Positions 1 through 64,000 of a stretch of 64,000 nucleotides of DNA are shown in pieces. The notes under the pieces were generated by a model that was not told where the DNA came from, searched no databases, and saw nothing but the letters and a program-made list of their open reading frames with translations. Every line of letters begins with the position of its first letter. Position 1 is the stretch's first letter. The translations under genes and the position numbers were made by a program. The stretch comes from Blastocatellia bacterium. Lineage in GTDB: Bacteria > Acidobacteriota > Blastocatellia > Chloracidobacteriales > Chloracidobacteriaceae. The stretch spans positions 1-64,000 of the forward strand of contig JAIBAN010000034.1 of the NCBI GenBank assembly GCA_019695185.1, written 5' to 3'.

Positions 1-604
1 GGCAAAAGGGACACCGTTTTTTTTGTCATTTTAGCCTCCAATTCTTCGTGCATCCGGATTGTTGATGGCTACTCTTTCTTTTTCAATGGCTTACAGCATT
101 TTAGCCAACAATTAATGCATCAGTGCCAAAAAATCTTACTGGGCGGGCCAGACAAAATTTTCAATTGTCGTTTCAATTCAGGTCTTGGATTTTGCTGGAA
201 TTGATAGATGCCTTGCTTTCGATTGAAAGCGGGGAATCCCTTGAGGCTCAGTCGCAGTACAGGGTATGGCCGGATTGGTTGGGGCCGGGCTCCAGTGGGT
301 TGGAATGGCAAGCTGAGGAGCGGTTCCAGAGGCTTTGCCCAAGGCCGCGACAACGGGTTTCCGGTGGTATCCTGTGGTGGCTATGATTTCGTTCAATATC
401 TATTGCTTCTTTTGGTGACCGGCTTGGGTATTGCCCACCCGCACACTTTTCGATAACTCCCGGCGGGCCCTCAGACTCATCGGCCTCCTCATTCTTCTAC
501 CTCCCCTTGCTTTTCCAAACGGGAAAGGTTGGTGGTTTTTCACCGGCCCGAAAGTAAGATTTTTAATGCGTCAATGCAGACGGAAACGCTTATCGAGGGG
601 AGAC
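1..604. other. Left edge without a recognisable gene
   Basis: I see no convincing coding region in this stretch. The open frames present on both strands overlap each other, lack ribosome-binding sites and give proteins with no recognisable motif. The sequence lies downstream of the PpiC-like gene that ends at 605 on the minus strand, so it may hold that transcript's end, but I found no clear hairpin with a T-tract. Confidence 0.5.
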
Positions 605-1645
605 TTATCGACTTTGATTGACAAAACGACGAGTATCACCCAGAAACCATCTGATGTTAGCGGCTTCACGTTGCCGGGTCAGCCAGTTTTGAAACAGAGT
701 CTCGGTGAGTCTTTCCGCAAAAGTATGGTCCGCCTCGACAGGAACAAGTCTCAAAACCATCCGGACTGAATTGTGAGATTCAACTGGCAAGATCATGGGA
801 AAGGCAGCACCATTGATTAATGGTTGGGGGTCAATTCCCAGTTTCACACAGGAATTGACTTCCAAACGGGTTTCCTGCGGGAAATTGGTGGCACTCTGTG
901 CAAAGGCTGCCCAAACGGTTTCAGAAGTTTGCGGCGAGGCTGCAAAGGACTCGGCACTGGCCATGTCAGAGAAAACCAGTTCACAAACCTGAACCATTCG
1001 CAGATTGGCCTTGAAGGCATCAGCATCCTCCAGTCGAGCTAATTCTTCCTTCCGGAGGCGGTCCCGCAGCTTGCGATAGGACGCGCGGGAAAGCATCTGT
1101 GCTTCCAGTCGTTCAGTGGTCAGACCATTGACAGTCATCCAGTTTTCCATGACTTCACGGGACAGCAAATTCCGGTGGCGGCGGAAATCGTCAAACTCCT
1201 GTTGTAATTCCTCATCACTGACGGGAATCGGATGCTGCCTCAGTTCGGACTGGAGCAGGCAATAATCAACAATGTGTTGAACGACGTGGGGGATATTCCA
1301 AATATTGTCCAGGGCGGAAACGGCATTGTGAACCTGCAGGGTGTAATCGTTTACGGTAACCAAGTCCTGGGCTCCTTCGGAACCGTCTGTCGCCCAACGC
1401 AACGACCAACTGGCAACCTTATGGGGAGTCAATCCAATTTGCAAAGTACCTGTTTCAAGCAAAGCAAAAACATCATATTCGTGCAGGTCAATATGGGCCC
1501 GGTGCGTGCTGACCAGACGCAATGGGGGCGTCAGATGGGTTTTCTTAATCTGTTCAAATCCCGCCTGTACTTCTTCAGGCGTGGAGTGGGATGCGTGAAC
1601 TAACAAATCAACAATTTGCTGCAAAGCTTCAGCCGATATCGTCAC
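605..1645 (-). CDS. PpiC/SurA-like RiPP peptide-maturation protein
   Basis: A 346-residue protein, predicted cytoplasmic because no signal peptide or membrane segment is visible. The C-terminal two thirds (from about residue 130) resemble the SurA-N plus parvulin (PpiC) layout: a helical segment with D-E-E-L-Q-Q-E-F and W-M-x-x-N-G-L, then a parvulin-like half. From memory it fits the PpiC-related 'putative peptide maturation system' family found next to ATP-grasp RiPP ligases. The N-terminal ~130 residues are of unknown fold. Start is GTG at 1645, with GGAG 11 nt upstream inside the end of the ATP-grasp gene, whose stop lies 4 bp away, so the two are translationally close. The protein is related to the second half of the protein at 3381-4529. 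Isomerase, chaperone or precursor-binding function is inference. Confidence 0.72.
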   Translation of the reverse strand: MTISAEALQQIVDLLVHASHSTPEEVQAGFEQIKKTHLTPPLRLVSTHRAHIDLHEYDVFALLETGTLQIGLTPHKVASWSLRWATDGSEGAQDLVTVNDYTLQVHNAVSALDNIWNIPHVVQHIVDYCLLQSELRQHPIPVSDEELQQEFDDFRRHRNLLSREVMENWMTVNGLTTERLEAQMLSRASYRKLRDRLRKEELARLEDADAFKANLRMVQVCELVFSDMASAESFAASPQTSETVWAAFAQSATNFPQETRLEVNSCVKLGIDPQPLINGAAFPMILPVESHNSVRMVLRLVPVEADHTFAERLTETLFQNWLTRQREAANIRWFLGDTRRFVNQSR

Positions 1646-1649
1646 AGGT

Positions 1650-2624
1650 TCAAATTCTCCATTTTTCAGTTTTGGGATAAGGCTCTTTGGCCATCTGAAT
1701 CAAATAATCAGCCACAGCGCCGGAAATGTTGAGGCCGGTTAAATTCTCGAGCCAGAGCCATTCACCCGTCGGATTGACTTCCAAAAACACATATTCGTTT
1801 TTGTCGGTCACAATCATGTCAACGGCCCCATAGCGCAACCCCAGGGCCTGCTGGAGTTCGAGCACCCGTTCGGCAACAGATGGCGGAAGCTGATGCTCGC
1901 GGTGGGTTACCGCAATAAAATCATAATGGCGAAAGTCCAGGGTGGTCCGGTGGCTGGCTTGGGAATCAATTTCAACAGCAAACAAACGGTCGCCAACCAC
2001 GGTGATGCGGATTTCCTTTCGTTTGGAAATTTTTTTCTGGAAAATGGATGGCCCATAATCCAATGAGCAGATATGCCGTAACATTTGTGGGGTGACTGCC
2101 TGTGTAAAGGTCCCGGCCCGACCCAACTCACGCCAGGATTTTACGAAGAGGGGTTTGGAAATAACCGCGCCATCATGGCGGGAATAAAATTCCAGCGCTT
2201 CCTCGAAATCATTTGAGATGAGGGTTTCCGGCAGGTTCAGGCCACATTCCAAGGCTGCCTGAAACTGGAGGGTTTTCCGCTCAATCAATTGAATCCGAAG
2301 CATGGAAGCTGGGAAAATGGGGCGTTCCAACAACGTCATCCAGTCTTCAAAAAGTATCTGACAGTCTACATTTTTTAAGTGCTGAAATGGGTCGGGTCGG
2401 CTGGGATTTCCCAGTTTACGACTCCAGATTGCCTGGACCTCACTCCAGTCAAAATCAAGGGCTGGGCTGCGAAACCGTCTGCGGTGGGGAAACTCGACGG
2501 AAAGATGGGCCTGAGTTGGCACGTCCTCCCAAAATATTTCTCCGACCCTAATTCCTTTGGCTTTGAGTTGAGGAAGAACCCGCTCGACGTGCAGGTCGCC
2601 TTTGTAGCTTGAAATGACAATCAT
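1650..2624 (-). CDS. ATP-grasp RiPP ligase, MvdC/MvdD-like (graspetide type)
   Basis: A 324-residue ATP-grasp enzyme. The N-terminal pre-ATP-grasp part begins M-I-V-I-S-S-Y-K-G-D and contains S-R-K-L-G-N-P. The central part carries the nucleotide-binding lysine region (V-I-S-K-P-L near residue 150) and the C-terminus has the Mg-binding E-V-N-P-T-G-E-W-L-W-L-E motif followed by T-G-L-N-I, which is the hallmark ending of microviridin/graspetide ligases. Known family members use ATP to join Asp/Glu side chains to Ser/Thr (ester) or Lys (amide) in a precursor. I chose ATG at 2624; a TTG at 2636 would add four residues, and neither has a clear Shine-Dalgarno. The gene follows the precursor gene after a hairpin and precedes the PpiC-like gene. 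Only one ligase is present, whereas microviridin loci have two. Confidence 0.88.
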   Translation of the reverse strand: MIVISSYKGDLHVERVLPQLKAKGIRVGEIFWEDVPTQAHLSVEFPHRRRFRSPALDFDWSEVQAIWSRKLGNPSRPDPFQHLKNVDCQILFEDWMTLLERPIFPASMLRIQLIERKTLQFQAALECGLNLPETLISNDFEEALEFYSRHDGAVISKPLFVKSWRELGRAGTFTQAVTPQMLRHICSLDYGPSIFQKKISKRKEIRITVVGDRLFAVEIDSQASHRTTLDFRHYDFIAVTHREHQLPPSVAERVLELQQALGLRYGAVDMIVTDKNEYVFLEVNPTGEWLWLENLTGLNISGAVADYLIQMAKEPYPKTEKWRI

Positions 2625-2642
2625 GGTATTTGCCAAAATATT

Positions 2643-2686
2643 GAAGGTAAAAACACAACATCCTCGCCCGATATGAGCGAGGATGT
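2643..2686 (-). terminator. Hairpin plus T-tract between precursor and ligase genes (attenuator)
   Basis: A perfect 10-bp stem (ACATCCTCGC at 2658-2667 pairing with 2677-2686) with a 9-nt loop is followed on the minus strand by a T-rich tail (TTGTGTTTTT). It lies between the precursor stop at 2736 and the ligase start at 2624. It would act as a partial terminator, giving much more precursor transcript than enzyme transcript, an arrangement common in RiPP operons. The stem and tail are seen; the leakiness is inferred from the absence of another promoter. Confidence 0.7.
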
Positions 2687-2735
2687 CAATCTTGGTCTCA
2701 GTTGTCGTTCGCGGAGGAGAGTTCCATTACGGATT

Positions 2736-3098
2736 TTACGGTAATGCCGGGCCAATAGGGCCTCCGATGGTACCGCCAGAAGTGTCATTCATATCCGTTG
2801 GGTTGGAACCATTATTCACATCGCCTCCCCCCAATCCATCAGCAGAGCGCGTTCCTCCACCAGTGTTTGTGGTGCCACCGCCAGTGTTCCCTGCCGCGTC
2901 AGCAAATATGTCAGTATAGCCAGGTAAACTGCTGCCTCCTCCAGAACTGGTGTCAAAACCACTGCCACCAGTGGCAGCAATATCCTGAGTATAGCTGGTG
3001 GTACCATCTCCGCCAATTACACTGACCAATGTGGGTGCATTGAGGTCCACCAGGGTGGTTTGATTCATTTCGATGTCGGTAATTTTGATGCGTGCCAT
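2736..3098 (-). CDS. Graspetide-like RiPP precursor peptide with Gly-Gly leader
   Basis: A 120-residue peptide starting M-A-R-I-K-I-T-D. The start at 3098 is fixed by AGGAG about 10 nt upstream; the frame is open further upstream but without a comparable site. Residues 1-30 form a leader ending V-S-V-I-G-G, a double-glycine site suited to the C39 exporter at 5496. The presumed core (31-120) is about 90 residues: roughly 25 Gly, 14 Thr, 9 Ser and 9 Asp, with no Cys, Lys or Glu. Thr/Ser hydroxyls and Asp carboxylates are the partners used by graspetide ligases, so ester cross-links are expected; absence of Lys argues against amide links. GGG-T motifs recur at 73-83. The core is long for the class. 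Ring pattern and bioactivity cannot be read from sequence. Confidence 0.8.
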   Translation of the reverse strand: MARIKITDIEMNQTTLVDLNAPTLVSVIGGDGTTSYTQDIAATGGSGFDTSSGGGSSLPGYTDIFADAAGNTGGGTTNTGGGTRSADGLGGGDVNNGSNPTDMNDTSGGTIGGPIGPALP

Positions 3099-3380
3099 TT
3101 TGGAAATTCTCCTGTGAAGTATGATGAATGCGTTGTGTAAGGGCGCAGGCGGCAACTCGTCCGCTCTCACAAGGCACAAGCGCGAACCAGCAAAAAACCG
3201 GTTGAAAAATGTTCAAAAAACCAACTGGATTTTATTCAATGTAAAGCAAGGTGAAAAATTCTGGTCATATTCAATTTTCGATTGAGTCAGGAAAAGTGAT
3301 TGGAATCAGACAGGAAAAAAAGCTCTGATTTTGATAGTCTTCTGATGGAATCGTGATTTTGCTTCGCAAATACTCAAACC

Positions 3381-4529
3381 ATGACGACCGATCTGCCTCC
3401 CCAATTAATGGAACTTTTATGCCTACGTGTGCTTGAAGGGCCAGCTTTGGGAGACGTGTTTCCTTTTGACCAGCCTTTCAAAAAAGTAGGTGACCCGCAA
3501 TCACCGGCAGAATTTCGTTTGGAGCTGAACGACACAGCGGCTGAAGCAAATTTGGTTACGTTTCATCGCCGGGATGTGCGACCTGAGCCGCCTCATATTT
3601 CCATCGAGGTTGAGCGACGCAGCACGGACTTGTGGCACAATGGTTTTTTGTTGTTGGGGCAGACCTGTAACCTTTATCCGGCAGATATGTTTCGGATTGG
3701 CGATTCCACCTTGCGGGTTGAACGATTCACCCCGGCGGCCCGGCGGCCCGCCTATCGGCTTTTTCCCTGGGAAAGTCTGCTTTCCTTCCAGCATCCTGAA
3801 GCCGACCGGATTTTATCGAGCGCCCTGACCTATGCCGCCTGGTTGGATGGAGCCCGCTTTCTGGACAAAGCCATTGAAGGATATGTGGTCGTCCGCGAGG
3901 CAACCAGCCGTGGGCTGGAAGTGGATGATGATGCTTTGCAGGAAGCAGCCGATACATTCAGAACCGAAAGAGGGCTGCTCAAAGCTGCGGCTTTTCACAG
4001 TTGGCTCAAACAGCATCGCCTCACACTGGACGGTTGGGAGCAAATGATGGTGGAAGACCTGCTGCGGGCAAGGTTGTCATCAGTGGTGATTTCAGAGGAC
4101 CGGATTTCCGAGTATTTTGCCCTCAACCGACGGAATTTTGACGAAATCGAGTTGGCCATGTGTTTGGTCAGGGAGGTTGGCATGGCTGACGAAATTGCGG
4201 CCCAATCACGCGAGTCGGTCGAAGCCTTTTATGCCCTTTCCCGAATCTATTCAGTGGACCCGGCCACGGCCCCTCAGGGTGGGTATCGCGGTTGGGTTAG
4301 ACGAACCGAAGTTCCGGTCTGGGCGGCTGACATTTTGTTCAGCATGTCACCCCGCTCCCTTCATGGCCCGGTTTTTGAAAACGGTGTCTGGGCTTTATAT
4401 CTGGTTCATGACATCAAGCGCGCCAGCCTTGACCCGGCCGTCCACAAAAAAATTGGCGAGCTCTTATTTGCTGAATGGCTTCGTCCACTGGTCGCTCAGG
4501 AAAGTTTTAAGCTTACAGTTGCGGGGTAA
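3381..4529 (+). CDS. FHA-like/PpiC-like fusion, peptide-maturation partner
   Basis: 382 residues, no signal peptide. Residues 10-115 look like a degenerate FHA domain: it opens L-C-L-R-V-L-E-G-P-A-L-G-D and closes with H-N-G-F-L-L-L ... M-F-R-I-G-D-S-T-L-R-V-E, the typical last strands, but the phosphothreonine-binding G-R/S-x-x-H positions are not recognisable. Residues ~140-380 match the same SurA-N/parvulin layout as the protein at 605-1645 (D-D-A-L-Q-E-A-A-D-T-F-R versus D-E-E-L-Q-Q-E-F-D-D-F-R). It heads the plus-strand operon, 6 bp before the membrane-fusion gene, divergent from the precursor. A role in presenting precursor to the ligase or exporter is inferred from position. The FHA assignment is tentative. 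Confidence 0.7.
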   Translation: MTTDLPPQLMELLCLRVLEGPALGDVFPFDQPFKKVGDPQSPAEFRLELNDTAAEANLVTFHRRDVRPEPPHISIEVERRSTDLWHNGFLLLGQTCNLYPADMFRIGDSTLRVERFTPAARRPAYRLFPWESLLSFQHPEADRILSSALTYAAWLDGARFLDKAIEGYVVVREATSRGLEVDDDALQEAADTFRTERGLLKAAAFHSWLKQHRLTLDGWEQMMVEDLLRARLSSVVISEDRISEYFALNRRNFDEIELAMCLVREVGMADEIAAQSRESVEAFYALSRIYSVDPATAPQGGYRGWVRRTEVPVWAADILFSMSPRSLHGPVFENGVWALYLVHDIKRASLDPAVHKKIGELLFAEWLRPLVAQESFKLTVAG

Positions 4530-4535
4530 AGTGAA

Positions 4536-5489
4536 ATGCCGAGATGGCTTCTCAGACCCACACCATTTTTGCTGATTGCACTGGCGTTGGGACTCAGTCT
4601 GGTGGCGGTTGCCAGTCTGGCTTTCTTTTCCAACCTCAATCGTGAGAGAACCACCGCTCCAGTACCCACAGAGCCTCCTGCTCCAGCCCAACTTGCTCCA
4701 CCTGTTGAAACAACAGCACCTCAAGCAACTTTGGCTCCGGCTCAAGCCGCAGGCCAAATTCGGGTGGCTGCTCTCATCTGGTCAAGTGAGGTCAGAACGG
4801 TACTGGCTCCGCGTGCCGGTCAAATTACGGCTTTTTTGTGCCATGAAGGACAGGATGTGCCAGCCCACATGGTTCTGGCACGACTGGATGACCGGGATGT
4901 GGCGGTGGAATTGCAGCATATTGAAAACCGGCTGGAGGTTGCCCATATAGATTTAAGCCGACTGGAGGCCATACACAAACTGTCCACCGCCGACCTTAAC
5001 CGTTACAGGGAACTTCTTTCCGCCGGCCTCAGCAGCCGGCAGGATGTGGACCGTAAGGAACTGGAGGTTTTTCAAGCGGCCATGGCGGCTGAAAAAATCC
5101 GGGTGGAGATCAAAAACCTGACCGTCGAAATTAACCGCTTGCGCAACGAACTGGACCGCTGTGCGATTACCGCGCCGATTTCCGGACGGGTCATTCGCTG
5201 TCTGGCAAAAGAAACCGAACATGTCAATCCAGGTGGCAAAATCTGTGAAATTGCCAACCCCTCCAAACTTGAGATTCGGTTCCGGTTGACAGGGGAAGGA
5301 CCGCGTTTCAAATCAGGGGACCGGGTGACAGTCTGTGCCCCAGGTGAAACGACCCCATTGGCTTTGGGGGTCATTCAGAACACCGCATTCCCTTTGTTGT
5401 TGCCCAACACTGACGAAATTGAATACACCGCCCGGCTCGACACCGGTCGTGCGCTCACTATTGGTATGGCGGTTGAAGTTGTTTGGTAA
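4536..5489 (+). CDS. HlyD-family membrane-fusion protein (exporter adaptor 1)
   Basis: 317 residues. One N-terminal membrane segment (about 8-30) is followed by a Pro/Ala-rich linker, a lipoyl/biotinyl half-motif around V-L-A-P-R-A-G-Q-I, a helical hairpin (about 130-205, with L-L-S-A-G-L-S-S-R-Q-D-V), the second lipoyl half (I-T-A-P-I-S-G-R-V) and a beta-barrel domain. This is the periplasmic adaptor layout of type I secretion. It begins 6 bp after the FHA/PpiC gene and ends 6 bp before the C39-ABC transporter, so it is almost certainly co-transcribed and part of the same export complex. The coiled coil is short. No TolC-like outer membrane partner lies in the window. Confidence 0.85.
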   Translation: MPRWLLRPTPFLLIALALGLSLVAVASLAFFSNLNRERTTAPVPTEPPAPAQLAPPVETTAPQATLAPAQAAGQIRVAALIWSSEVRTVLAPRAGQITAFLCHEGQDVPAHMVLARLDDRDVAVELQHIENRLEVAHIDLSRLEAIHKLSTADLNRYRELLSAGLSSRQDVDRKELEVFQAAMAAEKIRVEIKNLTVEINRLRNELDRCAITAPISGRVIRCLAKETEHVNPGGKICEIANPSKLEIRFRLTGEGPRFKSGDRVTVCAPGETTPLALGVIQNTAFPLLLPNTDEIEYTARLDTGRALTIGMAVEVVW

Positions 5490-5495
5490 CTTTGT

Positions 5496-8495
5496 ATGAC
5501 GGCGCTGACTCCTGAGCAAAAAAACCTGGTTCAACAATCCTCCATTTGGGCTGGACTGGCACCTGATCAAGTGAACGGTTTGGTGGCACAGGGAAATCTG
5601 CGGGAGTTTTCCTTTGGTCAGTATGCCGCTCAGTCAGGGGATTCCTGCCAAACGGTTTCCCTGGTATTGACTGGTACGATGCGCCTTGTCTGCAAAGCCT
5701 CGAACGGAACAGAGGCTACCTTGGATTTGGCCAAGTCCGGCGCTTTTTGGTCTGGCTCTTTGTCAGAATTTTCGGAACCGCTTCCGTTTTCTGTTCGGGC
5801 AGCAACAGCCGCGCAGGTGTTTGAGCTTCCACTGGACACTTTAACGTCGTTTTTTTCTCAATCTCCAGCTTTGCGTGCCCAACTGACAGAACGTTATTCC
5901 CGGTTACAGGGGCTGTCCCGCTTGCGGCGGGCTCCAGTATTAAACGAGTTGAATCCGGAAGCTTTGAACAATCTCCTCCAGGCAGCTCAACCAGAACGAC
6001 TCCCTGCCGGTCAGAGGTTTTCATTTCAGGGCGGCGCAACCGGGTCTTTGTTTTTGATTGAAACGGGGACCGGATTTTTGACGGGAATGAACGGGACAGC
6101 CTCTTTTCAGGTGATGCCGGGAGGGTTATATGAAACTGCTGTTACCCAAGGGACAACAGTTACTCCGGTCTATCTGACGGCGGAATCGGATGTCACTTTT
6201 CTGGTACTTGACCGGACCAAAATACCGGCGACAACCGAATCCCACTCCAGTGCCCAGGTTACCCAATTTCTGGAGCGCAAGGCCATTCACCCTCGACTGG
6301 AATCCGAGGTGGCAACTCTGGCAGCCGAGAATGTCACTGTTTGGAATGGCTGGTTTCGGCGTAACCGGATCCCGCTGGTACGCCAAATCAACGAAAAAGA
6401 CTGTGGGGCAGCTTCGCTCACGAGTGTCCTCCGTCATTACGGGAAGTCAGTAACCCAGACCTATGTGCGGGAACAGCTTGGGATCGGAAGGGAAGGCATC
6501 ACCCTTTTTCACTTGGCTCGGGGAGCAGAAAAACTGGGATTTGAAACCCGTTCGGTCAAAGGGACCCTCGATTTGATTGCCGGGACCCGCCTGCCTGCGA
6601 TTCTCCATTGGGAACAGAATCATTATGTGGTGCTCTATCGGGTGGCCGGCAGCCGGGTGACACTGATGGACCCAGCCAAAGGAATCCGGCAACTGGACCG
6701 CGAGGCGGTTCACAAAGGCTGGGATGGACTGGCCCTGCTGCTCACACCAACAGACCGACTGGCTGACTCTCAACCGCATGCCAATCTGTTGCGCCCCTTT
6801 CTGAAAATTATCTTTTCTGATGGACAAATGTTTCGGGAAGTGTTGTTGGTCTCGGCTGCCCTTCAGATTCTGGCTTTGGGCGGTCCTGTTTTCATGCAAC
6901 TTGTGATTGACCGGGCTTTGGTGCTGCGGAGCCCCTCTTTGCTTACCTTGATTGTGACTGGAATGATTCTGGTGGCGACCTTTGAGATTGTTTTTGCACA
7001 ACTGCGCCAGTTCCTTTTTACAGCAGCCGCCCAACGAATTGACCTCAGGTTGATGACTTCGTTTTACCGCCATGTGCTACATCTGCCCTATCGTTTTTTC
7101 GAAGACCGAACGGTGGGTGATATCATCAAAAGATTTTCGGACAACACCCTGATTCGAGATCTTTTTACTGGAAAAGTCATAGATTTGACGCTTGGATTGG
7201 TAACCGCCGTGAGCTACCTCTTTCTCATGGTGGCCTATAGCCCAGGTCTGACTGTGGTGGCTCTGGCAACCATTCCAATTCAAATCGGAATGGTTTTGTT
7301 GCTGACTCCCTGGTTGCGGGAACGGTATCGGGAACAATTCAAAAAAGACGCCACCTCGCAGTCTTTTCTGGTTGAAACCATCACAGGTATTCGCACGGTG
7401 AAAGGGTTGGCCATTGAAGCCCCCTGCGCCTGGCGTTTTGAAGATGTCTTGCTTGAGAGTACCCGCAATCGCTTTCGGACCATGGAGATTTCAGTCTCAG
7501 TTGGCATATTTTCACAAACCTTGTTTCGGCTGAATTCTATCATTCTGTTGTATTTAGCTGCTCAGGCTGTCCTGGCTGGAAAAATGTCCATTGGGCAGAT
7601 GATAGCCTTCCAAACTTTGGCCAACGGGGTGGTGGCACCGATTTTAGGGTTGGTGGGGTTTTGGACTTCAATTCAGGAAGTCAAAGTGGCGCTTGAACGA
7701 CTGGCAGAAGTCTATCAGACCAAAAGCGAGATTGGACCGGGGGCCGGACAATTTCAATTACCTGAAATCAAGGGCAGAATTGAATTTCAGAATGTTTCGT
7801 TTGCCTATCCCAGCCGTGAGGAAAGAAAAGTCCTCAAAAACACCTCATTGGTCATTCAGCCGGGCCAAGTGGTTGGGATTGTTGGGCGTTCAGGAAGCGG
7901 GAAAACCACGCTCATCAACCTGATCATGCGGTTTTATGAGCCAACCGAAGGAAAAATCATGCTGGACGGGCAGGATATTTCCTATCTGGACCTCGATGAA
8001 CTACGCCGTTCCATCGGATTTGTCTCTCAGGAAACATTTCTGTTTGACCGGAGTATCCGCGACAACATTTGCGTTGCGGATCCTGATCTACCCCTTTCCG
8101 AAGCGGTTCTCGCCGCGCAAATAGCCGGCGCGCATGATTTCATTTCCGAACTTCCCTATGGCTATGAAACCCGGCTTGGGGAGGGCAGCCATACCATCTC
8201 CGGGGGCCAGCGCCAACGCATTGCCATTGCGCGGGCATTGGCTGGCGCACCCCGGCTGTTGATCTTTGATGAAGCAACCAGCGCCCTCGACACGGAAACC
8301 GAACGGGCCGTTCAGGAACGGCTCCGAAGTTCCTTTGGCTCGCGGACGACGTTGATTGTGACCCATCGTTTGGCAACCGTGCGCGAAGCAGATAGAATTT
8401 TAGTGGTGGACAGTGGCGAAATCGTTGAGGATGGAACCCATGAGGAACTGCTGGAGGCCCGTGGCTTGTATCACTATCTGTGGCGCAACCAGTAA
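5496..8495 (+). CDS. C39-peptidase ABC exporter with two cNMP-binding-like domains
   Basis: A 999-residue bacteriocin-type exporter. Residues ~10-145 and ~150-280 each resemble a cyclic-nucleotide-binding (Crp-like) beta-roll. Next is a C39 peptidase with catalytic Cys303 (K-D-C-G-A-A), His376 (N-H-Y-V-V-L) and Asp392 (M-D-P-A-K-G). About six membrane helices (~430-720) follow, then an ABC ATPase with Walker A G797-T804 (G-R-S-G-S-G-K-T), signature S902-Q905 (S-G-G-Q) and Walker B D925-E926. C39 domains cut after Gly-Gly leaders, which fits the I-G-G end of the neighbouring precursor leader. N-terminal cNMP modules occur in some exporters of this family; whether these bind ligand is unknown. 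It is the last gene of a three-gene operon. Function is well supported; substrate is inferred from context. Confidence 0.93.
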   Translation: MTALTPEQKNLVQQSSIWAGLAPDQVNGLVAQGNLREFSFGQYAAQSGDSCQTVSLVLTGTMRLVCKASNGTEATLDLAKSGAFWSGSLSEFSEPLPFSVRAATAAQVFELPLDTLTSFFSQSPALRAQLTERYSRLQGLSRLRRAPVLNELNPEALNNLLQAAQPERLPAGQRFSFQGGATGSLFLIETGTGFLTGMNGTASFQVMPGGLYETAVTQGTTVTPVYLTAESDVTFLVLDRTKIPATTESHSSAQVTQFLERKAIHPRLESEVATLAAENVTVWNGWFRRNRIPLVRQINEKDCGAASLTSVLRHYGKSVTQTYVREQLGIGREGITLFHLARGAEKLGFETRSVKGTLDLIAGTRLPAILHWEQNHYVVLYRVAGSRVTLMDPAKGIRQLDREAVHKGWDGLALLLTPTDRLADSQPHANLLRPFLKIIFSDGQMFREVLLVSAALQILALGGPVFMQLVIDRALVLRSPSLLTLIVTGMILVATFEIVFAQLRQFLFTAAAQRIDLRLMTSFYRHVLHLPYRFFEDRTVGDIIKRFSDNTLIRDLFTGKVIDLTLGLVTAVSYLFLMVAYSPGLTVVALATIPIQIGMVLLLTPWLRERYREQFKKDATSQSFLVETITGIRTVKGLAIEAPCAWRFEDVLLESTRNRFRTMEISVSVGIFSQTLFRLNSIILLYLAAQAVLAGKMSIGQMIAFQTLANGVVAPILGLVGFWTSIQEVKVALERLAEVYQTKSEIGPGAGQFQLPEIKGRIEFQNVSFAYPSREERKVLKNTSLVIQPGQVVGIVGRSGSGKTTLINLIMRFYEPTEGKIMLDGQDISYLDLDELRRSIGFVSQETFLFDRSIRDNICVADPDLPLSEAVLAAQIAGAHDFISELPYGYETRLGEGSHTISGGQRQRIAIARALAGAPRLLIFDEATSALDTETERAVQERLRSSFGSRTTLIVTHRLATVREADRILVVDSGEIVEDGTHEELLEARGLYHYLWRNQ

Positions 8496-8591
8496 GATCA
8501 AAGAAATGAAGGGTGAAATTTAGATTGTCAGATCAAAATCCGGCAGGTTTCTTTTTCTGACAGACGATAGATACAACCCGTCTGAGGAAGC

Positions 8592-9485
8592 TCAAGAGGT
8601 CTGTTTCCGCACGGCTTCCCACATCAATTGAAAGGGTGTTTTCCGTTCGGTGACCAAAACGGCTTTGCCTTCAAACCCAATGCGCAGCGCAATACCCCGG
8701 CGGCGCAGTTGGTCTTCCGGTTCGTCCACCTCAATTTTCAACAGATATGCTGCCTGAGCCCCTGTTTTGGTAATGACTTCCGGCGAAATAGACAGAACCT
8801 TCCCCGAAACCGTTCCGAACTGAAAAGCAGGATAAGCATCAAGTGTAACTGTGGCGTGAAGTCCCGGATAAAGCTGACGGGCATCTCTGGTCGGCAGCGC
8901 GCATTCCAGAATCAAACCGGTCCCGTCGGGTATGACATCCACTAGTGTGTCCCCCCGGTTCACTAGCATCCCCACATTAGGATGATGGACTTTCCCGACC
9001 GTGCCATTACAAGGAGCCAAAACTTTGGCACGTTCCAGTTCCCGCTCCAGGGTTTTGATTTGGGTCCGCAGGCGGGAAGCCTCGGCAGCCAAGCGGAGCA
9101 ATTGCGTATCTTCGGCTCCGACCAAACGGGCTTTTCGCATTTCATCATCCAGCAAGGCAACATTTGAACGGAGGGCAGTCAGAGTTTCCAGCCGCTCTTG
9201 GGCATCGATTTCCATAACCAAGGTGCCGGCAGTCACTTTGTCTCCTTCAGCAACCCTGACTGCCGCCACCTTCCCGCTTAACTCGCTTTGCACAAGGCGG
9301 AGTTCCCCTTTGGCTGCCAGCACGCCGTTTACCTCAACCGGCAATTCGATTTTTGCCAGCACCGACCAACCCAAAACTGTAACAAACAGTGTCAGGGTCA
9401 CATGCAGCAAAAGGCGGGAAAGCCGCATGGAAAATTCACCAAACCAGAGTCTGGCATCCTGCTGTTCAGATGGCTCATCGGGCAT
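8592..9485 (-). CDS. HlyD-family membrane-fusion protein (exporter adaptor 2)
   Basis: 297 residues from ATG 9485, chosen because AAAGG lies about 8 nt upstream and because an in-frame GTG at 9569 falls inside the terminator of the upstream gene. A short cytoplasmic tail is followed by one membrane helix (about residues 20-40, L-L-L-H-V-T-L-T-L-F), a lipoyl half (G-K-V-A-A-V-R-V-A-E-G-D), a coiled coil of about 60 residues, the second lipoyl half (V-L-A-P-C-N-G-T-V-G-K-V) and a beta-barrel. It is divergent in sequence from the adaptor at 4536 and closer to NHLM-type bacteriocin adaptors. It converges on the C39 exporter. Two adaptors with one exporter may mean a mixed complex or two alternative ones. 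Confidence 0.82.
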   Translation of the reverse strand: MPDEPSEQQDARLWFGEFSMRLSRLLLHVTLTLFVTVLGWSVLAKIELPVEVNGVLAAKGELRLVQSELSGKVAAVRVAEGDKVTAGTLVMEIDAQERLETLTALRSNVALLDDEMRKARLVGAEDTQLLRLAAEASRLRTQIKTLERELERAKVLAPCNGTVGKVHHPNVGMLVNRGDTLVDVIPDGTGLILECALPTRDARQLYPGLHATVTLDAYPAFQFGTVSGKVLSISPEVITKTGAQAAYLLKIEVDEPEDQLRRRGIALRIGFEGKAVLVTERKTPFQLMWEAVRKQTS

Positions 9486-9547
9486 GGAAAAACCTTTCAC
9501 TTTTGAATCTTGTAAAATTGCTGAATTGGCGCTGGCATTTGATTTTA

Positions 9548-9595
9548 CAAAAAAAGAAAAAGCCGCCACAACCCATACGCGGGCATGTGGCGGCT
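9548..9595 (-). terminator. Rho-independent terminator of the giant NHL gene
   Basis: A perfect 10-bp stem (AGCCGCCACA at 9561-9570 with 9586-9595) and a 15-nt loop are followed on the minus strand by TTTTTCTTTTTTTG. It lies 30 bp past the stop of the NHL-repeat gene and about 60 bp before the start of the next minus-strand gene, so it separates the two transcription units. Confidence 0.85.
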
Positions 9596-9625
9596 ATCAG
9601 CCTTTGAAGCCAACCTGCTGGATGG

Positions 9626-12600
9626 TTATTGTGGGCTGGTTAAGGATTTTCGGTTACTAACGGTTCCGGTTGAGGTGACATACCTGAATTCAGCCAGTCG
9701 GGCTGGAGCTTTCACCACCAGACGCCAGCGCCGGGTTACTTGGTCAAACGATTGTTCGATGATTTCCACCGGTTCCCATACCTCTGTCTTTCCTGCATTT
9801 TGATTTGCTTCAACCTTGGAAACTGTCTCGTTTTCGGCGATTTCCAGCATCATTTGATTTTCAGACAGGGTTGGCAAAGATTCCACGCGGCGAAGTCCGC
9901 GCAGTTCTTTGGGGTTGAGTCGGGGTTGAGGCGTTAACATGGGTTTGGAGGAAGGTTCAGCCTTCGAGCCGACCAACGGAGTTCGAAAAACCGGAAGTTG
10001 CCCTGAAAATGATTTCAATGGTTGAGTTGCTGGCAAACTCAAGTCATTGGATTCCAGAATGACAGATCTCCCATTCCCTAAAACAGCCTGGGCACGAATG
10101 AGAAGATTCCCATCACGTTCGATTCCACTCAGAAGAGGGACAAAATTCTTTCCATTGTCCTTTGAGTAAAAAGAACGCTTTCGGGGAGTGGTGGTATCAA
10201 TGGTGGCCAGCGGTTTGGTTCCACTTGAGTTGGGTTGCAGCAATTGAAACCCAACATAAAAATCACCTGAAGGCAGAGTGGCAGGTTTGGTTATGAAAAG
10301 ATTGGTAGCAAAGTCCGCAGTGGTGCCGTCGTTGGTAATTTGATAGGCATCGGCAGCCAATACCTCCAACTGCCCGGTTCGGTTTGGGTCACCCAAAACA
10401 TAAACTCCAATGGTTACGCCAACACTGGAAGCACGTCCTGTAAAAGCCCGATTGTTAAATGAAATCGCAACCTGATTGATGGTGGCAGGATAACTGGGAG
10501 GCGTGAGTTGGTTGATAAAAACCTCTTCTGGGTCAGCTTGAAAACCAAGTTCCAGTCGTCCGTCATCAATTGAAAGAGTTTGAGCGGTGTTTTCCTCCTC
10601 AGCCACAATTGCCAGCCCATAGAGAGTTGCCCGGTTTCCAGGCTCGTCAAATAAACTGACACCAATATAATAGGTTCCTGCCGGCAAGGTTTGCGGGGCA
10701 ATGATTTCAGGTTTTCCACCGATTGTATTGGATTCATCCACCTGAAACGGGAATCCATTTCCTGAGGTCAGGTTTCCGTTAAACAAATACACATCCACAT
10801 CCGATTCGTCATCAACCCAGTCAACTTCAATCGAAACCGTGGTTGGGCGGGTCAAGGTGAATTTATAAAGGTCTTCGATGCCATCGCGTGAACCATCCGT
10901 AAATGTAAGAAAAACATCCCCTTTTCTGTCATTGGGAGCCAGATTTCCGATGAGCCCATCATTTACATTTATAACCTGGGCAGTTTGAGGAGTGTCATTG
11001 GGCTCGGTTTCATATTTGAAGTTACCGCTCGTTGAAGCACCGGTTGGCCCCACACCAGGGTCAGCCACGGGTGCGGCGACACCCTTGAGGGCCCGGACCC
11101 GATTGTTTCCAATTTCAGAAACCAGCAGATTTCCATTTCTATCCAAAACCAATGCTCCCGGAAAAGAAACCGTAGCATCCGGGCCGCGCCCTCCTTCGCC
11201 TTTATAAATCAGGTATTGAGCATTTCCAGCCACGGTGGAAATGGTTTGGGTTCCCGGTGTCACTTTCCGAACCCGCATGGAAAAATCCGCGATAAACAGA
11301 TTCCCTGTGTTATCCACGGCGATTCCAGCCGGAAAGGGAATATCGGAATTCAAAGCCGTCAACCCATCATTGGAAATTCGATTTCCTCCTGTTCCCGCCA
11401 CCGTCGTGATGATACCAGATTTGGCATCTACTCGTTTGATCTTGTTGTTTCCCGAATCAGCAATAAAAAGATTTCCATCCCGGTCAAAAGCCAACGCACT
11501 AGGGACGTTGAGAGTTGCGTTTCGGCCAAGGCCGCCGGTACCCGTATCCCCTCGCACCCCGGTACCGGCAACTGTGGTAATGATACCGGTTTGGGCATCA
11601 ATCCGCCGAATCCGATGGGCTCCCTGTTCACACAAAAAGAGATTTCCATTTCCATCGGCTACAACATCTGTGATGAAGAAAAACGAGGCTGAGAGCGCGG
11701 AAACTCCATCCAGATAGGAGCCGTTCTCATCACCTGTACCAGCCAGTAGAATCAGATTTCCGGCGGTATTAATTCGGTACAGTTGCTGGTGCAAAATATC
11801 CATGAAAACCATTTCACCGGTTTTCAACACGTCAATACAGGAAGGAAGGATTGAAGCGCTCAAAGCCGGTGTATTGGTTATGGGAGTAGTCCTTCGCTGG
11901 CCGTCTCCGGCAATAGTCAGGATTTGGCTGGAACCCCCTAACGTCCGGCGAATTCTGGCCCCATTATAATCTGCCACCAACATGGTGCCATTCCGATCAA
12001 TCGCCACATCGTAAACTGAAACCAGCCGGGCGTTTGTCGCAGGACCGCCATCACCTGTCATGGTTTGCGTGTCACCTTCAATGAGGGTGCGAACCAAGCC
12101 TGTCTGAGCATCAACAACCCGCACCCGATTATTGTAAGTATCTGCAATATAGATGTTTCCTGCCCCATCGGAGACTGCCGAAACAGGGAAGAGCAAATCT
12201 GAAACAGTAGCTTGCACTCCATCCGCACCCCGTCCTGGACGCCCGGTTCCAACCGTTGCCCGTAACAAGCCTGTGTTTTTTTCAACCCGCCAGATTCTGT
12301 GGTCTGAATAATCCGTAATCAGCAAATCACCGCTTGGGGTAACCGAAACCCCGGAAATTCCTGAAAACGGGCTGGAAAGGGCAGGTACATTATTGATGGG
12401 GGTACCCTCTGACCCTGTCCCGGCAACACGCGAGATTACCCCTGTGCGCGCGTCAATCCGGCGCACTGTGAAGTTAAACGAATCGGGAAAATAGAAATTC
12501 CCATCCGCATCCACACTGCATTGAGCGCCAATCGGGCGAAAAATTCCAAAGTAATCAGGATCATGAATAAAAATGGAGGCGGCTTTTGCCGGGCCTCCGT

Positions 12601-15061
12601 CACCAAAGTTGCCCGCCCGCCCGGTACCAGCCACAGTTGAAATAATTCCTTGGGGGGAAATCTTTCGAATTCGCTGGTTGCCTCCATCCAGCACAAAGAG
12701 ATTGCCAGCCGGATCAATTGCCAGCCCCACTATTGGAGAGGCAAAGCTTGCCTGTAAGGCGGGGCCTCCGTCTCCGACAAACCCTGAGTTCCCATTGCCG
12801 GCAAAAACAGTGGCAACGTTGGTTAAACCATCTACTTTGATTATTCGCAGGTTATTATTGTCAATTGCATAGATGTTTCCTTGGTTGTCCAAAACCGCAT
12901 CATAAGGGTTGGTAATGGGTGTGGCGGTGGCCAGTTGGTTGGGTTGTAAAAAAGACGCCTCCGAAACATACTGCCCGGTCCCCAAAATTGTCGTAATAAT
13001 GCCGGTTGAAACATCAAACCGACGGACCCGCTGGTGCGCGGTATCGGCAATCAAAAGATTCCCGTTTCCATCCACATGGATGTTGCTTGGAACATTGAGC
13101 ACTGCCTGTGACCCCATTCCCCCATCCCCAACAAAGCGGGAACCACCGATAACCGTGGTGATGGAACCTGCCGAAAGCGTTCCAAAGTCAGGTGGTGTCA
13201 AGGAAAAACGGGTCTGGGCAATCCCACCCCGATGTTGCACCGTGAGTGTCTGAAGCCCACTTGACTCGTTCATCGGAGTGGTAATGGTCAATTGGCGGGT
13301 GCTTTCAAAAGTGACCTGCTGAACTGGAATCCCATCCAGCAAAACCACCGAATCGGGAGCAAAATTACGCCCAATAATGGTGACTTTCGCAGATGTGCGA
13401 ATAGGGGTTGAACTGGGAGTTACCAAGGTAATTTCCGGCGGGGCAATCGTCACCCGGCTCAGTTCTGAACCAGTCGTATTGAGCACTACCGCGTCGTTGA
13501 TGGAAATTCGAAAAGAGGATGGATTTCCCAACGCGCTTGCCGGTGCCAAAGAAATGCCATCAAAAAACTGTCCATCTCGTTGCAGCAAGACCTGGATACC
13601 GTTTTGGTCCCCGACATAGACATTCCCCACCGCATCAACCCCAATCCCCTGAGGCTGCATTAAGCCAAATCCAGGTCCGGTTTGTTGGTTCGGGGTATAA
13701 GCAGTGCGGGACAGAAAACTGACATTGGCCCGGCTGATGGTTTTCACCACGCCGCTCATGGAAACCTGGCGCACGGCGTTATTGCCGGAATCTGCCACGT
13801 TCAAAATCTGGGAGGATTGGTCCAGTTTTAATCCAACCGGCCGGTTAAACCGGGCATTGCTTCCGGTTCCATCAAGCAACCCGCTCTGGCCGGCGGCTCC
13901 AGCCACAGTGGTTACAACCCGCCGGGTAAAATCAATGTACCGGATAGTATGGTTTTCCGTGTCCGATACATAAAGATTGCCCACCCGGTCCAGCTCAATT
14001 CCCCGTGGGTTGCGAAACTGCGCAGAGGTCAGCGGACCATCGGCGGAACCGGCCACCCCACTGCCCACCATCGTCACCACCGTATCATTGGGAAGCACCG
14101 CCCGAATTACATTGTTGACAGTGTCGGCAATGTAAATGTTGCCGCTCCGGTCATCTATGGCAATGCCAACCGGAGTATTAAACAACGCCTGCAACCGCTG
14201 GCCATCCTGTCGGCCATTTTGGCCGTTGCGTCCGGCAAAGGTTTGCGGGGTATCCAAAAAACCATTCCGCCGCCGGATGATATGCTGGAGTGTATTGGAA
14301 ACATAAATCCGGCCGGCTTGGTCCGTTACCAAAACGCCTTCACCGGGAATGCTTTGGTCGTTTGAACGCTCAACCTTGGTCACAGTCACGGTCAACCCCG
14401 TTGTGGAGTTTCCTGACTGGGCTGTAATCGTGGCAAACCCACGAGTCACACCGCTGACAAGCCCTGTGCTGCTGACCGAGGCAATTTCCGGACTGTTGGA
14501 TTGAAATGTGACCGGTGCGTTTGGAATCGGATTCCCTTGGGCGTCCAGGGCCTCTGCCCGCAACTGGAGGGTTCCTCCTTCGGTTGTGACCGGGTCCACC
14601 GGAACAAAGCGGATTCCACTTGAGTTTCCCCCGCCTCCGCCTCCGGTTCCTACTTTGATGGAAATCGCGTTGGAACGGCTTCCATCGGCATTGATGGCGA
14701 TTACTTGCAAGGTGGCGTTTTCAGCAAACAGTCCCGCTGGAACCTGTTTCCCTTTGATTTGGATTTTCGTGGTGCCGGTTACTTTTCCGGCAGCATTACC
14801 GCTCAAACCGGATTTGGATATTTCCAGACTGGCAGCGGAAGTAAACCCGCTCCCGGTGGCGACTATCTTCTTGGGGACTTCCCCAACCGCAATTTCAGCC
14901 GGGGATACACTGGAAAGAACCGGCCCTGATTGGGCCTGTGATTTGTTCCGTTGACCAACACTGGCAAAGGAAAGTGTCAGGATTGTCAAAACAATGGTGG
15001 CGTAAATAAACCGTTTGGTGCGAAAAGCAGTATCGGTGTGGTAATGAGCAGGTATCATCAT
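9626..15061 (-). CDS. Giant secreted NHL-repeat protein with IPT, Big_2 and PPC domains
   Basis: 1811 residues. A signal peptide (about 1-43, hydrophobic F-I-Y-A-T-I-V-L-T-I-L-T) is followed by an IPT/TIG-like domain, a Big_2-like domain (about 150-230), a first NHL propeller, a second IPT domain (P-E-I-T-L-V-T-P), and then two further propellers' worth of NHL repeats. I count about 17 NHL blades by the N-L-F-I-A-D/N-x-R-I-R-R signature: five before and twelve after the second IPT domain. Near the C-terminus is a PPC-type domain (E-T-E-P-N-D-T-P-Q-T-A). Such proteins are extracellular or surface adhesive scaffolds; no anchor motif is seen. Start ATG 15061 has AGG 6 nt upstream. It shares its front modules with the protein at 40482-43037. 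Confidence 0.85.
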   Translation of the reverse strand: MMIPAHYHTDTAFRTKRFIYATIVLTILTLSFASVGQRNKSQAQSGPVLSSVSPAEIAVGEVPKKIVATGSGFTSAASLEISKSGLSGNAAGKVTGTTKIQIKGKQVPAGLFAENATLQVIAINADGSRSNAISIKVGTGGGGGGNSSGIRFVPVDPVTTEGGTLQLRAEALDAQGNPIPNAPVTFQSNSPEIASVSSTGLVSGVTRGFATITAQSGNSTTGLTVTVTKVERSNDQSIPGEGVLVTDQAGRIYVSNTLQHIIRRRNGFLDTPQTFAGRNGQNGRQDGQRLQALFNTPVGIAIDDRSGNIYIADTVNNVIRAVLPNDTVVTMVGSGVAGSADGPLTSAQFRNPRGIELDRVGNLYVSDTENHTIRYIDFTRRVVTTVAGAAGQSGLLDGTGSNARFNRPVGLKLDQSSQILNVADSGNNAVRQVSMSGVVKTISRANVSFLSRTAYTPNQQTGPGFGLMQPQGIGVDAVGNVYVGDQNGIQVLLQRDGQFFDGISLAPASALGNPSSFRISINDAVVLNTTGSELSRVTIAPPEITLVTPSSTPIRTSAKVTIIGRNFAPDSVVLLDGIPVQQVTFESTRQLTITTPMNESSGLQTLTVQHRGGIAQTRFSLTPPDFGTLSAGSITTVIGGSRFVGDGGMGSQAVLNVPSNIHVDGNGNLLIADTAHQRVRRFDVSTGIITTILGTGQYVSEASFLQPNQLATATPITNPYDAVLDNQGNIYAIDNNNLRIIKVDGLTNVATVFAGNGNSGFVGDGGPALQASFASPIVGLAIDPAGNLFVLDGGNQRIRKISPQGIISTVAGTGRAGNFGDGGPAKAASIFIHDPDYFGIFRPIGAQCSVDADGNFYFPDSFNFTVRRIDARTGVISRVAGTGSEGTPINNVPALSSPFSGISGVSVTPSGDLLITDYSDHRIWRVEKNTGLLRATVGTGRPGRGADGVQATVSDLLFPVSAVSDGAGNIYIADTYNNRVRVVDAQTGLVRTLIEGDTQTMTGDGGPATNARLVSVYDVAIDRNGTMLVADYNGARIRRTLGGSSQILTIAGDGQRRTTPITNTPALSASILPSCIDVLKTGEMVFMDILHQQLYRINTAGNLILLAGTGDENGSYLDGVSALSASFFFITDVVADGNGNLFLCEQGAHRIRRIDAQTGIITTVAGTGVRGDTGTGGLGRNATLNVPSALAFDRDGNLFIADSGNNKIKRVDAKSGIITTVAGTGGNRISNDGLTALNSDIPFPAGIAVDNTGNLFIADFSMRVRKVTPGTQTISTVAGNAQYLIYKGEGGRGPDATVSFPGALVLDRNGNLLVSEIGNNRVRALKGVAAPVADPGVGPTGASTSGNFKYETEPNDTPQTAQVINVNDGLIGNLAPNDRKGDVFLTFTDGSRDGIEDLYKFTLTRPTTVSIEVDWVDDESDVDVYLFNGNLTSGNGFPFQVDESNTIGGKPEIIAPQTLPAGTYYIGVSLFDEPGNRATLYGLAIVAEEENTAQTLSIDDGRLELGFQADPEEVFINQLTPPSYPATINQVAISFNNRAFTGRASSVGVTIGVYVLGDPNRTGQLEVLAADAYQITNDGTTADFATNLFITKPATLPSGDFYVGFQLLQPNSSGTKPLATIDTTTPRKRSFYSKDNGKNFVPLLSGIERDGNLLIRAQAVLGNGRSVILESNDLSLPATQPLKSFSGQLPVFRTPLVGSKAEPSSKPMLTPQPRLNPKELRGLRRVESLPTLSENQMMLEIAENETVSKVEANQNAGKTEVWEPVEIIEQSFDQVTRRWRLVVKAPARLAEFRYVTSTGTVSNRKSLTSPQ

Positions 15062-15466
15062 TCGTACCTCAATATGTGAAAGTCAATAAGCGAAAAGAAA
15101 ATCCAGATACGTTGTGAATGGGAGGTTTGATGCCTGAAATCCCCGGAATCTGGAAAAAAAACGAGGCCGGGCAGAGGGCTTCAATCCAGGCAGGAACGAG
15201 GATGGGCAGCTTCCAGCCATAAAAACTGGCAGTGAAGTCTTGAGTCATAAAAGTCTTCACCTATTGAAAAAAGTTCAACAAGGAGCACCCGCAATCATAC
15301 ACCGGACAAGAATCAAATGCCAAACTCCCGTTTTAGATTGTCCAACCGGTCCGAAATCGGATAGAAATGCCGAGATGCAACCCAAGCTGGGAGTGGGTGC
15401 AGCGTGACCGTCAATCCCGGTTCACCTTCATTTCCTTTCCGAGTCAAGTAAAAGGAACGTTTTTTC
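15062..15466. other. Divergent intergenic region before proC
   Basis: About 400 bp between the giant NHL gene (minus) and proC (plus). It must contain promoters for both. A small inverted repeat (GTGAAG near 15232 and CTTCAC near 15255) is the only structure I noticed. No coding frame is convincing. Confidence 0.4.
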
Positions 15467-16285
15467 ATGTTGAAAGGCAAACGCATTGCAATCGTTGGTG
15501 CCGGAAAACTGGGCGAAGCCCTGGTGACCGGACTGCTCCATCGCGGAGACGTTGAATCCAAACACATTATTGCCACTGTGGCGCGGACCGATTCGCTCCA
15601 ACGAGTGCGCGAACGGCTGGAAGTGGAAGCAATAACCGACAATCGAACCGCCGTCACCGGGCGCGACGTGGTGTTGCTGGCAGTAAAACCGCAAAACATG
15701 GCCAAGGTTTTAAAAGAAATCTATCCAGTAGCCCAGACCAATCAGCTTTTTATCAGTGTGGCCGCCTCGGTCACGACCGCTTTTATCGAAGAACGTCTGC
15801 CTGAGGGGTGTTCCGTAATTCGGGTCATGCCCAACACTCCGGCTTTGCTCAACGAAGGCATGTCGGTTCTGTGCAACGGCAAAAACGTCTCGAAGGAACA
15901 ACAGGCCATCGCCGAATACATTTTTGGCGCAGTGGGACGGACGGCCTTCCTGGACGAGAAACTGATGGATGCTGTGACAGGGCTTTCCGGTAGCGGCCCG
16001 GCCTACATTTACGTGGTCATCGAAGCGTTGGCCGAAGCAGGCGTCAAGCTGGGAATTCCCCGCGATGTTTCCACCCTGCTGGTGGCCCAGACCATGCTTG
16101 GAGCCGCTCGCATGACCCTCGAAACCGGCCAGCATCCAGCCCTGCTTAAAGACACCGTGACGACGCCCGCCGGATGCACGATTGATGGCTTGATGGAACT
16201 GGAGGAAGGCAAACTCCGGGTGACCCTGGTGAAAGCTGTGGTCAAAGCCGCTGAACGTGCCCGCGAACTGGTTCGGACGGAGTAA
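15467..16285 (+). CDS. proC: Pyrroline-5-carboxylate reductase
   Basis: 272 residues, the usual length. Catalyses the last step of proline synthesis, NAD(P)H reduction of 1-pyrroline-5-carboxylate to proline, in the cytoplasm. The N-terminal Rossmann motif is I-A-I-V-G-A-G-K-L-G-E-A (residues 5-16). The V-M-P-N-T-P-A segment and the family signature around G-S-G-P-A-Y-I-Y-V-V-I-E-A with D-T-V-T-T-P-A-G-C-T are all present. ATG 15467 is preceded by AAAAGGAA. proB lies 1 kb downstream with an HAD-hydrolase gene between; proA is not in the window. Confidence 0.96.
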   Translation: MLKGKRIAIVGAGKLGEALVTGLLHRGDVESKHIIATVARTDSLQRVRERLEVEAITDNRTAVTGRDVVLLAVKPQNMAKVLKEIYPVAQTNQLFISVAASVTTAFIEERLPEGCSVIRVMPNTPALLNEGMSVLCNGKNVSKEQQAIAEYIFGAVGRTAFLDEKLMDAVTGLSGSGPAYIYVVIEALAEAGVKLGIPRDVSTLLVAQTMLGAARMTLETGQHPALLKDTVTTPAGCTIDGLMELEEGKLRVTLVKAVVKAAERARELVRTE

Positions 16286-16401
16286 CATTCAGGACTGAAG
16301 GCTGTGGACTGTGGAGTCTTTTTTAGCCTGCGCAAGGAGTGAAACCTTGTAAACAAAGTCTGTTAATTCTCAGACTTCGGTTCTGTTCCCTTGGAAAAAT
16401 C

Positions 16402-17139
16402 ATGTCTCACGAATCTCTTCATTCCGAAACACACCCTGTGGAGCCGAATCCCCTGGGACTCTCCGCCATTGTATTTGACTTTGGGGGTACGCTTGATTTT
16501 CCCGGCATCGCCTGGTACGAACGGTTGTTTGGCTATTCCCGCCAACTGGATAGGGAATTAACCTGGGAAATGTTTCTGCCAGTGGCCTGCAATGCCGGTG
16601 ATTCCCTGACCGAACAGCCGGACGCGGGAAATCTTTCGATGGAGGAAACCGTCCAAAGGCTGGTGGAATTCATTGTCACGGCAGGGATTTCCCCCAGATT
16701 GCAGGGCCAAACCGACTCCATGACAAAGTGGTTTCTGGACGAATCGTATGCTCATTTGGAAGAGAGCCGGGTGGTGCTGGAAACGCTTTCCAGACACTTC
16801 CGAATGGCCTGTATCAGCAATAACTGGGGCAATGCGCTGGGCTGGTGCGAAGATTACGACCTCGCCGGCTTTTTCGAATTTGTGATTGACTCAGCGGCAG
16901 TTGGGTTCCGCAAGCCCGACCTGCGTATTTTTCAACCGGCCATCGAACGCCTGGGACTGCCTGCCGCCAACATTGGCTATGTTGGCGACCAGTTCAAAGC
17001 CGATGTGGTTGGTTCGAAATCCGCGGGCATGAAATCCATCTGGTACGTCGGAGAAAGGGAAAAATCCTGTCCGGATGAATCACTGGTTGATTGCCGCATT
17101 CGGCATTTGTCGGAACTACGGGATTGGGTATCGGTTTGA
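16402..17139 (+). CDS. HAD-superfamily hydrolase
   Basis: About 245 residues from ATG 16402; a GTG at 16339 in the same frame would overlap its own purine-rich site and add 21 unconvincing residues. Motif I is F-D-F-G-G-T-L-D, with the nucleophile Asp kept and the usual second Asp replaced by Gly. Motif II is A-C-I-S-N-N-W-G, motif III the lysine in F-R-K-P-D, motif IV G-Y-V-G-D-Q-F-K-A-D. A helical cap lies between motifs I and II, so it is a subfamily I HAD phosphatase or dehalogenase-like enzyme; the substrate is unknown. Its stop codon overlaps the first base of the repeat array that separates it from proB. Confidence 0.8.
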   Translation: MSHESLHSETHPVEPNPLGLSAIVFDFGGTLDFPGIAWYERLFGYSRQLDRELTWEMFLPVACNAGDSLTEQPDAGNLSMEETVQRLVEFIVTAGISPRLQGQTDSMTKWFLDESYAHLEESRVVLETLSRHFRMACISNNWGNALGWCEDYDLAGFFEFVIDSAAVGFRKPDLRIFQPAIERLGLPAANIGYVGDQFKADVVGSKSAGMKSIWYVGEREKSCPDESLVDCRIRHLSELRDWVSV

Positions 17140-17317
17140 GTTCCGCCTTCAGGCGGCAGTTTTGAGTTCCGCCTTTAGGCGGCTCCTTTTAAGCAAAAGG
17201 AGTAGAGAACGGTCATCTTTTACTGCCTACAATACTGCTGGCCGCGTAAACGCGGAACTCAGAACTGCCGCGTAAACGCGGAACTCGAAACTGCCGCCTG
17301 AAGGCGGAACTCAGAAC
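17138..17317. repeat. Inverted array of ~24-bp mini-hairpin units upstream of proB
   Basis: The left arm has two units of the form GAGTTCCGCCTTCAGGCGGC (17138-17185). After a spacer of about 55 bp the right arm (from 17240) has three units in reverse orientation, two with core CCGCGTAAACGCGG and one with CCGCCTGAAGGCGG, each ending GGAACTC. Every unit is itself a small palindrome and the two arms are complementary to each other. The first base overlaps the stop codon of the HAD gene and the array ends 10 bp before the proB ATG. The same units recur at 58458-58652. Confidence 0.9.
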
Positions 17318-17327
17318 TTTCAAACTG

Positions 17328-18464
17328 ATGGAAATACGTCAAGACCTTCTTTCAAACGTCAAGCGAATCGTCATTAAAATCGGCAGCAGCGTCCTGGTGG
17401 ACAGTGGCACCGGCCTCAGTGACCGGGTGTTCCTGGAACTGACTGCACAGGTTGCGGCCCTCCGGCAATCCGGATTGGAAGTTGTGTTGGTTTCTTCAGG
17501 GGCGATTGCCGCCGGACGGGTCCGGCTTGGGATTGAAGGCGGCCCCCGCACCATCCCTTTCAAACAGGCGGCAGCGGCGGTTGGTCAAAGTACGCTCATG
17601 CAGACCTACGAACGACATTTTGCCGCCCACGGGATTCAAACCGCCCAAGTGCTCCTGACTCAGGACGATTTGGCTGACCGGGGGCGTTTTTTGAATGCCC
17701 GCAACACCCTTTTTGCTTTGCTCAGTCTGGAATGTATCCCGATTATCAATGAAAACGATACGGTCGTGGTGGAGGAAATCAAACTGGGCGACAATGACCG
17801 GCTGAGTGCTCTGGTGACCAATCTGATTGATGCTGATTTGCTGATTATTCTGTCAGACATCGAAGGTCTTTATGATTCCGACCCGAAAACCAATCCTGCG
17901 GCACAGTTGATTCCCCTGGTGGAAAATGTGGACCGCCAGACCACCGCGCTGGCCGGAGAAACCAAAAGCACGCTGGGAACCGGTGGCATGGCCACCAAAC
18001 TTGAAGCGGCCCGGACGGCCAACCGCTATGGCATCCCCACGATTCTGGCGCGGGGACGACGCAAGCGGGTTTTGCTCGACATTTTTGAAGGCCGGGAAAT
18101 CGGCACCTTTTTCCAATCGCAGGCTGATGCCCTGAGCAGCCGCAAACACTGGATTGCTTTCACCTTGCCCTGTGCCGGAAAGCTCATACTTGATTCGGGA
18201 GCCTGCCGGGCCGTGGTGGCAGGAGGAAAAAGCCTGCTGCCTTCGGGCATCGTTGAAGTTGAAGGTACCTTTGCCGCCGGTGATTCCGTTGCCTGTTGTA
18301 ATGAAACCGGAGTGGAGATTGCCCGTGGGCTGGTTTCCTACAGTTCCGCTGACATTGAAAAAATCAAAGGTACCAAAACCACCGACATCGAAGCCCGCCT
18401 GGGGTTCAAATCATTTGACGAGGTAATTCACCGCAATGATTTGGTTTTGACTGGAGGAAATTGA
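17328..18464 (+). CDS. proB: Glutamate 5-kinase with PUA domain
   Basis: 378 residues, matching the two-domain enzyme. Phosphorylates glutamate as the first committed step of proline synthesis. The amino-acid-kinase domain (1-260) shows I-K-I-G-S-S-V-L, the S-S-G-A-I-A-A-G loop, N-E-N-D-T-V, S-D-I-E-G-L-Y-D-S-D-P and G-T-G-G-M-A-T-K-L-E-A-A. The C-terminal 100 residues form the PUA domain. No Shine-Dalgarno is visible before ATG 17328, because the preceding repeat array ends only 10 bp upstream. In most bacteria proA follows proB; here a heptosyltransferase gene follows after another repeat element. Confidence 0.96.
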   Translation: MEIRQDLLSNVKRIVIKIGSSVLVDSGTGLSDRVFLELTAQVAALRQSGLEVVLVSSGAIAAGRVRLGIEGGPRTIPFKQAAAAVGQSTLMQTYERHFAAHGIQTAQVLLTQDDLADRGRFLNARNTLFALLSLECIPIINENDTVVVEEIKLGDNDRLSALVTNLIDADLLIILSDIEGLYDSDPKTNPAAQLIPLVENVDRQTTALAGETKSTLGTGGMATKLEAARTANRYGIPTILARGRRKRVLLDIFEGREIGTFFQSQADALSSRKHWIAFTLPCAGKLILDSGACRAVVAGGKSLLPSGIVEVEGTFAAGDSVACCNETGVEIARGLVSYSSADIEKIKGTKTTDIEARLGFKSFDEVIHRNDLVLTGGN

Positions 18465-18473
18465 GTTAAAGGC

Positions 18474-18626
18474 AGGACTGAGGACTGAGGACTGAGGACT
18501 GAGTTTTTATTTCTGGCAGTGAGTCAGCAGGGCACAATTCTTTCGACCTTTTTGGAATGGAGTTTTCAGTAACCTTTGACAGATTCATATGGCTCCAAAT
18601 GAACTCAGTCCTCAGTCCTCAGTCCT
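18474..18626. repeat. Inverted heptamer array (AGGACTG) between proB and waaF
   Basis: Left arm 18474-18503 is four tandem AGGACTG units plus AG. After a 100-bp spacer the right arm 18604-18626 is CTCAGTC-type units, a perfect 23-nt reverse complement of the left arm. The array begins 10 bp after the proB stop and the right arm lies inside the presumed start of the next gene, encoding its residues 6-13. Confidence 0.95.
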
Positions 18627-19665
18627 TGCTACCCGAAATCTCCTGGTTCGCGGCACCAACTGGGTTGGTGACAGTATCATTACCATTCCTGCTTTTCGGG
18701 AACTGCGACGGATGTTTCCGGCTGCCCGGATTTCGGTTCTGGCCCGCCCCTGGGTGACCGGAATTTTTGAAGATTCCGGACTGGTGGACGACATTCTGAC
18801 CTATGACAGCCGGACTGAATCGTTTCTAACCTGTGTCAAGAAAATCAAAGCCCAAAAGTTTGACACCGCCATTTTGTTCCAAAACGCCTTTGAAGCCGCC
18901 GCCCTGGCTTTTTGCGCCCGGATTCCCCGCCGGGTCGGATTTCCTACGGATGGACGCCGCTTTTTGCTGACCGATGCGATTCCACTCGAAAAAGCGACGC
19001 TGCGCAAACATCAGTTGTTTTATTACCTGGATTTGCTGGCTCGTTATGAAGAGCGGCTGACCGGAATCACCCAGGTCAACCACCAGAACCCGGACTACCG
19101 CCTGCCGGTGGCCGAACCCCGCCGGCTGGCGATTCGCACCCGGCTCCGGGATGAGTTTGGAATTTCAACCGAAAAGCAATGGATTGCCGTCTGTCCCGGA
19201 GCCACCAACAGCATGGCCAAACGCTGGCCGGTGGAATATTTTGCCCAATTGATTGACCGGTTGCTGGCACGTCCAGACCTGGAAGTCATGCTGATTGGTG
19301 CCGCCAACGAACTGGATGTTTCACAGGCAGTGTTGGCGCAAGCAACACAAAAAAACCGGATTCGATTGCTAACCGGCAAAACTTCACTGGCGGAAAGCAT
19401 TGCCTTTCTGACGTGGTGCGATTTGGTAATTTCCAATGACACCGGCCCAGCCTACCTCACCGGAGCCCTCGACCGACCGTTGCTGACGATTTTCGGCCCG
19501 ACCGATTCCACCATGATTTGCCCCTATTCCAACCACGCCCACATCATCCGCAAACTGGTCCATTGCGCGCCCTGTATGCTGCGTGAATGCCCAATTGACC
19601 ACCGTTGTATGCGGAACCTGCTGCCGGAGGAAGTGTTGCACCGGGCACTGGAATTGCTGAATTAA
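18589..19665 (+). CDS. waaF: ADP-heptose:LPS heptosyltransferase (WaaF-like, GT9)
   Basis: 358 residues. Transfers heptose from ADP-heptose to the lipopolysaccharide inner core at the cytoplasmic face of the inner membrane. GT9 features: V-R-G-T-N-W-V-G-D near the start, C-P-G-A-T-N-S-M-A-K-R-W-P in the middle, S-N-D-T-G-P-A-Y-L and the I-F-G-P-T-D-S-T segment, then the Cys-rich H-C-A-P-C-M-L-R-E-C-P typical of heptosyltransferase II. Residues 4-15 are encoded partly by the repeat arm, so the native N-terminus is uncertain; a start just before N-L-L-V-R-G would remove it, but no ATG exists there. No Shine-Dalgarno is visible before 18589. Confidence 0.86.
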   Translation: MAPNELSPQSSVLATRNLLVRGTNWVGDSIITIPAFRELRRMFPAARISVLARPWVTGIFEDSGLVDDILTYDSRTESFLTCVKKIKAQKFDTAILFQNAFEAAALAFCARIPRRVGFPTDGRRFLLTDAIPLEKATLRKHQLFYYLDLLARYEERLTGITQVNHQNPDYRLPVAEPRRLAIRTRLRDEFGISTEKQWIAVCPGATNSMAKRWPVEYFAQLIDRLLARPDLEVMLIGAANELDVSQAVLAQATQKNRIRLLTGKTSLAESIAFLTWCDLVISNDTGPAYLTGALDRPLLTIFGPTDSTMICPYSNHAHIIRKLVHCAPCMLRECPIDHRCMRNLLPEEVLHRALELLN

Positions 19666-19895
19666 CCGCCGGCTTTTATCCTTTCCACGCACATTTTTCA
19701 CAAAAAGAAAGTTTTCTCAATTTTTTTGGAACTCTGTTTTGCCCCGGAGGTGAAATCCGGTGAGCTGCTGTTCCCTTCTGGTTTCAAAATCCAAGAATTT
19801 CCTTTGTTGACCGTACCGGACACGACTTCCGCCACGGAAGTGCCTCCGACCACCTGAATTGAGGGTGGCGGCATTTTGCCTGCAAGGAAAAAATT

Positions 19896-22169
19896 ATGCG
19901 CAGACGACTATTGCTCATCATTGGGCTGGGCTGTGCCCTGTTTTGTGGAGCGTTGCCCTTCACCGCCGCTACTCAGGAAATCGCCATTCCTGAGTTTACC
20001 GCCAATCTTGTCATTCCCCAGACGGGCCGGGTTTTTCTCCCTTCCTCCAGACGGGGGACCAGTCCTGTCACTATTCGCTCGGTAAAGGCTGATATCCTGG
20101 TTGTTGAACAGGTTGCCGCTACAACCCTCGATATTACGCTTTCCAACCAAAGCGGCCAGCCGCAGGAGGCCGAACTGCTGGTACCGGTTCCTCCAAATTC
20201 GGCACTCCGGTCAACGGCCATGCTTGGCGGAGGCCGAGGGCCAACCGCCCAAATACTTCCCAAAGCAGAAGCCAAACAACTTTATCTTTCCATTGTGAGC
20301 AAGTTAAAGGACCCACTCCTGGTGGAATTTGCCGGGTACAACCTGCTTCGGTCGAGCGTGTTCCCGGTTCCCGCAGGAGGCGAGCAAACCATCCGGCTGG
20401 TGTATGAACAGTTGCTCAAAGCGGAAGGAAGCCGGGTGGATTATGTGTTGCCCCGAAGTGAATCATTTGACTCAGCCAAAACCCCCTGGACGGTTTCCGC
20501 CGTGGTCAAATCCGCCCGCCGGCTGGCTGCCATTTACTCGCCGAGCCATCCCGTCACCAGTGAACGGACCGAATCGGGGGCGTACAAAGTCCATGTCATC
20601 AATCAAACCCAAATGGAGCCGGGGCCGTTTCGACTCTCCATCGTGACGGATTCCGATGGTTTGGGCGCATCCTTGATGACCTATCCCGACTCAACCGGCA
20701 CGGGCGGGTACTTTCTGCTGCTGGCAGGGGCTCCGGCCAGACCTGCTGAAATCCAAAAAACAGCGGAACGTTCAGTCAATCGGGAGTTGACCTTTGTGCT
20801 CGACCGTTCCGGCAGCATGCAGGGGCAGAAATTCCAACAGGCCCGCAGTGCCGCTGTGCAGGTGCTGGAAGGGCTGAATCAGGGTGAGGCATTCAACATC
20901 ATTGATTATTCTGACCGGATTGAGCGGTTTGCCCCGCAGGCGGTCCTCAAAGATGACGCAACCCTCGAAAAAGCCCGGCAATACCTCAATCGCTTGCAGC
21001 CAGGAGGAGGAACCAACCTGCATGACGCCCTGTTGGAAGGAGTCAAACAACCGGTCACACCCAACATGCTTCCGCTGATACTCTTTTTAACCGACGGACT
21101 GCCCACCGTGGGCGTCACGCAGGAGGCCGTCATCCGCCAGCATGTGCAGGAAGCCAATACCCGGAACCGGCGGATTTTCACCTTTGGCGTGGGGTATGAT
21201 GTCAATGCCCCACTGTTGGATGGGCTGGCCGCAGGTTCACGGGCGGCCAGTACGTTTGTCCATCCGAATGACAATGTGGAGGCCAAAGTGTCGGAGGTCT
21301 TCAAAAAACTCAACAATCCAACGCTGGTCAATCCCAAACTTGAAGTGTTGGATGCTTCCGGAGCCGTCACCACCCGCGCCGTACAGGATTTGCTTCCAAC
21401 AGAACTTCCGGACCTCTATGAAGACGACCAGTTTGTGCTGTTGGGGCGGTATCAAGGAGAAGGCCCGCTGACCTTTCGCATCTCAGGTACCTACCTGGGC
21501 CAGCCTCGCACCTTTGCCTTCAAATTTGATTTCAAGCGGGGTTCCAAGCATAACAACTTTGTTCCCCGGCTCTGGGCCAGCCGCAAAATCGGATTTCTCA
21601 TCCAGGAAATCGCTCAGGCGGGCGCACTCGGTAAAAATCAGCGGAATGAAGGCCGGATGAAGGAGCTGGTGGATGAAATTGTCAGACTTTCCACAGAGTT
21701 TGGAATCTTGACCGAATACACTGCCTTCCTGGCCACCGAAGGAACCGACCTGACCCGGCGCGACTTGGTTTTGGTTCAACTGCAAGCCGGTTTGGAACAA
21801 AACGCGCAACAGATTCGCAGCGGGGCGGGGGGTATCTCGCAAGTGGAAAATAACGTTTCCCAGCGTTCGCAAACCACGCTTAACCGTTCCAATGCTTATG
21901 TGGCGCAAAACAATCAGCGGGTGGAATTGACGACCGTCCGGCAAATCAGCGACCAGACGTTCTTCAAACGGGGCTCTAACTGGATTGATTCCCGTATCCT
22001 GCAAGGGGCTAAGGAAATCAAACCGGACCAGGTGGTGGAATTTGGCTCGCCTGAATTCCTGAAGCTGCTGGAACAACTTGTGGCTGAAGGACGGCAGGCA
22101 ACCCTGGCTCAAGCTGAGAATGTGGTGGTGCTCATCAACGGCAAAAAGATTCAGATCAAGATGCCCTAA
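19896..22169 (+). CDS. Secreted VIT/von Willebrand A domain protein
   Basis: 757 residues with a signal peptide (about 1-27). The VIT domain (about 70-175) contains the S-N-Q-S-G-Q-P-Q-E-A-E and P-V-P-P-N segment. The VWA domain (about 295-470) has the metal-site D-R-S-G-S-M motif and F-L-T-D-G-L-P-T-V-G. This is the inter-alpha-trypsin-inhibitor heavy-chain-like layout. Bacterial members are periplasmic or surface proteins; partners are unknown. The C-terminal ~200 residues are helical and Gln-rich with no family I recognise. ATG 19896 is preceded by AAGGAAAA. It appears monocistronic. Confidence 0.82.
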   Translation: MRRRLLLIIGLGCALFCGALPFTAATQEIAIPEFTANLVIPQTGRVFLPSSRRGTSPVTIRSVKADILVVEQVAATTLDITLSNQSGQPQEAELLVPVPPNSALRSTAMLGGGRGPTAQILPKAEAKQLYLSIVSKLKDPLLVEFAGYNLLRSSVFPVPAGGEQTIRLVYEQLLKAEGSRVDYVLPRSESFDSAKTPWTVSAVVKSARRLAAIYSPSHPVTSERTESGAYKVHVINQTQMEPGPFRLSIVTDSDGLGASLMTYPDSTGTGGYFLLLAGAPARPAEIQKTAERSVNRELTFVLDRSGSMQGQKFQQARSAAVQVLEGLNQGEAFNIIDYSDRIERFAPQAVLKDDATLEKARQYLNRLQPGGGTNLHDALLEGVKQPVTPNMLPLILFLTDGLPTVGVTQEAVIRQHVQEANTRNRRIFTFGVGYDVNAPLLDGLAAGSRAASTFVHPNDNVEAKVSEVFKKLNNPTLVNPKLEVLDASGAVTTRAVQDLLPTELPDLYEDDQFVLLGRYQGEGPLTFRISGTYLGQPRTFAFKFDFKRGSKHNNFVPRLWASRKIGFLIQEIAQAGALGKNQRNEGRMKELVDEIVRLSTEFGILTEYTAFLATEGTDLTRRDLVLVQLQAGLEQNAQQIRSGAGGISQVENNVSQRSQTTLNRSNAYVAQNNQRVELTTVRQISDQTFFKRGSNWIDSRILQGAKEIKPDQVVEFGSPEFLKLLEQLVAEGRQATLAQAENVVVLINGKKIQIKMP

Positions 22170-22232
22170 GCAGCCAGAGTTGAATTTGTAAATTAAACCG
22201 GCTGGTTGCCGTTTCAGCAGGTTCCTCAGGCG

Positions 22233-22290
22233 TTATCAGGTTGAGGATTCGGAGGTTCCGATAGGAGGTTCCGAGTCCTCTTTCTGATAA
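22233..22290 (+). other. Long interrupted hairpin after the VIT/VWA gene
   Basis: TTATCAG (22233-22239) pairs with CTGATAA (22284-22290), and inside it GAGGATTCGGA (22243-22253) pairs with TCCGAGTCCTC (22270-22280) with one mismatch. The loop repeats GGAGGTTCCGA. No T-tract follows, so it is not a classical terminator; it could protect a transcript end. The rest of 22170-22476 holds nothing I recognise. Confidence 0.6.
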
Positions 22291-22476
22291 TGCGCACTGT
22301 AACCTTTTTTAATTTCCATCATTACAAAATAACACCTTAGGTGACAGCCGGACCGGGCTGTTGTGGGAGCGGTAATTTGTTCAAGGCGTGCCCATTAGCA
22401 AATAACTCCATTGTTCAGTGCAAACCCATTCACACCGGCTGGCTGACAACAAAAACTTGTTGGAAAGGAAATTCAG

Positions 22477-23433
22477 ATGAGCCAAATTTTCTTAAAAATC
22501 TTCAAGACATGGTTGCTTATCCTGGTTTGCCTTGGTTTAGCACCTTATAGCTTTGCCGCGAATAGGCCCTTTCCCAGCCTTCAGCAAAAAAACGCCAGCC
22601 CGGAAGCTCACATGCTGGGAAGGCTTCTGGCGGCGCTTCAAGACCTGGGCGGAGGGAATCCTAAAGAAGCACGCCACAAATATGAAGACATTCTGAAAGA
22701 CCTGAACAAAGCCCAATACTCCCCCAATCTGCGGTGGCAAGCCTATGATGGATACGGACGCGCTTTGACTGCAACCGGAGATTCGGCCAAGGCCATCCAG
22801 GCATTGAAACAGGCCCTGATGGAGGCCAAATCCCTCTCTTCTAAAGAACTCGCTCAAACCACACGAAATTTGGCGACGGTTAATTTGGAAGCGGGTAATT
22901 TTGGTGAGGCCATTAGTCAATACAAGGATGCAATTGCACTCGACCCGCAAAATTCTGAATTCAAATTGAACTTGGCCTCAGCCTACCGGTTTACCAAACA
23001 ATATGCCGAGGCTGTCAAAATCCTGGAACAAATCATTCAAACAGCACCTGACAATCCCTATGTCTATGGAAGTCTTGGTAATATGTACCTTGAGCAAGGA
23101 ACCCTTGAGAAAGCCGTTTCCTGTTTTGAAAAACATGCCCTGTATTCAAATGACAAAAACCATGTGGCGAAATGTTACTTGAATGTGGGCTTTCAGTATT
23201 ATGGACGGCGTGAGTTTGAAAAGGCGCTCGACCTCTTCCGGCGGGCAGAGCAAATCGCACCAGACAACCCGCTTGTTTACGCTGACCTTGGATGGGTCAT
23301 GTTGGACACCGGCAAAAAGACTGAGGCTATCCAGCTCTTTGAAAAAGCGTTAAAAATGAATGCTCCCAAAGAAACAAAAGAAATGGTTAGGAAATTTGCC
23401 CAGGAAGGGTTAAATCGGGCCAAAGCCAAATAA
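22477..23433 (+). CDS. Exported TPR protein
   Basis: 318 residues with a signal peptide (about 1-28, W-L-L-I-L-V-C-L-G-L ending S-F-A-A-N). From about residue 75 it consists of some six to seven TPR units (for example A-I-S-Q-Y-K-D-A-I-A-L-D-P and A-L-D-L-F-R-R-A-E-Q-I-A-P-D-N). TPR arrays bind other proteins; the partner is unknown. GGAAAGGAAA precedes ATG 22477. It converges with the kinase gene, 14 bp apart. Confidence 0.82.
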   Translation: MSQIFLKIFKTWLLILVCLGLAPYSFAANRPFPSLQQKNASPEAHMLGRLLAALQDLGGGNPKEARHKYEDILKDLNKAQYSPNLRWQAYDGYGRALTATGDSAKAIQALKQALMEAKSLSSKELAQTTRNLATVNLEAGNFGEAISQYKDAIALDPQNSEFKLNLASAYRFTKQYAEAVKILEQIIQTAPDNPYVYGSLGNMYLEQGTLEKAVSCFEKHALYSNDKNHVAKCYLNVGFQYYGRREFEKALDLFRRAEQIAPDNPLVYADLGWVMLDTGKKTEAIQLFEKALKMNAPKETKEMVRKFAQEGLNRAKAK

Positions 23434-23447
23434 GGTAAAGTCAAGTC

Positions 23448-25496
23448 TTACTGTTTTCCAACTGCTTCGGCGACCACACGCATCCCTGGGCCGTTCACCA
23501 GGCTGCCCAAATTGGCATCCGGTTCCAGGCGGATATAGGCCCGGCAGGCAGAGCCGCCATACTCTTTATATCCGCCAAACCCACCGCCGCGCAGGACGCG
23601 CCAGGTTTTTCCGCCTTTCTCCCAGGCGGTGCCGTCGTTGGGTGCGCCTTTATAGTCCCAGTGAAACTGGTCCTGGCACCATTCCTCTACGTTGCCATAC
23701 ATGTCATAAAGGCCCCAGGCATTGGGCTTTTTTTGCCCGACCGGATGGGTCACATTGCCGGAATTCTTGTCAAACCAAGCCATTTCTTCATAAATCCCGG
23801 CATAATCGCCGGTGGTTCCGGCCCGGCAGGCATATTCCCATTCGGCTTCGGTGGGCAGCCGATAGCGGTATCCGTCATTCAGGTCGTTGAGCCGGGAAAC
23901 AAACTCCTGGGCCTGGACCCAATTCATATTTTCCGCCGGCAAATCGTTTCCCACGTGGTAGGCCTGGTTCCACCCCATGACATCTTTCCATTGGCTTTGC
24001 GTCACTTCGTATTTTCCCATGAAGAACCCGGTTTCAATCCGCACCTGATGCACCGGCTTTTCCTCAGCGTGCAAAATACCGCCCCGGTTCGAGCCCATTT
24101 GAAAGGTTCCTGGAGGAATCCAGACAAAGACCATTCCCTGGTTGTTGGTAAAGGTTTTGCCGGAAGTTACGGGAACCTCCGGTTCGGTGTCCTGCTTTGG
24201 CGGTGGGAGCGACGGTTCCTTCGGGTCAGTTTTCTTTTCCAGGACTTCAACTTTCTTTTTCGGTTCATCCGGTTTGAGTGGCGTTTCAGGTCGGGATTTG
24301 GTCAGAAAATCCAAGTAGCCATTCACCTGCAACGCGTAGACCCCAGCCACCCCGGCAATCGCCACAAATACCAGCACCGCTGCCAGCCAAACCAGCCGTG
24401 ACCCTGTGGGGCGTGCCACAGAATCGGTTGGCGGTAATGGTATCGGCGGGGGCGGAACCCAGCCGGGAGGCGCGGAAGGTGTGGCAACCGTCGAAGGCAT
24501 CGGAGCCGGAACCGAAACCGGCGGGGCAGATGGTGCCGGAATCGGCTTTGTCTGATAGGACTCCGGTGCTCCTGCCACGGGATTCACCGGGGTTGGTTGA
24601 AATGGCTGGGAGCCCAAAGCTGCGGAATTGGTTTCCGGGGAAATCCGATTGGGGTTGGTGTGTCCTCCCAGCCGAACGTTTTTCAACGTGCGCCGCACCT
24701 CAGTTGCATTTGCCGGGCGTTGTTCCCGGTTGAGCGCCATCATCCAATAGAGGGCCTGGGAAAATTCGAAAGGAAGATTGCGATTCAGGTCGTGAGCAGG
24801 CAACAACGGGTCGGCTTCGCCGCCGACCACATTCATCGCCCGTGTCAACGCATCAACCGGCGCGGTTCCCGTCACCAGATGATAAAGGGTGGCTCCCAGT
24901 GCAAATAAATCGCTGCGGGCGTCGGTGTTGGTTCCCTGGATTTGTTCAACCGGGGCATAGCCGGGTGTATAGGCTTGCAAGGTCCCAATGGAAGAGGATT
25001 GGGTGCGTTGCGTTTGCAACCCTTTGGCCAGCCCGAAGTCGAGCAGCACGATGTCGCCTTCATGCGTCTGCTTGAGATTGGCCGGTTTAATGTCGCGGTG
25101 AATGACCGGCGGATTCTGCTGGTGCAGGTACTCCAAAATGTCAAGCAACTGGTCCGCCCAGCGCAGCACGGTTTCGACCGGAAAGGCTCCGCCCCGTTCC
25201 CGCAACAACTCCCCCAGGTCCTTGCCCGGAATGAATTCCATGACCAGAAACTGACCGGATTCCTCCACAAAATGGTCGGTGACTTTGGGCAGCGCCCGGT
25301 GGCGCAGATTGGCCAGCAGAATCGCTTCCCGTTCAAACGCCTTGCGCAACCGGTCCTCGGCAAACAGGGTTTCTTTGACCACCACAGTACTGCGCAGACG
25401 TTCGTCCCGCGCTTCATAGACCGCTCCCATCCCGCCCTGCGCCAGGAGCCGCACAATCCGATAGCGATTTTGCAAGAAGGAGTTTTGCGCCAGCAT
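23448..25496 (-). CDS. Ser/Thr protein kinase fused to a sulfatase-modifying-factor-like domain
   Basis: 682 residues from ATG 25496; the 16 residues before it in frame are encoded by the neighbouring repeat. Kinase domain (1-~275): glycine loop A-Q-G-G-M-G-A-V-Y at 19-27, Lys41, H-R-D-I-K-P-A-N at 133-140, D-F-G at 153-155. A Pro-rich linker and one membrane helix (about 365-385, L-V-W-L-A-A-V-L-V-F) follow, so the C-terminus is extracytoplasmic. There an FGE/SUMF1-like domain starts at M-V-F-V-W-I-P-P-G-T-F and shows Y-R-L-P-T-E-A-E-W-E-Y, G-N-V-E-E-W-C and L-R-G-G-G-F. The first catalytic Cys of true formylglycine enzymes appears replaced, only A-C-R being kept. Probably a transmembrane sensor kinase. 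Confidence 0.9.
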   Translation of the reverse strand: MLAQNSFLQNRYRIVRLLAQGGMGAVYEARDERLRSTVVVKETLFAEDRLRKAFEREAILLANLRHRALPKVTDHFVEESGQFLVMEFIPGKDLGELLRERGGAFPVETVLRWADQLLDILEYLHQQNPPVIHRDIKPANLKQTHEGDIVLLDFGLAKGLQTQRTQSSSIGTLQAYTPGYAPVEQIQGTNTDARSDLFALGATLYHLVTGTAPVDALTRAMNVVGGEADPLLPAHDLNRNLPFEFSQALYWMMALNREQRPANATEVRRTLKNVRLGGHTNPNRISPETNSAALGSQPFQPTPVNPVAGAPESYQTKPIPAPSAPPVSVPAPMPSTVATPSAPPGWVPPPPIPLPPTDSVARPTGSRLVWLAAVLVFVAIAGVAGVYALQVNGYLDFLTKSRPETPLKPDEPKKKVEVLEKKTDPKEPSLPPPKQDTEPEVPVTSGKTFTNNQGMVFVWIPPGTFQMGSNRGGILHAEEKPVHQVRIETGFFMGKYEVTQSQWKDVMGWNQAYHVGNDLPAENMNWVQAQEFVSRLNDLNDGYRYRLPTEAEWEYACRAGTTGDYAGIYEEMAWFDKNSGNVTHPVGQKKPNAWGLYDMYGNVEEWCQDQFHWDYKGAPNDGTAWEKGGKTWRVLRGGGFGGYKEYGGSACRAYIRLEPDANLGSLVNGPGMRVVAEAVGKQ

Positions 25497-25507
25497 GAAA
25501 AGCATTT

Positions 25508-25597
25508 TATCCACGAAGGACACGAAGAAGCACGAAGAAACCAAAAATTATTTCTATTCTTTTTCTGCTTCGTGTCCCTTCGTGTCCTTCGTGGATA
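25508..25597. repeat. Inverted CACGAAG-type array upstream of the kinase
   Basis: ATCCACGAAGGACACGAAG... (25509-25537) is matched by its near-perfect reverse complement, ...CCTTCGTGGAT (25569-25597), about 29 nt each with two mismatches and a short AT-rich loop. It fills the whole gap between the cytochrome gene stop (25601) and the kinase start (25496), both on the minus strand. It follows the same plan as the heptamer elements elsewhere but with a different word. Confidence 0.9.
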
Positions 25598-25600
25598 ATT

Positions 25601-27397
25601 TCATTCTCCGATTTCAATCGCCGTGCTTTTTCGGACCGTTTCGGCATAAGCGGTCACTTGCCCGGCGGGAATATTCCAGTCGGTTCCCAGCGGAACCGTG
25701 GCCGGTTTGAAACGGGTGTCCGGTTTGGGCAGGCTTTGCCACCAGGCTTGATACTGGTTGATGACCGCCTCGCGGTTGGTCACTGCATCCAGATAGTTAA
25801 AAGGAATGTCTTTTTGCGCGACCGCCCGGAGCGAATCATACGCGAAATAGCGAACCGCCGGATACGGGTCGCGGAGCGCTTGGATTAAAAAGGGGATGGC
25901 CCACAGATTTTCCTCACGGCGGGAGGTGGCTCCCGGTTGCCCTAAAGACCAGGCGGCCACACAGCGGGCCGACGGGTCGCCGCTGAACAACTCGCGCACC
26001 ATTTCGGAGGAATCTCCGCCCGGAGCCAGAAACGGCACCGGTTTTCCATACCATTGGGAAATGGTCTGGGCCGCCCAGACCGCCGTTTCCTTCTGATGGC
26101 ACATGTTGCAGCCGTTGGGCATGTTGGTGGCCAGACTTTTGGCAGCGTCCGGGTTATGCACCCGATGGGAGCGTTTGGCGGTCAGGAGTCCAAAAACAAT
26201 CCGGGGACGGTGGCATTCGTTGCAGGAACTGCCGTTGCTTTCCGCTTTGTGGTGGGTATGGGCTGCCAGATTGGCGGCAATCTGCTGGTGACACTGCACA
26301 CAGCCGTCATTCCCCCGCATGTTGTCGGTCAAGAGCGATTGCTGGCGTCCCCGATGCACGTCATGACAACTGTTGCAGGTCATATCTCCCTGCTGGTAGC
26401 ACTTGCTTTGCAGCACTCCCTGATATTCGTAAGCCGTCAGCCGGGGGGTTCCGTCCGGATAGAACCGTGGTGCAAAACTGTAGTCCCCCACTTTGGTATT
26501 GATATTCAAGGGTTGAAAATATTTTGACAGGTTTTCTCCGGCGGTGTAAGGGTCGCCTTTTTCCATCACGGTTTTGATGTCCAGCCCCTCGACCGGAATC
26601 CGTTGGCCGTGACAGTGACCGCAAATCTGCAACTGGGTGGTTTTATCCAGTTTTTTCGGTTCGACAATCGTTGGGTCATCCGCTCGAATCTGCCGCCGCA
26701 GCCACGACCAGCCCAGGGTTTTGTTTTTTTCCACGTGAAGTTTTCCCGGCCCGTGACACGCTTCGCAGCCGATGCCCAGTTCCGCCACTTTTGTGTTGAC
26801 AAACTTGCGCGAGGGAAACTCCATGCCCGGCTTACCTTTGACGTTGTGGCAGAAAATGCAGTTGTTGTTCCAGGTGGAAAGATGTTCCTTGAAATCCTCA
26901 CGGTCCGGATGGAGAAACAGCCCTTGCAAATGAAACCAGTATTTTTTCTCGATGTTCCAGGCAATCGGCAGCCGGTAAAAGGTGGTTCCAACCAACGTGA
27001 TGTATTGTTGGAAACGCCGGGAACCAACGGTTCGGACAATCAGGGCCTCACCCATCTTGCCGTTGAGGTCCATGGTGTAGATGTAAAAATCGTTGCCCTT
27101 GCGATACATCCGCGAGGTCACGCCGTTAAAGGTATAGGTGGCGTTGTTGAAATCGCCCACCACGGTTTCAGGCGTGGCAATCTGGTTCATTTTATGGTGG
27201 TGCGATTCGGACCAATGGTCGAATTCCGCTTTATGGCACTCCTGACAACTGGCCGACCCGGCATATTCGACCTGGGCCAGTTCGGGTTTGAGTTCCCGCA
27301 TGGCCTGCACCTGACTGCGGGTGAAAATCAACGTTACTACTGCGAGGGCGAGAAAGACACCCACAAGAACAAGTTTGAATCGGGCCGGACGTGCCAT
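25601..27397 (-). CDS. Octahaem c-type cytochrome with C-terminal HEAT-like segment
   Basis: 598 residues from ATG 27397 (an upstream in-frame start would add 25 residues). One N-terminal membrane/signal segment (L-V-L-V-G-V-F-L-A-L-A) is followed by eight C-x-x-C-H haem sites: CQECH, CIFCH, CEACH, CGHCH, CNSCH, CVQCH, CNECH and CNMCH. The first is followed by W-S-E-S-H-H-H, as in cytochrome c554-like proteins. The last ~120 residues have no haem site and look like HEAT repeats (A-A-W-S-L-G and I-Q-A-L-R-D-P-Y-P-A-V-R-Y-F-A). Likely a periplasmic electron-transfer protein or reductase; donor and acceptor are unknown. Confidence 0.88.
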   Translation of the reverse strand: MARPARFKLVLVGVFLALAVVTLIFTRSQVQAMRELKPELAQVEYAGSASCQECHKAEFDHWSESHHHKMNQIATPETVVGDFNNATYTFNGVTSRMYRKGNDFYIYTMDLNGKMGEALIVRTVGSRRFQQYITLVGTTFYRLPIAWNIEKKYWFHLQGLFLHPDREDFKEHLSTWNNNCIFCHNVKGKPGMEFPSRKFVNTKVAELGIGCEACHGPGKLHVEKNKTLGWSWLRRQIRADDPTIVEPKKLDKTTQLQICGHCHGQRIPVEGLDIKTVMEKGDPYTAGENLSKYFQPLNINTKVGDYSFAPRFYPDGTPRLTAYEYQGVLQSKCYQQGDMTCNSCHDVHRGRQQSLLTDNMRGNDGCVQCHQQIAANLAAHTHHKAESNGSSCNECHRPRIVFGLLTAKRSHRVHNPDAAKSLATNMPNGCNMCHQKETAVWAAQTISQWYGKPVPFLAPGGDSSEMVRELFSGDPSARCVAAWSLGQPGATSRREENLWAIPFLIQALRDPYPAVRYFAYDSLRAVAQKDIPFNYLDAVTNREAVINQYQAWWQSLPKPDTRFKPATVPLGTDWNIPAGQVTAYAETVRKSTAIEIGE

Positions 27398-27443
27398 AAT
27401 ACCTAACCATTCTGTGAAGGATTCGGATGGTTGTGTTTTCCCA

Positions 27444-28406
27444 TCACAATTCAGACTGACCTGCTTTGTCAATCTGGCTCACGGCAAGCGACGATTGCAT
27501 AGGAACAGGCTTCTTCACTGATTGCAAAACACCGCGCACGGCCATGGAACCAAGAATCATCCCGCCTCCGATGATAGCCGAACGGGAGGGCAGTTCGTGG
27601 ACGAACAACGCCACCCAGAGCGGGTTCAAAATAGGTTCCAGTAACGTGAGCAGGGAAGTTTCAATGGCCTGGAGCTTGCCCACCCCCGCTGTAAAAAACA
27701 GATAGGCGACCCCAATTTGAACCGTCCCCAGCAAAATCAACACCACCCAGCCGATGCCGGTTTGGGGCGGCTGGGTCACCATGGCTGGAAGCCCTGGCAC
27801 CACCGCCAACAGGTTGCCAATGGTGACGGCAAAAACTGCTGAGAGATGCGGTGAGTATCCTGCCGGAGCCTCCTGTTTTTGCATCTGCAACTGGTCCAAC
27901 CGGAGGCTAATCGGCAGCCCGGCAAAGCACAACCCAGCCAGCAACGCCACACAATTTCCGGTCAATCCGGCGGCGGTCAGTTTATCGCGGAAAAAGAACG
28001 TCATGCCCAACAGACAACCGGCAATGGCCAGCCAGTCATAGGTGCGCACCCGTTCCCGCAAAAAAGGCCAGGAAAGCAGCGCCACATAAATCGGCGCGGT
28101 TGACTGCAATAAAATGGTATTGGCGGCGGTGGTCAGTTTGGTGGCAATCACAAAACAAACGACCGTGACCGCATAGCAACCTGCTGCCGCCCATAAAAAC
28201 GGGCGTTTCAGGTTGGCGGTCACAGCCCCTGGTTTTCCCTGGCTTGAAACCGCCAGCCACCAAAAGAGCAAGGGCAGGGCAAAAAAACTGCGATAGCCGG
28301 AGATGGCAAGCGCCTCCGATTGGACCAGCTTGATGCCCAAACCGCCGCCGCTCCACAACATTGCCGCCAGCAGGACGCACACGATGCCGCGCGCGCGTTC
28401 ACTCAT
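27444..28406 (-). CDS. EamA/DMT-family transporter
   Basis: 320 residues from ATG 28406, which has GGAAAGGA 8 nt upstream. About ten hydrophobic helices form two EamA repeats: L-L-A-A-M-L-W-S-G-G-G at the start of the first and L-L-A-G-L-C-F-A-G-L-P opening the second, with the L-L-E-P-I-L-N-P-L-W-V signature near the end. Members move small metabolites, amino acids or drugs across the inner membrane; the substrate cannot be told here. It precedes the cytochrome gene on the same strand. Confidence 0.88.
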   Translation of the reverse strand: MSERARGIVCVLLAAMLWSGGGLGIKLVQSEALAISGYRSFFALPLLFWWLAVSSQGKPGAVTANLKRPFLWAAAGCYAVTVVCFVIATKLTTAANTILLQSTAPIYVALLSWPFLRERVRTYDWLAIAGCLLGMTFFFRDKLTAAGLTGNCVALLAGLCFAGLPISLRLDQLQMQKQEAPAGYSPHLSAVFAVTIGNLLAVVPGLPAMVTQPPQTGIGWVVLILLGTVQIGVAYLFFTAGVGKLQAIETSLLTLLEPILNPLWVALFVHELPSRSAIIGGGMILGSMAVRGVLQSVKKPVPMQSSLAVSQIDKAGQSEL

Positions 28407-28804
28407 AAGCAATCCTTTCCAGTGAAATCCAACTATTATTTGGTAAAAGTCCAAAAGTTTCAGAAAACCCCCGGTTTTTCAACCCATTTGGGGGAATGTG
28501 GGCGACTCCCGGTTGACAAAAAAGGCGGCTAACCATAGAGTTTGCCTGTCTTTGGTGCATTTTTCTTCCAACACGAAATTCAAACACCGTCATTACCGCC
28601 AAATCATTACCGGATGTTGTTCCACACAATGCAACCGGTGATTTTCCGGCGTTCATCCGAACCGCTCAATGTGATGGCCAGCGGTTCGCTGACAAGAAAT
28701 CTCTCGACACATAAACCTATTCTGCCAGAGAAGCTGACCAGAGGTCCCTTAGACTTGGCTGCGGCGACTGCAAGCGGAAAGGTCATCCTCTAAGGAGCGC
28801 CCCT
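28407..28804. other. Divergent intergenic region
   Basis: About 400 bp between the DMT gene (minus) and the secreted-protein gene (plus). I see no gene, no strong hairpin and no confident promoter in it. Confidence 0.4.
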
Positions 28805-29581
28805 ATGAAGACACGGAAAAATTTGTTTGCCATGTTGGTTTTGACCTTGGCATGTGTATTGTTTGCGGGCTGGTCGGAGTCGGCTTATGCCCAAAAAGTC
28901 GGCAATGGCGGCGAAGGAGCCGGCAGCGGCAGTACCGGACAACCGTCTCCGGTTCGTATCACAATGCTGACACCGGCAGCCGGGTCGGTTTTCACGGCTG
29001 GCCAGACTGTCAACGTAACCTGGACAGTTGATTTGAGTGACAAAAACCGTTCCACCCTTTGGGACGAACAGGAAATCAGGCTGATTGTTGATGGGAAATC
29101 CTATCGTTTGACCCGCGAACTTGGAGGAGACGTTCGGTCTTACAACGTTGTACTTCCGAATGTTTCAACCAATAAAGCCTATTTTGATATCAGCTATGGA
29201 AGCCAAGGCAACCCGGATTTGATCTTCGAGGCTCCGAACGTCCAAAAAGACAAACCCTTTACAATCCAATCCCGCCCAACCCGCGATTTAGTTCAGGAAG
29301 TAACCTTGGAACCCATTGGAACAAAAGTTGCTCACACCGGTGATGTCATCAACCTCAAATGGTCCAGCACAGTGGCTAACTTGGATGTGTTCGAAGTGCT
29401 GGTTTCCTATGACCGAGGTGCTCACTATTTCAGTGTTGCCACAACGGCGGACAATTCCTACAACTGGGTGGTGCCGGGTAAACAAAAAGGTACGGTGACC
29501 TTCAAGATTGTGGCCCGTTCACTGGATGGCAGTGAAATTGAATCCCTCACGGAAGGGACCCCGCATCTGCGCATCAAGTAG
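28805..29581 (+). CDS. Secreted beta-sandwich (Ig-like) protein, unknown function
   Basis: 258 residues. The signal peptide (1-29) ends A-Y-A-Q-K. A Gly/Ser-rich linker is followed by two beta-rich modules: about 48-150 (I-T-M-L-T-P-A-A-G-S-V-F-T-A-G-Q) and about 165-258 (V-T-L-E-P-I-G-T-K-V-A-H-T-G-D-V-I-N-L-K-W-S-S). Both have the G-x-x-V-x-V-x-W pattern of Ig-like or fibronectin-type domains in secreted bacterial proteins. CTAAGGAG precedes ATG 28805. A strong terminator follows, so it is likely monocistronic. Confidence 0.7.
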   Translation: MKTRKNLFAMLVLTLACVLFAGWSESAYAQKVGNGGEGAGSGSTGQPSPVRITMLTPAAGSVFTAGQTVNVTWTVDLSDKNRSTLWDEQEIRLIVDGKSYRLTRELGGDVRSYNVVLPNVSTNKAYFDISYGSQGNPDLIFEAPNVQKDKPFTIQSRPTRDLVQEVTLEPIGTKVAHTGDVINLKWSSTVANLDVFEVLVSYDRGAHYFSVATTADNSYNWVVPGKQKGTVTFKIVARSLDGSEIESLTEGTPHLRIK

Positions 29582-29640
29582 GTTGTCACTCAAAATATTT
29601 CAGGCAAAAGCCTTGTGTCTTTTGCCATTTCCCTGACCCA

Positions 29641-29675
29641 AAGCCACCTTAGGCATATCCTAAAGTGGCTTTTTT
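29641..29675 (+). terminator. Rho-independent terminator
   Basis: AAGCCACCTTAGG (29641-29653) pairs with CCTAAAGTGGCTT (29659-29671) with one mismatch, followed by TTTTTT. A smaller perfect hairpin (GGCAAAAG with CTTTTGCC, 29603-29626) sits just upstream. It ends the transcript of the secreted Ig-like gene. Confidence 0.9.
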
Positions 29676-29717
29676 GCTTATTCCGCTCCCGACAACTTGA
29701 GGTTTTCGGTTCCTGCC

Positions 29718-31595
29718 ATGCCATCATCCACTGATTCCGCAAAACACTCACACTGGTCTACTCTGGTACTGACTTCATTACAGGTAGGGAGCCGTTGGTG
29801 GTTGGTTGGGATTTTGCTTTGTTGTTTCGGAGTTTATGCCCAAACTTTTCGGTTTGATTTTGTTTTTGACGACCATATCCAGATTGAAAAACACGAGCGG
29901 ATTCGGTCTTGGGACCATTGGGGTAAAGCATTTACGGAGCATATTTGGGCTGGAATTGAAGAATATCCAACTTCCAACTATTACCGCCCGGTATTTCGAA
30001 TTTGGCAAACCCTCAACTACAGCTTGTTTGGACTCAACCCGCGTGGCTGGCACGTGCTCATGGTGGTCGTCTATCTGCTTTCGATTGTGAGTTTTTGGAA
30101 ACTGGCGGAAAAACTGCTTCAGGATGGGGTCGCAACAGTCATTGCAGCCACGGTTTTTGCCTTCCACCCAACCCACGTAGAAGCTGTTGCCTGGCTTGGT
30201 TGTATCAACGACCCTCTGGTAGTCATTTTTTTCAGCCTCTCGTTTTTGGCGTATCTCAAAGCCACCTCCGACACAACCACTTCTGGTTGGACTGATTTCA
30301 AATATCTGGCACTTTCCGTCATCTCACTGGGACTGGCACTCTTAACCAAGGAGTTTGCTGTTTTGCTGGCACCAATGATGTTTTTATATGAGGTTTTGGT
30401 TCGGCGGCAAACTTGCTTTAACCGGGGAGCGCTGCTTCAAATCTGGTCAATCCTGCGTCTCTTCACCTTTCACTGGGTGGTCCTGGGGTTGTATCTGCTG
30501 GTTCATAAACTGGTTATTCCCCAGGCTCTGATTGCCAATCCCAAACTTACCCTGACCACGGTTTTGCTGACGGCTCCGCTGATTTATCTCAATTACCTCA
30601 AACTTTTATTGTGGCCGCTCCAGTTACGCGCCGAATATGAGCTTGGGTATGTAACCAGTGTTTCAAACCCAGGATTTTTTCTGCCTCTGATGGGGTTGTT
30701 GAGCCTGGCCCTCTTCTGCGGTTGGCGGTGGCGCAAAAACCGTCTGGTGCTCCTGTTGTTCCTCTGGCTCATCGGGCCCTTGATGCCTGCCTTGTTTTTA
30801 TGGGGGTTCCGGGAAAACGAGTTTATTCATGACCGTTATCTGTTTTTGCCGTCAGTGGCGTTCGCCTGTTTGATTGGGCTGGCAGGAACCTGGGTCAGTC
30901 ATCTGTTTTTATCCAAACCGAATTTGCAGGCACCCTTCTCCGCTACGGCGGAACCTACAGACAGGGCGGCTTTTTCGGTAGGTCGGCGAGCACCCGGAGT
31001 CTCCTTGTTCCTCCTCGGCTGTTTGGGCTGTTGGTTCCTGCCTCTGACGCTGAAAGCACTCCCTGTCTGGGCCAACGATGTTGAGCTTTACAGTGAGGTC
31101 CTGAAATATCATCCGAATAATTTATTTGCCCTCCAGAATTTATCGGTGGCTTTACGCAGTCTGGGGAGGTTTGCTGAAGAGCAAACCTTGATGGAACGAC
31201 TGGTGAGCCTTGAACCAGGTAAACTGGAATATCGCTACGGCTTGGCTGGTGTATATCAAAGAACCGGCAGGTATCCCCAAATGTTGGAACAACTCCGCTT
31301 TCTACAAAACCATGAGGCAAATTTTCTGAATAATGGGGAAAACTGTTTTATGGTGGGATATGCACTGTTCATGACCAAAAACCCGGTGGAAGCCATTCCA
31401 TATCTCAACCAAGCCACCTCGCTGGCCTCCTCCAACCCTCAATATTGGTACACTTTGGGTGAAACCCATGTTGCCCTGCATCAGACTGAAGAGGCTTTAA
31501 GAGCCTACCGGAAGGTTTTGGAATTGGTGCCCCAACAGGAAGTAGTCCGTCGCAAAATCAATGCGTTAGAATCGAAACCGGAAATCACCAAGTAA
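29718..31595 (+). CDS. PMT/TMTC-like glycosyltransferase with C-terminal TPRs
   Basis: About 625 residues from ATG 29718 (a TTG at 29697 is possible). It has around ten membrane helices, with the first-loop acidic motif F-D-F-V-F-D-D-H and later F-A-F-H-P-T-H-V-E-A-V-A-W, both typical of TMTC/PMT-family polyprenyl-phosphate-sugar glycosyltransferases. The C-terminal ~150 residues form TPRs (Y-H-P-N-N-L-F-A-L-Q-N-L and Y-W-Y-T-L-G-E-T). The predicted job is transfer of a sugar from a lipid carrier to exported proteins. The next gene is a polyprenyl-phosphate glycosyltransferase that could make the donor. Confidence 0.82.
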   Translation: MPSSTDSAKHSHWSTLVLTSLQVGSRWWLVGILLCCFGVYAQTFRFDFVFDDHIQIEKHERIRSWDHWGKAFTEHIWAGIEEYPTSNYYRPVFRIWQTLNYSLFGLNPRGWHVLMVVVYLLSIVSFWKLAEKLLQDGVATVIAATVFAFHPTHVEAVAWLGCINDPLVVIFFSLSFLAYLKATSDTTTSGWTDFKYLALSVISLGLALLTKEFAVLLAPMMFLYEVLVRRQTCFNRGALLQIWSILRLFTFHWVVLGLYLLVHKLVIPQALIANPKLTLTTVLLTAPLIYLNYLKLLLWPLQLRAEYELGYVTSVSNPGFFLPLMGLLSLALFCGWRWRKNRLVLLLFLWLIGPLMPALFLWGFRENEFIHDRYLFLPSVAFACLIGLAGTWVSHLFLSKPNLQAPFSATAEPTDRAAFSVGRRAPGVSLFLLGCLGCWFLPLTLKALPVWANDVELYSEVLKYHPNNLFALQNLSVALRSLGRFAEEQTLMERLVSLEPGKLEYRYGLAGVYQRTGRYPQMLEQLRFLQNHEANFLNNGENCFMVGYALFMTKNPVEAIPYLNQATSLASSNPQYWYTLGETHVALHQTEEALRAYRKVLELVPQQEVVRRKINALESKPEITK

Positions 31596-31676
31596 ACCTG
31601 CAACACTGACCGAAAGCATCCGTCCGGATTGTTTTGACCAAGCCGGCCCTTGAGTACAGACTTAACTGATTTGACC

Positions 31677-32681
31677 ATGGCTACATTTTCTCTTCCCAAA
31701 AAGGTAAGTATTGTTGCCCCTTGCCTAAATGAAGAAGGCTGCCTGGCCGAATTTTACCAGGAAATCAATCGGGCGATTGCAAACCAACCCTACCAGTTTG
31801 AAATGATTCTGGTGGACGACGGCTCAACCGATGGCACGTTGGAGGTGGCTGAGCAGTTGCACGCGACTGATCCACAGGTCAAATTTATTTCATTTTCCCG
31901 CAATTTCGGGCATCAGGCTGCTTTGCTAGCCGGGTTGGAGGCTGCCACAGGAGATGCGGTCATTACCATGGACAGTGATTTACAGCACCCGCCTCAGTTG
32001 CTTCCCGATTTGTTGGCTTTATGGGAACAGGGGTTTGAAATTGTGACGCCCATGCGGCGGGATACGGCAGATGCCACATTCTGGAAATGGTTTACCAGTC
32101 GCATGTTTTATGCAGTCATCAATTTGATTTCAGAGACTCCCATTACTCCTTCAGCAGATTTCCGTCTCATGTCCCGCACTGTGGTTGATGCTTTTTTACA
32201 GCTTCGGGAATATCACCGGTTTAGCCGAGGTCTGGTGGACTGGTTGGGATTTCGGGTTGCCACCATCGAATTTGATGCTCCGCCCAGGTTTGCTGGAAAA
32301 ACCAAATATTCCTTGGTCAAAATGGTTCGTTTTGCTGTCAACGGTTTGGTTTCTTTTTCAGTGGTGCCCCTTCGTCTGACTTTGTTTTTAGGCTTTCTGA
32401 TGGCTTTTCTGGCCATGCTTTATGTGATTTATGCCTTGGGTGTCTTTTTCTTTTCCAATCAGGTCGTTCCCGGCTGGACTTCGATTCTGGTGGTTACGTT
32501 ACTGATTGGGGGGGTTCAACTGATTTGCTTGGGGTTGGTGGGGGAATACATTGGAAAAATCTTTGAAGAGGTCAAGCACCGCCCACTCTATGTGGTCAGA
32601 AAACGGGTTGGCTTTTCCGAAACGGAACTGAAAAACAACCCTGAACTGAAGACTGGTAAAGGACTGAGGACTGAGGGTTGA
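31677..32681 (+). CDS. GT2 polyprenyl-phosphate glycosyltransferase (DPM1/GtrB-like)
   Basis: 334 residues from ATG 31677. The GT2 domain has V-A-P-C-L-N-E-E-G, the V-D-D-G-S-T-D-G-T loop, D-S-D-L-Q-H-P-P metal site and Y-H-R-F-S-R-G-L. Two C-terminal membrane helices (about 230-300) are typical of GtrB/ArnC-like enzymes, which load glucose, mannose or aminoarabinose onto undecaprenyl phosphate. It lies 81 bp after the PMT-like gene, suggesting donor synthesis for it. The last residues (about K-T-G-K-G-L-R-T-E-G) are encoded by a GGACTGA-type repeat arm, so the C-terminus has been altered by the repeat. Confidence 0.9.
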   Translation: MATFSLPKKVSIVAPCLNEEGCLAEFYQEINRAIANQPYQFEMILVDDGSTDGTLEVAEQLHATDPQVKFISFSRNFGHQAALLAGLEAATGDAVITMDSDLQHPPQLLPDLLALWEQGFEIVTPMRRDTADATFWKWFTSRMFYAVINLISETPITPSADFRLMSRTVVDAFLQLREYHRFSRGLVDWLGFRVATIEFDAPPRFAGKTKYSLVKMVRFAVNGLVSFSVVPLRLTLFLGFLMAFLAMLYVIYALGVFFFSNQVVPGWTSILVVTLLIGGVQLICLGLVGEYIGKIFEEVKHRPLYVVRKRVGFSETELKNNPELKTGKGLRTEG

Positions 32682-32787
32682 GAATCGGGGACTGAGTTCA
32701 TTGGTGGGGAACAGTTCTCCTACACTTCCATTGTTCTGTCGCACCTACTGGCCCCCCATCAGGTTCACTCAGTCCCTGATTCTTCAA
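32644..32787. repeat. Degenerate inverted GGACTGA array between convergent genes
   Basis: The left arm (32644-32696) carries several GGACTGA-type units, partly degenerate, and includes the GT2 stop codon. The right arm (32768-32787, CTCAGTCCCTGATTCTTCAA) is the reverse complement of its end with small changes. It ends 6 bp before the stop of the minus-strand NTF2-like gene. This is the only element of the family placed between convergent genes. Confidence 0.75.
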
Positions 32788-32793
32788 TTGGCT

Positions 32794-33201
32794 TCAGTTC
32801 TGACGGTCCAGTACTTCCACCACCAGTTCGGTATCCATATACTCGGTCAGTTCCTGTACCTTGCCGTCCACAAAGCGGCAAACGAAGCAATAGGTGTTGT
32901 TGTAAGGGATTCTTTCTTTGGTGAGGTTTCCGTTGCCTCGGGCCTCAACCACCACCATATCATCCTCTGCAATAAAACGGTGGGCCGCCAACCGAATTTG
33001 ACCTTCCAGCCGGGTGCCGAGAGGTCCCAGCAATTCGGCGAAAATGGCTGGTTTTCCAACAAAGGTTTTTGACCATTTGGTTCGGCCAATCACCGTCCAA
33101 CTGACATCATCCGCCAGGCTTTCGATAAAAGGGCGGGTATTTCCTTGAGCCATTTCGGCAAAAGCATGCTGAAGCAGTTTTTTATTTTCGGTTGTGTTCA
33201 T
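32794..33201 (-). CDS. NTF2/SnoaL-like protein
   Basis: 135 residues from ATG 33201, with AAAGGA about 10 nt upstream; an ATG 30 bp earlier has no such site. The pattern L-L-Q-H-A-F-A-E-M-A-Q-G-N at the start, W-T-V-I-G and F-V-G-K-P-A-I, then N-N-T-Y-C-F-V-C-R-F-V-D-G-K-V-Q-E-L-T-E-Y-M-D-T is the SnoaL-like alpha/beta cone fold. Members are ketosteroid-isomerase-like enzymes or small-molecule-binding proteins; no substrate can be named. Confidence 0.83.
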   Translation of the reverse strand: MNTTENKKLLQHAFAEMAQGNTRPFIESLADDVSWTVIGRTKWSKTFVGKPAIFAELLGPLGTRLEGQIRLAAHRFIAEDDMVVVEARGNGNLTKERIPYNNTYCFVCRFVDGKVQELTEYMDTELVVEVLDRQN

Positions 33202-33580
33202 TGCTTGGGTTCCTTTGGTTATTTGGTTCATCGAAGGTTGACTGGTCGTATCGATTGAATATCACATCCGGTCCCACAGCCTCATGGGTTTGATAAAAAT
33301 GAGGGTGGCCAACGGTTTCAACCTCCAAAGACATATCATCAGAGCTGTATAAACCGGTTCACCCGTCTAACAACTCGACTTCAAATGGGATTTGATGAGA
33401 CCATTTCAGAATAATCCTGTCAATTCCTGTTTTCCAAGGTCGAATGAGCATCTGTTCCTTCCGCCATGGTATTGATTCAAGCTGTCAAGACAGGGTTGAG
33501 GCTTGACCTATGCCATTTTGTTTTTAGAACTGACAGACCTTCGGTTTCAAAAACAGCTTCCATATTGGCTATTTCTCCAA
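33202..33580. other. Intergenic region upstream of TonB receptor promoter
   Basis: About 380 bp between the NTF2-like gene (minus) and the TonB-receptor promoter. I see no convincing coding frame. The stretch becomes AT-rich toward its right end. Confidence 0.4.
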
Positions 33581-33609
33581 TTGACATCATTCGATTAATT
33601 TTTTATTCT
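33581..33609 (+). promoter_or_regulatory. Sigma70-type promoter for the TonB-dependent receptor
   Basis: A perfect -35 TTGACA (33581-33586), a 17-bp spacer and a -10 TATTCT (33604-33609) lie about 50 bp before the receptor ATG. It is the best promoter match I found in the window. Confidence 0.7.
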
Positions 33610-33612
33610 ATT

Positions 33613-33631
33613 GAAAATGACATTCATTAAA
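33613..33631 (+). promoter_or_regulatory. Fur-box-like palindrome over the transcription start
   Basis: GAAAATGACATTCATTAAA agrees with the classical 19-bp Fur box at about 14 positions and contains the inverted repeat AATGA-CAT-TCATT. It starts 3 bp after the -10 element, where a bound repressor would block initiation. The downstream gene is a FecA-like receptor, so iron-responsive repression is a reasonable inference. Confidence 0.6.
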
Positions 33632-33660
33632 ATTTTTACTGAATTGTAAAAAGGTGTTCC

Positions 33661-36108
33661 ATGTTCTTATTCCCTTCTTTTCTTTGCCTCAACCCCAGAT
33701 TTCGCCTTGGGATGCCTAACCGTGCCTTCTCCCTGGTTGTGTTGTTGGTAGTCAGTTGTGGGGTGGGCTTTTCCCAAAACCAAAAAAATGTGCTTACCGG
33801 TAGGGTCTTGGACGATTCCGGGGCCACCATTGGAGGTGCAAAGGTTCGATTGATTCAGAAGACAATTGGTTTTGAGAAAACTGTTCTGACTGATGGCTCG
33901 GGCTTGTTTGTTTTCGAGCAGGTGCAGCCAAATGACTATGTCCTGACAGTGATGGCAGATCATTTTGCCCCAAGTCGACAACAAGTAAGCGTGAAAGAAG
34001 GTACCACAGCAACCAGTATCGAGGTCATGCTTCACCCTGGGACCTTTAGTCAGGACATCACTGAAGTCACTGCCCGAATTGCCGGGAATCCAGAAACCAT
34101 TGAACGGATTCCAGGGGCCGTTGAAATCCTGGACCAGAAAACCCTTGAAAGCAGCCGACTGTTCAATTTCAACGAGGCCCTGCGCAAGGTCACCGGACTC
34201 AATGTGAGGGAAGAGGAAGGCTTTGGGTTGCGCCCAAACATTGGGATTCGCGGATTGAACCCGACCCGTTCCACCAAAGTTCTGTTGTTGGAAGATGGCA
34301 TTCCTTTGACCTATGCCCCCTATGGCGACAATGCCTCCTACTATCACCCACCGGTCGAGCGTTACGAAAGTATCGAAGTCCTCAAAGGGTCGGGACAGAT
34401 TGTCTATGGTCCAGTGACTGTTGGAGGTGTTCTGAACTATGTCACCCCCATGCCCCCCGGCAAACGAAGCGGGACCGTCACTTTAACTGGCGGGAACCGG
34501 GATTATTTTAATGGAAACATTAATTATGGCTGGAATTGGCGGAACACGGGTTTTTATTTTGACTATTTGCGGAAACAAGGAGAAGGGGCACGGGTTAATA
34601 TCCGTCATGGCCTCAATGACTTGTTGTTTAAGTCCGTCACGACTTTCAATTCACGCAACAGCCTGACTTTGAAGGGGAATTTTTTCAACGAGGATTCCCA
34701 GGTCACCTATTCAGGATTGCGACTTGATGAATACCTGAAGGACCCTCGTTCCAACCCGTTTCTTAATGACCGCCTGGATTTCAAACGGCTTGGGTTTTCA
34801 GCAACGCATTCAGCTCTGCTAACCGACCAACTGGTTCTTTCCACCAGTTTTTATGTTCAAGGCTTTTTTCGGGATTGGTGGCGGCAGGCCAGCAATTCGG
34901 GGCAACGTCCCAATGATGCGGCAGACCCGAAGTGTGGTGGAATAGCCAATTTGTACACCACCTGCGGTAACGAAGGTCGATTGCGTGATTATTCAACTGT
35001 GGGAGTGGCTCCTCAGTTTCGGTTCTCACACCGTTTATTTGGAATCCGCAATGAAGCTGATTTTGGGGTCAGACTGCATTTCGAAAAACAGGATCGGGAG
35101 CAACAAAATGGGGACACTCCCACCGCCCGCTCCGGATTGGTCGTGGAACGAAACATCCGAAATAACCAAGCCTATTCAGGTTTTATCCAAAACCGGTTTA
35201 TCCTTGGAAATTTAACGATTTCGCCAGGGCTGCGAATTGAGAGGGTTCTTTTTGAACGAACCAACCGGTTGGCCAACAATGGTGCCGGTGTAACCGGCAG
35301 AACTGACCTGACCCAGGTGATTCCAGGATTGGGTGTTTCCTATAACTTCAAGAATAACCTGACGGTGTTTGCCGGAGTTCATCGAGGTTTTGCTCCACCT
35401 CGAACCGAAGATGTTGTGAGCAACACTGGCGGGGTGGTGGACCTTGAACCGGAACTCAGTTGGAATTATGAGGCTGGGTTCCGGAGCCTGCCGACGCCTG
35501 GAGTTCGTTTGGAAGCCTCATATTTCCGCATGGATTATGAAAACCAAATTATAGCGGCAAGTCTGGCTGGTGGGGTTGGGGCGACGTTGACGAACGGTGG
35601 GAAAACCCTCCACCAGGGGGGCGAACTCAGCGGGCGATTGGATAGTGGAACTCTCTTCAAATCAGCTCACAATGTGTATGTACGGGGTAACCTTACTTTT
35701 GTCAAAGACGCCAAATTTGTGGGAACCCGGTTCAGCAATGTGGCTGGCTTTACTACGGTTCAGGTAACCGGTAACCGGTTACCCTACGCTCCGGAAACAT
35801 TGGCGACAGTGGGCTTTGGTTATTCGTACAGCAAGGGGGTGGAAGTTTTTGCCGAGGCGGTTCACACCGGAGACCAGTTTGGTGATGATCTCAATACAGT
35901 TGTTTCCTCAGCAGACGGGCAGCGTGGCTTGATTCCGGCTTCTACCATTTGGAATGCAACACTCAACTATCGAGCGGAAGCCCTGCGCACCACATTTTTT
36001 GTTACCTGCAAAAATTTGCTGGATGATACTTTTATTGTTGATCGTGCGAGAGGCATCCTGCCGAGCAGTCCCAGACTGATTCAAGCGGGCCTGAAGTATA
36101 GATTTTGA
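33661..36108 (+). CDS. TonB-dependent outer-membrane receptor (FecA-like)
   Basis: 815 residues. A signal peptide ends near G-F-S-Q-N. A carboxypeptidase-regulatory-like beta-sandwich (about 42-120, T-G-R-V-L-D-D-S-G-A-T-I-G-G-A) precedes the plug (about 130-250; R-P-N-I-G-I-R-G-L-N-P-T-R-S, E-V-L-K-G-S-G-Q-I-V-Y-G-P). The beta-barrel then ends with the C-terminal aromatic L-K-Y-R-F. Plug and barrel resemble Fe(III)-dicitrate receptors. ATG 33661 follows AAAAGG; ATG 33712 is an alternative. The promoter with a Fur-like site upstream supports iron uptake. No TonB/ExbBD lies nearby. Confidence 0.92.
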   Translation: MFLFPSFLCLNPRFRLGMPNRAFSLVVLLVVSCGVGFSQNQKNVLTGRVLDDSGATIGGAKVRLIQKTIGFEKTVLTDGSGLFVFEQVQPNDYVLTVMADHFAPSRQQVSVKEGTTATSIEVMLHPGTFSQDITEVTARIAGNPETIERIPGAVEILDQKTLESSRLFNFNEALRKVTGLNVREEEGFGLRPNIGIRGLNPTRSTKVLLLEDGIPLTYAPYGDNASYYHPPVERYESIEVLKGSGQIVYGPVTVGGVLNYVTPMPPGKRSGTVTLTGGNRDYFNGNINYGWNWRNTGFYFDYLRKQGEGARVNIRHGLNDLLFKSVTTFNSRNSLTLKGNFFNEDSQVTYSGLRLDEYLKDPRSNPFLNDRLDFKRLGFSATHSALLTDQLVLSTSFYVQGFFRDWWRQASNSGQRPNDAADPKCGGIANLYTTCGNEGRLRDYSTVGVAPQFRFSHRLFGIRNEADFGVRLHFEKQDREQQNGDTPTARSGLVVERNIRNNQAYSGFIQNRFILGNLTISPGLRIERVLFERTNRLANNGAGVTGRTDLTQVIPGLGVSYNFKNNLTVFAGVHRGFAPPRTEDVVSNTGGVVDLEPELSWNYEAGFRSLPTPGVRLEASYFRMDYENQIIAASLAGGVGATLTNGGKTLHQGGELSGRLDSGTLFKSAHNVYVRGNLTFVKDAKFVGTRFSNVAGFTTVQVTGNRLPYAPETLATVGFGYSYSKGVEVFAEAVHTGDQFGDDLNTVVSSADGQRGLIPASTIWNATLNYRAEALRTTFFVTCKNLLDDTFIVDRARGILPSSPRLIQAGLKYRF

Positions 36109-36140
36109 AATTGACCCTTTCCTTGTTGTTCCTGCCAAAT

Positions 36141-36170
36141 GCCGTTGACACATTGTCAGCGGCTTTTTTT
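36141..36170 (+). terminator. Rho-independent terminator of the TonB receptor gene
   Basis: GCCGTTGACA (36141-36150) pairs with TGTCAGCGGC (36154-36163), including one G-T pair, followed by seven T. It starts 33 bp after the stop codon. Confidence 0.9.
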
Positions 36171-36189
36171 CTGGTAGGGTATCAAATAG

Positions 36190-36226
36190 AACCCCCACCA
36201 AAGTTGGGTTTTGGTGGGGGTTCCTT
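36190..36226 (+). terminator. Second hairpin terminator, perfect 13-bp stem
   Basis: AACCCCCACCAAA (36190-36202) pairs perfectly with TTTGGTGGGGGTT (36210-36222), followed by CCTTTTG. It backs up the first terminator on the plus strand. The opposite strand lacks a T-tract after the stem, so it would end the convergent monooxygenase transcript only weakly. Confidence 0.75.
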
Positions 36227-36285
36227 TTGTTCGAGATCTGGAGCAGCAACCTGCTGCGTACGTCTTTCGTTTTTTCACCGGGCCT

Positions 36286-37836
36286 TTAGTGGCAGGTATG
36301 TTTGGGAACGGCGGTCAGCTCCACATCCTTACCCATAAATCCGGCGAAATATCGTCGCCAGGGCAGCATCTGGCAATGATCCTGTTGATAGCTGTCACTC
36401 CAGTTGTACATTTCCACTGGGGAGGTGGAGAGCAGATTGCCAGCCAGTTTCATGTTTGCCTGTTCCAGCATGTTGACGCCACCCATCAGGACCGGCGGTT
36501 GGAGCGCAATCTGGCGTTGCAATTCATCTGGTTGGTTGATGGTTTTGGCAGCCGTTGCGCTACTTGATTTTCGGTCCAGAATGTAACTGACAAAACACAG
36601 GCACATCTCGTCAGTCGTTTGTTCGCCCCATCTGACATCTTTGGGAGGGTTGTTTGGATTCAACCCGTTTTTGGATGAGTTGTCATAGTAGGTAGTCGCT
36701 TCAATGATTGTTCCTCCCGGAAGTGAAACCGGTTCCTGGTACGTGTAGGTTCCCTGCCATCTGAAATCCCAAGCCGGGATGTTCACCAAACAGATTTTTT
36801 TCCCGTTGGGCAATCTGGCCGTGACTTTCATTTCCTTGCCCAACAGGTGCATGTGGGGGGTAATGCCGATGGCTTTGATGTCATAGGTGGGAGGAATCAC
36901 AAACCGGGCTTTGACTTGGTACCGCTCTGCCCCGGCGGGAATCCGAAAGAACGGGTTCACCACGGGGATGCTGGAAAGGGTTGATTCCACTGGTTCGGTT
37001 GCAAAATGCAGCCCCAGTTTGGTTTGGTCAAGCTGCTCCTTCCCGTTGGGGTGGTAGTGAACCTGCATCACAATCCGGGAGTTTTTCGGCCACTTGATGC
37101 CAATCCCTTTGGGGGCAAACCGAGGGAAATTACCGGGAGCCCAACCACCCAGACCGCCGGTGGGGGTGAAGCCGGGCCCTCCAAACGAAGTATAGCCAGG
37201 CCCGGAGTCTTTGGCGTCCAGCTTGAGCGATTCTCCGGTTGAGTCAATGAAAAGCAGGACGTGATGGACCACTGCTGCTGCGTCGGGCAGGATTTCAGCG
37301 GCAGTCACATAACGGTCCTCATCGTTTGTTTGGGGAAACACAAAGCACCGGTATACGTCATCCCCGCTGGCCTTCAAGGGATAGGGTTCAGGTGATTTCA
37401 ATTCCAGATCAGGTTTTCCCAGCAGCCATTCGGTGGGGAAATCCTTTGGTGCTGGCAGGTCTTTGGGGTCGCCCTCAGGAGCCCCGGCATCAGCCCAACG
37501 AGCCAGTGTTTCCACCTGATCCTTGCTCAGAATGCGGGCGTCATAAAAGTCACCACAGCCTGCCGCCGCTTTCCACGGGGGCATCCGGTGACTGGCGGTT
37601 GCATCCTTGATTGCCAATGCGTAGGGCTTGGATTCCTCATACGTCATAAGCGAAAAAGGTGCGATATAACCTGGATGATGACAGGATTGACAATTTTGCT
37701 GAAAAATCCGCACTACTTCCTTATTGAAGGTGGGTGCATTTTTTTCACTTGCGCCCATAGCTGGCTTGGTTCTTCCGGGTCCAATAACAACAATGCCACA
37801 TATAAGCATGGCAACAATGAAGAGCGACTTTTTCAT
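36286..37836 (-). CDS. Cytochrome c plus copper type II monooxygenase-like protein
   Basis: 516 residues with a signal peptide (about 1-29). Near the N-terminus is one haem site (C-Q-S-C-H at about 54) within a cytochrome-like segment that continues to W-A-D-A-G-A-P. The remainder resembles PHM/DBH-type copper type II ascorbate-dependent monooxygenases: H-H-V-L-L-F, Q-V-H-Y-H-P and T-P-H-M-H-L-L-G-K-E-M supply His ligands for two copper sites. Such haem-copper fusions are frequent in Acidobacteria and Planctomycetes; the physiological substrate is not known. It is exported and probably periplasmic. Confidence 0.82.
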   Translation of the reverse strand: MKKSLFIVAMLICGIVVIGPGRTKPAMGASEKNAPTFNKEVVRIFQQNCQSCHHPGYIAPFSLMTYEESKPYALAIKDATASHRMPPWKAAAGCGDFYDARILSKDQVETLARWADAGAPEGDPKDLPAPKDFPTEWLLGKPDLELKSPEPYPLKASGDDVYRCFVFPQTNDEDRYVTAAEILPDAAAVVHHVLLFIDSTGESLKLDAKDSGPGYTSFGGPGFTPTGGLGGWAPGNFPRFAPKGIGIKWPKNSRIVMQVHYHPNGKEQLDQTKLGLHFATEPVESTLSSIPVVNPFFRIPAGAERYQVKARFVIPPTYDIKAIGITPHMHLLGKEMKVTARLPNGKKICLVNIPAWDFRWQGTYTYQEPVSLPGGTIIEATTYYDNSSKNGLNPNNPPKDVRWGEQTTDEMCLCFVSYILDRKSSSATAAKTINQPDELQRQIALQPPVLMGGVNMLEQANMKLAGNLLSTSPVEMYNWSDSYQQDHCQMLPWRRYFAGFMGKDVELTAVPKHTCH

Positions 37837-37970
37837 CTGGCCCTCCCCGATAAACAGAAATTAAAACTTTGAGTTGGAATAGGGGGATTATATTCCGCAG
37901 AGACAAATTAGGCACGAAAAAGTCGCCGAAAGACGGGAAAACTTGTTCGAAAGACGGGCAAATCAAAAAA

Positions 37971-38080
37971 GGACCGAGGGCTGAGGACTGAGCCTGTTTT
38001 CATTCCGGATGGTAACCTGCCGTGTAATGAAGTTGGCGAGGCAAAACTCCGTCCTCAGTCCTCTAAAAAAGCCCTCAATC
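37971..38080. repeat. Inverted GGACTGA array downstream of the dockerin gene
   Basis: Left arm GGACCGAGGGCTGAGGACTGAG (37971-37992, about three units) and right arm CTCCGTCCTCAGTCCTC (38047-38063), then a diverged unit (CCCTCAATCC) that touches the stop codon at 38081. The spacer is about 54 bp. It lies between two minus-strand genes, so as elsewhere one arm adjoins the upstream gene's stop codon. Confidence 0.85.
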
Positions 38081-40348
38081 CTAAAATTTGATTTGGCCCA
38101 GTAAGAGAGCCTGAAGCACTGTGACATCAATGCCGCTGATGGAACTGTCTCCGCGACTGTTGTTTGAGTTGAGTGGGAACAGGTCTCCGGCCAGCAATTG
38201 TCGTTGTGAAGGATTCGTCTGACGGAGCACGATGGCCCGTTCCACCGTCAAATCCAACGCGGAAAACTCTCCGTCCCCATTGAGGTCGCCCACCCGAATA
38301 AATTCAGGAAACGTGGCGCTTGCATCAGCCGGGTTATCGGCTTTGAGTGGCAGAGCCCTGGTGGTGATGTCAGGTGCGCCGCTAATCCGGATGGTTAAAA
38401 ATCCGTTAATATTTTGGGAAACAGTGGAATCGGGAACCACCACATCCATTGCTGATGGGGAAATCACATTGACTCCGCCTGAAACAATTTGTCGGTCTCC
38501 TCCGAACAAGACCTGGGTGGCACCAGCTAAGAAGCCTGAACCCGTAATCCGGATGGTCTGTCCGGGAGCTGCGGCAATTGGGTAAAACTGTGTTACGGTT
38601 GACAAAACGGCCACTGGCGGGGTGCCGTTGGCTTCATTGGTATAATCGGAGTCACCCACGGTATTGGTCGCCTTGACCCGATAAAAATAAGGGACTCCTG
38701 CCGTGAGACCACTGTCCCCAAACCGGGCCACATCCGCATTGACCGTGGCAATCACCGCATAGGCTCCGGTGGCACCGATTTTACGTTCAATCACAAACCC
38801 GGTTTCATTGTCGCTGTTGTCTTTCCAGGACAGGTCAAGCTGGACCGTTGAGGCCGGAGCCAATGCCAGATTGGTGGGAGCGGCTGGCCGGGTCAGTGGT
38901 CTCGTAACTGTCAAATTGAATCCGGCACTGGCTTCAACATTGCATAAATCCACCAGCCGAACCCGAATCGGGTACCTCCCAGGGGTGGTGGAACTCTGGG
39001 TTGAAACCGTCACAACTCCCGTCGTGGCATTGAGCGAAATGGTTCCGCCGCCCGGAAGTTGTGAAGGGGTCACGGTGGCTGAAGTAATATTATTGTTGGC
39101 GTCTTTGGGGGTGGCGGTAGGAGTCACCACTGAATTCGTTCCTGTAACCAAATTCACATCCTGGTAGGTTCCCAGGGTCGGTGCCGAATTTGCCGCCACA
39201 TTGACGGCAAACGAGGCCGTTGCATCCAAAGCGGGTGCGATGGGAATTCCGTTATCCAAAACCCGAATCGTGACGGAATAGGTCCCCGGCCTAATTAAAC
39301 AATCTGCCGTGACCGTAGCTGCAATGGTACCTCCGCTGTTTGCCATGACAACCGTTAATCCGGTCGGGATGTCAGTGGCAGAAACAATCAGATTGCCAGC
39401 CGGCTCCTGATCGTCCGAGGTGGTGGCGACGTTTGTGGTCAGCGGGCTTGCCCCTTGACTGACTGAAACCCCGTTCGTGATGGCCAGGACCGGGCGGGTA
39501 TTGACCAGGGCGGCACCAATCGATACAACAAACTGTTTGGTAGCCGTATTTCCACAAGCGTCTGTGGCTGTCACCTGAATGGTGGTCGTGCCGGTTAAAG
39601 TTGAGCCTGTCGTCCCAATAGTGATGATTCCGGTAACCGGATCAATCACGATGGACCCGCCTCCAGGCAGGCTGTCCGGCAGTACCGCAACGGATTTCAA
39701 GTCGTTGTTGGCATCGGCTGGAGGAGCAGAAGGAGTGACCGTCACTGTGTCGCCGACCATCAAGCTGACCCCGTCATAATTCCCTAAAGTCGGAACAGGG
39801 TTTTGTTGAACATTCAAAATAGCCGTAGTTTGGGTTGAAAGAGTACCTCCGCACAAAGTGCTGTTGGTGGCTTTGATGGTTCCGATTTGATATTGCCCCG
39901 GCGGGATTGAGCAACTGACTACCACCGTTGCGCTAATCTGCCCTTGGGTGCGAGCATCATTAAAAGTAATGGTTGGGGTGACCTGGATCCCGTTTGGAAC
40001 CGTCAGGTTAAACTGAATGCCGTTGGGAAAGTCCAGTTGACAGGAAGTGGAGACTGTGGCCAAAACCTGGCTTTCCTTTCTTCCGCCTTGCAAAATTGTC
40101 AGGGGGAAAACTGCGATATTAGGAGTATTAGCCTGTAAGGGAGCCAGAACAGATGGTGGAGCATCTGCCTCCGCCGTTTGGCTCTGGAACCACAACATCA
40201 TTCCTCCGGTCAATGCAACCAGGACCAATGCCAAACCCATGCGAAAACCAAGCTGAATCAACCGGGGCGATACGTTTGTAAAATTGGTGCCTGTTGAGGG
40301 GGCAGCCAGTCGGTTTATGGTGTGGTAAACAGGAGACCCTTTCGGCAT
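38081..40348 (-). CDS. Secreted Ig-like/FN3/IPT protein with C-terminal dockerin-like module
   Basis: 755 residues from ATG 40348 (AGAGGA 5 nt upstream). A membrane/signal helix near residues 28-50 (L-A-L-V-L-V-A-L-T-G-G) is followed by repeated Ig-like modules with L-P-G-G-G-x-I and T-G-x-x-T-x-S (putative Ig/cadherin-like), an FN3 domain (about 515-600, P-A-A-P-T-N-L-A-L) and an IPT domain (about 605-690). The last ~70 residues contain D-L-N-G-D-G-E-F-S-A-L-D, a textbook dockerin calcium loop followed by a helix, and a second, weaker repeat (G-D-S-S-I-S-G-I-D-V-T). The neighbouring gene ends in a cohesin-like domain. Confidence 0.82.
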   Translation of the reverse strand: MPKGSPVYHTINRLAAPSTGTNFTNVSPRLIQLGFRMGLALVLVALTGGMMLWFQSQTAEADAPPSVLAPLQANTPNIAVFPLTILQGGRKESQVLATVSTSCQLDFPNGIQFNLTVPNGIQVTPTITFNDARTQGQISATVVVSCSIPPGQYQIGTIKATNSTLCGGTLSTQTTAILNVQQNPVPTLGNYDGVSLMVGDTVTVTPSAPPADANNDLKSVAVLPDSLPGGGSIVIDPVTGIITIGTTGSTLTGTTTIQVTATDACGNTATKQFVVSIGAALVNTRPVLAITNGVSVSQGASPLTTNVATTSDDQEPAGNLIVSATDIPTGLTVVMANSGGTIAATVTADCLIRPGTYSVTIRVLDNGIPIAPALDATASFAVNVAANSAPTLGTYQDVNLVTGTNSVVTPTATPKDANNNITSATVTPSQLPGGGTISLNATTGVVTVSTQSSTTPGRYPIRVRLVDLCNVEASAGFNLTVTRPLTRPAAPTNLALAPASTVQLDLSWKDNSDNETGFVIERKIGATGAYAVIATVNADVARFGDSGLTAGVPYFYRVKATNTVGDSDYTNEANGTPPVAVLSTVTQFYPIAAAPGQTIRITGSGFLAGATQVLFGGDRQIVSGGVNVISPSAMDVVVPDSTVSQNINGFLTIRISGAPDITTRALPLKADNPADASATFPEFIRVGDLNGDGEFSALDLTVERAIVLRQTNPSQRQLLAGDLFPLNSNNSRGDSSISGIDVTVLQALLLGQIKF

Positions 40349-40363
40349 ACGATCCTCTTTATA

Positions 40364-40475
40364 GAATGAGAATTGAGGATTGGGGCATTGAGATTGGTTT
40401 GAGGCCCGGTCGTTACCAGAGGGCTCCATGCCGACACTGGGGACTCAGGTTTCAATTTCAATTTCCAATCCCCGG
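40364..40475. repeat. Degenerate inverted GAGAATT/GAGGATT-type array
   Basis: Left arm (40364-40397) has GAGAATT, GAGGATT and GAGATTG words. Right arm (40453-40475) has CAATTTCAATTTCCAATCCCC, roughly its reverse complement. The spacer is about 55 bp. The right arm ends 7 bp from the stop codon at 40482 and the left arm begins 16 bp before the start codon at 40348. It is more decayed than the others. Confidence 0.65.
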
Positions 40476-40481
40476 AATGAG

Positions 40482-43037
40482 TTACCGGGTGACGTTAAAT
40501 GAAGCAGCGGTACTGGTGAAGGGGAGAATGGCTCCTCCATTCACCAGCGGACGGTTCAGTTGCGTTCCAAATGGTTTGGTAGTGGACACATTGACCGAAA
40601 CCGACCCGGCGGCGGCAGAGGCCAATATCGGTAGCCGCAGGGTGCAAAAAGTCCCTTTGCCAGAGTCAATTTTGGCATTCAAGGGGTCTTTGGCACTGGT
40701 CAGAAAGATGCGCACTCCGTCGCCAAACGGAGTTACGACTAAGTCCGGTGGATTGTAGGGGGCCCCTCTGTCGGTTGGAATCAATGTGCCGGGGACCACG
40801 GTAACCCCTGCCAGATTCACAACTTTCGGATCCAGCGGGAGGTCCAACACCACGGTTCCGGGCTGTTCGCCCGCATCGGTATCCACCTCGAAATTAACTG
40901 CTACGGAAATGGTGGAACCTACTGCAATATTGTTTGGTGCGGGGTTGAATGTGATGACCACTGGTGTTCCGGGAACTCCGACTGCCTCGTTGGAGTAGGC
41001 TGACTCGCCAAAAGGACTGACCGCTTTAATTCGAAATGTGTACGTGGTACCGGATTTGAGCCCCATATTCTGGAAGGCAATTGTATTGGGACTGGTCGTG
41101 GTGACCGGAGCAAAGGTGCCGGTGGTTCCTTCCCTCCGTTCCAGTACAAACCCGGTTTCGTCCGTGCTGTTATCCACCCATTGGAGGTTAAGCTGGTTTT
41201 TGGACACTGGAGACACGGTCAAATTGGTGGGAGCTGCTGGAGGACCAAACACATCCAGGGGAATCTGCACTCGTCCACCGCGATTCGATATGGTCACCGG
41301 AACCCGGCCTCCGGTATTTTGGCTGGGAAGCTGAAACCGCAACCGGGTGGAACTGTCAACCGTGACATTGACAATTTCCTGATTTCCCAATCTGACTTTT
41401 GTTTCAGGCAGGAAATTGGAGCCGGTAACGGTAATTTCCGCATCCTGCCCGGTCCGAACCTGGTTGGGGGTAATGGTGGCTGCCGTGGGGGCTCCGATAC
41501 CGATCCGGATCACCTGTCCTTTACCTGCATCAAGCACAAAGGCTGTCTGCCCGACAATCGAAACCCCAATCGCGTTTTGAAAGGTTCCTGGCTGGGCCAG
41601 TTCAGAAATCAACGTAGTGTCCCCTCGTTGGGTGACCACCCGCACGCTGGCCCCATCCGCAATGTAAATGTTGCCATCCTGGTCGGCATCAACTCCGGTT
41701 GGGTCGTTCAGGGTGAGGTCAGCCTTGGGGGCGAAAGTATCTCTGGTTGCATCTTCCGCCACGCTGGTCCGGGCCCGGCCCAGGGTTGAAACCAACCCAC
41801 TTGGGAGGGCCACCAGCCGCACCACTTTATTGATCCGGTCCGAAACCACCAGGACGTTTCCGTTGATCTCAACTTCCTGCGGGGTATTAAACCGGGCGGC
41901 AGCACCGATTTCATCCCGCAATCCAGGCTGTCCCAATCCCCCGGCTAAAACATTGATGGAAACCTGGACTCCATTCAAACGTGCCTGCCAGATGACATGA
42001 TTGCGGGCATCGGAAATAAACATGGCACCTTCGCTGTTTTGGGCAATGCCACGCGGACCCCAATCGGTGACTCCGGAAGCCGCCGTCACGTCGGCCAAGT
42101 TAATGATGGTTTCGCTGCGACCTGAGGTCAGATCAATCCGACGGATGGTTTTATTGGCAGTATCTGCAATCAACAGGCTTTTGGTGCCAAAGCCAATCCC
42201 CAAAGGTCCGTTAAACCGGGTGGTGGCCAAGGAGCCATCTGCGTCCCCTGGGACTCCATTGGCACCGGCAAAATTTCCCAGCGCCTGCCCAATCCCGCCA
42301 TTGCGTAACGTGTGATTTTTGAGGTCGCTGGCATAAACCGTGCCGGTGGTTCCATCCACCTTGATGTCGCCATCCCCGAAAATTCCCGAAGACACCGCAT
42401 CAATTATCTGTGTAACGGCAAAGGTAACCCGCCGTTGGGTTCCACTTGAGGTCAGCCGGATGGTGGCTGCCCCAGCAGCAACCCCCCGGACCAATCCGGT
42501 ATTGTCAACCGTGGCCAGGTTGGGGGTTTCACTGGTATAGGTAATGGCAGCGTTGGAAATTGGTTTACCGTCCTTGTCCACCACGGTGGCTCTGATTTGA
42601 GCTGTGGATTGGGTGTTGACCACCGGCATGGCTGGTTGGGTAACATTGATGGAGTTTTGGCTGCCAACCGAAAAAATAACCCCGTTGGATGGCTGACCGC
42701 TGGGAGCGACCACTGTGACACGAAGCTGACCCGTATTGTCAAAAAGTCCTGTCGGGAAGCTTTTGATCACGATCTTGGCCCCGCTGGCTTTAATTTTTCC
42801 TGAAACTTCGGTGGTGTTAAACAAAATTTTAGACCCGGCTACAAAGCCACTTCCTTTGATAACCACTTTAGCGGGAGCAACGCCCAGGTCGGTTTGATTG
42901 GGTGAAATGGAGGTGATGGACGCTGATTGGGCAAAGGCCGGGGAGTATCCGACGGTCAGAAAAAGCAGGAAGACCCAAATACGAATGTCAAAAATAGGCG
43001 TACAAAGACGGGGTGCAGGAAGGCGGCTTGGGCGCAT
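40482..43037 (-). CDS. Secreted NHL-propeller protein with C-terminal cohesin-like domain
   Basis: 851 residues. The signal peptide (about 1-36) ends A-F-A-Q-S. Then come an IPT domain (about 38-130), a Big_2-like domain (about 135-215), six NHL blades (for example S-L-L-I-A-D-T-A-N-K-T-I-R-R) making one propeller, a second IPT domain, an FN3 domain (P-P-A-A-P-T-N-L-T-V) and a final ~150-residue domain. The final domain has the cohesin pattern V-G-S-T-I-S-V-A-V-N-F ... G-T-F-C-T-L-R-L-P-I-L. The first three module types match the giant protein at 9626, so the two are paralogues with different C-termini. Cohesin binding to the dockerin-like neighbour is plausible. Confidence 0.82.
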   Translation of the reverse strand: MRPSRLPAPRLCTPIFDIRIWVFLLFLTVGYSPAFAQSASITSISPNQTDLGVAPAKVVIKGSGFVAGSKILFNTTEVSGKIKASGAKIVIKSFPTGLFDNTGQLRVTVVAPSGQPSNGVIFSVGSQNSINVTQPAMPVVNTQSTAQIRATVVDKDGKPISNAAITYTSETPNLATVDNTGLVRGVAAGAATIRLTSSGTQRRVTFAVTQIIDAVSSGIFGDGDIKVDGTTGTVYASDLKNHTLRNGGIGQALGNFAGANGVPGDADGSLATTRFNGPLGIGFGTKSLLIADTANKTIRRIDLTSGRSETIINLADVTAASGVTDWGPRGIAQNSEGAMFISDARNHVIWQARLNGVQVSINVLAGGLGQPGLRDEIGAAARFNTPQEVEINGNVLVVSDRINKVVRLVALPSGLVSTLGRARTSVAEDATRDTFAPKADLTLNDPTGVDADQDGNIYIADGASVRVVTQRGDTTLISELAQPGTFQNAIGVSIVGQTAFVLDAGKGQVIRIGIGAPTAATITPNQVRTGQDAEITVTGSNFLPETKVRLGNQEIVNVTVDSSTRLRFQLPSQNTGGRVPVTISNRGGRVQIPLDVFGPPAAPTNLTVSPVSKNQLNLQWVDNSTDETGFVLERREGTTGTFAPVTTTSPNTIAFQNMGLKSGTTYTFRIKAVSPFGESAYSNEAVGVPGTPVVITFNPAPNNIAVGSTISVAVNFEVDTDAGEQPGTVVLDLPLDPKVVNLAGVTVVPGTLIPTDRGAPYNPPDLVVTPFGDGVRIFLTSAKDPLNAKIDSGKGTFCTLRLPILASAAAGSVSVNVSTTKPFGTQLNRPLVNGGAILPFTSTAASFNVTR

Positions 43038-43259
43038 GTCGGACCTCGTTGTTGGTTTGGATTGACGGAACCTGGATCGTGGGGCACCAGTCTATCAAAT
43101 TGCAGGCATTTGCTCTAGCAAATTCTTGCGGTGGTGTGATGGGGGATTTTTTCAGGATTGTGGGTACCCTGGTGCGAAGGCAGGGAAGTGAAGGGTTTTC
43201 AGGCCGAGCGAGGTGGTCAGTTATGGTGGTCGTCTTCCTGAAAACCTTCCCCTTGTTTT

Positions 43260-43895
43260 TTACTTTTTGGCCATGACTTGCAGGCCCAACGCATGACTCT
43301 CAATTTGGTTCAGGATTTCGCATACTTCCATGCTTCCATGCACATCCAAGGTTTGAGTCAGGCGGAGGTGTACCTTCAAAACTTCCTTAATTCGGTCGTC
43401 AATCTGCTCGGAAACCTGAAACATCTGATGTTCTGGATCGGAAACAAGACTTAAAACCGCCGGAGTGGCCTTCTCAGCTTTTTTGGCAGGGTTGAGGTCC
43501 TTCCGCAGACGATACGAAATTTTAGCGACCTGTTCGGAATACTTTAGAATTTCTTTATGGAAAATCGGGTGATGTCCAACGCTGGCTCGTTGCAGGTAGT
43601 CAGAGGCATCATTCAGTTCCCTCAAACTGGTGGAAATACGAATCTGTTGTTCCACTACTGGATCCCGCTGGTGCGGGTCAATGACGCGAATGGATGCTTC
43701 CCCGTCGGCCAATCGGTCAAGGTCAAATTGCCGGCGACGAGTGTCATTCTCACGTTGCATCATCTGGCGGTAGGCGCGAGTTCCAACCGGGCCACGGCCG
43801 CGATAGTTTTCCATCACGTCCTGTTGGGCTGAAACCGAACTGGAAGCCACAAGCACAACGCCACACGCAAAAGGCACAAACCAAAGGCTTCTCAT
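43260..43895 (-). CDS. Exported helical protein, unknown function
   Basis: 211 residues. The signal peptide (about 1-24) ends S-V-S-A-Q-Q. The mature part is charged and mostly helical (R-E-N-D-T-R-R-R-Q-F-D-L-D-R-L and I-S-T-S-L-R-E-L-N-D-A-S-D-Y-L). I recognise no domain. A purine-rich AAAGGA lies about 15 nt before the ATG. It stands alone between the cohesin gene and the glycosyltransferase operon. Confidence 0.7.
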   Translation of the reverse strand: MRSLWFVPFACGVVLVASSSVSAQQDVMENYRGRGPVGTRAYRQMMQRENDTRRRQFDLDRLADGEASIRVIDPHQRDPVVEQQIRISTSLRELNDASDYLQRASVGHHPIFHKEILKYSEQVAKISYRLRKDLNPAKKAEKATPAVLSLVSDPEHQMFQVSEQIDDRIKEVLKVHLRLTQTLDVHGSMEVCEILNQIESHALGLQVMAKK

Positions 43896-44103
43896 ACGTC
43901 AAACCAAGTCCTTTCAGGTGTTTGTGAGTGGGTGATATTCAGTTGTAAGTGGAAAGTGGATGCGAAGAGACGAAACTATTCTATCATTTTGGCGGAGGGA
44001 AGCCAAACACTGTTTTTCAGCTATTTGTAAATTTATTCAGAAAATCTAAGGCGACTTCCAAGTTGTTGAAGCTGAAATGTGGGGAACAATGTACCCACCC
44101 TGG

Positions 44104-46011
44104 TCAGAGGATTTCAAACAGGACAAAATGTTCACTCGTTTTCAAAATCCGGCAACGGGTATTCAGAAATTCTTGCAGTCGTTTTCTATCGGTTTCATGG
44201 GCAAACGGGGTGAACTGAGGGGCTAAGGAAAGGGCTGGAGCCATTAACAGATGGGTCAGGCCACGCTGTCGGAGCAGGTGCCGCAGGTTTTCAGCAGAAG
44301 TTGCCTGAATCGTCAACTGATTGAGAGTAAAATCTTCAAAAAGCGTGTCATAAAAGTAATCCCGGTGCAAATGGTAGGTTCGATTGCCGACATTCACCAA
44401 AAAGACCCGGCTTTGGGGGGGGGTATTGGCATTGATAAATTCGTAAAACTGAAATTCTTCGTATTTGTCGCGCAGCACGGTTTCCACTGTGACCTGTTTG
44501 GTCAACAGTTTCCAGGTTTCGAATTCCTGCCACCGCTCTGCAATCACGCATCCATTCCACAACACGGTACCGGCCAGAATGAGTCCCCCGGTTGTTGTAA
44601 CTGCCAAGCGGATAAACCTGGACGGTTGACTCTGAAGCCAAGTTTCAAAAGGCACAAAAATCGACCATAAAACCATTGGGGCCAGCGGCAGTAAAAACCG
44701 GGTTTGTTGCGTGGCCTGGGCCCAAAAGGCAAAATAGCCGGCCACCATGATCAAGAGAAGTTTGCAGGTTGTGGACCAATGTTTCCAAAGCAACAGGGAG
44801 GGGAACAATCCAAGATAAAAAAAACCAGTCTCTCCGCAATACAAATCCAATCGGTGGCCATCGGCCAGGACACATACCCGCCAGGGAAGGGAAAGGTAAT
44901 CCCACCAGTCTTTCACTTTGCTGCCGAAATGATTATGTAAAAAGACAATGTTTTGGGCGGTTCGCTCTGCATCCCAACCTGGGCAATGTGTCGGAAAAAT
45001 CCCCCAGATAAATGGAAAGAAGGGGTTTCCGGTAAACCATACATTACGGAGCAGCCAGGGAAGGGGAAAGAAAGCAACGGGAATCACCAAATAGAGGATA
45101 CTGTGCCAGATCGGAGGAAGTCCCTGACTCTGAGATTTGATTCGTTGTCGGGCTATGAGAATGAAGATCAAAAAGACAAGCGGAAAGAAAACAACATTGG
45201 AAAACTTGATTCCGTAGCCTGCTCCCAGACAAAGCCCAGCCACTACCAGCCAGCCTTTGTGGGGATGTTCGTTCCAAAGAAAGACGGCTCCCAAAGCAAG
45301 AGTTACAAAAAATGCCCAACCCAGGTCAACAAAAGCAAACCCCATTTCCATCCATAGTATGGGGGTGCTTGCCAACAGCACTAGCACCAGCCAACGATTG
45401 GTTGTCCGAAGCCGTAACAAGACCCCCAGGTTAAGGGTGGCGGTCAACCAAAAAACACCAAAAAACCAATGAATCAAAGCTGGAACCCGGTCGCTGTGCA
45501 TAAGCATGCCCAGGCCATAAAGCATTTCCAAGCCTTGCGGATAGTAGGAGTAAATTTGGTAGGGAAGTTCAATGATACGGCCCTGTAAAATATACTGCCG
45601 TTGAATTTCCAGGTGATAGAGCAAGGCGTCGTCGGCCACCGGGCCTGGGAGACCAGCCAGTAAAGCAAACAGTAACGCCACAACTGTCAAGCTGCAAGCC
45701 AACCAGGCAACCAAGGTGTCAGGTTTATGGGCTTTCCAAACCTCCCGCCCTGTGCTCCATAGGTGAGGGTTTCCCAGGCATAAAATCCCCAAGCCGATTG
45801 CGATCCAACCCAGCTCAGGGCGGTAGAAACCACAAATTCCGGCCAGGAAAACGATTCCTGCCACCAGACCCGCTCCGAGCCCAAAATCAAATGGGAGAAA
45901 ATGAAAGGCCGCAGCTTGAGCAACCAGCCTGCGGCGAAAAAAGTTTCCCAAGGTGAAGCAAACGGCAACAATCAGACTGGCAATGGTGAGATTGAGGACA
46001 TGTTCCACCAT
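44104..46011 (-). CDS. Multi-pass membrane glycosyltransferase (GT39/ArnT-like)
   Basis: 635 residues with about 11-13 membrane helices. The first periplasmic loop has D-D-A-L-L-Y-H-L-E-I-Q-R, in the position of the catalytic acidic pair of GT-C enzymes, and Q-I-Y-S-Y-Y-P-Q-G-L-E-M-L-Y follows. A soluble ~110-residue C-terminal domain ends the protein. GT-C enzymes use polyprenyl-phosphate sugars. The acceptor is unknown. It sits 30 bp downstream of a small membrane-protein gene on the same strand. Confidence 0.75.
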   Translation of the reverse strand: MVEHVLNLTIASLIVAVCFTLGNFFRRRLVAQAAAFHFLPFDFGLGAGLVAGIVFLAGICGFYRPELGWIAIGLGILCLGNPHLWSTGREVWKAHKPDTLVAWLACSLTVVALLFALLAGLPGPVADDALLYHLEIQRQYILQGRIIELPYQIYSYYPQGLEMLYGLGMLMHSDRVPALIHWFFGVFWLTATLNLGVLLRLRTTNRWLVLVLLASTPILWMEMGFAFVDLGWAFFVTLALGAVFLWNEHPHKGWLVVAGLCLGAGYGIKFSNVVFFPLVFLIFILIARQRIKSQSQGLPPIWHSILYLVIPVAFFPLPWLLRNVWFTGNPFFPFIWGIFPTHCPGWDAERTAQNIVFLHNHFGSKVKDWWDYLSLPWRVCVLADGHRLDLYCGETGFFYLGLFPSLLLWKHWSTTCKLLLIMVAGYFAFWAQATQQTRFLLPLAPMVLWSIFVPFETWLQSQPSRFIRLAVTTTGGLILAGTVLWNGCVIAERWQEFETWKLLTKQVTVETVLRDKYEEFQFYEFINANTPPQSRVFLVNVGNRTYHLHRDYFYDTLFEDFTLNQLTIQATSAENLRHLLRQRGLTHLLMAPALSLAPQFTPFAHETDRKRLQEFLNTRCRILKTSEHFVLFEIL

Positions 46012-46041
46012 GGAAAAGTCAGACTTTCAGAAAAAATCAGG

Positions 46042-46248
46042 TTATTTGAGCAACCCGCGGTTTGAACCCCTCATACGGCGGTTCCGCTCACTTTGTCCGA
46101 CAATCCAAAAAAGTGGCCAGAAGGCCCCTGCCAGGAGCGCTGTAAATGGGTTGCTCCGGGTTTTATCCGCATTCAGCATGACATAAACAGAGGTGCCGAT
46201 TCCCACAAGTCCATATAAGACAGCCAGAAAATACAGTAAATCAAGCAT
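46042..46248 (-). CDS. Small membrane protein, 68 residues
   Basis: Two hydrophobic segments (L-L-Y-F-L-A-V-L-Y-G-L-V-G-I-G and F-T-A-L-L-A-G-A-F-W-P-L-F-W-I-V) are joined by a short charged loop, followed by a basic tail (R-N-R-R-M-R-G). AGGAGAG lies 8 nt before the ATG, so the gene is well supported despite its size. It heads the operon with the GT-C gene. Function unknown. Confidence 0.75.
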   Translation of the reverse strand: MLDLLYFLAVLYGLVGIGTSVYVMLNADKTRSNPFTALLAGAFWPLFWIVGQSERNRRMRGSNRGLLK

Positions 46249-46390
46249 GAGACGTTCTCTCCTGAAACCAAGTCGTGAGGTGTGCGATTTTCCGCGTGCA
46301 AGGTGCGATTACTTGTTTGATCCCAGTTTTGTTCAGTCAGTCCAACCGGACAGGTTCTCCATCGACAGAACCAAAAACGAAGGGCTAAAC

Positions 46391-47125
46391 TCAGTTTCTC
46401 CGTGTGTGGCGCTCTTTCAGGACCCGCAATGCTGCACTGGCAGCCGCCTGATGAGCGGCTTTCAACGTGGGGCCGCGGCCTTGGGCCAAGATTTCATCTC
46501 CCAAACGCAGCCCCACTGAGAATTCGGGATTGTGGGCCGGGCCGTCCGACGCGGTTGTAAAATATTCGGGAAGGGGCATTTTACGGCCCCGTAGCCAGTC
46601 CTGGAGGGCCGTTTTGGAATCCGCCACCGAGGCGTCGGTCGGATTTAACAGCTCCACGCTCGGTTCAAACAGGCAGCGGACAATGTCAGCCGTTTTTTCC
46701 AGGCCGACATCCAGGTAGAGAGCTGCCACCACCGCTTCAAACGTATTTTCCAATAGGGCCCGTTTGCGGCGGCCACCGGTTTTTTCCTCACCCCGGTTAA
46801 GCCGCAAATAACTGCCCAAATCCAGTTCACGGGCGCAATCGGCCAAGTGATGTGAACTGACCAAGTATCCCTTGAAACGGGCCAAAACCCCTTCGGGTGA
46901 ATCCGGAAAGCGTTCAATGAGCCATTGACTGACAATCAACCCCAACACGGCATCACCCAGGAATTCCAGCGATTCATTATGCATGCACCGTTCATGCCCA
47001 TGTTCATGGGCGTAAGAACGGTGGGTGACAGCCCGCTCCAGCAATTCGATACGCTGAAAGGCGTGGCCTAACCGTGCTTCAAGGTCTTCGAGTTTCGGGG
47101 GGGATTGGTCTTTGGATTTCGACAT
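46391..47125 (-). CDS. rnc: Ribonuclease III
   Basis: 244 residues. Cleaves double-stranded RNA, including rRNA precursors, in the cytoplasm. The endonuclease domain has the signature N-E-S-L-E-F-L-G-D-A-V-L-G at 50-62, with catalytic Glu54 and Asp58 (E. coli Glu41 and Asp45 equivalents). The C-terminal dsRNA-binding domain (about 165-240) has K-T-A-L-Q-D-W-L and A-A-H-Q-A-A-A-S-A-A-L. The N-terminus is slightly extended and charged. No Shine-Dalgarno is visible; a 15-bp hairpin ends 5 nt before the start codon. Confidence 0.96.
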   Translation of the reverse strand: MSKSKDQSPPKLEDLEARLGHAFQRIELLERAVTHRSYAHEHGHERCMHNESLEFLGDAVLGLIVSQWLIERFPDSPEGVLARFKGYLVSSHHLADCARELDLGSYLRLNRGEEKTGGRRKRALLENTFEAVVAALYLDVGLEKTADIVRCLFEPSVELLNPTDASVADSKTALQDWLRGRKMPLPEYFTTASDGPAHNPEFSVGLRLGDEILAQGRGPTLKAAHQAAASAALRVLKERHTRRN

Positions 47126-47129
47126 AGAA

Positions 47130-47165
47130 AAGGCGCAAGGAATGGTGACGCATTCCCTGCGCCTT
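47130..47165 (-). promoter_or_regulatory. Hairpin in the rnc 5' leader
   Basis: AAGGCGCAAGGAATG (47130-47144) pairs with CATTCCCTGCGCCTT (47151-47165), 15 bp with one mismatch and a 6-nt loop, and is followed on the minus strand by TTTTC and then the rnc ATG. It could be a second terminator for the upstream gene, or a 5'-leader stem of the kind RNase III cleaves to control its own mRNA in E. coli. Confidence 0.65.
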
Positions 47166-47216
47166 TATTGTGCATTCGTAGCCAAAACAATCAAGAAGGT
47201 TTTGCCTCAAACCGGG

Positions 47217-47276
47217 AAAAAAGCGCTTCCCGCTTTTGGTACCCGCAATTTAGCAGGGGTTAAAGCGGAAAGCGCT
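47217..47276 (-). terminator. Rho-independent terminator of the TPR-like gene
   Basis: AGCGCTTCCCGCTTT (47222-47236) pairs with AAAGCGGAAAGCGCT (47262-47276), 15 bp with one mismatch; on the minus strand the stem is followed by TTTTT. It lies 40 bp past the stop codon at 47314. Confidence 0.85.
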
Positions 47277-47313
47277 CTTTGGTTTGGAAACCCAAAAGGG
47301 CAGTCCAAGGGAC

Positions 47314-48291
47314 TTACTTCACACAGGTAGAGGCTTTCAACCCTTCTTGATACTCGGCAATCCCATCGGTCTTGCCATCGTGGGAAACCTTAAAGAAGGC
47401 TTCCATATCGGCCTTGCAGTTAGCGATCAGTTTTTCATATTTGGCGGCTTCCTTGTCTTTTTGGCAGACAATGATGGTGCGGGCCATAAATTCAGCGATT
47501 TTGTCCGCCTGGGCCTTGGCCTGATTCAGGGCTTCCGTCGCTTCTGGCGAGGTCTTGACAGCAATCCCATTATATTTGGTGGCGGCTTCATTGTAGCGTT
47601 CCCGGTAAATGGAAGCCATCAGGTAATAGGTGTTCGGGTCCGAGCAATCCCCTTCGATGGCCTTGGCCAGACGGGTGGCTGCATCGTCAAATTTTTTGGC
47701 CCGCAGGTTGGTAATGCCAATCAACCGGTGCATTTTGGCCAGATATTTCGGTTTTTCGGTTTCCCAGACAACCCCTTCGATTTTCTTGCCGCCATCAATC
47801 ATGGCAATGCCCTGTTCGGCAAACCGGACTCCCATATCAACCAGTGGTTGATTCTTGGCGGACAGCGCAAAATAGTCGGCATCCGTGACCAAGGTGACAA
47901 TCATCGCCAGTTCACGGTCGGCAATCTCCTTGGGCTTGTTTTCCGGAGCGTCCTTTAAAAGGTCATCCGCTACCTTGAATTCATCGTCAAATTTTTGAGC
48001 GGTACGATAGGTGTCCACAGCCAGAACGAAGCGGGCCCGGTTGAGGTCCTTTTTGACATACGGAGCATAGGTGCTGTTCGGGTACTTGGTCAGAAAATCC
48101 TGGGCCGCCGAATATTTTTTGGCGGGGTCCTTTTCTTTGGCCACGACCTGCTGGGCGTCATATTCGAGCCGCAACTGATTTGGATCCTGTTGTTGCGCAG
48201 CCTGCACCAGGGGATGCGCAGTGGCTGAAAACGTGCCAAAACACGCTTGAGCCAAAAAGAGACAGACAAGAAGAGCGAAAGACTTCTTCAT
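47314..48291 (-). CDS. Exported TPR-like helical protein
   Basis: 325 residues. The signal peptide (about 1-25, L-L-V-C-L-F-L-A-Q-A-C-F-G) is followed by a Gln/Lys-rich helical repeat region with Y-S-A-A-Q-D-F-L-T-K-Y-P-N-S-T-Y-A-P-Y and a later A-A-T-R-L-A-K-A-I-E-G-D-C-S-D-P-N-T-Y-Y, both TPR-type. There are two Cys near the end (I-V-C-Q, I-A-N-C-K). Partner unknown. It is monocistronic, with its own terminator. Confidence 0.78.
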   Translation of the reverse strand: MKKSFALLVCLFLAQACFGTFSATAHPLVQAAQQQDPNQLRLEYDAQQVVAKEKDPAKKYSAAQDFLTKYPNSTYAPYVKKDLNRARFVLAVDTYRTAQKFDDEFKVADDLLKDAPENKPKEIADRELAMIVTLVTDADYFALSAKNQPLVDMGVRFAEQGIAMIDGGKKIEGVVWETEKPKYLAKMHRLIGITNLRAKKFDDAATRLAKAIEGDCSDPNTYYLMASIYRERYNEAATKYNGIAVKTSPEATEALNQAKAQADKIAEFMARTIIVCQKDKEAAKYEKLIANCKADMEAFFKVSHDGKTDGIAEYQEGLKASTCVK

Positions 48292-48618
48292 AAAAGGGGT
48301 TTAAGCCTCCTACAAAATAATGTGGAAATGGGATGGCGGACGGTTTTTCAGCCGAACTCTTAAAACTCGAAAAGCTCCAATGTTGTCTTGTGCAAGATGA
48401 GTATTGGGTTGTGTTTGGGATGACAAACCAGTGTCCGAAGCTGCTTGCGAAGCGTACCCGATGCTGACACGCAGAGGGCCGTTTGTCAATTCCGAAACCC
48501 GTTTCCAAAATTGCGTTTGGAAAAGATTCGACAAGTGGTGTATAACGCCCCGTCAAATCGCAACCTCCCGCAACCCTTTGATCTCATCACGCTACTACAA
48601 AACAGGAGAGCAACGTGT
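48292..48618. other. Divergent intergenic region before the HMG-CoA reductase gene
   Basis: About 330 bp between two divergent genes. The frame of the HMG-CoA reductase gene is open back to 48445, but that part has no family similarity and no ribosome-binding site. I see no confident promoter or hairpin. Confidence 0.4.
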
Positions 48619-49791
48619 ATGTCGTCTGCAAAGCGCATTCCTTACAGCAAGGAAGACAACTACGCGCCGGATATTATCGGCCAGCGGCAAAAACTTGTGG
48701 AAGAAGCCACCGGCCTCAAGTTGCAACATATATCGCACTATTCCTTTGACCCGCACGTTGCCCAGGGCAATATTGAAAACTTCATTGGGGTGGCCCAGAT
48801 TCCAATTGGAGTGGCTGGCCCCTTGCTCATTCATGGCGAACATGCCCAGGGCGAGTTCTATATTCCGATGGCAACTTCCGAGGGCACGCTGGTGGCCAGC
48901 TACAGCCGGGGCATGAAACTGCTCTCCATGGCTGGTGGCGTTCACTGTACGGTCACTGAAGACCAAATGCAGCGGGCTCCGGTGTTTGTCTTTCAGAGCG
49001 CCCGGGAAGCCAGGGAATTTGGCAAATGGATTACTCAAAACATGGATGGCATTCGGGCTGCCGCGCAAAGCACCTCGCGGATTGCCAAGCTCAAACATAT
49101 CGAATGCTATCAATCCAACAAATTCCTGTTTACCCGGTTTAACTATTATACGGGTGACGCCGCCGGTCAAAACATGGTTGGTCGCGCGACTTATGCGGCG
49201 TGTCTGTGGATGGTCAAAGCCCACGGTGGGGTTGCCCGCTGGTTCCTGGAATCAAATTTTGCCACGGATAAAAAAGGGTCGCAAATCAACTCGATTATGA
49301 CCAGGGGCAAACGGGTAACGGCTGAATGCACAATTCCCGCCCAGTTGCTCAAAGACCTGATGCGCACGTCGCCGGAGTCGCTTTTTTATCACTACAACGT
49401 GGCCAACGTGGCCGGGTTTCTGGCCGGGGTGAACAATAACGGGGCTCATTCGCCGAATGGCATTACAGCCATGTTTATTGCCACCGGGCAGGATGTGGCC
49501 AACGTTTCCGAATCATCCGCCGGCATCATGTATTGTGAATTAACACCTGAAGGTTCGCTGTATATTTCCATCACGATTCCTTCGTTGATTGTGGCGACCT
49601 TTGGTGGTGGGACCGGCTTGCCGACCCAGCAGGAATGCATGGCCATGCTTGGCTGTGAGGGGAAGGACAAGGTCAATAAGCTGGCTGAAATCGTGGCCGG
49701 GGTGGTGCTGGCCGGTGAACTTTCGCTCAGTTCCGCCATCAGTTCACACGACTGGGTGTCGAGTCACGAGCAGTACGGAAGAAATCGTTAA
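48619..49791 (+). CDS. Hydroxymethylglutaryl-CoA reductase, class I type
   Basis: 390 residues from ATG 48619, with AACAGGAGAG 9 nt upstream. Reduces HMG-CoA to mevalonate with NADPH, the committed step of the mevalonate route to isoprenoids. E-N-F-I-G at 53-57 supplies the catalytic Glu; the T-D-K-K-G-S-Q-I-N segment supplies the Lys; G-Q-D-V-A-N supplies the Asp; and S-S-H-E-Q-Y-G-R-N-R at the end carries the His. The D-K-K form and the overall pattern match class I (eukaryote/archaea type). The protein lacks the membrane domain of eukaryotic enzymes. No other mevalonate gene is in the window. Confidence 0.93.
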   Translation: MSSAKRIPYSKEDNYAPDIIGQRQKLVEEATGLKLQHISHYSFDPHVAQGNIENFIGVAQIPIGVAGPLLIHGEHAQGEFYIPMATSEGTLVASYSRGMKLLSMAGGVHCTVTEDQMQRAPVFVFQSAREAREFGKWITQNMDGIRAAAQSTSRIAKLKHIECYQSNKFLFTRFNYYTGDAAGQNMVGRATYAACLWMVKAHGGVARWFLESNFATDKKGSQINSIMTRGKRVTAECTIPAQLLKDLMRTSPESLFYHYNVANVAGFLAGVNNNGAHSPNGITAMFIATGQDVANVSESSAGIMYCELTPEGSLYISITIPSLIVATFGGGTGLPTQQECMAMLGCEGKDKVNKLAEIVAGVVLAGELSLSSAISSHDWVSSHEQYGRNR

Positions 49792-49794
49792 AGG

Positions 49795-49934
49795 CAATTG
49801 AGTATTGAGAATTGAGAATTTGAAGAAGTCTGGTTCTTCAGTTTTGCCAAAAGGAGCAGGTTGAGGGCCGATCTTCAATTCTCAGTTCTCGATTCTCAAT
49901 TCTCAATTCTCAATTCTCAATTCTCATTTCTCAG
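49795..49934. repeat. Inverted heptamer array (GAGAATT) downstream of the HMG-CoA reductase gene
   Basis: Left arm 49795-49821 has about three GAGAATT/GAGTATT units, starting 3 bp after the stop codon. Right arm 49876-49934 has about eight CAATTCT units. The spacer is about 54 bp. The right arm ends 7 bp before ATG 49942. The frame of the next gene is open through the arm, which would encode repeated S-Q-F-S residues if translated. Confidence 0.93.
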
Positions 49935-49941
49935 AAGATTT

Positions 49942-51009
49942 ATGCCCAAAAAAACAAAAGCTCAAAAAATGAACCCCCATCGCCGCCCAGTGGAAGCACA
50001 GACAGCGACGGGGCCGGCTTCAGTGCCGGGGATTGGATATTTTTGGTCCCGCAAAGACGGTTTGCGCTTGTTGTTGACCTCAGAACTCAATGCAGATGAG
50101 ACAGTTGCCGTAACTTTGACCTGTATTGATGATCGGCGGGACGGGGTTTTCAAATTTCAGGAAACCCAGTTTGACAGCGCGCAGGATGTGGCCACACTCA
50201 TGCAGGACAGTCCCTTTGAGTGGATCCGCGGCGACATTGACCAAGCCCGCAAAATCGTGGGGATTGGAGCCCGGATGAACAATTTCCTGGGCCGGGAATT
50301 TCCGGAAGGTTTTGCTGACTTTCGGGAAAAGCTGGGGACCGGGACAAAAGTCCAACTGCCACCCGGAATTTTTACCTGCCCTGTCACAGATGACCCGTTA
50401 GCACCTGAACTGGTTGAAAAAATCAAGGAAAGTGCCGCCAGCCAAACGGATGTGTATTTTCTGAGTGACCGAGCCCAAAAGAAACGAAACCACGGGGCCA
50501 AACACGGGAATTACTCCGTTCCAATGCACAATCGGCTCAAACGGGCCTTTGAAGAATCGGAAACCTTGACCCTGACCCCCAGCGGCTGGAACCATTTGGA
50601 ACGGGCCCTGCCCACCGAATCCACCCCGGAGGCCATCGGGTTGATTCTGGTGCAGGATGTTTTGAAAGGCATTGCCTATGCGCTGGAAAAACATATTGCC
50701 GACGCCACGGTTCCCAATCCGCAACTGACTGACGGTCAAGTCATCGAAGCCCTGACCCATCTCAAGACTGCTCTTGATGAGGACAAAGACCTCCAGGCAG
50801 TGGAGCCTTTTGAAGTCAACTTCATTCTTGAAGCACTGGATGAAGCGATGGCGCTGGTCAAGCAGATTTTCCGCGAGGAAGTCGAAAAGGAACCGGACAA
50901 AAAGGCACTGCAAGCCGGGGTTGAATGGGTTTTGGCTTCAGTGCAACGCCGCAGTGCCAAAGAGCCTGGCAAACGGGCCTATATTTCTTTTGTTGCCGAA
51001 TATGTTTAG
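49942..51009 (+). CDS. Protein of unknown function
   Basis: 355 residues from ATG 49942, the first start after the repeat arm. No signal peptide or membrane helix, so probably cytoplasmic. The N-terminal ~20 residues are basic (M-P-K-K-T-K-A-Q-K). An alpha/beta section follows (Y-F-W-S-R-K-D-G-L-R-L-L-L-T-S-E-L), and the C-terminal ~130 residues are helical and acidic. I do not recognise the family. It is followed within 4 bp by another repeat element. Confidence 0.7.
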   Translation: MPKKTKAQKMNPHRRPVEAQTATGPASVPGIGYFWSRKDGLRLLLTSELNADETVAVTLTCIDDRRDGVFKFQETQFDSAQDVATLMQDSPFEWIRGDIDQARKIVGIGARMNNFLGREFPEGFADFREKLGTGTKVQLPPGIFTCPVTDDPLAPELVEKIKESAASQTDVYFLSDRAQKKRNHGAKHGNYSVPMHNRLKRAFEESETLTLTPSGWNHLERALPTESTPEAIGLILVQDVLKGIAYALEKHIADATVPNPQLTDGQVIEALTHLKTALDEDKDLQAVEPFEVNFILEALDEAMALVKQIFREEVEKEPDKKALQAGVEWVLASVQRRSAKEPGKRAYISFVAEYV

Positions 51010-51012
51010 CAC

Positions 51013-51138
51013 AGGACTGAGGACTGAGGACTGAGGACTGAGGACTGAGGACTGAGTGATAAACCCAGTCTTACGGGCGGTTTTTCCGAGAGGACTGGAA
51101 ACCGGATCCACAATACCGGTTTTAGCCCTCAGTCCTCA
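51013..51138. repeat. Inverted AGGACTG array with unequal arms
   Basis: The left arm (51013-51056) holds six perfect AGGACTG units, the longest perfect array in the window. The right arm (51126-51138, CCCTCAGTCCTCA) has under two units. The array starts 3 bp after one stop codon and the right arm ends 15 bp before the next ATG (51154). Unequal arms suggest expansion and contraction by slippage. Confidence 0.93.
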
Positions 51139-51153
51139 TTACTGTAAAAAAAT

Positions 51154-51747
51154 ATGTCTGCCAATTTGCCAAACGCTGCCTACAATTCACAAACTTTCCG
51201 GATTCGGAAACAGGTATTTTCACTGCTGGCGCAAAAATTCCGCTTTTTTGATGCCAATGACCGGCTTTTGTACTTTTGCGAGCAGAAAGCCTTTAAGCTC
51301 AAAGAAGACATCCGGGTCTATGCTGACGAAGCCAAAACTCAGGAACTGCTGTGGATTCAGGCTCGGCAGATTCTGGATTTCAGTGCTGCTTATGATGTGT
51401 ATGACTCAGTGCGGCAGGAGAAAGTCGGGGTCCTGCGCCGCAAGGGCTTAAAGTCAATGCTGCGGGACGAATGGGAAATCCTCGACCCGTGGGATCGTCC
51501 GATGGGGATGATTCAAGAGGACAGCACGGCTTTGGCCTTGATTCGACGGTTGCTCACGAACCTGGTTCCTCAATCTTTTCATGTCACGCTTTACAATCAG
51601 GAAGTGGCCCACCTCAAGCAACATTTCAATCCGTTTGTGTTGAGTTACACACTGGATTTGAACGCCGATACCCAAGGGATTTTCGACCGCCGTCTGGCGG
51701 TGGCCGCCTCCTTGTTGATTCTGGCAATCGAGGGGCGACAATCATAG
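51154..51747 (+). CDS. LURP-one/scramblase-like (Tubby C-terminal fold) protein
   Basis: 197 residues. The alternating beta pattern F-R-I-R-K-Q-V-F-S-L, F-R-F-F-D-A-N-D-R-L-L-Y-F, Y-D-V-Y-D-S-V-R-Q-E-K-V-G-V-L-R-R-K-G and W-E-I-L-D-P-W-D-R-P-M-G-M-I is typical of the LURP1/phospholipid-scramblase superfamily, ending in one hydrophobic helix (L-A-V-A-A-S-L-L-I-L-A-I). Members bind membranes or lipids; the bacterial role is unclear. No Shine-Dalgarno is visible upstream. Confidence 0.7.
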   Translation: MSANLPNAAYNSQTFRIRKQVFSLLAQKFRFFDANDRLLYFCEQKAFKLKEDIRVYADEAKTQELLWIQARQILDFSAAYDVYDSVRQEKVGVLRRKGLKSMLRDEWEILDPWDRPMGMIQEDSTALALIRRLLTNLVPQSFHVTLYNQEVAHLKQHFNPFVLSYTLDLNADTQGIFDRRLAVAASLLILAIEGRQS

Positions 51748-51954
51748 TTCCTGACAATTCCTTGCCAGTCGGAAAAGACCCAGGGCCATTCCGGTTCCAG
51801 CGGAGTGGCCTTTTGCTTTTGAAAAGGGAGGGAACCTGGAGCGAACCCAACTTGGGCAGGTCTGAACCCAAACTCTTCTATGGACAGCCCCACAAAAAAC
51901 TGCTTCCATTCGGGCCACATCATCTTTACTCCTTAAAGGAAACGCACAAAAAAT

Positions 51955-53124
51955 ATGGGTTTCAAGTACGGAATTCTCGGAGCCGGTCGGCAGGGCACTG
52001 CTTCGGGCTATGACATTGCACGTTTCGGCGATGCCGACCAGATTGTTTTTGCCGATGCCAATGTGGAAGCGGCCATGGCCGCCGCCAAACGGGTCAACAC
52101 CCTGGTTGGCCGCGAAGTCGCGCGGGCCGATTACATCAATGCGGCGGACGCCTCAAGTCTGGTGTCCTTCATGGATGACCTGAACGCCTGTGTCAGCGCC
52201 ATCCCTTATTATTTCAACACGGCAGCAGCAGCGGCAGCGATTTCGGCGCATTGTCATTTCTGCGATCTGGGCGGCAATACCGGCGTGGTCTTGCAGGAAC
52301 TGGCCTTGCACGAAGAAGCCAAACACGCCGAAATCTGCCTCGTTCCGGATTGCGGTGTCGGTCCCGGCATGATTTCGAATCTGGCAGTGTACTGTGCCGA
52401 ACAGTTTGACGAGTGTGAGGAAGTGCTGATTTACGACGGCGGGTTGCCCCAAAAGCCCCGCCCACCCTTTAACTATGCCTTGTATTTCAATATCGAAGGG
52501 CTGACGAACGAATATTGGGGTGATGCGCTGTATCTGGAAAACGGCAAGGTGACGCCGACCCCCTGTTTTGCCGACCCGGAACCGGAAATGGTGGACATTC
52601 CCGAACTCGGGCGGCTGGAAGCCTTTGTTACTTCCGGCGGACTTTCGACCATGGTTTCCACCTATGAGGGAAAGCTCCAGCGCCTGCGCAACAAAACCCT
52701 GCGCTATCCGGGACATTATGCCTTGATGAAAGCCCTGAACGATGTCGGGTTTTTCAATCTGAACCCGGTCAAAGTGGGAAATACGGAAGTGGTTCCCCGG
52801 CAGGTGACTCATGCACTGCTCGACCCTCTCTTTAAACCGCAGCCGGATGATACCGATTACATGGTGATTCACATGCGGGCCAAAGGCGTCAAAAACGGGA
52901 AGCCATCCCACCTGACGCTAGATTTGCTTGACCGTCACGACCCGGCTACCGGGTTCGCCGCGATGGAGCGCACGACCGGATTTCATGCTGCCATTGTCGC
53001 CCAGATGATGGTTCGGGGTGAAATCAAACACGGTGCCATTCCGCTGGAACAGGCGGTGAATGCCGGGCGGATGGTTGAAGAACTCGCCAAACGTGACATG
53101 CCAGTGCGGGTGCAGCAGGACTGA
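51955..53124 (+). CDS. Saccharopine dehydrogenase-family oxidoreductase
   Basis: 389 residues. The N-terminal Rossmann motif G-I-L-G-A-G-R-Q-G-T-A lies at about 6-16, followed by F-A-D-A-N-V-E-A-A at the end of strand two and C-D-L-G-G-N-T-G-V. The C-terminal domain matches the saccharopine-dehydrogenase/lysine-6-dehydrogenase fold (T-S-G-G-L-S-T-M, R-Y-P-G-H). It oxidises or reduces an amino-acid-linked substrate with NAD(P); lysine 6-dehydrogenase is the closest guess. AAAGGAAA precedes the ATG at a rather long spacing. The gap before it (51748-51954) carries no repeat array. Confidence 0.85.
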   Translation: MGFKYGILGAGRQGTASGYDIARFGDADQIVFADANVEAAMAAAKRVNTLVGREVARADYINAADASSLVSFMDDLNACVSAIPYYFNTAAAAAAISAHCHFCDLGGNTGVVLQELALHEEAKHAEICLVPDCGVGPGMISNLAVYCAEQFDECEEVLIYDGGLPQKPRPPFNYALYFNIEGLTNEYWGDALYLENGKVTPTPCFADPEPEMVDIPELGRLEAFVTSGGLSTMVSTYEGKLQRLRNKTLRYPGHYALMKALNDVGFFNLNPVKVGNTEVVPRQVTHALLDPLFKPQPDDTDYMVIHMRAKGVKNGKPSHLTLDLLDRHDPATGFAAMERTTGFHAAIVAQMMVRGEIKHGAIPLEQAVNAGRMVEELAKRDMPVRVQQD

Positions 53125-53129
53125 AACCA

Positions 53130-53237
53130 GAACTGAGGACTGACGACTGAGGGGAATCGAAGGTGTACTATGAGAAAAAAGCCTTCACCAGGCAATCTGG
53201 AAAAAACTCAGTCCTCAGTCCTCAGTCCTCAGTCCTT
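53130..53237. repeat. Inverted AGGACTG array overlapping the mutY start
   Basis: Left arm 53130-53152 (AACTGAGGACTGACGACTGAGG) starts 6 bp past the previous stop codon. Right arm 53207-53237 has four perfect CTCAGTC-type units, and degenerate copies continue to about 53270. The right arm lies inside the mutY reading frame. Confidence 0.92.
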
Positions 53238-54312
53238 GGAAAGTCCTCAGTTTTTGGAAAGCCCTCAGACCTTCGGTTCCCGGTTGTTGTCCTGGTATGA
53301 CGCCAACCGGCGGGACCTGCCCTGGCGGCGCACCACTGACCCTTATGCCATCTGGATTTCAGAGGTCATGCTGCAACAGACCCAGGTTTCACGGGTGGTT
53401 GAATACTATCAACGGTTTCTCAAAACCTTTCCGACGGTTCGCCATCTGGCCGAAGCCAGGCTGGACGAAGTGCTGAAACAGTGGGAAGGGTTGGGATATT
53501 ATGGCCGGGCGCGGGCCGTGCATGAATGTGCCCGCTTCCTAGTGAGTGAAACCAGCGGAAAGTTTCCTCAAACCAGAGGCGAACTGGAAGAACTCCCCGG
53601 ATTTGGACCATATACCGCTGCTGCCGTTGCTTCGATTGCCTTTGGCGAACCGGTGCCGGCTTTGGATGCAAATGTCATTCGGGTTATGAGCCGGTATCTG
53701 GCCGTCTCGCCGGCCACCCCCACCACCATTCGCAAACGGATCCAGACAACCCTCCAAGACCTGCTGGCTACGGACCGGGCCGGTGATTTCAATCAGGCCA
53801 TGATGGAACTGGGAGCCCTGGTCTGTCGTCATCCCCAACCCTCCTGCCTTCTCTGTCCGGTCTCAGAAACCTGTGCCGGACGTCTGTCGGGAAATCCAGG
53901 TGCCTGGCCGGTAAAAAAACAGCCAGCCGTGAAGCCGCAGGTCCGGGCCGCCTGCGGGGTCATATTTCAAAGGGGAAAATACCTGGTGGTCCAACGTCCC
54001 CTGCAAGGGCTGCTGGGCGGGTTATGGGAATTTCCGGGTGGCCGCCTCCAAAGCGAAGAAACAGTGGAAACCGCCTGCGTGCGGGGGATTAAAGAAAAAA
54101 CCGGAATCCTGGCTGGTATCGTAGCTCCACTGACAACCGTCAATCATACGTTTTCACATTTTCGGGTCGAACTTTCGGTCTTTCACTGCCGCATCATTGG
54201 CATGACTTTTACCAGTGGAAAGGGCAAGTGGGTCACCTCGATTCAACTTCAGGAATTGGCCATGACCGGTACGGCTCGGAAAATTCGGAAAATGCTGCTT
54301 GAACCACAGTAG
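53170..54312 (+). CDS. mutY: A/G-specific adenine glycosylase
   Basis: 380 residues. Removes adenine mispaired with 8-oxoguanine. The glycosylase domain shows R-D-L-P-W-R-R, E-V-M-L-Q-Q-T-Q-V (with catalytic Glu), the HhH L-P-G-F-G-P-Y-T-A-A-A, catalytic Asp in A-L-D-A-N-V-I-R-V, and the 4Fe-4S loop C-x6-C-x2-C-x5-C (C-R-H-P-Q-P-S-C-L-L-C). The C-terminal MutT-like domain (about 255-375) has a degenerate Nudix box (R-G-I-K-E-K-T-G-I), as usual for MutY. Residues 13-34 are encoded by the repeat arm (S-S-V-L-S-P-Q-S-L), so the N-terminus is an acquired extension unless a downstream TTG is the true start. AAGGTG precedes ATG 53170. Confidence 0.94.
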   Translation: MRKKPSPGNLEKTQSSVLSPQSLESPQFLESPQTFGSRLLSWYDANRRDLPWRRTTDPYAIWISEVMLQQTQVSRVVEYYQRFLKTFPTVRHLAEARLDEVLKQWEGLGYYGRARAVHECARFLVSETSGKFPQTRGELEELPGFGPYTAAAVASIAFGEPVPALDANVIRVMSRYLAVSPATPTTIRKRIQTTLQDLLATDRAGDFNQAMMELGALVCRHPQPSCLLCPVSETCAGRLSGNPGAWPVKKQPAVKPQVRAACGVIFQRGKYLVVQRPLQGLLGGLWEFPGGRLQSEETVETACVRGIKEKTGILAGIVAPLTTVNHTFSHFRVELSVFHCRIIGMTFTSGKGKWVTSIQLQELAMTGTARKIRKMLLEPQ

Positions 54313-54419
54313 GCCATTTGCCATTTGCGATTTGCCATTTCATTGGATTTCCAGTTTTGGTGATGACTTTCAGCCTGAATGACAGGGGATACCACAATGG
54401 CAAATGGGCAATCGCAAAG
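54313..54419. repeat. Inverted GCCATTT/GCGATTT array between mutY and methyltransferase genes
   Basis: Left arm 54313-54341 (GCCATTTGCCATTTGCGATT and onward) directly follows the mutY stop codon. Right arm 54396-54419 (AATGGCAAATGGGCAATCGC...) is its reverse complement with small changes. The spacer is about 54 bp. Confidence 0.9.
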
Positions 54420-54459
54420 AATAATCTGTTGCTAAACTTTGTTCCTGCAAGGAGTTTTC

Positions 54460-55491
54460 ATGTCGTCTGCGCCTTCATCCCAAAATCTTCCACCTGAAGT
54501 ATTTATGCTCCAACTCATCACCAGCAAGTGGGTCACACAGTCCATTGCCGTGGTGGCTGAACTCGGAATCGCGGATTTATTGATTGACGCTCCGCAAGGG
54601 GTTGAATTCCTGGCCCAAAAAACCGGGTCACATGCGCCTTCGCTGTATCGGGTCATGCGTGGATTGGCCAGCGTGGGCATTTTTGCGGAAGCAGCCGACA
54701 AGGTGTTTGCCCTGACTCCGCTGTCCCATTGTTTACGGAGCGATGTTCCCAATTCCGTGCGGGGGGTGGCACTGTTTCAAAGCGCGGATTTTGCCATTCG
54801 TCCCTGGGAACAGATTCGGCACAGCGTCAAAACCGGAGAATCGGCTTTTGAACATGTCTATGGCTGCCATTTCTTTGAGTATGTCACGCAACATCCGGCA
54901 GCCAATGAAATTTTCAATAACGCGATGACCAACAATTCCGCCCAGGGGCATTCGGCGATTGCCAATTCCTATGATTTCAGTCAAGTCCGGACCCTGGTGG
55001 ATGTCGGTGGCGGACATGGCCGGTTGCTCGCCACCATTCTCAAAGCGCACCCGCACATGAAAGGGGTATTGTTTGACTTACCCCATGTGGTGGAAGGGGC
55101 TGCTGCTTTGCTGGCCGCCGAAGGCGTGTTGGAACGCTGCGAAATCATGGGGGGCAGTTTTTTTGAACCGGTTCCGGCTGGTTACGACGCCTATATTTTG
55201 ACTCATATCATTCATGACTGGGATGACGAGCGTTCCCATAAAATTCTTTCCAACTGTCAGGCGGCCATGCGGGAGGATTCCCGGATTCTGTTGGGGGAAA
55301 TGGTGATTCCGCCGGGCAATGCCCCATTTTTCGGGAAACTGCTCGATTTGGAAATGCTGGTTATGACTCCCGGAGGCCGCGAACGAACCGAAGCCGAATA
55401 TCGTGCCCTTTTCGCCAGTGCCGGATTGAACGTAACTGCGATTGTTCCAACCCCAACCCCGGTGAGTGTGATTGAAGGATGGCGGGCTTAA
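54460..55491 (+). CDS. SAM-dependent O-methyltransferase (COMT/HIOMT-like)
   Basis: 343 residues from ATG 54460 (CAAGGAG 7 nt upstream). The N-terminal winged-helix dimerisation domain (1-~110, V-A-E-L-G-I-A-D-L-L) is followed by the SAM-binding V-D-V-G-G-G-H-G-R-L-L, the P-H-V-V-E-G-A segment and the catalytic-His region I-I-H-D-W-D-D-E. Members methylate hydroxyl groups of phenolics, polyketides, hydroxyneurosporene or related small molecules. The substrate is unknown and no biosynthetic cluster surrounds it. Confidence 0.88.
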   Translation: MSSAPSSQNLPPEVFMLQLITSKWVTQSIAVVAELGIADLLIDAPQGVEFLAQKTGSHAPSLYRVMRGLASVGIFAEAADKVFALTPLSHCLRSDVPNSVRGVALFQSADFAIRPWEQIRHSVKTGESAFEHVYGCHFFEYVTQHPAANEIFNNAMTNNSAQGHSAIANSYDFSQVRTLVDVGGGHGRLLATILKAHPHMKGVLFDLPHVVEGAAALLAAEGVLERCEIMGGSFFEPVPAGYDAYILTHIIHDWDDERSHKILSNCQAAMREDSRILLGEMVIPPGNAPFFGKLLDLEMLVMTPGGRERTEAEYRALFASAGLNVTAIVPTPTPVSVIEGWRA

Positions 55492-55498
55492 AGCCTGG

Positions 55499-55640
55499 TC
55501 ACTTGCGATTTGCGATTGCCCATTTGCGATTTGCGATTGTGGAAGCAACTCAAATCAGGCAGAAGTTGATTGCCAAAGCTGGAATAAACCTCAATTGGGT
55601 CAGCGGAAATGGCACATGGCAAATGGGCAATCGCAAATGG
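55499..55640. repeat. Inverted GCGATTT/GCCCATT array
   Basis: Left arm 55499-55541 (about six 7-bp words of TGCGATT and CCCATTT type) starts 8 bp after the stop codon. Right arm 55610-55640 (GGCACATGGCAAATGGGCAA...) is the reverse complement. The spacer is about 68 bp. The right arm ends 15 bp before ATG 55655. Confidence 0.92.
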
Positions 55641-55654
55641 AAAAAGGAAACCAC

Positions 55655-56800
55655 ATGCGTTCCAGGCTCGATTCGGTTGATTTTCTGCGGGGGTTGGTGA
55701 TGGTCATTATGGCTTTGGACCACACCCGTGATTTTTTTGCTGCTTCACCGATTGACCCAACCGATTTGACCAAAACCACCACAGCGCTCTTTCTGACCCG
55801 GTGGGTGACTCATTTTTGTGCCCCCGTCTTTGTTTTTCTGGCCGGAACGGGAATGTTTCTTTCGGCTGCCAAGGGAAAACCCGTCACAGAGCTTTCCCGT
55901 TTCTTGCTGACCCGTGGACTCTGGCTGGTTTTTTTGGAGTTGACGGTGGTTCGGTTTGGGTGGCTGTTCAACATCAATTACCAAATCACCTTCGGACAGG
56001 TTATCTGGGCTATCGGCTGGTCCATGGTTTTCATGGCCCTTCTGGTCTATTTGCCAACCAAGGCTATCACCGGCATTGGCCTCCTGATGATTGTCCTGCA
56101 TAACCTGCTGGACCCGTTCAAAAGCGACCAGTTTGGGTCATTTGCCTGGATGTGGATGATTTTCCATGAAGGGGGCCTGCTTCAGGTGACTTCTTCCATC
56201 CGGCTTTTTGTCGTCTATCCTTTGATTCCCTGGATTGGTGTGATGGCCGTCGGCTATGGCTTTGGAGCCTTTGTACAGTCGGTTCCCGAAACCCGCCGCA
56301 AAAGAGTTTTGCTGCTTGGTTTGGGGTTGACAGCGTTGTTTGTGGCGCTCCGGGCCACCAATCTCTATGGTGACCCTGGGCACTGGGCAGCCCAAAAAAG
56401 CACCCTCTTTACTGTGTTTTCATTTGTAAATTGCCAAAAATATCCGCCGTCGCTTCTGTTTTTACTGATGACACTGGGACCGGCGTTGCTCTGTCTGGCT
56501 GCGGTTGACCGGGATTTGGGCAAATGGGCACAGCCTTTTGTGACATTGGGGCGGGTGCCGCTCTTTTATTACATTCTCCATCTGCCATTGATTCACGTTG
56601 CCGCCGGTGTTTGTTTTTATGCTCGCTACGGCCCGGCAGTCTTTTCCTTTGGCCCTGACAATCTGCCGGAGGATTTTGGTTACGGGTTGCCGGTGGTTTA
56701 TCTGGCTTGGATTCTTTGTGTACTGACTTTATATCCCTTGTGCCGCTGGTTTGCCGGTGTCAAAAAACGCCGTTCCGACCCGTGGCTTTCTTATTTATGA
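55655..56800 (+). CDS. DUF1624-type membrane acyltransferase (HGSNAT-like)
   Basis: 381 residues from ATG 55655 (AAAAAGG upstream; an ATG at 55637 lies in the repeat arm). About ten membrane helices. The opening R-L-D-S-V-D-F-L-R-G-L-V-M and A-L-D-H-T-R-D-F-F are the hallmark of the DUF1624/heparan-alpha-glucosaminide N-acetyltransferase family, which moves acetyl groups across the membrane onto sugars. The bacterial substrate is unknown. Its stop codon overlaps the next start (ATGA at 56797). Confidence 0.9.
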   Translation: MRSRLDSVDFLRGLVMVIMALDHTRDFFAASPIDPTDLTKTTTALFLTRWVTHFCAPVFVFLAGTGMFLSAAKGKPVTELSRFLLTRGLWLVFLELTVVRFGWLFNINYQITFGQVIWAIGWSMVFMALLVYLPTKAITGIGLLMIVLHNLLDPFKSDQFGSFAWMWMIFHEGGLLQVTSSIRLFVVYPLIPWIGVMAVGYGFGAFVQSVPETRRKRVLLLGLGLTALFVALRATNLYGDPGHWAAQKSTLFTVFSFVNCQKYPPSLLFLLMTLGPALLCLAAVDRDLGKWAQPFVTLGRVPLFYYILHLPLIHVAAGVCFYARYGPAVFSFGPDNLPEDFGYGLPVVYLAWILCVLTLYPLCRWFAGVKKRRSDPWLSYL

Positions 56801-57492
56801 GCAAACCTGGATTCTTTCGCAGACTGGTCACCGGACCCTTTGGAAAAATTGTGGCAGGGCTGGTGGTTGTGGTTTTACTTGTTTTGGTGGCGTTTGTGGT
56901 TGACCTGAATCGGACGCCCGCCTGCGACATCCGGGAGTTTGACGCCAACGAGGTCGCCCGCCTGGATACGGCCATGTGGCGGTCCTACTACGACCGGCAA
57001 AAACTATTGTTGTTTCGTCAACTGACGGAGCTTTTACGGACGCAGTACCGCTTCAGCTACTCCAAATCAAACACAGTCGCCTATCATGCCGCCAAAGCCG
57101 CCTTTGTTTTCAAGGACGGCCACAACCGGGCCGAATATGAACGGGCACTCCCTGAATTGCAGGCTTTCTATCGGGAAATCCAGTCTATCAGTTCCCGTCC
57201 TTTTGATGCCGACCAGGTTGCCAAACTGGAACTTGAATGGTGGATTATCCATCGGGAACGGGCCAAACATCAGGGCGGCGAACTGGAAGGGGCGTTGGCC
57301 GATGCCGCCGGTGCAATTTACCAGATGCCCCCTGAGCGGTTTGCTGAACATGCCCGCCTGCGGGCCGAAGCCATGCACATTCGTGATGCCAAAGCTGCAC
57401 AGGGCGGTGTGACCGAAGCAGATTGGAAACGGATTGACGAACTGTTGCACCAATCCTGGCAATCACTCTGGAAAGCAGTGCATACTTCTTAA
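56797..57492 (+). CDS. Membrane-anchored protein of unknown function
   Basis: 231 residues from ATG 56797, translationally coupled to the DUF1624 gene by a 4-bp overlap. One N-terminal membrane helix (about 15-38, I-V-A-G-L-V-V-V-V-L-L-V-L-V) is followed by a soluble helical domain with D-T-A-M-W-R-S-Y-Y-D-R-Q-K and L-E-L-E-W-W-I-I-H-R-E-R-A. I recognise no family. Coupling suggests it works with the acyltransferase. Confidence 0.8.
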   Translation: MSKPGFFRRLVTGPFGKIVAGLVVVVLLVLVAFVVDLNRTPACDIREFDANEVARLDTAMWRSYYDRQKLLLFRQLTELLRTQYRFSYSKSNTVAYHAAKAAFVFKDGHNRAEYERALPELQAFYREIQSISSRPFDADQVAKLELEWWIIHRERAKHQGGELEGALADAAGAIYQMPPERFAEHARLRAEAMHIRDAKAAQGGVTEADWKRIDELLHQSWQSLWKAVHTS

Positions 57493-57528
57493 GCACCGAG
57501 CGCAGCAATGACGTTGCCAGTTGTGAAA

Positions 57529-57597
57529 GGTAAATGGTAAATGGTGATCGGCTCCAATCCCGGTTTTTTCACCATTGCCCATTGCCCATTGCCCATG
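57529..57597. repeat. Inverted GGTAAAT/CCCATTG array
   Basis: Left arm 57529-57546 (GGTAAATGGTAAATGGTG) and right arm 57570-57597 (CACCATTGCCCATTGCCCAT...). The arms are complementary with A/G changes (GGTAAAT versus GGGCAAT). The spacer is only about 24 bp. It lies 30 bp before the GNAT gene. Confidence 0.85.
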
Positions 57598-57627
57598 ACC
57601 ATCAAAAACCCCTAACTGCCTGTTCTT

Positions 57628-58446
57628 ATGCTTTTTGCCGACCTTGCTTTAGCCCGCCGCCTCGAAGCTGCCGAAACTTCCATCAGTGTTGAAGTTGTAG
57701 CGGCTTATCAGCAAATCCGCCCGCGCTTGGGAGCCACTTCCGAACCGATTGCCGGGACCACCGCCATTTTCACGGGGGTTGACTCTCCGCTGACCCAGGT
57801 TTTTGGCCTGGGGCTGTACGAACCGGTCACTGACGCGCATCTGGACCGGTTGGAAACCTTCTTCTTCAGTCGTCAAGCCGGGGTCAATATTGAGCTCTGC
57901 CCTTTGGCCGACCCTGGATTGGCTCTCAAATTGGCTGAACGGAATTACCGGGTGATTGAATTTTCCAATGTTCTGGTGCGGGAACTGCGCCCTTTGGATG
58001 CGGAAATGCCGCCCCCGACAGAAGTCACCGTCCATCAACTGGTTCCCGAAAAGGTGGACCAATGGGCTCTGACTGTGGCCAAAAGTTTTGTGCCTGACAG
58101 CAGTCCCTCCGCCGAGATCATTGACCTTTTTCAGGCGGTCTTTCACATGCGAACCTCGACTTGCTTTTTGGCTGAAATTGAGGGGAAACCGGTGGGCGGC
58201 GGCATGCTCTGCATTCATGACGGCATTGGCGGTCTGGCGGCCACCAGTACGTTGGAAGGGTACCGCAATCGCGGAGTCCAATCCGCTCTGATTTCCGCCC
58301 GGATTGCCGAAGCCGCCGGTGAAGGTTGTGAAATGGCGATGGTCACGACCGGTCCCGGCACAACCTCCCAACGCAATGTCGAACGTTTCGGCTTTCGTGT
58401 GGTGTATACCCGAACCAAGTTTTTCCGTCCTTTTGTGACGGTCTGA
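57628..58446 (+). CDS. GNAT-family N-acetyltransferase
   Basis: 272 residues. The C-terminal half (about 135-270) is a GNAT domain: C-F-L-A-E-I-E-G-K-P-V-G-G-G, then L-A-A-T-S-T-L-E-G-Y-R-N-R-G-V-Q-S-A-L, the acetyl-CoA pyrophosphate loop (R-N-R-G-V-Q). It ends with N-V-E-R-F-G-F-R-V-V-Y-T-R-T. The N-terminal half may be a decayed GNAT copy. Acceptor unknown. No Shine-Dalgarno is visible. Confidence 0.86.
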   Translation: MLFADLALARRLEAAETSISVEVVAAYQQIRPRLGATSEPIAGTTAIFTGVDSPLTQVFGLGLYEPVTDAHLDRLETFFFSRQAGVNIELCPLADPGLALKLAERNYRVIEFSNVLVRELRPLDAEMPPPTEVTVHQLVPEKVDQWALTVAKSFVPDSSPSAEIIDLFQAVFHMRTSTCFLAEIEGKPVGGGMLCIHDGIGGLAATSTLEGYRNRGVQSALISARIAEAAGEGCEMAMVTTGPGTTSQRNVERFGFRVVYTRTKFFRPFVTV

Positions 58447-58457
58447 ATCCAACGTAC

Positions 58458-58652
58458 CGAGTTCCGCCCTGAGGTGTCAGTTTGGAGTTCCGCCTTCAGG
58501 CGGCAGTTTTGAGTTCCGCGTTTACGCGGCTGGATTTTGGATTTACTCTTGCTCATTCCCTTTTTTATTCTGGAGCAGCCTAAAGGCTGTACTCCAAACT
58601 GCCGCGTAAACGCGGAACTCCAAACTGCCGCGTAAACGCGGAACTCCAAACC
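58458..58652. repeat. Second inverted array of ~24-bp mini-hairpin units
   Basis: The left arm has three units: a diverged GAGTTCCGCCCTGAGG, then GAGTTCCGCCTTCAGGCGGC and GAGTTCCGCGTTTACGCGGC. After a spacer of about 40 bp the right arm (58571-58652) has a variant unit (GCAGCCTAAAGGCTGTACTC) and two CCGCGTAAACGCGGAACTC units. The units match those at 17138-17317. It begins 11 bp after one stop codon and ends 14 bp before the next ATG. Confidence 0.92.
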
Positions 58653-58666
58653 TGTCGCCGTGTTGT

Positions 58667-59692
58667 ATGTCTTTTGAACCGTTTCTGAAAAAAGTGCAGG
58701 CTGCCCCGTTTGAACCGTATCCGTTGCTGACCAACGGGCATTTGCAGACCCTGGTCTGTTCGATGGTGAGTCGGAAGCGCCGTTTGTTGCCACAGCATTC
58801 CGAGCACCGGTGGTTTCAGGTTGAACCGGGTTTATCCGTGCTGGCGCAATGCCATTGGCGGTATGACAAGGCGACGACACCGTGCCTGCTGTTGTTGCAT
58901 GGGTTGGTGGGGTCAGCCGAGTCGCCCTACATGATTGGCACGGCTGAGGAAGCCCTCAAAGCCGGATTCAATGTGGTCCGGCTGAATATGCGCAATTGTG
59001 GCGAAGTGGAACCCAAACCCACCTTTTACCATGCCGGATTGACCTCGGACCCGCGCCAGGTGATTTCCGAATTGATTGAAAAAGACGGCTTGCAATGTTT
59101 GTTTTTGGTTGGATTTTCGCTGGGTGGGAATATTTTCCTCAAATATGCCGGTGAGGAGGGAGCCGGAATTTCCCCGGCACTCAAGGGGGTGATGGCTGTT
59201 TCCCCTTCGGTTTATCTGCCCGATTGTATTGAGTTGTTGGAAAAGCGTTCCAATCTGATTTACCACGAACATTTTGTCCGCAGCCTGAAACAGGCCGTGC
59301 GGGACCGGGCCCGACACAATCCGGGCTGGCTGGATTTGGCCCCGCTGAAATCCATCCGCACGTTGCGCCAGTTTGATGATGTGTACACCGGCCCCTATTC
59401 CGGGTTCCGCGATGCCACTGATTATTACAACCAATCCAGTTCGCGGCAGTTCATTCCGCAGATCAAGGTTCCGACCATGATTTTGCACGCCAAGGATGAC
59501 CCGTTTGTGCCCTACGCCCCGCTGGAATGCGCAGAGGTTCGTGCCAATCCCAACGTCCATTTGCTCGCCACGGACAAGGGAGGGCATGTGGCGTTTCTGG
59601 CCCGCCATCGTGAAAATGGCTCTCGCTATTGGGCGGAACATCGGATTATGGATTTTGTCAGGAGTCGGTTGGAAGCCGGGAACCACGGATAG
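58667..59692 (+). CDS. Alpha/beta hydrolase, YheT/ABHD1-3-like
   Basis: 341 residues. The N-terminal P-L-L-T-N-G-H-L-Q-T-L is the signature opening of the YheT family. The nucleophile elbow is G-F-S-L-G-G-N (Ser at about 150), with the oxyanion-side L-L-H-G-L-V-G-S and the late D-D-P-F-V-P and G-G-H-V-A-F segments carrying Asp and His. Members are esterase- or lipase-like enzymes with poorly defined substrates. No Shine-Dalgarno; a repeat array ends 14 bp upstream. Confidence 0.9.
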   Translation: MSFEPFLKKVQAAPFEPYPLLTNGHLQTLVCSMVSRKRRLLPQHSEHRWFQVEPGLSVLAQCHWRYDKATTPCLLLLHGLVGSAESPYMIGTAEEALKAGFNVVRLNMRNCGEVEPKPTFYHAGLTSDPRQVISELIEKDGLQCLFLVGFSLGGNIFLKYAGEEGAGISPALKGVMAVSPSVYLPDCIELLEKRSNLIYHEHFVRSLKQAVRDRARHNPGWLDLAPLKSIRTLRQFDDVYTGPYSGFRDATDYYNQSSSRQFIPQIKVPTMILHAKDDPFVPYAPLECAEVRANPNVHLLATDKGGHVAFLARHRENGSRYWAEHRIMDFVRSRLEAGNHG

Positions 59693-59755
59693 GGTACGGG
59701 AAAGTTCTTTTAGAAGGACACACCAACATCAGGCTTTTCCCAAGGAGACCTTTTC

Positions 59756-60013
59756 ATGAAAGCTTTTTTGAAAATTCTATTGTTTCTGCTTTTGTTCTTT
59801 TTGGGTGCCATGATTTTGTTTGGCCTGCTTGGCTTCATTATGAAGATTGTGGTCTGGGTTGGCATTCTGGCAATTTTGGGCGGGCTTTTGTACTTGTTTT
59901 TTGGTCCGGCGGAACCGGAAGCGGCCAAAGCGCGCCAGCCGGAAAAACTGTCTGCCCCCTCGCTGGGGGATGTCCAGGCCGAACTCAAACGCCGCAAGAA
60001 GGAAATGCAATAA
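59756..60013 (+). CDS. Small membrane protein, 85 residues
   Basis: Two closely spaced hydrophobic segments (about 4-30 and 31-50), then a charged tail (G-D-V-Q-A-E-L-K-R-R-K-K-E-M-Q). CCAAGGAGACC precedes the ATG, a strong ribosome-binding site. Function unknown. It converges on the M28 peptidase gene with a 4-bp gap. Confidence 0.75.
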   Translation: MKAFLKILLFLLLFFLGAMILFGLLGFIMKIVVWVGILAILGGLLYLFFGPAEPEAAKARQPEKLSAPSLGDVQAELKRRKKEMQ

Positions 60014-60017
60014 AACG

Positions 60018-61043
60018 CTACTGGGCCAGTTTAAGCACTGTGGCATAAACGCCTTGAGTCGCCTGAGCCATTCGTCTGTAGTCGAGTTTTTCAGCCGTAT
60101 CCAGTTCCGTGTGGTAATTGAAATTCCGGTAGAACGAGGTGTCGGTAATCATGACCGCCGGGTACCCCTTGGCCCAGTAGTTCAAATGGTCAGAGTAATC
60201 AATGCCGGGTACCGTGGCGGGAACGTTGATGGAACAGACCGGCAGCGCCGAAGCCCCCAGCATGGCTTTTTTCACCTTGCGGACCTCCAGGCATTGCCCC
60301 AGATTACCCACCACGGTGACAAAGTTCCCGGTGGTGGGATAAATCAGCCCCAGCATTTTCAAAGGGAACTGCTGGCTGTTGGGGGCATCGGAAAAGTACC
60401 CCAGCATTTCAAGCGAAACCATCAGCCGCACCTTGACGCCTTTTTCCTTGAGCGATTTGGCGTGAACCGCGCTGCCCATGAATTCGGTTTCAAAAAAAGG
60501 CGGTTCTTCCAACGTATAGGCCACCAATTCCACTCGCAGAGGCAGTTTGGTGGTTCCCAGGTGGCGGGCCAGTTCCAGCAAAACGGCGACACCGCTCGCA
60601 TTGTCATCGGCTCCCGGACGTGGGCCGCAGGAGTCGTAGTGGGCTCCTATCACAATCCGTTCAGGAGTGTCCGGGCCAAACGTGGCAATCACATTCCTGT
60701 ATTCAATCTTGCGGGCCTCGAAAGGTTGTTCGGTGACCACTCCCCCGGCGGTTTTCAACTCCGCTGCGATGTAGGCTGCCACCCGGTTCAGGTTTTCCGG
60801 ATGTTCTGCGTCACGCGGATGAAATGTCTCGGAAAGCATCCGGACGTGGGTTTCCAGCCGTTTGGCATCAACTGCCAGCGGCTGCTCCGTGACCCGTTCA
60901 GGAATCACAAAGGGTTGGGTCACGACAAACCAGACCGCAAAGAGCAGCAGCAGCAGCATTCCACTCAGCCACATAAGAATCCGTTTCAGGCGTTTGCGCC
61001 ATTTGTGGATTTCCCGGTCGGAATTTCGAAGGGCTTGAAACAT
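60018..61043 (-). CDS. M28-family zinc aminopeptidase, membrane-anchored
   Basis: 341 residues. One N-terminal membrane helix (about 22-40, L-L-L-L-L-F-A-V-W-F-V-V) leaves the catalytic domain outside the cytoplasm. The two-zinc site is formed by G-A-H-Y-D-S (His), G-A-D-D-N-A-S-G (bridging Asp), E-E-P-P-F (Glu catalytic and ligand) and Y-H-T-E-L-D-T (His). It hydrolyses N-terminal residues from peptides. It lies upstream of nothing else in operon on this strand and is 108 bp from the OtsAB gene. Confidence 0.9.
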   Translation of the reverse strand: MFQALRNSDREIHKWRKRLKRILMWLSGMLLLLLFAVWFVVTQPFVIPERVTEQPLAVDAKRLETHVRMLSETFHPRDAEHPENLNRVAAYIAAELKTAGGVVTEQPFEARKIEYRNVIATFGPDTPERIVIGAHYDSCGPRPGADDNASGVAVLLELARHLGTTKLPLRVELVAYTLEEPPFFETEFMGSAVHAKSLKEKGVKVRLMVSLEMLGYFSDAPNSQQFPLKMLGLIYPTTGNFVTVVGNLGQCLEVRKVKKAMLGASALPVCSINVPATVPGIDYSDHLNYWAKGYPAVMITDTSFYRNFNYHTELDTAEKLDYRRMAQATQGVYATVLKLAQ

Positions 61044-61151
61044 GGTTCACCCGGTTTGCTTGAAAAAATTGGCTGGACTTTAAGCTTGAGCCTTTGGGGA
61101 CAGATTCCGCAAGTCTCCATTGCTCAAACGTAAAGTCCAATTTCTGGCCTG

Positions 61152-63374
61152 TTACCCGGCGGCAACGGCGGTTGAGTGGGTTCCCGTCGGGCTGGTGATA
61201 AGTTGCCTCAGAAAGTACCGAACCGTCGCCGGGCTGGCAAACCGGTAGGTTCCCAGGCTGGCCGTTTCGCCAACGTGAATCGTAACGCCATTTTCCGGAA
61301 TGGCAAGGAACATGTCTTCATCGGTACGGTCGTCCCCAATTGCCACGGGAACCGCCACCGAACTGGCAACCTGTGAACAGACCTGCTGGACAATTTGTCC
61401 TTTATTGACACCCTGAGCACGGACCTCGACGATTTTCTCGCCTTTCAGCACTTCAACCGGGAGGTTGCTTAATACTTCAACCAGATGGACCTGCAATTCC
61501 TTGGCTTTGAGTGGGCCGAATTCCGGATTGGCCATCCGGTAATGCCAGGTCAATCCAGCGGTTTTTTCTTCAATCAAGGCTCCTGGCGTCTGGGCAGTGT
61601 ATTGCTCCAGGATAGGAAGGACCCTGGTTTTCCAATCAACCGGTGCCTGGTAATTTGACGCCCAGTCCGTTTGGCCGGGATAACGGGACCAACAGCCATG
61701 TTCCGCATGAAGGCCAATTGATTGGGTGCCGAACCATTGTTCGAGCACCTGCCGCTGACGGCCACTGACAATATGGACCTCCGTTTGCGGACGGTGAGAC
61801 AGCGCCGTCAATATCTGGAGCAGTTCCTGGTCAGGAGCCGCCAGTTGCGGGGTATGGCGGAAATTGACCAGCGTCCCGTCATAATCCAGAAACAGAACCA
61901 GTTGTGGAACCTGGTTCAGTCGGAAGGTCAGTTGCTGAATCGCCTCCAATGGTGAAAAGGCGGTTTCGGACAAAGTTTGCGGACACTGGTCCAGTTTATC
62001 CAGAAAGGCCTGCACCCAATGATGCACATCACTGGTAAACACCCTCCGACGGAGTGCCTGCATGCGGGTTTGCCGTTCCGGAATGGACATCAGGAGCGCT
62101 TCCCGCATTTTGTTTGAGACCTGTTCCACATCAAAGGGGTTGACTTGCAGGGCCTCCCCGAATTCCGCTGCCACTCCGGCAAACTCACTGAGGAGCAAAA
62201 CGCCGTTTTCATCGTTTCGGGCTGCCACAAATTCCTTGGCCACCAGATTCATGCCGTCCCGGACCGGCGTCACCAGCATGACATCCGTGGCCAGATACAA
62301 AGCCACCAGTTCCTCATCCGAAATGCAGCGGAACAGGTAATGAATGGGAACCGAACCCACGGAACCATAGGTGCTGTTGATACGTCCGACCAATTCGTCA
62401 ATCGTTTTGCGGTGATGCGCGTAGGATTCGACCTTTGTTCGGGAAGGGACCACCACCTGGATGAACCGGACCCGGCCAGGCAGGTCAGGGTTGTCAATCA
62501 GCAACTGGTGAAACGCCAGCAACCGCCGCACGATTCCCTTGGTGTAGTCAAGCCGGTCAATCGAAAGGAAAACCTGACAGTTGCCGGTTTCCTGCCGGAT
62601 GTCGGAGCACCGGGACTGCACGCCGGAACTGGCCGCAAGGCTGCTGTACTTTTCCGTATCAATGCCCATGGGAAAGGCTCCCAGGTGAATCAGGCGTTCC
62701 TGATACCGGATTTGCTCGACCTCGGTTTGAACTCCCAGCACATGTAAAAGGGCGGTGGCAAAATGACGGCTATAGGCATAGGTGTGAAACCCAATCAGGT
62801 CCGCACCCAACAGGCCGCGCAGAATTTCCTCCCGCCAGGGCAAAATCCGGAAAACTTCTGAAGAAGGAAACGGGATATGCAGGAAAAAGCCAATCCGCGC
62901 TTTGGGGAACCGTTCCCGAATCATGCCCGGAACCAATGCCAGTTGATAGTCATGCACCCAGATGGTATCGCCGGGGCGGTAATGGTGGCAGACCGTTTCG
63001 GCAAAGCGGCGGTTGACCGCCACATAGGTTTTCCAGTCCTGGACCGAATCCAGGTCCACCTTGTCGAGCAGGTAATGGAACAGCGGCCACAGGACGCCAT
63101 TCGAAAAGCCTTCGTAAAACTGATTGATTTCCTGGTGGCTGAGGAAAATCGGAATGGTCCGCAATTCCTGCAGGGTGGTTTCCAGTTCGGCCCGCTGGCG
63201 GCGGGGAACTGCCGAGACATCGCCCGGCCAGCCGAACCAGAGCGAATCAGAGGTTTCGTGGGGTTTTTTCAAACCACTGGCCAGGCCACCCGCAGATTTT
63301 TGGATTTCAATCGCAGTGCCTGAATAGGAAACCGTGATGGGAAGACGGTTCGATACGATCAATAAGCGGCTCAT
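61152..63374 (-). CDS. Trehalose-6-phosphate synthase/phosphatase fusion (OtsA-OtsB)
   Basis: 740 residues from ATG 63374, with GGAAAGGAG upstream. The N-terminal GT20 domain (1-~470): V-S-N-R-L-P-I-T-V, S-A-G-G-L-A-S-G-L, W-V-H-D-Y-Q-L-A-L, F-L-H-I-P-F-P, I-D-R-L-D-Y-T-K-G-I and V-R-D-G-M-N-L-V-A-K-E-F. It joins UDP-glucose and glucose-6-phosphate. The C-terminal HAD domain (~500-740): L-F-L-D-Y-D-G-T-L and G-D-D-R-T-D-E-D-M-F, which removes the phosphate to give trehalose. Trehalose protects against desiccation and osmotic stress. A GH15 gene lies 16 bp upstream in the same operon. Confidence 0.95.
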   Translation of the reverse strand: MSRLLIVSNRLPITVSYSGTAIEIQKSAGGLASGLKKPHETSDSLWFGWPGDVSAVPRRQRAELETTLQELRTIPIFLSHQEINQFYEGFSNGVLWPLFHYLLDKVDLDSVQDWKTYVAVNRRFAETVCHHYRPGDTIWVHDYQLALVPGMIRERFPKARIGFFLHIPFPSSEVFRILPWREEILRGLLGADLIGFHTYAYSRHFATALLHVLGVQTEVEQIRYQERLIHLGAFPMGIDTEKYSSLAASSGVQSRCSDIRQETGNCQVFLSIDRLDYTKGIVRRLLAFHQLLIDNPDLPGRVRFIQVVVPSRTKVESYAHHRKTIDELVGRINSTYGSVGSVPIHYLFRCISDEELVALYLATDVMLVTPVRDGMNLVAKEFVAARNDENGVLLLSEFAGVAAEFGEALQVNPFDVEQVSNKMREALLMSIPERQTRMQALRRRVFTSDVHHWVQAFLDKLDQCPQTLSETAFSPLEAIQQLTFRLNQVPQLVLFLDYDGTLVNFRHTPQLAAPDQELLQILTALSHRPQTEVHIVSGRQRQVLEQWFGTQSIGLHAEHGCWSRYPGQTDWASNYQAPVDWKTRVLPILEQYTAQTPGALIEEKTAGLTWHYRMANPEFGPLKAKELQVHLVEVLSNLPVEVLKGEKIVEVRAQGVNKGQIVQQVCSQVASSVAVPVAIGDDRTDEDMFLAIPENGVTIHVGETASLGTYRFASPATVRYFLRQLITSPTGTHSTAVAAG

Positions 63375-63390
63375 GATGGCTCCTTTCCAG

Positions 63391-64000
63391 TTAGGCCCAG
63401 GCCCGGACCTTGCCGTCGCGTGCTTCAAGCAGGCTGCCAATGGTCATGGCGGCATGAATCAACCCGACGTGGGTGTAGGCTTGGGGGAAATTGCCCAGCA
63501 GTTGACCCGATTGTGGATCAATATCTTCCGAAAAAAGTCCGACTGGGTTTTGAAATTTGAGCAGGAACTGGAACATCTCCATGGCTTCGTCCAGTTTCCC
63601 GGCCAATGCCAGCGCTTCGGCCATCCAGAATGAACAGATGGTAAAAGCACTGGTGGTCTCGCCAAAATCGTCTTCAGTTCGGTAACGAAGTACCAGGGAC
63701 CCGACCATCAGTCGTTCCCGATAGGCTTCAATGGTGGAAATGAAACGAGGGTCACGGGCATCCAACAATCCCAAGGTTGGGAGCAGGAGATTGGCCGCAT
63801 CCGGGTTTTTCCCCCCCAGGTTTTGGGTGAAATAGCCAAGCTCAAGGTTAAAGCCTTGCGAGAGAACGATTTCCCGTTCGATGGCAGCCTGTTTTGCCCA
63901 ACGTTCTGCCAAATCAGGACGGTTAAAATGCAAGGCCAGTTCGGCTCCTCGATGAATGGCGACCCAGCACATGGCACGGGAAAAGGTGTAATGGGAAAAT
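63391..64000 (-). CDS. GH15 glycoside hydrolase, C-terminal part (cut by window edge)
   Basis: The reading frame stays open to the window edge, so only the last ~203 residues are present. They begin H-Y-T-F-S-R-A-M-C-W-V-A-I-H-R-G, the characteristic GH15 motif, and include L-L-P-T-L-G-L-L-D-A-R-D and the late catalytic-base region E-T-T-S-A-F-T-I-C-S-F-W. GH15 members are glucoamylases or trehalases; beside OtsAB, a trehalase-type role is likely. It ends 16 bp before the OtsAB start. Confidence 0.9.
   Translation of the reverse strand, partial: FSHYTFSRAMCWVAIHRGAELALHFNRPDLAERWAKQAAIEREIVLSQGFNLELGYFTQNLGGKNPDAANLLLPTLGLLDARDPRFISTIEAYRERLMVGSLVLRYRTEDDFGETTSAFTICSFWMAEALALAGKLDEAMEMFQFLLKFQNPVGLFSEDIDPQSGQLLGNFPQAYTHVGLIHAAMTIGSLLEARDGKVRAWA

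Follow-up and report, generated by a model that had tools for sequence, protein, structure and literature searches.

The 64-kb window, by which we mean the whole stretch of DNA analysed (64,000 nucleotides of an 8.3 Mb genome in 222 contigs, which its relatives place in the class Blastocatellia of the Acidobacteriota), carries near its start a gene cluster arranged as two divergent sets. On the minus strand, the gene for a 120-residue putative precursor peptide (2736..3098) is followed by that for an ATP-grasp graspetide synthetase of the MvdC/MvdD/TIGR04187-like type (1650..2624) and by PpiC1 (605..1645), which encodes a MirC-like partner protein, a divergent TIGR04500 member with a SurA-like C-terminal domain. 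The export set beside them comprises PpiC2 (3381..4529), a HlyD-family membrane-fusion protein, HlyD (a) (4536..5489; PF13437), and a peptidase-containing ABC exporter (5496..8495), all on the plus strand, with a second HlyD-family protein, HlyD (b), on the opposite, minus strand (8592..9485; PF13437 and PF16576; a GTG at 9569 would give a longer form). Only 604 bases separate PpiC1 from the start of the window, which is also the end of the contig, and the cluster may therefore be incomplete on that side. Within the cluster we found no further precursor-like ORF, and no protease other than the C39 domain of the exporter is encoded beside the precursor. The gap between the precursor and synthetase genes holds a hairpin with a T-rich stretch (2656..2688, minus strand), a candidate partial terminator whose fold of -24.6 kcal/mol lies five standard deviations below shuffled sequences (z -5.0), in a scan for such sites that returned one site against 1.0 expected in shuffles. 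This hairpin could possibly hold the precursor transcript above that of the enzymes.

The exporter combines cNMP-binding, C39 peptidase, ABC membrane and ATPase domains (PF03412, PF00664, PF00005, PF00027), and its best NCBIfam match is the HlyB-type TIGR01846. Its C39 residues C303, H376 and D392 are intact, and the Walker motifs and signature are present. The N-terminal cyclic-nucleotide-binding domains (5496-6350) are also found on exporters of the same module at L125, L147 and L184. PpiC2 is a SurA/parvulin PPIase-type protein (Rotamase, PF00639; 26.7 bits against a cut-off of 21.7) of the export-module chaperone type; genes of its type adjoin C39 exporters at L147 and L184 and HlyD at L183. 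Compared with a cyanobacterial relative of 260 aa at L147, its N-terminal part (3381-3800) carries about 140 extra residues, which have no Pfam match and by eye recall an FHA-type beta domain; the AlphaFold model of PpiC2, built from four sequences, is usable in the parvulin domain only.

The precursor ORF (3098-2736) begins with an ATG immediately preceded by an AGGAG Shine-Dalgarno-type site. Its first 30 residues form a leader ending in a double glycine (residues 29-30), and residues 31-120, a core of 90 aa, would be the mature peptide if cleavage falls after the GG, with an unmodified monoisotopic mass of 8269.65 Da (~8.27 kDa). The leader has the features expected for C39 export, namely hydrophobic residues at -12, -7 and -4 (L-12, L-7 and V-4) and Gly at -2 and -1, with an exporter nearby whose C39 residues are intact; the same leader residues are present in 48 of 49 precursors from related clusters. 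At its N-terminus the box RIKITDI fits the pattern [KRT][IT]x[IL]x[DEN][IL] of the family, and none of 20,000 shuffles matched as well. Since precursors at L184, an export module with no synthetase in view, have the box too, it may be common to double-glycine leaders in general. The C-terminal half of the leader fits the family weakly (p 0.04), and a profile of the relatives' leaders scored the whole leader at a non-significant 4.4 bits (E 9.1). A leader-like DNA pattern occurs once in this genome, at the precursor gene.

The sequence-only reading of this ORF had described a Gly/Thr/Ser/Asp-rich core of about 90 residues free of Cys, Lys and Glu, with irregularly spaced motifs, and residue counts confirmed that description. 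The core consists of 25 Gly, 14 Thr, 9 Asp, 9 Ser, 7 Ala, 6 Asn, 5 Pro, 4 Ile, 3 Leu, 2 Tyr, 2 Phe and one each of Gln, Arg, Val and Met, and lacks Lys, Glu, Cys, His and Trp. The motifs fall where they had been placed: T33-T34, GGGT at 73-76 and again at 80-83, and D102-x-x-D105-T106. Among 14,616 windows of 90 residues drawn from the other proteins of the 64-kb window, 47 are free of Lys, Glu and Cys, and none combines that with at least nine Asp and at least 23 Ser/Thr. The irregular spacing also held up, with no significant internal repeat in a self-alignment of the core against 300 shuffles (best score 38, shuffle mean 39; 170 of the 300 equal or better). Lanthipeptide chemistry is ruled out by the Cys-free core and by the lack of a lanthionine synthetase in the cluster. 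By hexamer score the precursor frame is the best of six across the full ORF (+6.4, with the runner-up at -10.9), and nearly the whole signal comes from the leader (+11.6), the core being about neutral; coding statistics thus back the leader strongly and the core weakly.

No match to the precursor was found in Pfam or NCBIfam, and no homologous precursor turned up when 84,980 species genomes were scanned by pattern. Nor did the core have homologues at 58 relatives, the best match elsewhere (E 0.025) lying within a long ORF. The absence of a homologous precursor from the data searched counts against a graspetide reading, under which the Ser/Thr and Asp positions would be expected to show purifying selection.

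We identified the synthetase from NCBIfam profiles, comparison with solved structures and a tree. It scored 189 bits with TIGR04184, 188 with TIGR04185 and 177 with TIGR04187, all under the curated cut-offs, and matched the ATP-grasp ligases 5ig8 (E 3e-38) and 7m4s; its ATG start at 2624 agrees with the starts of relatives, with a TTG lying upstream at 2636. The enzyme retains K117, K157, R206, D230, R232, D269, E282 and N284, residues relevant to ATP and acyl-phosphate chemistry whose invariance was judged over 58 other graspetide synthetases. The precursor gene thus adjoins an MvdC/MvdD/TIGR04187-type ATP-grasp with its catalytic residues intact, the arrangement by which the graspetide class is recognised. 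In a tree of 59 synthetases the enzyme falls within a clade partnered with TIGR04500 proteins (27 rows, support 95/93), and it is on average 35% identical to that clade and 31% to the other graspetide synthetases. Its branch is by far the longest in the tree (2.37 against a median of 0.4), and its exact placement within the clade is unsure.

The match of PpiC1 to TIGR04500 is full-length and scores 154.7-155.3 bits, under the curated cut-off of 180, while typical partners in relatives score above it, at 237-362 bits; the sub-cut-off scores of both the synthetase and PpiC1 count against our reading, as do the weak fit of the leader to the family and the neutral hexamer signal in the core. An AlphaFold model of PpiC1 (mean pLDDT 80) has as its top PDB match 3rgc, the SurA-like protein Cj1289, and a PPIase domain is matched by PpiC2 only and not by PpiC1. 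As in the synthetase, the PpiC1 branch is the longest of its tree (2.87 against a median of 0.27), as would be expected if the two enzymes had co-evolved with an altered substrate. Across 396 Acidobacteriota genomes, this genome alone scores well with TIGR04500, the others giving weak SurA-like matches, and the partner profile found two matches in 392 Planctomycetota genomes.

To place the precursor among its relatives, we scanned the same 84,980 species genomes with the ATP-grasp alignment and obtained 80 loci. In about 50 of them, including all of the top-scoring ones, a PpiC1-like gene is present and in nearly every case comes immediately after the synthetase gene; these loci span Actinomycetota, Myxococcota, Cyanobacteriota, Planctomycetota, Gemmatimonadota, Thermomicrobiota and Pseudomonadota. 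The TIGR04500 clusters of Microbispora, Streptosporangium, Nannocystis, Archangium, Hyalangium, cyanobacteria and Herpetosiphon, and that of another Blastocatellia genome (clusters at L087-L130, L085 and L022), share with the window the order precursor, ATP-grasp, partner, and a double-glycine leader with the same N-terminal box. They differ in their cores, which reach at most 31 residues and often contain Cys, Lys or Glu. From the scan loci, a Herpetosiphon plasmid and the other Blastocatellia genome we took 49 precursors; all 49 have a double-glycine-type leader and a core of 31 residues or fewer, against 90 in the window (some were split at a later Gly pair and so are listed too short, which leaves the maximum of 31 unaffected). 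This bears out the earlier expectation that known relatives have far shorter cores: at roughly three times the length of the longest other substrate seen in the partnered family, the window core is a real outlier. In 39 of the 49, Asp or Glu stands among the last four residues, while the last Asp of the window core lies 15 residues from the end; a short core (up to about 31 residues) and an acidic residue near the C-terminus, both traits of group 21 and TIGR04500-partnered precursors, are thus absent here, and the position of the last Asp tells against our reading. A Gemmatimonadota locus, L125, has the same gene set as the cluster here, down to the cNMP type of its C39 exporter and the presence of HlyD and a SurA-like protein, and differs in having several short precursors (for example, with the core QRNLRATETGDVTPGPNGGDTG). 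At 8863-9921 that locus holds as many as four distinct short precursors of the double-glycine kind together with a sigma-54-type activator gene.

The closest described system is rosaritide (MirABCD of Micromonospora rosaria), which was reported in 2026 as graspetide group 21 (PMC13097080). As that source describes it, the synthetase is active only together with its TIGR04500 partner MirC, a result that concerns MirB and MirC only; the product has three esters, with donors Ser8, Ser9 and Thr11 and acceptors Asp22, Asp24 and Asp26, and no lactam; and the closest solved structure to MirC is Cj1289 (PMC13097080). On this description, the two systems share a precursor with a GG leader, an ATP-grasp, a TIGR04500 PpiC-type partner whose model is nearest Cj1289, a C39 exporter, and a supply of Asp acceptors and Ser/Thr donors with no need for Lys. 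They differ in the core (about 26 residues in MirA, with Asp22, Asp24 and Asp26 near the C-terminus) and in the exporter, which is of TIGR03796 type in rosaritide and in the window of HlyB type with cNMP domains, accompanied by HlyD proteins and a second SurA-like protein; the window enzymes are also strongly diverged. Systems of the microviridin MvdC/MvdD type (PDB 5ig8, 5ig9) share the ATP-grasp fold and residues with the window, but have a short core with a Lys lactam and no need for a SurA-like partner.

Taken together, these comparisons make Ser/Thr-Asp ester graspetide chemistry the best reading of the cluster, which we consider likely to be a partner-dependent graspetide system with an unusually long substrate. 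The earlier interpretation is partly supported: a precursor of graspetide type that may form Ser/Thr-Asp esters is well backed by the ATP-grasp, its TIGR04500-type partner and the clade to which they belong, whereas many ester links and a new ring topology are possibilities. In this system the leader would guide the 120-residue precursor to the synthetase-PpiC1 complex, where the synthetase would use ATP to phosphorylate Asp carboxylates of the core, and neighbouring Ser/Thr hydroxyls would attack the phosphorylated Asp to close omega-ester (macrolactone) rings. As had been argued from the sequence, amide links of the Lys lactam kind are excluded within the core because it has no Lys. The C39 exporter would then cleave after Gly30, and export would involve that exporter, the HlyD proteins and the PPIase-type PpiC2, giving an acidic, Gly-rich, ester-bridged polypeptide of about 8.27 kDa, minus 18 Da per ring. 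What the analysis shows directly is the gene content, the homologies, the intact active-site residues, the leader features, the core composition and its outlying length; that this precursor is the substrate, that its bonds are esters, their number, export and any biological role are inferred. Relative to rosaritide-like systems, a substrate of about 20-30 residues would have lengthened to 90, the synthetase and partner would have diverged in step, and a HlyB-type exporter would stand in for the TIGR03796 type. A further step, which we hold only tentatively and think rather doubtful, is that several ester bridges are spread along the non-repetitive 90-residue Gly-rich chain, which the partner would present as a long, unfolded substrate, and that the product is a secreted, ester-stapled small protein. 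To our knowledge, no characterised graspetide has such a ring architecture.

A version of this explanation, compatible with it and with a reasonable if lesser chance of being right, confines the cross-links to a single short segment such as residues 51-67 (SSGGGSSLPGYTDIFAD), the remainder of the core being a flexible tail or later trimmed. That segment resembles the Ser-Ser...Thr-Asp-x-Asp pattern of some relatives, whose small ring systems sit in cores of up to 31 residues (for rosaritide, according to the ring data given in PMC13097080). The pattern SSx6-15[ST]Dx1-3D occurs once in the window core, in 4 of the 49 relatives and in 4% of shuffled cores; however, it was picked after inspecting the sequence and is weakly non-random, Asp and Ser/Thr are distributed across the whole core, and trimming would have to contend with the exporter's protease being the only one encoded beside the precursor. 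We judge it unlikely that the ORF is a secreted Gly-rich peptide, C39-trimmed and exported without cross-links, while the ATP-grasp and PpiC1 serve another precursor, possibly past the contig end. Exporter sets that include a PPIase-type SurA protein do accompany unrelated double-glycine peptides in other genomes, and the nearby contig end may truncate the cluster, yet the ORF immediately precedes the synthetase gene, where the partnered clade usually encodes its substrate, no second candidate stands in the cluster, and the residues missing from the core (Lys, Glu and Cys) are those that esters do not need. Very unlikely is an artefact in which an indel, either real or a sequencing error, removed the stop codon of a precursor of about 50 residues, so that most of the core is read-through: short cores in all 49 relatives, the neutral hexamer signal past the leader and a slightly higher score of another minus frame in codons 61-90 would fit, but 90 open codons of consistent, strongly skewed composition suiting the enzymes, in the frame with the best total score where the other minus frames are broken by 4 and 6 stop codons over the ORF, argue against it.

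On the preferred reading of a partner-dependent graspetide with a long substrate, what would be new is that a member of the TIGR04500-partnered clade has a long core free of both repeats and Lys, graspetide chemistry itself being known. Proposals for what the SurA-like partner does when a graspetide is made include folding, activation and substrate delivery, and a long-substrate member of the clade with co-diverged synthetase and partner offers a natural test of the delivery idea, as well as of the size limit of an ester-linked scaffold made by one ATP-grasp enzyme. We found no other such core in the loci examined or in the part of PMC13097080 covered, and a catalogued relative may exist among the more than 20,000 predicted graspetides of its supplement. 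The long graspetides that this source describes are repeat-built, namely corallotide (group 15), with KxxxD lactams that are hydroxylated afterwards, and groups 34/35 (PMC13097080); as described there, they share unusually long precursors with the window but differ from its core, which has neither repeats nor Lys.

Other graspetide-type loci came to light alongside these comparisons. In two other Blastocatellia genomes (L026:9917-10291 and L029:5486-5845), precursors of about 120 residues adjoin an ATP-grasp and carry three copies of a TETxTxxxxExSDxD-like motif, a long graspetide of the repeat type. The genome of the window itself holds at L023 (G000:C159:56000-75000), 6554-15640, three tandem ATP-grasp genes with a C39 exporter, HlyD and several short precursors that have a common KPFGxExLE-type leader and Asp/Ser/Thr-rich ends, and by this gene content it is classed as a multi-synthetase graspetide cluster. 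In Calothrix (L147:7087-7386), a cluster of PPIase, HlyD and C39-exporter genes also encodes a double-glycine peptide of 99 residues whose tail is rich in Thr, Ser and Gly; its gene adjoins that of a microviridin-type precursor. Directly beyond the cluster in the window, 9626-15061 encodes a secreted-type protein of 1811 residues in which NHL-like and IPT/Big-like repeats can be made out by eye.
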